A stretch of 13,152 bases of DNA. It comes from Candidatus Eiseniibacteriota bacterium (GTDB lineage Bacteria > Arandabacterota > Arandabacteria > Arandabacterales > Arandabacteraceae). Of this stretch, positions 1 through 13,152 are shown piece by piece (positions within the stretch are counted from its first letter, which is position 1; every line of letters starts with the position of its first letter). The stretch is from contig JAUXGG010000011.1 in NCBI GenBank assembly GCA_030622265.1, positions 1 to 13,152 on the forward strand. The letters run 5' to 3'. The translations under genes and the position numbers were made by a program. The notes under the pieces were generated by a model that saw only the letters and a program-made list of their open reading frames with translations, did not search any database and was not told where the DNA came from.

Positions 1-642
1 AAGGATGAATGCACCGGCTGCACGCTCTGTGTGGCGGAGTGTCCGGGGCTGGCCATCACGCTGGTTGACCTCCGCGCCGAAGGCACCGAGGGTCTGGTCA
101 CGGTCCCCTTCGAACTTCTCAAGAAAGATGTCAATGAGGGAGATGAGGTCGATGCAGTGGACCTGGACGGCAGTACAGTTTGCCGCGGGCGTGTGGAGAG
201 GGTGGCCGGGCGGGCAAGGTATGACAGGACCATCCTGGTCACACTCAGGGTGCCCGCCGATATGGCAACAGCCATAGCGGGTTTCCGTGTCCAGCCGGAG
301 GAGCTCAGCCGACCGGTGGACGATGCCTCGCAAGTCCGGTTGGACGAGGACGATGCCATCATCTGCAGATGCGAGCGGGTGACCGCCGGCCAGATAAGAA
401 AGCTCATCCGGCAGGGGGTGAGAGACCTCAACCAGCTCAAGGTCCTGCGTTGCGGGATGGGTGCCTGTGGGGGTAAGACATGCCAGCCGCTGATCCTCAA
501 GATATTCCGGGAGGAAGGCGTGGACCTGTGCGATGTGATCCCCTTCAGCCAGCGGCCGCTGGTAGCCGAGGTGAATCTGGGCATGCTTGCCGGTGAAGCT
601 GCTGCTGAGGCCGGTGAAGCTGCCGGTGAGGTCGGGGAGTAA
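1..642 (+). CDS. Iron-sulfur subunit of a FAD-dependent amine/amino-acid dehydrogenase, C-terminal part (5' truncated)
   Basis: The reading frame is open from base 1, so the N-terminus lies outside the window; 213 residues are visible. Residues 4-14 form a C-x2-C-x2-C-x3-C-P [4Fe-4S] ferredoxin motif. Residues about 30-95 look like a small beta-rich linker domain. Residues 122-161 carry C-x-C and then CGMGACGGKTC, typical of the BFD-like [2Fe-2S] domain seen in the large subunits of HcnB-like, sarcosine-oxidase-like and dye-linked proline dehydrogenase complexes. In that family an FAD/NAD-binding Rossmann domain usually precedes these clusters, so it may lie in the missing part. The tail is a Gly/Glu/Ala repeat. 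The stop is one base from the start of the DAO-type subunit, so the two are almost certainly co-translated partners that pass electrons from a substrate flavin to an acceptor. The substrate cannot be read from this sequence. Confidence 0.85.
   Translation, partial: KDECTGCTLCVAECPGLAITLVDLRAEGTEGLVTVPFELLKKDVNEGDEVDAVDLDGSTVCRGRVERVAGRARYDRTILVTLRVPADMATAIAGFRVQPEELSRPVDDASQVRLDEDDAIICRCERVTAGQIRKLIRQGVRDLNQLKVLRCGMGACGGKTCQPLILKIFREEGVDLCDVIPFSQRPLVAEVNLGMLAGEAAAEAGEAAGEVGE
589..630 (+). repeat. Short tandem repeat encoding a Gly-Glu-Ala tail
   Basis: GCCGGTGAAGCTGC occurs at 589-602 and again at 610-623, a 21-base period, with a third partial copy (GCCGGTGAG) from 622. The repeat is in frame and encodes the low-complexity Ala/Glu/Gly C-terminus of the iron-sulfur subunit. 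It probably arose by slippage and is likely a flexible tail. No function is visible. Confidence 0.6.
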
Positions 643-643
643 T

Positions 644-1795
644 ATGCAGAACTACGATGTGGTGGTCATCGGCTCGGGAAGCGTGGGGCTCCCGACCGCT
701 TGCTTCCTGGCCCGGGAGAAGGTCAAGGTGCTGGTGATAGATGACCGGCCATCTCCGGGACAGGGCCAGAACAAGACCGCGATCGGCGGGGTACGGGCCA
801 CGCACTCGGACCCGGCCAAGATCCAGACCTGCCAGCTCAGTCTCGAAGTCTTCGGAACCTGGGAAGACCTGTACGGTGATGATATGCACTTCCAGCGGGG
901 CGGCTATTGTTTCCCCGTGTATGAGGAAAAACACGAACAGGCCCTCAAGGCCCTGCTTGTCATCCAGAAGGAGTATGGCCTGAATATCGACTGGGTCGAT
1001 GAGGCCGGAATCAGGGAGCGGCTCCCGGGCATAAACCCGGACGGTCTGCTGGGCGGCACCTTCTCGCCCGAGGACGGGAACCTCTCCCCGATCCTTGCAG
1101 CGAGAGCTTTCTTCAGGCAGGCGCGCGAATTCGGAGCCGAGTTCAAGTTCGCCGAGACCGTGACCGGCCTGGAGACCGGCAACGGCGGCTTCAAGGTCAA
1201 GACCAACAAGGGAGTGTACTCCGCAGGCAAGGTGGTCAATTCGGCAGGGGCCCGGGCGCGTGAGGTAGGCAGAATGATGGGAGTGGAACTTCCCATCGCT
1301 CCCGACTCTCACGAGGGAGGTGTCACCGAACCGGTAGAACCCTTCTTCGAGCCCCTGGTCGTGGACATCCGGGAATTCCCCGGTTCGAAGAACGTCTATT
1401 TCTACCAGGAGAAGCTGGGACACCTCATCTTCTGCCTGACACCGGAGCCCATAATCCCGGGAACGAACCGGGAATCAACCTCTGACTTCCTGCCCCTGGT
1501 GGCGAGGCGGATGGTGAACCTCTTCCCGCGGCTCCGTAACCTGCGGGTGCGCCGGGTATGGCGGGGCCTGTATCCCATGACACCCGACGGGGTTCCCATC
1601 GTCGATCGCGTGAAGGGTAAGGAAGACCTTTATGTCGCCGTCGGATTCTGTGGCCAGGGCCTGATGCTGGGTCCCGGGATCGCCCTCAATCTCGTGAACT
1701 TGATCACCAAGGGGCAGCCTCTGCTTCCAGAGGAGATCTTTAAGAGCTACAGTCTCTACCGGGATTTCAGCCGGGCCTCCGAGACCCTGAAATAG
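644..1795 (+). CDS. FAD-dependent oxidoreductase, DAO family (catalytic subunit of an amine/amino-acid dehydrogenase)
   Basis: The protein has 383 residues. The N-terminal dinucleotide-binding motif GSGSVG is at residues 10-15, with an acidic residue (D33) ending the second strand as expected for the FAD ribose contact. The C-terminal GFCGQGLMLGPG segment (about 334-345) matches the second FAD-contact motif of glycine oxidase, sarcosine oxidase beta and proline dehydrogenase beta relatives, with Gln where many relatives have His. The length is normal for the family. The frame is open upstream to 587, but the start at 644 is chosen because GGGGAG (634-639) lies four bases before it and the Rossmann strand then begins at residue 4. 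It sits one base after the iron-sulfur subunit, so it is probably the substrate-oxidising subunit of a heteromeric dye-linked dehydrogenase. Proline, hydroxyproline, sarcosine or another amine are all possible substrates. Confidence 0.88.
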   Translation: MQNYDVVVIGSGSVGLPTACFLAREKVKVLVIDDRPSPGQGQNKTAIGGVRATHSDPAKIQTCQLSLEVFGTWEDLYGDDMHFQRGGYCFPVYEEKHEQALKALLVIQKEYGLNIDWVDEAGIRERLPGINPDGLLGGTFSPEDGNLSPILAARAFFRQAREFGAEFKFAETVTGLETGNGGFKVKTNKGVYSAGKVVNSAGARAREVGRMMGVELPIAPDSHEGGVTEPVEPFFEPLVVDIREFPGSKNVYFYQEKLGHLIFCLTPEPIIPGTNRESTSDFLPLVARRMVNLFPRLRNLRVRRVWRGLYPMTPDGVPIVDRVKGKEDLYVAVGFCGQGLMLGPGIALNLVNLITKGQPLLPEEIFKSYSLYRDFSRASETLK

Positions 1796-1815
1796 CAATC
1801 AGCCAATACCGAAAA

Positions 1816-1841
1816 GCACCGTATATACATGCGTGCGGTGC
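1816..1841 (+). terminator. Hairpin after the dehydrogenase genes, possible weak terminator
   Basis: GCACCG (1816-1821) pairs with CGGTGC (1836-1841) across a 14-base loop, 20 bases past the dehydrogenase stop. There is no T run after it, so it is not a classical Rho-independent terminator. It may be a processing or attenuation structure, or chance. Confidence 0.25.
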
Positions 1842-1930
1842 GGGATGCCGCCGGGAAAGTCATAGGCTACTATGAACACTATGCCCCGCCGGCCCGGCAT
1901 CCGGAGAAATGACACAGGTGATCGAATACC

Positions 1931-1946
1931 GGAGGAACCAACGTTG
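1931..1946 (+). promoter_or_regulatory. Ribosome binding site deciding a TTG start
   Basis: GGAGGA at 1931-1936 is followed seven bases later by TTG at 1944-1946, in frame with the membrane protein. The upstream ATG at 1872 has no comparable site. This favours a TTG start immediately before the first membrane helix. Confidence 0.65.
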
Positions 1947-2330
1947 ATCCGCATCTACACGCTTGCCTGGCTGGGACTGATGGTGATCGGCTGCATGAAC
2001 GGCGTGCTCAGGGAAGTGTCCTACAAGAGATGGGTGGGCGAGCTGGCCGGACACCAGATCTCGACGGTTACCGCGATCGTGTTCTTCGGACTGGCCGTGT
2101 GGTTGCTCGAGCGCCGCTGGCCCCTGGGATCAAGCGCTCAGGCTCTTACGATCGGCTTGATATGGCTGGGGCTCACTGTGGCCTTCGAGTTCATCTTCAT
2201 GCACTATGTCCGGGGCATGCCGTGGAGCAGGCTGCTGCACGACTACAATGTCCTGGAGGGCAGGGTCTGGGTATTCGTACTGCTATGGGTTTTTCTGGCG
2301 CCCTGGGTGGTCCACAAGAGCAGGTCGTGA
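1944..2330 (+). CDS. Small four-helix integral membrane protein, function unknown
   Basis: With the TTG start the protein has 128 residues and four hydrophobic stretches at about 2-20, 38-56, 66-85 and 107-124. Polar loops between them contain GVLREVSYKRW, GELAGHQIS and a HYVRGMPWSRLLHDYN motif. The pattern is familiar from widespread short hypothetical inner-membrane proteins, but I know of no assigned function. An alternative ATG at 1872 would add 24 mostly charged residues (PRRPGIRRNDTGDR) that look like read-through of non-coding DNA rather than a protein N-terminus. It lies in the same direction as the dehydrogenase pair, 148 bases after it, and is separated from the downstream sensor by that gene's promoter. 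It could be transcribed with the dehydrogenase, but nothing links their functions. Confidence 0.72.
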   Translation: MIRIYTLAWLGLMVIGCMNGVLREVSYKRWVGELAGHQISTVTAIVFFGLAVWLLERRWPLGSSAQALTIGLIWLGLTVAFEFIFMHYVRGMPWSRLLHDYNVLEGRVWVFVLLWVFLAPWVVHKSRS

Positions 2331-2361
2331 CCGGGGGTGTGTGAGTGGGCTCCTGAGGGGC

Positions 2362-2389
2362 TTGACTTTCCTCACAGACGTGATATTCT
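2362..2389 (+). promoter_or_regulatory. Sigma70-type promoter with extended -10 for the PAS sensor gene
   Basis: The -35 box TTGACT (2362-2367) and the -10 box TATTCT (2384-2389) are separated by 16 bases. The spacer ends in TGA directly before the -10, which makes an extended -10 (TGn). Transcription would begin near 2396 and leave a leader of about 100 bases. Orientation and position fit the sensor gene that starts at 2496. Confidence 0.6.
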
Positions 2390-2454
2390 GCTTGTGAAAA
2401 GTAGATGCGGGTTGCTTCTGTGTTCAGGGTTTTTCTTGTGTCACTCACCTGACT

Positions 2455-2487
2455 CTTAGTCGATACCGCCCGAGGCCGCCGACTAAG
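2455..2487 (+). promoter_or_regulatory. Leader hairpin overlapping the ribosome binding site of the PAS sensor gene
   Basis: CTTAGTCG (2455-2462) is perfectly complementary to CGACTAAG (2480-2487), with a 17-base loop. The 3' arm covers the first three bases of the AAGGAG Shine-Dalgarno sequence (2485-2490) of the sensor gene. When folded it could partly hide the ribosome binding site. It could also be a chance repeat, or a DNA operator with two 8-base half sites. Confidence 0.4.
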
Positions 2488-2495
2488 GAGATATG

Positions 2496-4664
2496 ATGGC
2501 TGGCGAGAACCGCAAAACCAAGGAAGAGCTGACCGAGCAGCTGGCGGAGAGCCAGGCCAAGTACAGGCTGGCGCTTGACGCGATGTTCGATGCCCTTCAT
2601 GTGGTTGACAGGGACCTGCGCTTCGTGCTTCTTAACAAGAAGCTCGTCGAGTGGTTCACGACGCTCGGTATCTCAACGGCCCTGATGGGGCGCACTCTGC
2701 CCGAGGTCCTCACCTTTCTTCCCGACACGGTCTGGGAGGAGTACAGCAGGGTGTTTGAGACCGGGGAGCCGCTTACAACGATAGAGACAACAATGATTGG
2801 CGAGCGCAGGGTATACACCGAAACCACAAAGATACCGATCACCGAGGGCGGAAGAGTTACCAAGGTAATGACCATCCTCCATGACATAACCGATCAGAAA
2901 ATGATGGAGAACGCCCTTCGCGAGAGCGAGGACAAGTTCCGGACGCTGGCGGAGGAATCTCCCAATATGATCTTCATCATGGTCAGGGGCAGGGTCGTAT
3001 ATACCAACCAGAGGGGCTTCGAGGTCCTCGGTTATACCAGGGAGGAGTTCTACTCTCCTGAGATGAATATCACGACCCTGGTTGCTCCTGAGTATCTTGA
3101 GATCACGTCACAGGCTTTCGCCCGGTACCTCGAAGGGCAGCAGGCGGAGCCCTTCGAGTATGCGCTGATTACCAAGAGCGGCAAGCGCATCCCCGCGATC
3201 ATTGCAAGCCGCATTGTGGACTATGGGGGAAAGAAGGCCCTGATGGGAGTAATCACCGACATCTCGGCCCGGAAGACCGCCGAGGAGGCCCTGCGGACAA
3301 GCGAGGAGAAATACCGGACCTTCGTGGAGAATTTCCAGGGCATCGCCTATCGCGGCGCCCTGGATGGCGCTCCGATCTTTTTTGAAGGTGATGTCGAGAG
3401 GATAACAGGCTACACGGAGGAAGAATTCCTGGCCGGCAAGCCCAGGTGGGAGGACATCATTCATCCGGACGATCGCGCCGCGGCCACCAAGAAGTTCATG
3501 CCTGCCGACGGTGCCGGCGGTGAACCGGGCCCGGAGAAGGAGTACAGAATAGCGAGGAAGGACGGGCGCATCCTCTGGGTGCACCAATCAGCAAGGCCGG
3601 TCCGGGATGAGTCGGGCACCCCGATATTTGTCCAAGGCGTCATCTATGACATAACGGGCCGAAAGCGTGCGGAGAAGGGAAGGGAGCGCGAACGGAGAGT
3701 ATTCAGACTGGTTGCGGACTCCACTGTCCTCGATGAGGATAGTCAGGGAGTCTGCAAGCGGGTACTTCCCGAGCTCGCGCGGTTGCTCGAGTTCGAGTTC
3801 GGCACGATGAGGCTTTATGACCCCGAGCAGCAGGTGCTCCGGCTGGCCGCGTCGGTCGGATTGAGCGAGGATGTGGTCAGTTCCAAGATAAAGGACCAGC
3901 CCATCGAAAGCTCCGACTACGTGGCGGCACATGTTGCCCGGACGAGAGTGCCGATCTTCGCTCCCGATATTAAGGTGAGCAACACGCTCAGGGTTTTCAA
4001 GAAGAGAACATCGGAAATGAACGTCCAATCGCTTGTTTCCTGGCCCCTGGTCGCTGCAAATACGGATCTGCTGGGCGTGCTTCACCTGTGGAGCAGCAAG
4101 CCCAAGGACATACCCGAGGACGATCGCGAGTTCTTCGAGACGGTTGCGGGAATGCTCTGTGTCGTCCTGGACAGAAAGCGTGCGGAAAAAGCCCTCGGGA
4201 TGAGCGAGGCCACGTATCGCAGAAGATTTGAGAATTCACCCATCCCTCAGTGGGAAGAGGATCTTCACGGTCTGCGAGAACACCTCGAGGCCCTGCAGGC
4301 GGAGGGCGTAACAGACTTCGCATCGTATTTCGATGAGCATCCGGCGGAACTTGAGAAGTGCGCACGGACTTCCCGAGTTCTTGATGTCAACAGGGCGGCC
4401 CTGGAGATGCTCGGGGTAAAGAATCAGGAGGATTTCGATCGCCTGAGAGTTCAGAATGTATCCACCGTCAGCCGCGAGCTCTACCTGGCATGGCTCAACG
4501 CGATCGTTGCCGGAGACCTGAACCTTGACATAGACATGGGGGCCACAACGGCGCCCGGGGCGACCAACCGGGTGCACATGAGGGTGACCGTTGCTCCGGG
4601 CTACGAGGACTCACTGAAGAGAGTCCTGATATCGATGATAGCCGCGAGTGACGTTACGGAGTAA
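2496..4664 (+). CDS. Soluble multi-domain sensor (PAS-PAS-PAS-GAF-PAS) without an output domain
   Basis: The protein has 722 residues and no membrane segment. PAS domains lie at about 18-140, 145-262 and 270-395, each ending in the usual DIT/DIS-x-[RQ]K linker (DITDQK, DISARK, DITGRK). A GAF domain (about 405-555) follows, then DRKRAEKAL and a fourth PAS-type domain (about 575-722) beginning RRRFENSPIPQWEED. The protein stops where such proteins normally continue into a histidine kinase or GGDEF domain; the end reads ISMIAASDVTE. A convergent gene begins 19 bases downstream, so no output module follows. Two adjacent ATGs exist at 2493 and 2496; the second is preferred because AAGGAG (2485-2490) is five bases from it and only two from the first. 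It probably senses a small ligand or redox state in the cytoplasm and signals through a partner encoded elsewhere. The partner and the signal are unknown. Confidence 0.9.
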   Translation: MAGENRKTKEELTEQLAESQAKYRLALDAMFDALHVVDRDLRFVLLNKKLVEWFTTLGISTALMGRTLPEVLTFLPDTVWEEYSRVFETGEPLTTIETTMIGERRVYTETTKIPITEGGRVTKVMTILHDITDQKMMENALRESEDKFRTLAEESPNMIFIMVRGRVVYTNQRGFEVLGYTREEFYSPEMNITTLVAPEYLEITSQAFARYLEGQQAEPFEYALITKSGKRIPAIIASRIVDYGGKKALMGVITDISARKTAEEALRTSEEKYRTFVENFQGIAYRGALDGAPIFFEGDVERITGYTEEEFLAGKPRWEDIIHPDDRAAATKKFMPADGAGGEPGPEKEYRIARKDGRILWVHQSARPVRDESGTPIFVQGVIYDITGRKRAEKGRERERRVFRLVADSTVLDEDSQGVCKRVLPELARLLEFEFGTMRLYDPEQQVLRLAASVGLSEDVVSSKIKDQPIESSDYVAAHVARTRVPIFAPDIKVSNTLRVFKKRTSEMNVQSLVSWPLVAANTDLLGVLHLWSSKPKDIPEDDREFFETVAGMLCVVLDRKRAEKALGMSEATYRRRFENSPIPQWEEDLHGLREHLEALQAEGVTDFASYFDEHPAELEKCARTSRVLDVNRAALEMLGVKNQEDFDRLRVQNVSTVSRELYLAWLNAIVAGDLNLDIDMGATTAPGATNRVHMRVTVAPGYEDSLKRVLISMIAASDVTE

Positions 4665-4667
4665 TTC

Positions 4668-4683
4668 CCGGCCATCCTGCCGG
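4668..4683. terminator. Small hairpin between convergent genes
   Basis: CCGGC (4668-4672) pairs with GCCGG (4679-4683) around a six-base loop, exactly between the stop codons of the sensor and the convergent flavoprotein. It has no T run on either strand, so it would be at best a weak bidirectional terminator. Confidence 0.3.
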
Positions 4684-5274
4684 TCAGCTTACGAATTGTC
4701 CTCCAGCTTCGCGAGCCCGCCTCAGCAGGTCTTCCCGCTTAAGCGCATCACCCGGCTCGTCCAATCTGGTGGCGATAATCTCCCCAGCATAATCGAAGCC
4801 TGTCACGTTGAGGAAGGCCTTGATGATGCTTATCGTGGGCCGGTACATGGCGGGCTCCTCTTCAGCCGCGGCCGTTACAATGGCGAAAGCTTTGTGCTTT
4901 GCCCTGCGCTGGGCGCTATCGGGATCGAAGGTCTTGAGTATCGCGCCGCGGGCCCAGACGGCCTGGAAGCGGTCGATGAAGACCTTGAGGCTTCCCGGCG
5001 GGCCCATGAAGTAGACCGGCGTCGCTATAAGCAGATACGGGGAGTTGAGGACCTGCTCATAAATCTCGTTCATACCGTCCCTGATTATGCAGTTCCCATC
5101 CTTGAGGCAGAGACTGTTGCCGTCACACGGACTTATGCCCAGGTCTGCAGGAACAATCAGCCTGTGGTCGGAGCCCCGCTCCGCAGTGCCCTTGAGGAAC
5201 TCCATGGCCAGCGTATCGGTGTTTCCACGCCTCCTGGGGCTTCCCAGTATGGCTGTGATCGTGCGAGCTTCCAT
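4684..5274 (-). CDS. Flavodoxin-fold NAD(P)H-dependent FMN reductase / iron-sulfur-flavoprotein-like
   Basis: The protein has 196 residues. GSPRRRGNT (11-19) is the FMN phosphate-binding loop of the flavodoxin-like fold, and TPVYFMGPPGSLKVFIDR (85-102) is the second flavin-contact segment typical of NADPH-dependent FMN reductases and the Isf family. The segment between them, where Isf-like proteins carry a compact four-cysteine cluster motif, has only C50, C56 and C62 (PCDGNSLC then GNC). A [4Fe-4S] cluster is therefore doubtful, and it is more likely a plain flavoprotein reductase. The frame is open to an ATG at 5316, but the ATG at 5274 is chosen because it starts just before the first strand and has GGGAAG seven bases upstream. 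It is divergent from the S9 peptidase gene. Its electron acceptor is unknown. Confidence 0.85.
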   Translation of the reverse strand: MEARTITAILGSPRRRGNTDTLAMEFLKGTAERGSDHRLIVPADLGISPCDGNSLCLKDGNCIIRDGMNEIYEQVLNSPYLLIATPVYFMGPPGSLKVFIDRFQAVWARGAILKTFDPDSAQRRAKHKAFAIVTAAAEEEPAMYRPTISIIKAFLNVTGFDYAGEIIATRLDEPGDALKREDLLRRAREAGGQFVS

Positions 5275-5301
5275 GATGTTGCTTCCCGGCGCTGATTGCG
5301 C

Positions 5302-5329
5302 TTGAATTTGAATCAAACGAGTGTAGAAT
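5302..5329 (+). promoter_or_regulatory. Sigma70-type promoter of the S9 peptidase gene
   Basis: TTGAAT (5302-5307) and TAGAAT (5324-5329) are 16 bases apart, which predicts a start near 5336 and a leader of about 38 bases. A perfect palindrome TTTGA-A-TCAAA (5307-5317) lies across the end of the -35 box and the spacer, a position where a bound regulator would block polymerase. The promoter lies in the 99-base gap between divergent genes. Confidence 0.5.
5303..5317 (+). repeat. Left copy of an inverted repeat flanking the S9 peptidase gene
   Basis: TGAATTTGAATCAAA here is the exact reverse complement of 7308-7322, beyond the other end of the peptidase gene. It is AT-rich against GC-rich surroundings and contains a self-complementary 11-base core. 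It could be an operator shared by both sites or an old element end. Confidence 0.55.
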
Positions 5330-5373
5330 CTTGCCGAACAATACCTTGGTAGTCTCTAATAGGGAGGATAGAT

Positions 5374-7263
5374 ATGTCAATCAGACTTTGTGTCGCCGTC
5401 TTATTCTGTTGTCTCTTATGTTCACTGGCGGCTCTTTCCCCCGCAATCGCCTCAGGCTTTGCCGGTGCGGATTCCCTGGCTATACCGTCGATTGAGACCT
5501 TCATGAAAGTGGGGGGCGCCTCGAAGCCCCAGATAAGCGAAGACGGAAGCCTCATCTTCTTCACCTCCTGGATGTCGGGTGTTACCCAGGTGTACAAGAT
5601 GCTCCCGTCGGGATGGCCTTACCAGCTTACCGTCTTCGATGACGGCATAGACTTCTACCGGGTTTCCTACTCGGGCAAGTGGATGGTGGTGGGCGCGAGC
5701 GTCGGTGGGAGCGAGCAGTCGGATCTATATTTGATTGATACCGAATCGGGCGTCATGACCACGCTTAAGGCAGACGATGATGTAAGGCACGGTTCGGTCG
5801 TATGGAGCCCCGATGAGAAGTATGTCTACTTCAGCGCCAATGAGCCCGATCCAATGTACTTCCTGATCTACAAGATAGACATCGAGGACGGCTCAATAGA
5901 GACCATCTGGGACAAGGAAGGGTGGTCGGCCGCGTCTGATGTCTCGGTGGACGGAAGGTACCTGCTGGTCGATAAGTACGAATCCAATACCAACAACAAC
6001 CTCTGGCTCCTTGACCTCGAAACCGGCAGGGAGACCCTTCTGACCGAACATGAGAGCGACTATACATTCGATTATGCCAGGCTGTCGCACGACGTGGACG
6101 CGGTTTACTGCGTCACCAACAAGAACGATGACGGCATGAAACGTGTTGCCAGGCTGGACGTGGAGAGTGAGAAGATCGACTTCGCGATGGCGGACACTCC
6201 CTGGGAAACCGAGGAGATGGACCTGTCGCGGAACGGGATTTACCTGGTCTGGCTCGAGAACATAGAAGGCTATGGCATGCTCTACGGACGGAACCTGGAG
6301 ACGAACGCCCAGATCGAGATATGCCTGACGCTTGGAGTGCTCTCGGGTTTACAGGTCTCTACGGCGCGCACCATCGTCGCCAGTTTCTCGAGCCCCTCCG
6401 AGGCGCCCGACATATGGGAGTATCATGCGGACACCGGTGAGCTCAGCAAACTGACCTTCTCCACGATGGCGGGAGTTGATCCATCGCTGCTCTCCGACCC
6501 GGAGCTCATCCGATATAAAAGCTTCGACGGACTCGAGATACCCGCCTTTCTCTATCTGCCTGCGGACTATGAGGGAGGCCCGATACCCTTTGTGATCCAC
6601 GCCCATGGCGGCCCGGAAAGCCAGTTCAGGCCGTCGTTCAACAGGCATTTCCAGTATCTGATCCTCAACGGATACGGGATACTCGCGCCCAATATCCGGG
6701 GAAGCAAGGGGTACGGTCGGGAGTTCATCGGGCTCGACGACTACAAGAAGCGCAAGGACTCGGTCTGCGACATTTACGAGGGGGCTATGTGGCTGGTAGA
6801 GAACGGCTACGCCAGGTCCGGTAAGATAGGTATCAAAGGGGGCAGCTATGGCGGGTATATGGCGCTTGCCGCCCTGGTCGATTATCCCGATGTCTTTGGG
6901 GCCGGCATCGACAATGTGGGAATAGCCAACTTCGTTACGTTTCTCAAGAACACCAAGTCTTACCGCCGCGCCATAAGGGAAGCCGAATACGGTCCGCTGA
7001 CCGATGAGGAGTTCCTCAAAGAGATCTCACCCCTGACCCATGCCGACAGAATCAAGGCGCCGCTCTTGATCGTACACGGCGAAAACGACAGCCGCGTGCC
7101 CGTAGGGGAGGCCCGGCAGATCGCCGAGGCCATCGAGGCCAATGGCGGCGTGGTCGAGATGCTGATCTTTCCCGATGAGGGGCACGGGATCTCCAAGATT
7201 AACAACCGGCTGGTCTACTACAGGACGATGGTGGACTTCCTGGACGAGCATCTCAAAGACTGA
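5374..7263 (+). CDS. Exported S9-family serine peptidase (prolyl oligopeptidase / acylaminoacyl peptidase type)
   Basis: The protein has 629 residues. Residues 1-26 form a signal peptide with a hydrophobic core and a likely cut after AIA (24-26), so the enzyme acts outside the cytoplasmic membrane. Residues about 40-365 are WD40/TolB-like beta-propeller blades (motifs such as WSPDEKYVYFSAN and SVDGRYLLVDKY), which in this family restrict access to small peptides. Residues about 375-629 are an alpha/beta-hydrolase domain with the oxyanion HGGP (411-414), nucleophile S491 in GGSYGG, D572 in HGENDSRVP and H604 in DEGHG. The catalytic triad is therefore complete and the length is normal. GGGAGG (5362-5367) six bases before the ATG supports this start. 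It is transcribed alone, divergent from the flavoprotein and convergent with the kinase-like gene. It likely trims peptides for nutrition or turnover; the exact specificity is not visible. Confidence 0.93.
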   Translation: MSIRLCVAVLFCCLLCSLAALSPAIASGFAGADSLAIPSIETFMKVGGASKPQISEDGSLIFFTSWMSGVTQVYKMLPSGWPYQLTVFDDGIDFYRVSYSGKWMVVGASVGGSEQSDLYLIDTESGVMTTLKADDDVRHGSVVWSPDEKYVYFSANEPDPMYFLIYKIDIEDGSIETIWDKEGWSAASDVSVDGRYLLVDKYESNTNNNLWLLDLETGRETLLTEHESDYTFDYARLSHDVDAVYCVTNKNDDGMKRVARLDVESEKIDFAMADTPWETEEMDLSRNGIYLVWLENIEGYGMLYGRNLETNAQIEICLTLGVLSGLQVSTARTIVASFSSPSEAPDIWEYHADTGELSKLTFSTMAGVDPSLLSDPELIRYKSFDGLEIPAFLYLPADYEGGPIPFVIHAHGGPESQFRPSFNRHFQYLILNGYGILAPNIRGSKGYGREFIGLDDYKKRKDSVCDIYEGAMWLVENGYARSGKIGIKGGSYGGYMALAALVDYPDVFGAGIDNVGIANFVTFLKNTKSYRRAIREAEYGPLTDEEFLKEISPLTHADRIKAPLLIVHGENDSRVPVGEARQIAEAIEANGGVVEMLIFPDEGHGISKINNRLVYYRTMVDFLDEHLKD

Positions 7264-7285
7264 ACTGGAACCAAAAAGTAACATG

Positions 7286-7328
7286 GGGTCAGCCCTTGAA
7301 GGTTGAATTTGATTCAAATTCACAATCC
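7286..7328. repeat. Cluster of palindromes between convergent genes, including the right copy of the inverted repeat
   Basis: The 102-base gap between the S9 peptidase and the convergent kinase-like gene holds three adjacent inverted repeats: GGG-TCAG-CCC (7286-7295), CCTT-G-AAGG (7294-7302) and the perfect 19-base palindrome TGAATTTGATTCAAATTCA (7304-7322). With two bulges the last extends to 7301-7328. Bases 7308-7322 are the reverse complement of 5303-5317. The structure could stop transcription from both sides, be a regulator site, or be the remains of a small repeat element. On the minus strand a TTTTT lies a few bases beyond the GGG/CCC hairpin. Confidence 0.5.
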
Positions 7329-7365
7329 AAGAGATGACTTCTATTATCCCTGCAGTACCCCCGTA

Positions 7366-8364
7366 TCAGCCGGCGCGGAAGTCTGAAGCGACGAGATCCT
7401 CGAATGGGAGTCCTTTCTCTATGCGCTCTCTCCGGCCATCCATATAGCGCTTGCACCAGGGATCATCGAGGTTCTCAACATCGAAGCTCCGGTGGATCAG
7501 AGCATAGAGGTCTATCTCACGCAGCTTCAAGAATGCCGGTATTTCATCCATCCATGCGGTATCGAGGCTGTTCTCCGCGAGATACGCAGGCATGAAGTGT
7601 GAAAGAAACTCCCGGGTGAACTCGCGGGCATTGTCCCTGCCGTTAGCCAGATAGAAGACAGTCATGGCGATGTCGTAGACATACCAGGAATACACGCAGT
7701 CATCGAAGTCGAAGAGGGTTATCCCGCCGTCCTCATCTACCAGGAAATTTCCGCCGTGAGCATCCTGATGTATGAGACCATACCCATCGTGGTCCCCGGG
7801 CAGGTCTCCCAGGTGCTTGCGGAGCTCCCTCCATCTATCAACGACGAGCGGCTCCGAGGCAGGTATGAACCTGTCGATCTCCATCATGTGGGGATCATCC
7901 CACTCCGGCCTTCTCCAGACAGGGTCGGACGGCTCGTAGTTCCTGCTCAGCGCATGCACTCTTCCCAGCATCTTCCCGTAGGTTCTGTATAGGGCGGGAC
8001 TCAAGCCCACCCTCCGGGGCGGCTGTCCTGCAGCCCTTATGAATGCAGTCGCCAGGAACTGACCACCCCGGCCGTCGTCAATTGCCTCAACCAGCGCCTC
8101 GCGTTTGGACAAGACCGCCCGCGCGACCGATGCTCCTCCCCGGGCGAGGTAATTGATCCAGTCGACCTCTCCCTTGATGAGGTTCTCGTTTCTCCTGATA
8201 CTATGGGCGATGCGGAGGATGAATTCGCCGTCATCACGGTCGAACTCATATATGTAGTTCTCGAACCCATCGAGCAACCTGATCCGGCCCGCGTCGATCC
8301 CGTAACGGCTCATTGCCTTTTCAAGGATGGCGTCGCTGTAGCGCTCTCGGATTCTCTCTTCCAT
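7366..8364 (-). CDS. Aminoglycoside-phosphotransferase-fold kinase (SrkA/RdoA-like)
   Basis: The protein has 332 residues and the protein-kinase-like APH fold. LLDGFENYIYEF (30-41) is the nucleotide loop and FILRIAH (48-54) the strand that normally carries the ATP-contacting basic residue, here R51. The catalytic loop is H199-Q-D201-A-H-G-G-N206 (the HxDxxxxN Brenner motif) and the metal-binding DFD is at 219-221. The pattern IHQDAHGGNFL...LFDFDD is closest to the SrkA (RdoA/YihE) stress-kinase type and related small-molecule kinases rather than true antibiotic-resistance enzymes. The substrate could be protein Ser/Thr or a small alcohol such as homoserine or choline. The ATG follows GGGGA with good spacing and lies 25 bases after the metalloprotease gene, so it is probably the last gene of the membrane-cluster operon. 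Confidence 0.85.
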   Translation of the reverse strand: MEERIRERYSDAILEKAMSRYGIDAGRIRLLDGFENYIYEFDRDDGEFILRIAHSIRRNENLIKGEVDWINYLARGGASVARAVLSKREALVEAIDDGRGGQFLATAFIRAAGQPPRRVGLSPALYRTYGKMLGRVHALSRNYEPSDPVWRRPEWDDPHMMEIDRFIPASEPLVVDRWRELRKHLGDLPGDHDGYGLIHQDAHGGNFLVDEDGGITLFDFDDCVYSWYVYDIAMTVFYLANGRDNAREFTREFLSHFMPAYLAENSLDTAWMDEIPAFLKLREIDLYALIHRSFDVENLDDPWCKRYMDGRRERIEKGLPFEDLVASDFRAG

Positions 8365-8389
8365 TGCTTTTTCCCCAGGCCGCTCCGGC

Positions 8390-8764
8390 CTACCAGCCGA
8401 TGTTGCGAAGGTCGGGGTCGGAAAGCGAGAAGTGGTGGCCGATCTCGTGAAGCAGGGTCTTGCGGATCTGGGCGTAGACCTGTTCGCGGGTGGAACATAT
8501 CTGCTCGATGTTCTTCTTATACAGGCTTATCTTGTCCGGCATCACGGGCCGGATACCGTAGCGCGAGGTCCGGTACTTGGGGGGGATGCCCTGGTAAAGC
8601 CCCAGGATGAGTCCCCTTGGCTTCATCTTCTTGAGCACGCTGCGGGGCGGGTAGTCCTCGATCACGACATCCACATTATCCATCTTGGACTTGAATTCAT
8701 CCGGTAGGCTTTCCGCGGCGTCGGTAACCACCTGCGCAAATTCATCATCGGGGAGTTCAAACAT
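8390..8764 (-). CDS. Minimal zinc metalloprotease-like protein (MMP-like, HExxHxxxxxD)
   Basis: The protein has 124 residues. The C-terminal HEIGHHFSLSD (106-116) supplies two His ligands (H106, H110), the catalytic Glu (E107) and a third ligand D116, the signature of the predicted minimal metalloprotease-like family (Zincin_1, DUF1025, COG3824). The rest matches that family: an acidic N-terminus, a central VDVVIEDYP strand (31-39), GLILGLYQGIP (51-61) and PDKISLYKKNIE (76-87). The length is normal and there is no signal peptide, so it is cytoplasmic. Its proteolytic activity is, as far as I know, not well established for the family. The ATG is 10 bases after the stop of the six-helix membrane protein, with AGG nine bases ahead. 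This implies co-transcription and possibly processing of a member of the membrane cluster. Confidence 0.88.
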   Translation of the reverse strand: MFELPDDEFAQVVTDAAESLPDEFKSKMDNVDVVIEDYPPRSVLKKMKPRGLILGLYQGIPPKYRTSRYGIRPVMPDKISLYKKNIEQICSTREQVYAQIRKTLLHEIGHHFSLSDPDLRNIGW

Positions 8765-8774
8765 CTTTGAATAC

Positions 8775-9416
8775 CTACTTCAGCACGTGCATCCAGTCTG
8801 ACAAAAGGAAATGAAGGCGGCCGAAGAGAAGCGAGATACGGGCCATTATGGTGTAACCGAAGGAAGCACCAAAAGCTACCATCAGGAAGTAAATCCCTAT
8901 CTTGGAGCTCACCCCGAGGATGCCCTTGTGCTCCTTGGAGAAGAAGAAGTAAGTGATGGTCGTCAGGACACCCACCAGGAGGACGATGTAACCCACGGAG
9001 GTCCAGAAGTCATAGGTGTTGAACATGGCGCCCCTGGTAAAGGGCGAGAAGGTCCCGGCAAGCTGCGGGACCATGTCGCCTTCGACTGCGGCAACGATCT
9101 GGAGGCCGAGGCTGACTCCCAGCACGAATGTGAGCGGGAACCTCACCATCCAGGACGTGCGGCGGCTCAGCTGCGTGAACATCATCAATCCCATGGCTAT
9201 CGGGATGATGTTCCAGTAATTACCCTGGGCAAGCGGCTCGAAGAGGTTGGGATAAGCATAATTCCACCAGAGGAACGCGGCCCAGTAGCCGGCGGAGAGA
9301 CCGACGAAGATATACTCGGCCATCTTGTATACGGGATTGTCCTTGTAGAGGAAGCTGTAGATGGCCAGGGTGAGTAGTCCCGCTACCCATACCCATGGAC
9401 CGGTGGTCATCAACAT
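8775..9416 (-). CDS. Six-helix membrane protein of the DUF6754-linked cluster, function unknown
   Basis: The protein has 213 residues and predicted membrane helices at about 8-24, 35-52, 69-82, 93-111, 137-158 and 173-195. A loop at 112-135 is the largest non-membrane part. Conserved-looking motifs are YKDNPVYKMAEYIFVGLSAGY (split across helix 2) and ARISLLFGRLHFLLSDW near the C-terminus. No transporter or enzyme signature is recognisable. The start at 9416 is three bases after the stop of the preceding gene, and a purine-rich GGAGGAAGG inside that gene's end serves as ribosome binding site, so translation is probably coupled. With the 207-residue six-helix protein two genes upstream it could form a heterodimeric membrane core. 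Confidence 0.8.
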   Translation of the reverse strand: MLMTTGPWVWVAGLLTLAIYSFLYKDNPVYKMAEYIFVGLSAGYWAAFLWWNYAYPNLFEPLAQGNYWNIIPIAMGLMMFTQLSRRTSWMVRFPLTFVLGVSLGLQIVAAVEGDMVPQLAGTFSPFTRGAMFNTYDFWTSVGYIVLLVGVLTTITYFFFSKEHKGILGVSSKIGIYFLMVAFGASFGYTIMARISLLFGRLHFLLSDWMHVLK

Positions 9417-9419
9417 GAT

Positions 9420-10247
9420 CTAAGCCTTCCTCCGCTTTTCCGCCCAGTAGACTATGTTACCGAGGATCACGAACCCGATTATGAGAAGATGCGCGACCGA
9501 CTGGGAATCCATGCCCGTCGTGGCAAGCCCCATGTGATCGACAAGGCGTTCATACTCCGCAGAGCCCTTCATGCCCCCGACGAGACCCACGAGCTGTCCG
9601 GTCTGGAGATACTGGTAATAACGTGGGGCGCCGATGGCCGTCTGCGCGGTGGCGAGGTTGCCCTGGTAGCGGGCATGATAGTACCAGATCCACTGGTCGC
9701 TCCCGGGTACTCCCATGGACATCGACAGGACCAGTCCGATATCATTGGCCGCTTTCACGTCATCCATCATCGGGAGCTCCTCGACTGAGGTACCATAGAT
9801 GTCCTGCCGGCACACGTCATGTATGTCCCGGCCGAGATTGACCAGGGTCACCGCACCACCCGGCTTGTATCCGAAGTTAACGAAGTCCACGCCATATTCC
9901 CTATTGAACTCGCCGACGCCCACCTCGTCCAGGGCCTGCACTCCCAGGGGCACGCCCGGAGCCCAGAGGCCCAGCATGAGCACCTTCAAGTCACGCCTGA
10001 AACAGTGGCGCAGTATCGAAAGCGTGGCGGGCTGAAGCTCGGGAGCTCCGGATGGATCATAGTCGATGGACATCATTACCACCGATCCCTCGCTCAAGCC
10101 CTCGATCACGTCGTAGAGCTGCTGGACGGGTGGTGTTACCTCGATAGGCAGACCCAGCGGGAAGAAAAGCGGCAGGATCACGGCGAGCGCGACGGTAAGA
10201 AAGATTATCCGCCGGTCGAGCCTGCCTATTTTCTCAATAAAGTCCAA
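9420..10247 (-). CDS. Membrane-anchored protein with a large extracytoplasmic alpha/beta domain, DUF6754-linked cluster
   Basis: The protein has 275 residues. A positively charged N-terminus (GRLDRR) precedes a membrane helix at 14-33; a second helix at 250-269 ends in KRRKA, so both ends are cytoplasmic and residues about 34-249 lie outside. This domain looks alpha/beta: strand VVMMSIDYD (56-64), helix (71-85), strand LKVLMLGLW (87-95), YGVDFVNFGYKPG (118-130) and a late glycine-rich GLVGGMKGSAEYE (221-233). The start is TTG at 10245-10247, supported by AGGAG (10254-10258) six bases upstream and by the position of the first helix. It is 26 bases after the upstream gene and 3 bases before the downstream one. 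I recognise this protein only as a companion of DUF6754-type proteins. It may be distantly related to the DUF6754-like protein in the same cluster. Confidence 0.78.
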   Translation of the reverse strand: MDFIEKIGRLDRRIIFLTVALAVILPLFFPLGLPIEVTPPVQQLYDVIEGLSEGSVVMMSIDYDPSGAPELQPATLSILRHCFRRDLKVLMLGLWAPGVPLGVQALDEVGVGEFNREYGVDFVNFGYKPGGAVTLVNLGRDIHDVCRQDIYGTSVEELPMMDDVKAANDIGLVLSMSMGVPGSDQWIWYYHARYQGNLATAQTAIGAPRYYQYLQTGQLVGLVGGMKGSAEYERLVDHMGLATTGMDSQSVAHLLIIGFVILGNIVYWAEKRRKA

Positions 10248-10253
10248 GTACCG

Positions 10254-10258
10254 CTCCT
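10254..10258 (-). promoter_or_regulatory. Ribosome binding site deciding a TTG start
   Basis: On the minus strand AGGAG lies six bases before TTG (10247-10245). The next in-frame ATG would lie far inside the protein, past the first membrane helix, so the TTG is needed for a complete protein. Confidence 0.7.
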
Positions 10259-10273
10259 ATCTACATACCACTT

Positions 10274-10897
10274 CTATTGCATGTAGGATCTCTCGATCCC
10301 GAGTATCATTCTTAAGGCCATCGATATCAGGCCCAGGTCAATGCCCAGCCTGATTCCGCGCTTGGCGGCGGCGTTGGGATAGCTCATGATCCACTCGGTA
10401 ACATCGGGAAAGCCCTTCCAGATGCTGGTCCCCACAGGGACCCGTCCCAACATTATCAAGACCGCGGCCAGCAGAAGCACCAGCGCCTGGGTGTTCCTTG
10501 CCCTGAAGGCCCTGAAGGAGGCCGAAGTGACGAAGAAGGCCAGCAGGGAATACATGGTGGCCTCAAGCGGGAACTGTACATTGAAGTAGAGATACATGAA
10601 GGGGCTGCCCTCATCCAGGCTCGCGCGTCCCTTGAAGAAGCCGGCAAAAAGCATTACGCCAAGAGCGGCGATGAGGATGATGGAGTATTGCCAGTCCCGG
10701 GCCTTGGTCTTGATTCTTTCCCCGTTCACCCGGACCAGGTTAAAGGTTCCGAGGAAGATGAAGAATGTGATGATCCCTATGTACCAGTTCCGGAAGGTCT
10801 GATTGAGGTCGGCGATCGGCTTGGCCGGCACGAAGCTGGTCACGATGGTGAAAAGCCCCATTATCAGGATTATGGCAAGAGGTATCTGCAGTCTCAT
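10274..10897 (-). CDS. Six-helix membrane protein (second polytopic subunit) of the DUF6754-linked cluster
   Basis: With the chosen ATG the protein has 207 residues and helices at about 4-22, 38-56, 70-87, 112-131, 137-152 and 183-199. Loops contain GRASLDEGSPFMYLYFN (90-106) and PVGTSIWKGFPDVTEWI (154-170); the tail LRMILGIERSYMQ is distinctive. The frame is open to a GTG at 10972, which would add 25 residues rich in Arg and His. The ATG at 10897 is preferred because GAGG lies eight bases upstream and it begins directly at the first helix. That leaves 90 bases without a gene after the DUF6754-like stop; the GTG start would cut this gap to 15. No known family could be named. Together with the 213-residue protein it gives the cluster two six-helix subunits. 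Confidence 0.75.
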   Translation of the reverse strand: MRLQIPLAIILIMGLFTIVTSFVPAKPIADLNQTFRNWYIGIITFFIFLGTFNLVRVNGERIKTKARDWQYSIILIAALGVMLFAGFFKGRASLDEGSPFMYLYFNVQFPLEATMYSLLAFFVTSASFRAFRARNTQALVLLLAAVLIMLGRVPVGTSIWKGFPDVTEWIMSYPNAAAKRGIRLGIDLGLISMALRMILGIERSYMQ

Positions 10898-10987
10898 GCC
10901 GCAAGCCTCGTTTCGGTATGCACAACGGTATCCGACATGCTTCCGATGCGTGCCATGCCGGGGATCCGCCACCCTGTATCCGGTCGT

Positions 10988-12223
10988 CTATCCAATTGAA
11001 AGCCACTCCTCGATAGCGTCGATTCCGGCAAGCTTCAGGATCACGCCCACCACAATCAGCACAAAGAAGATTGCCTTGGCCGCATCCTGGCCTCTTATGC
11101 TCCCCATCTGAATCGGGTCGCCGGAGAGCGAAGCGCCCGCCGCGTAGAGTTCCTCTCCGATCAAGGTATAGTCACACGCCACGACGAAGAAGGGCAGCTG
11201 GTCGATCTCTGCGGTTCCGGCGATCTGGATCGCCCCGGTCGCGTAACCGGTTTCGGCGAAAACCAGCGACTCGGCGTAAAAAGCCCCGAGATAGAAATTG
11301 GCCGCAGGCCGGTCGCGCATCATTATCCCGTCCACGCCGGCCACATAGCCGAACTGGTCCGTGGTCAGATAGTAAATGTCGTCTTCATTGTATTCATCAG
11401 GCCGTCCCATACGCAGGTAACTTTCCTTGACGGTCTCGCGGGCCATGCTCATGGCCATCGGCCAGATACAGGGGATGTTCAGCTTGGTCCCGTAGGAGGC
11501 TGTTCGCTCGGCCACCCGCGCCAGGATGTTCATGCTTGCCACGGTCTGGGGGTCATCCACATCGAGACCGCCCATGATGTAGAGCACATCCTTTCCCATC
11601 TCAGTCGCACGGCCTATCGCCTCATCGATGGCGTCAAAAACCGGCAGTCTCCGGAGGAAGGTCTCACCCTTGCTGCGTTTGGCGATCTCTATGAAGATGA
11701 TAACAAGGAAGCAGGTGAGAAGCGTAAACACCAGCACGTTCCACCGGTTGCGGTCGAACCACTGCATGCGGCTGTAACCGGGCCCGCAAGCTTCACTCGC
11801 GGTCTCCGAATCGACCCCGACAGCCTTCACCTTGTACCAGTAGGGCTTGCCCGGCTCTGTACCATCATCGCTGTAGCTTGCCGTCCCGGCCGGTACCGTT
11901 CCCACCCTGACGAATTCGCTGTCGGGCGATTCTGCACGCATCACGTGATACTTGACAACACTGCCTGGGATGATGGACTCGGAAGCCGAGATGTGCCAGG
12001 CCACGTCGATGCTTGTGCCTGCGTCACTCGGAGTGTCCTCGAGCGATACCTTCTCCGGGGCAGACAGAATCTCCCCGGGGACGATTTGGTTGAGGAGTTG
12101 AGTTAGGGCTCGATCCAGGCTGTCCTGCGGGGCGGCATCCTCAGCCGGCGCCATATCCTGTGCCAGAACCGGCAGGGCGCAGAGGAGGAGTGAGGCCATG
12201 AGGGTCCAGGCCCCCAGCATCAT
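10988..12223 (-). CDS. DUF6754-like membrane protein with an N-terminal FN3-like domain
   Basis: The protein has 411 residues. A signal peptide (about 5-21, cut after VLA) is followed by an FN3-like module (about 54-148) with the typical SVVKYHVMRAE and KPYWYKVKAVG strands. A membrane helix (162-180) ends in the basic AKRSKGETFLRR, which places residues about 181-382 in the cytoplasm, and a second helix spans 383-400. The cytoplasmic region (EAIGRATEMGKDVLYI, then AAFYAES-type, GAIQIAGTAEIDQLPFFV, ACDYTLIGEELYAA, GSIRGQDAAK) matches what I remember of DUF6754. No enzyme signature is visible. The ATG at 12223 has GGAG seven bases upstream; a second ATG follows directly. It is the first gene of the membrane cluster and lies 93 bases after the transketolase gene. 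It could transmit an outside signal or load to a cytoplasmic domain, but no function is known to me. Confidence 0.78.
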   Translation of the reverse strand: MMLGAWTLMASLLLCALPVLAQDMAPAEDAAPQDSLDRALTQLLNQIVPGEILSAPEKVSLEDTPSDAGTSIDVAWHISASESIIPGSVVKYHVMRAESPDSEFVRVGTVPAGTASYSDDGTEPGKPYWYKVKAVGVDSETASEACGPGYSRMQWFDRNRWNVLVFTLLTCFLVIIFIEIAKRSKGETFLRRLPVFDAIDEAIGRATEMGKDVLYIMGGLDVDDPQTVASMNILARVAERTASYGTKLNIPCIWPMAMSMARETVKESYLRMGRPDEYNEDDIYYLTTDQFGYVAGVDGIMMRDRPAANFYLGAFYAESLVFAETGYATGAIQIAGTAEIDQLPFFVVACDYTLIGEELYAAGASLSGDPIQMGSIRGQDAAKAIFFVLIVVGVILKLAGIDAIEEWLSIG

Positions 12224-12257
12224 GCCCTGGCTCCGCGTTCTTCCTGGTCTCCTGGTT

Positions 12258-12271
12258 CTTAAGATATTAAG
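12258..12271. repeat. AT-rich palindrome in the gap before the DUF6754-like gene
   Basis: CTTAA-GATA-TTAAG is the only AT-rich patch in the 93-base gap between the transketolase and the DUF6754-like gene. On the minus strand it contains TAATAT, which resembles a -10 box, but no convincing -35 lies upstream. It may mark a promoter or operator for the membrane cluster. Confidence 0.25.
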
Positions 12272-12316
12272 CTCCGTCCCGGTCCTGCTTGCCGATCCGG
12301 CCTGTCTCGCCCGGCT

Positions 12317-13152
12317 CTACCTGGCCCCTTTGGCCGCGCCGGTACTCTTACCGGCAAGATCGTAGAGCTCCTTGGCCTTGGCTGCTATGTGCTCCGCGCT
12401 GACCTCGAATTCCTTGACCAGCTCCCACGGGGCGCCGCTCTCGCCGAACCTGTCCTTGACGCCGATCATTCCCATGATGATACTCTTCTCATGGAGTTCC
12501 CGGGCCTGGGCCACAACCGCGGCCACGAGGTTCCCCATTCCTCCAACCTGGTGTTCCTCGGCGGTTATGACGATACCCGTCTCGAGGGCGGCCTTGATGA
12601 TCGCCTCTTTATCCATGGGCTTCACGGTATGCATATTAACAACGCGGGTCTCTATTCCGTGCTCCTCCTTGAGGATGTACGCAGCCCTCATGGCCTCGCA
12701 CACGCTGGGCCCGCAGGCTATTACGGTCAAGTCCTCATTCTCGGACTCATACTCTGAGGCGAGTTTGGTCTCGAAAGCATCGATGAACTGATCCTGCTCG
12801 CCGCGGTAGCGTACCACATTGGCCTCCCCGAACTTCCAGGGAGTGTCGAGCGTGGTCACTATCGGGGTGGCCTCCCGCGCGAACCTGATGTACTTGGGGC
12901 CCTTCACCTGGAAGAGCAGGTACTCCGAGGCACGCCGGGTCTCGACAAAGTCACAGGGAGCCGCCACCGTCATGCCGGGAAGCCCGCACATCTGGAAGAA
13001 CTCTTCCAGGGCCTGGTGGGTCGCACCGTCGGGTCCCACGGACACACCGCCGTGTGCGCCGGCTATCAAGACATTATGGTTGCCGTAGCACACCGTGGTC
13101 CTCAGCTGGTCCAGGTTTCTGCCGGAGGCGAATACTCCGTAAGTCCCGAAGA
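12317..13152 (-). CDS. Transketolase family protein, C-terminal subunit (5' end outside window)
   Basis: The frame is open to the window edge, with 277 residues visible; about 30-40 N-terminal residues are missing if it is a usual split subunit of about 310-320. The visible part begins FGTYGVFASGRNLDQLRTT, then AHGGVSVGPDGATHQALEE, matching the thiamine-diphosphate pyrimidine-binding domain of transketolases (compare GVGEDGPTHQ with its conserved His), followed by the C-terminal transketolase domain with VIACGPSVCEA, VVNMHTVKPMD and AEEHQVGGMG. Bacteria and archaea that split transketolase encode the N-terminal half as a separate gene, expected just upstream, outside the window. The role is two-carbon transfer between sugar phosphates in the non-oxidative pentose phosphate pathway; DXS and dehydrogenase E1-beta relatives are less likely from the motifs. 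It is in line with the membrane cluster 93 bases downstream; the link may be only positional. Confidence 0.93.
   Translation of the reverse strand, partial: FGTYGVFASGRNLDQLRTTVCYGNHNVLIAGAHGGVSVGPDGATHQALEEFFQMCGLPGMTVAAPCDFVETRRASEYLLFQVKGPKYIRFAREATPIVTTLDTPWKFGEANVVRYRGEQDQFIDAFETKLASEYESENEDLTVIACGPSVCEAMRAAYILKEEHGIETRVVNMHTVKPMDKEAIIKAALETGIVITAEEHQVGGMGNLVAAVVAQARELHEKSIIMGMIGVKDRFGESGAPWELVKEFEVSAEHIAAKAKELYDLAGKSTGAAKGAR

Follow-up and report, generated by a model that had tools for sequence, protein, structure and literature searches.

The described systems closest to the genes reported here are of three kinds. The GlmL/MutL family includes the methylaspartate mutase accessory protein, Rnf/Nqr complexes have conserved cysteines in two subunits with six transmembrane (TM) helices, and ECF transporters use ABC ATPases. 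The probable system comprises four membrane proteins, A to D, which are encoded in the window (the whole 13,152-nucleotide stretch of DNA that was analyzed), and three proteins, S, E, and F, which are encoded upstream of A in many genomes. With the GlmL/MutL family, only E has something in common, namely, a match to PF13941 and putative nucleotide motifs, and it differs in scoring under the NCBIfam cut-offs and in being tied to a membrane cassette. F shares with RnfC and NqrA only the N-terminal barrel-sandwich domain, the rest of F being unlike either. The trait in common with ECF transporters, suggested by copy numbers, is a shared energizing unit for several membrane modules; A to F share no sequence family with them, and A to D, S, E, and F gave no match to an ABC ATPase family. 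PADLOC defense models gave 0 matches at an E value of ≤0.01 for A to D, S, E, F, and the Zincin protein encoded after D. By the criteria applied, the A-D plus E-F system corresponds neither to GlmL proper nor to Rnf/Nqr, has no recognized ABC ATPase, and matches no PADLOC model. The literature searched, a body that excluded most subscription journals, held no mention of DUF6754 or PF13941, nothing relevant on GlmL/MutL, aminomutase reactivation, or gene neighborhoods, and nothing on the combination of DUF4388, roadblock, ExbB, FN3, and Zixibacteria.

The window makes up contig C228 in a draft genome of 2.29 Mb that is 73.8% complete, and its relevant features are given in Table 1. The original prediction of four minus-strand genes in tight succession was confirmed, with intergenic gaps of 90, 26, and 3 nt between A and B, B and C, and C and D, respectively. 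An alternative GTG start of B at 10972 would reduce the first gap to 15 nt; the ATG at 10897 is where the relatives of B begin to align. Promoter-like sites numbered 6 (2.6 expected), including one where B starts (10897 to 10869), and terminator-like sites numbered 3 (3.5 expected).

Table 1. Position and product of the genes of the window considered in this study
Gene	Position	Strand	Product	Remarks
A	10988-12223	-	411 aa; signal peptide, FN3 ectodomain, TM helix, DUF6754, C-terminal TM helix	
B	10274-10897	-	Six-TM protein, 207 aa from ATG	Six main hydrophobic peaks
C	9420-10247	-	275 aa; alpha/beta domain flanked by two TM helices	TTG start
D	8775-9416	-	Six-TM protein, 213 aa	Six main hydrophobic peaks
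Zincin_1	8390-8764	-	Zincin_1 metallopeptidase	10 nt past D; Pfam E = 8e-27
APH	7366-8364		APH-family kinase	Next in run after Zincin_1 gene
Transketolase	12317-13093		Transketolase, C-terminal part	Upstream of A

A is a member of the DUF6754 family (PF20539), scoring 372.5 bits against a Pfam cut-off of 27 (E = 1e-111). Its ectodomain, at about residues 50 to 155, scored below the Pfam cut-off with the FN3 sequence profile (13.1 bits versus 25), has an FN3 fold by our fold criterion, and matched FN3 domains among solved structures in a sequence search. B, C, and D matched no Pfam family above its cut-off, the TMD0_ABC match of B being below it (15.5 versus 27). Sequence searches of solved structures returned nothing for B or D at an E value of ≤10 and two weak matches for C (best E value of 0.21), and the structure model of C had a pLDDT of 95.9 and a pTM of 0.91. 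The charge pattern placed the DUF6754 domain of A in the cytoplasm and the domain of C outside, in agreement with the predicted topology, which also had FN3 outside, and gave B and D opposite orientations. Strongly conserved polar residues lie in or beside TM helices of B (Arg129 and Glu202), C (His253 and Asn264), and D (Arg193), and they fit a possible role in conduction or gating.

Genome contigs were scanned with an A alignment, which matched at least 583 stretches comprising at least 577 relatives; the best 80 loci were retained, a set biased to closer relatives, and a second set held 26 loci that included further genomes and the window. Gene order was counted from all stop-to-stop ORFs in copies with at least 2.7 kb downstream of A, which excluded 20 A copies in the first set and 3 in the second as too close to a contig end. 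The order A-B-C-D on the same strand was observed in 89 of 93 testable copies at the best 80 loci (from at least 577 relatives) and in 21 of 23 in the second set. The exceptions in the first set were a solo A (L067), a third copy (L116), and two loci interrupted by masked stretches (L070 and L075), while both exceptions in the second set (L014 and L026) were solo A genes; with L056, A without B-C-D was thus seen at four loci. Tandem double and triple cassettes were also present. The 80 loci covered about a dozen phylum-level names, which were taken from record titles and may in part be nested: Zixibacteria, Latescibacterota, WOR-3, TA06, Edwardsbacteria, Coatesbacteria, Stahlbacteria, Cloacimonadota, Planctomycetota, Eisenbacteria, Poribacteria, Fermentibacteria, Aegiribacteria, and Acidobacteriota. 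DUF6754 was absent from all 14 well-known control genomes, and no viral relatives were confirmed. Two apparent fusions were dropped, one of B to C (L141), where the extra N terminus was unlike B, and one of A to an S49 peptidase (L075), where the join spans a masked stretch.

Protein distances of A to D were correlated across 84 complete cassettes, with pairwise r values of 0.75 to 0.86. When proteins were re-paired within one genome or locus, the mean r dropped to 0.51 to 0.59, and none of 500 shuffles equaled the observed r for any of the six protein pairs. The two locus sets overlap at least once, since L046 and L025 are apparently the same contig (611,679 bases) and were counted separately among the 84. 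A to D are inherited as one unit and constitute a conserved, undescribed bacterial envelope module. The order counts and the coevolution show a gene neighborhood conserved across phyla rather than scattered homologs, and the original proposal of a single complex is likely to be right. Within A, 107 sequences had a mean identity of 29% in the FN3 region versus 63% in DUF6754, and 122 ORFs differed in the length of the part preceding the GRATEMG motif (44 to 724 residues), lengths that depend on longest-ORF starts and include ORFs truncated at contig ends. This fits a variable outer part that would serve recognition and a constant inner part that would serve docking.

The absence of an obvious ATPase, noted in the original prediction, holds for the window only, as a GlmL/MutL-type ASKHA protein (E) and a barrel-sandwich protein (F) are linked to the cassette or co-occur with it elsewhere. 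E matched PF13941, of the MutL superfamily, with 431 bits in L028 and 388 in L041 against a cut-off of 27, and it retains the stretches DCGSTTTK, DIGGATTD, and GSGGVLSH, which we take to be ASKHA nucleotide motifs. The L028 protein was below the NCBIfam cut-offs for the GlmL equivalog (230.5 versus 475), Or-4 (216.5 versus 600), and the GlmL family (170.7 versus 204.05), and E had no solved structure by sequence at an E value of ≤1. Judged from its sequence, E is a divergent GlmL/MutL-type ASKHA protein of predicted ATPase type. F contains an RnfC_N barrel-sandwich domain (33.4 bits versus 25.6) plus further domains, with weak matches to solved structures by sequence (best E value of 0.06), and S is a small helical protein. 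E or F was found in the flanks of 29 of the best 80 loci (from at least 577 relatives). By position, the order (S)(E)F-A-B-C-D was seen in 22 of these 29, with a complete S-E-F-A-B-C-D run in a Gimesia MAG (Planctomycete; L076), and most of the remaining 7 had E, or E and F, upstream on the opposite strand. E and F were also joined in one polypeptide, in ORFs of 952 to 1,015 aa at four loci (L125 to L128); these fused ORFs support a putative contact between E and F and are compatible with a regulatory role.

A single set of 212 genomes served to assess co-occurrence. Of these, 60 had A and 60 had C, with 59 common to both. Strong F matches were present in 57 of 60 A-positive genomes versus 0 of 152 A-negative genomes, the A-positive genomes without one being G037, G065, and G084; the F search itself counts 58 genomes, the extra being a weak match in G037 (E = 3.5e-8). 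Since only 23 genomes have F less than 3 kb away from A, linkage does not account for the co-occurrence of A and F. E matches were found in 64 genomes, of which 54 were strong, comprising 53 of the 60 A-positive genomes and one A-negative genome (G094). Six more A-negative genomes had weak E matches (1e-57 to 5e-39), which were taken for other GlmL kin. Among the A-positive genomes, G014, G065, and G084 had no E, G037, G067, and G208 had a weaker E, and G184 had a piece of E before F. The Fisher P value of 1e-48 is inflated by genome kinship, but the 60 carriers span 56 genera.

Of the 60 carriers, 31 had between two and seven DUF6754 matches, a number that includes fragments at contig ends. 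Each genome had a single F of full or almost full length, extras being pieces or the fused form, and E was nearly always single copy, G186 having two full-length E genes. In the source genome of the window there were six A copies; neither E nor F adjoins the window cassette, contig C356 carries E and most of F, and on contig C414 A is preceded by the end of an F. The ends of these two contigs overlap with 95% identity over 280 nt, and the two parts of F may be one gene. The copy numbers suggest that one E-F unit serves several ABCD modules.

Taken together, A to D and E-F very probably form one system, which is probably located in the envelope and has a dedicated partner of ATPase type. As to what it does, we propose that A, B, C, and D would assemble into a single complex of the cytoplasmic membrane and so form the membrane half, and that E and F, with the small protein S, would be the soluble half, a single E-F unit supplying all of the one to seven ABCD complexes of a cell. 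E-F would dock on the cytoplasmic DUF6754 domain of A, and ATP binding and hydrolysis by E would switch this domain. The switch would then be relayed via a core of B and D to two parts outside, the domain of C and the fast-evolving A ectodomain, with the outcome that a paralogue-specific substrate is moved or assembled. This full statement, an ATP-regulated transport or assembly complex with a shared soluble half, is a tentative one to which we give somewhat less than an even chance. Several observations count against it: the solo A loci, the A-positive genomes without strong F (3) or strong E (7), and the two E genes of G186. No transport family reached its cut-off for B or D, and E is nearest to GlmL, which by its name assists a B12 enzyme, rather than to any pump; both points count against the statement as well. 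In the models of A and C, the alpha/beta domains are each flanked by two TM helices and have their elements in a like order but face opposite sides of the membrane, a likeness that is only suggestive, since hhalign gave no significant match between A and C; none was found between B and D either. That the system is a novel kind of envelope machine driven by ATP, with one soluble E-F engine and several paralogous modules in which A with C and B with D would show inverted pseudo-symmetry, is a rather doubtful proposition.

The strongest points against a machine are that E resembles an accessory protein and that E-F is found fused to an HTH domain; they favor a sensor or a repair role. As a sensor, the ectodomain of A and C would bind outside signals, B and D would relay them, and E-F would be a nucleotide-dependent switch acting on expression or enzymes. 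The fused protein of L127 (1,015 aa) carries an HTH_3 domain in front of E-F, an arrangement reminiscent of ROK regulators, and with these fusions a sensor fits at least as well as a machine. The fast variation of the FN3 ectodomain also speaks for a sensor, as do a DUF4388 protein (by Pfam) and roadblock-like proteins (by eye) encoded after D in L045, L081, and L111. However, a simple sensor needs less than two polytopic proteins whose TM regions hold conserved polar residues, and the fused E-F genes do not adjoin ABCD in the loci inspected. We consider a sensor unlikely, while it is the best of the alternatives. Less probable still is envelope quality control or cofactor repair, in which E would act as a GlmL- or Hsp70-like reactivase and remodel A to D or a client, perhaps with peptidases. 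The PF13941 membership of E and the Zincin metallopeptidase behind the window cassette speak for it, but E is under all three GlmL-type cut-offs, the A-S49 fusion was discarded, and among the cassettes examined, which included loci from the best 80, Zincin recurs only in L030, at the same place in another genus of the same family. Zincin is at most an accessory of the window copy.

Ion or electron transfer of the Rnf/Nqr type would cast F as RnfC/NqrA, B and D as the paired six-TM subunits, and C as the outer subunit. The RnfC_N domain of F and the opposite orientations of B and D agree with this, but neither B nor D has an alignment column with Cys at ≥40%, A to D matched no redox family, and F is far below full-length RnfC (22.6 versus 245.95) and NqrA (16.2 versus 321.05), which makes this reading very unlikely. 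That the four genes merely travel together is just as improbable, as the loci with A alone are set against the fixed order, the coevolution, the duplication of whole cassettes in tandem, and the co-occurrence with unlinked F.

The fixed order over about a dozen phylum-level names and the up to seven copies per genome indicate that the module likely matters in the envelopes of its carriers, which are mostly uncultured bacteria. With four orphan families tied to a defined ATPase-type partner, their function becomes testable. If E does drive A to D as proposed, a membrane machine would be powered by an ATPase of the ASKHA type, which, to our knowledge, is the case in no described transporter.

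The genes recurring within 6 kb of the cassettes were ExbB/TolQ (11 loci), a GcvP subunit (9 loci), and lipoate ligase, a bPH-like protein, a TonB-dependent receptor, ExbD, and TonB (8 loci each), counts to which related genomes contributed many loci. Pfam backs one example each of ExbB, TonB, the receptor, and GcvP; the bPH-like match was below its cut-off, and the remaining labels were assigned by eye. Because some genes at loci rich in G+C were missed in ORF selection, the neighbor clusters include antisense ORFs. These neighbors point to no single substrate. Omp85, considered as a link to the outer membrane, was too widespread to be informative, with 197 of the 212 genomes having it, and the two A carriers that lack it (G067 and G208) both have a very divergent A.

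E and F, the GlmL/MutL-type ASKHA and barrel-sandwich partners of the A-B-C-D cassette, were found joined in one protein of 881 to 1,015 amino acids at five loci, and the ABCD genes were not found adjoining any of these five joined genes. These proteins look like an undescribed regulator family.

The FN3 and DUF6754 protein, A, was also observed without B, C and D at four loci. Two genes resembling sarcosine-oxidase-type FAD oxidoreductases adjoin this solo A in L026, L056 and L067, and a similar oxidoreductase is encoded at the left end of the window.

Features discussed in the text
Feature	Location	Coordinates	Remarks
Solo A	L014	511-1644	
Solo A	L026	8125-9246	
Solo A	L056	5543-6733	
Solo A	L067	9431-10564	
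E-F joined	L125	894-3932	
E-F joined	L126	6237-9095	
E-F joined	L127	5878-8925	HTH_3 domain N-terminal to E-F
E-F joined	L128	7132-10089	
E-F joined	L129	1439-4081	ORF reaches contig end
Extended C	L138	8079-10199	
Oxidoreductase	window	587-1795	
S9 prolyl oligopeptidase	window	5374-7263	plus strand; signal-peptide-like start

A very divergent cluster (L139, genome G100) contains genes for C, D and proteins like B and the small helical protein S, with no recognisable A, and is perhaps a second branch of the ABCD system. In L138 (genome G067), C carries a long N-terminal extension made up of repeated DVPDWLR-like units and is followed by D and E; no Omp85 match was found in this genome.

Several lineages have ExbB, ExbD and TonB-like genes with a TonB-dependent receptor gene downstream of D (L045, L081, L100, L111, L120), and a lipoate-ligase-like gene occupies that side in L015 and L028. 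Genes for glycine decarboxylase subunits and a bPH-like protein lie upstream of S-E-F in L028, L092, L100 and L142. In L030, from another genus of the window organism's family, a gene similar to the window S9 peptidase adjoins the same cassette.
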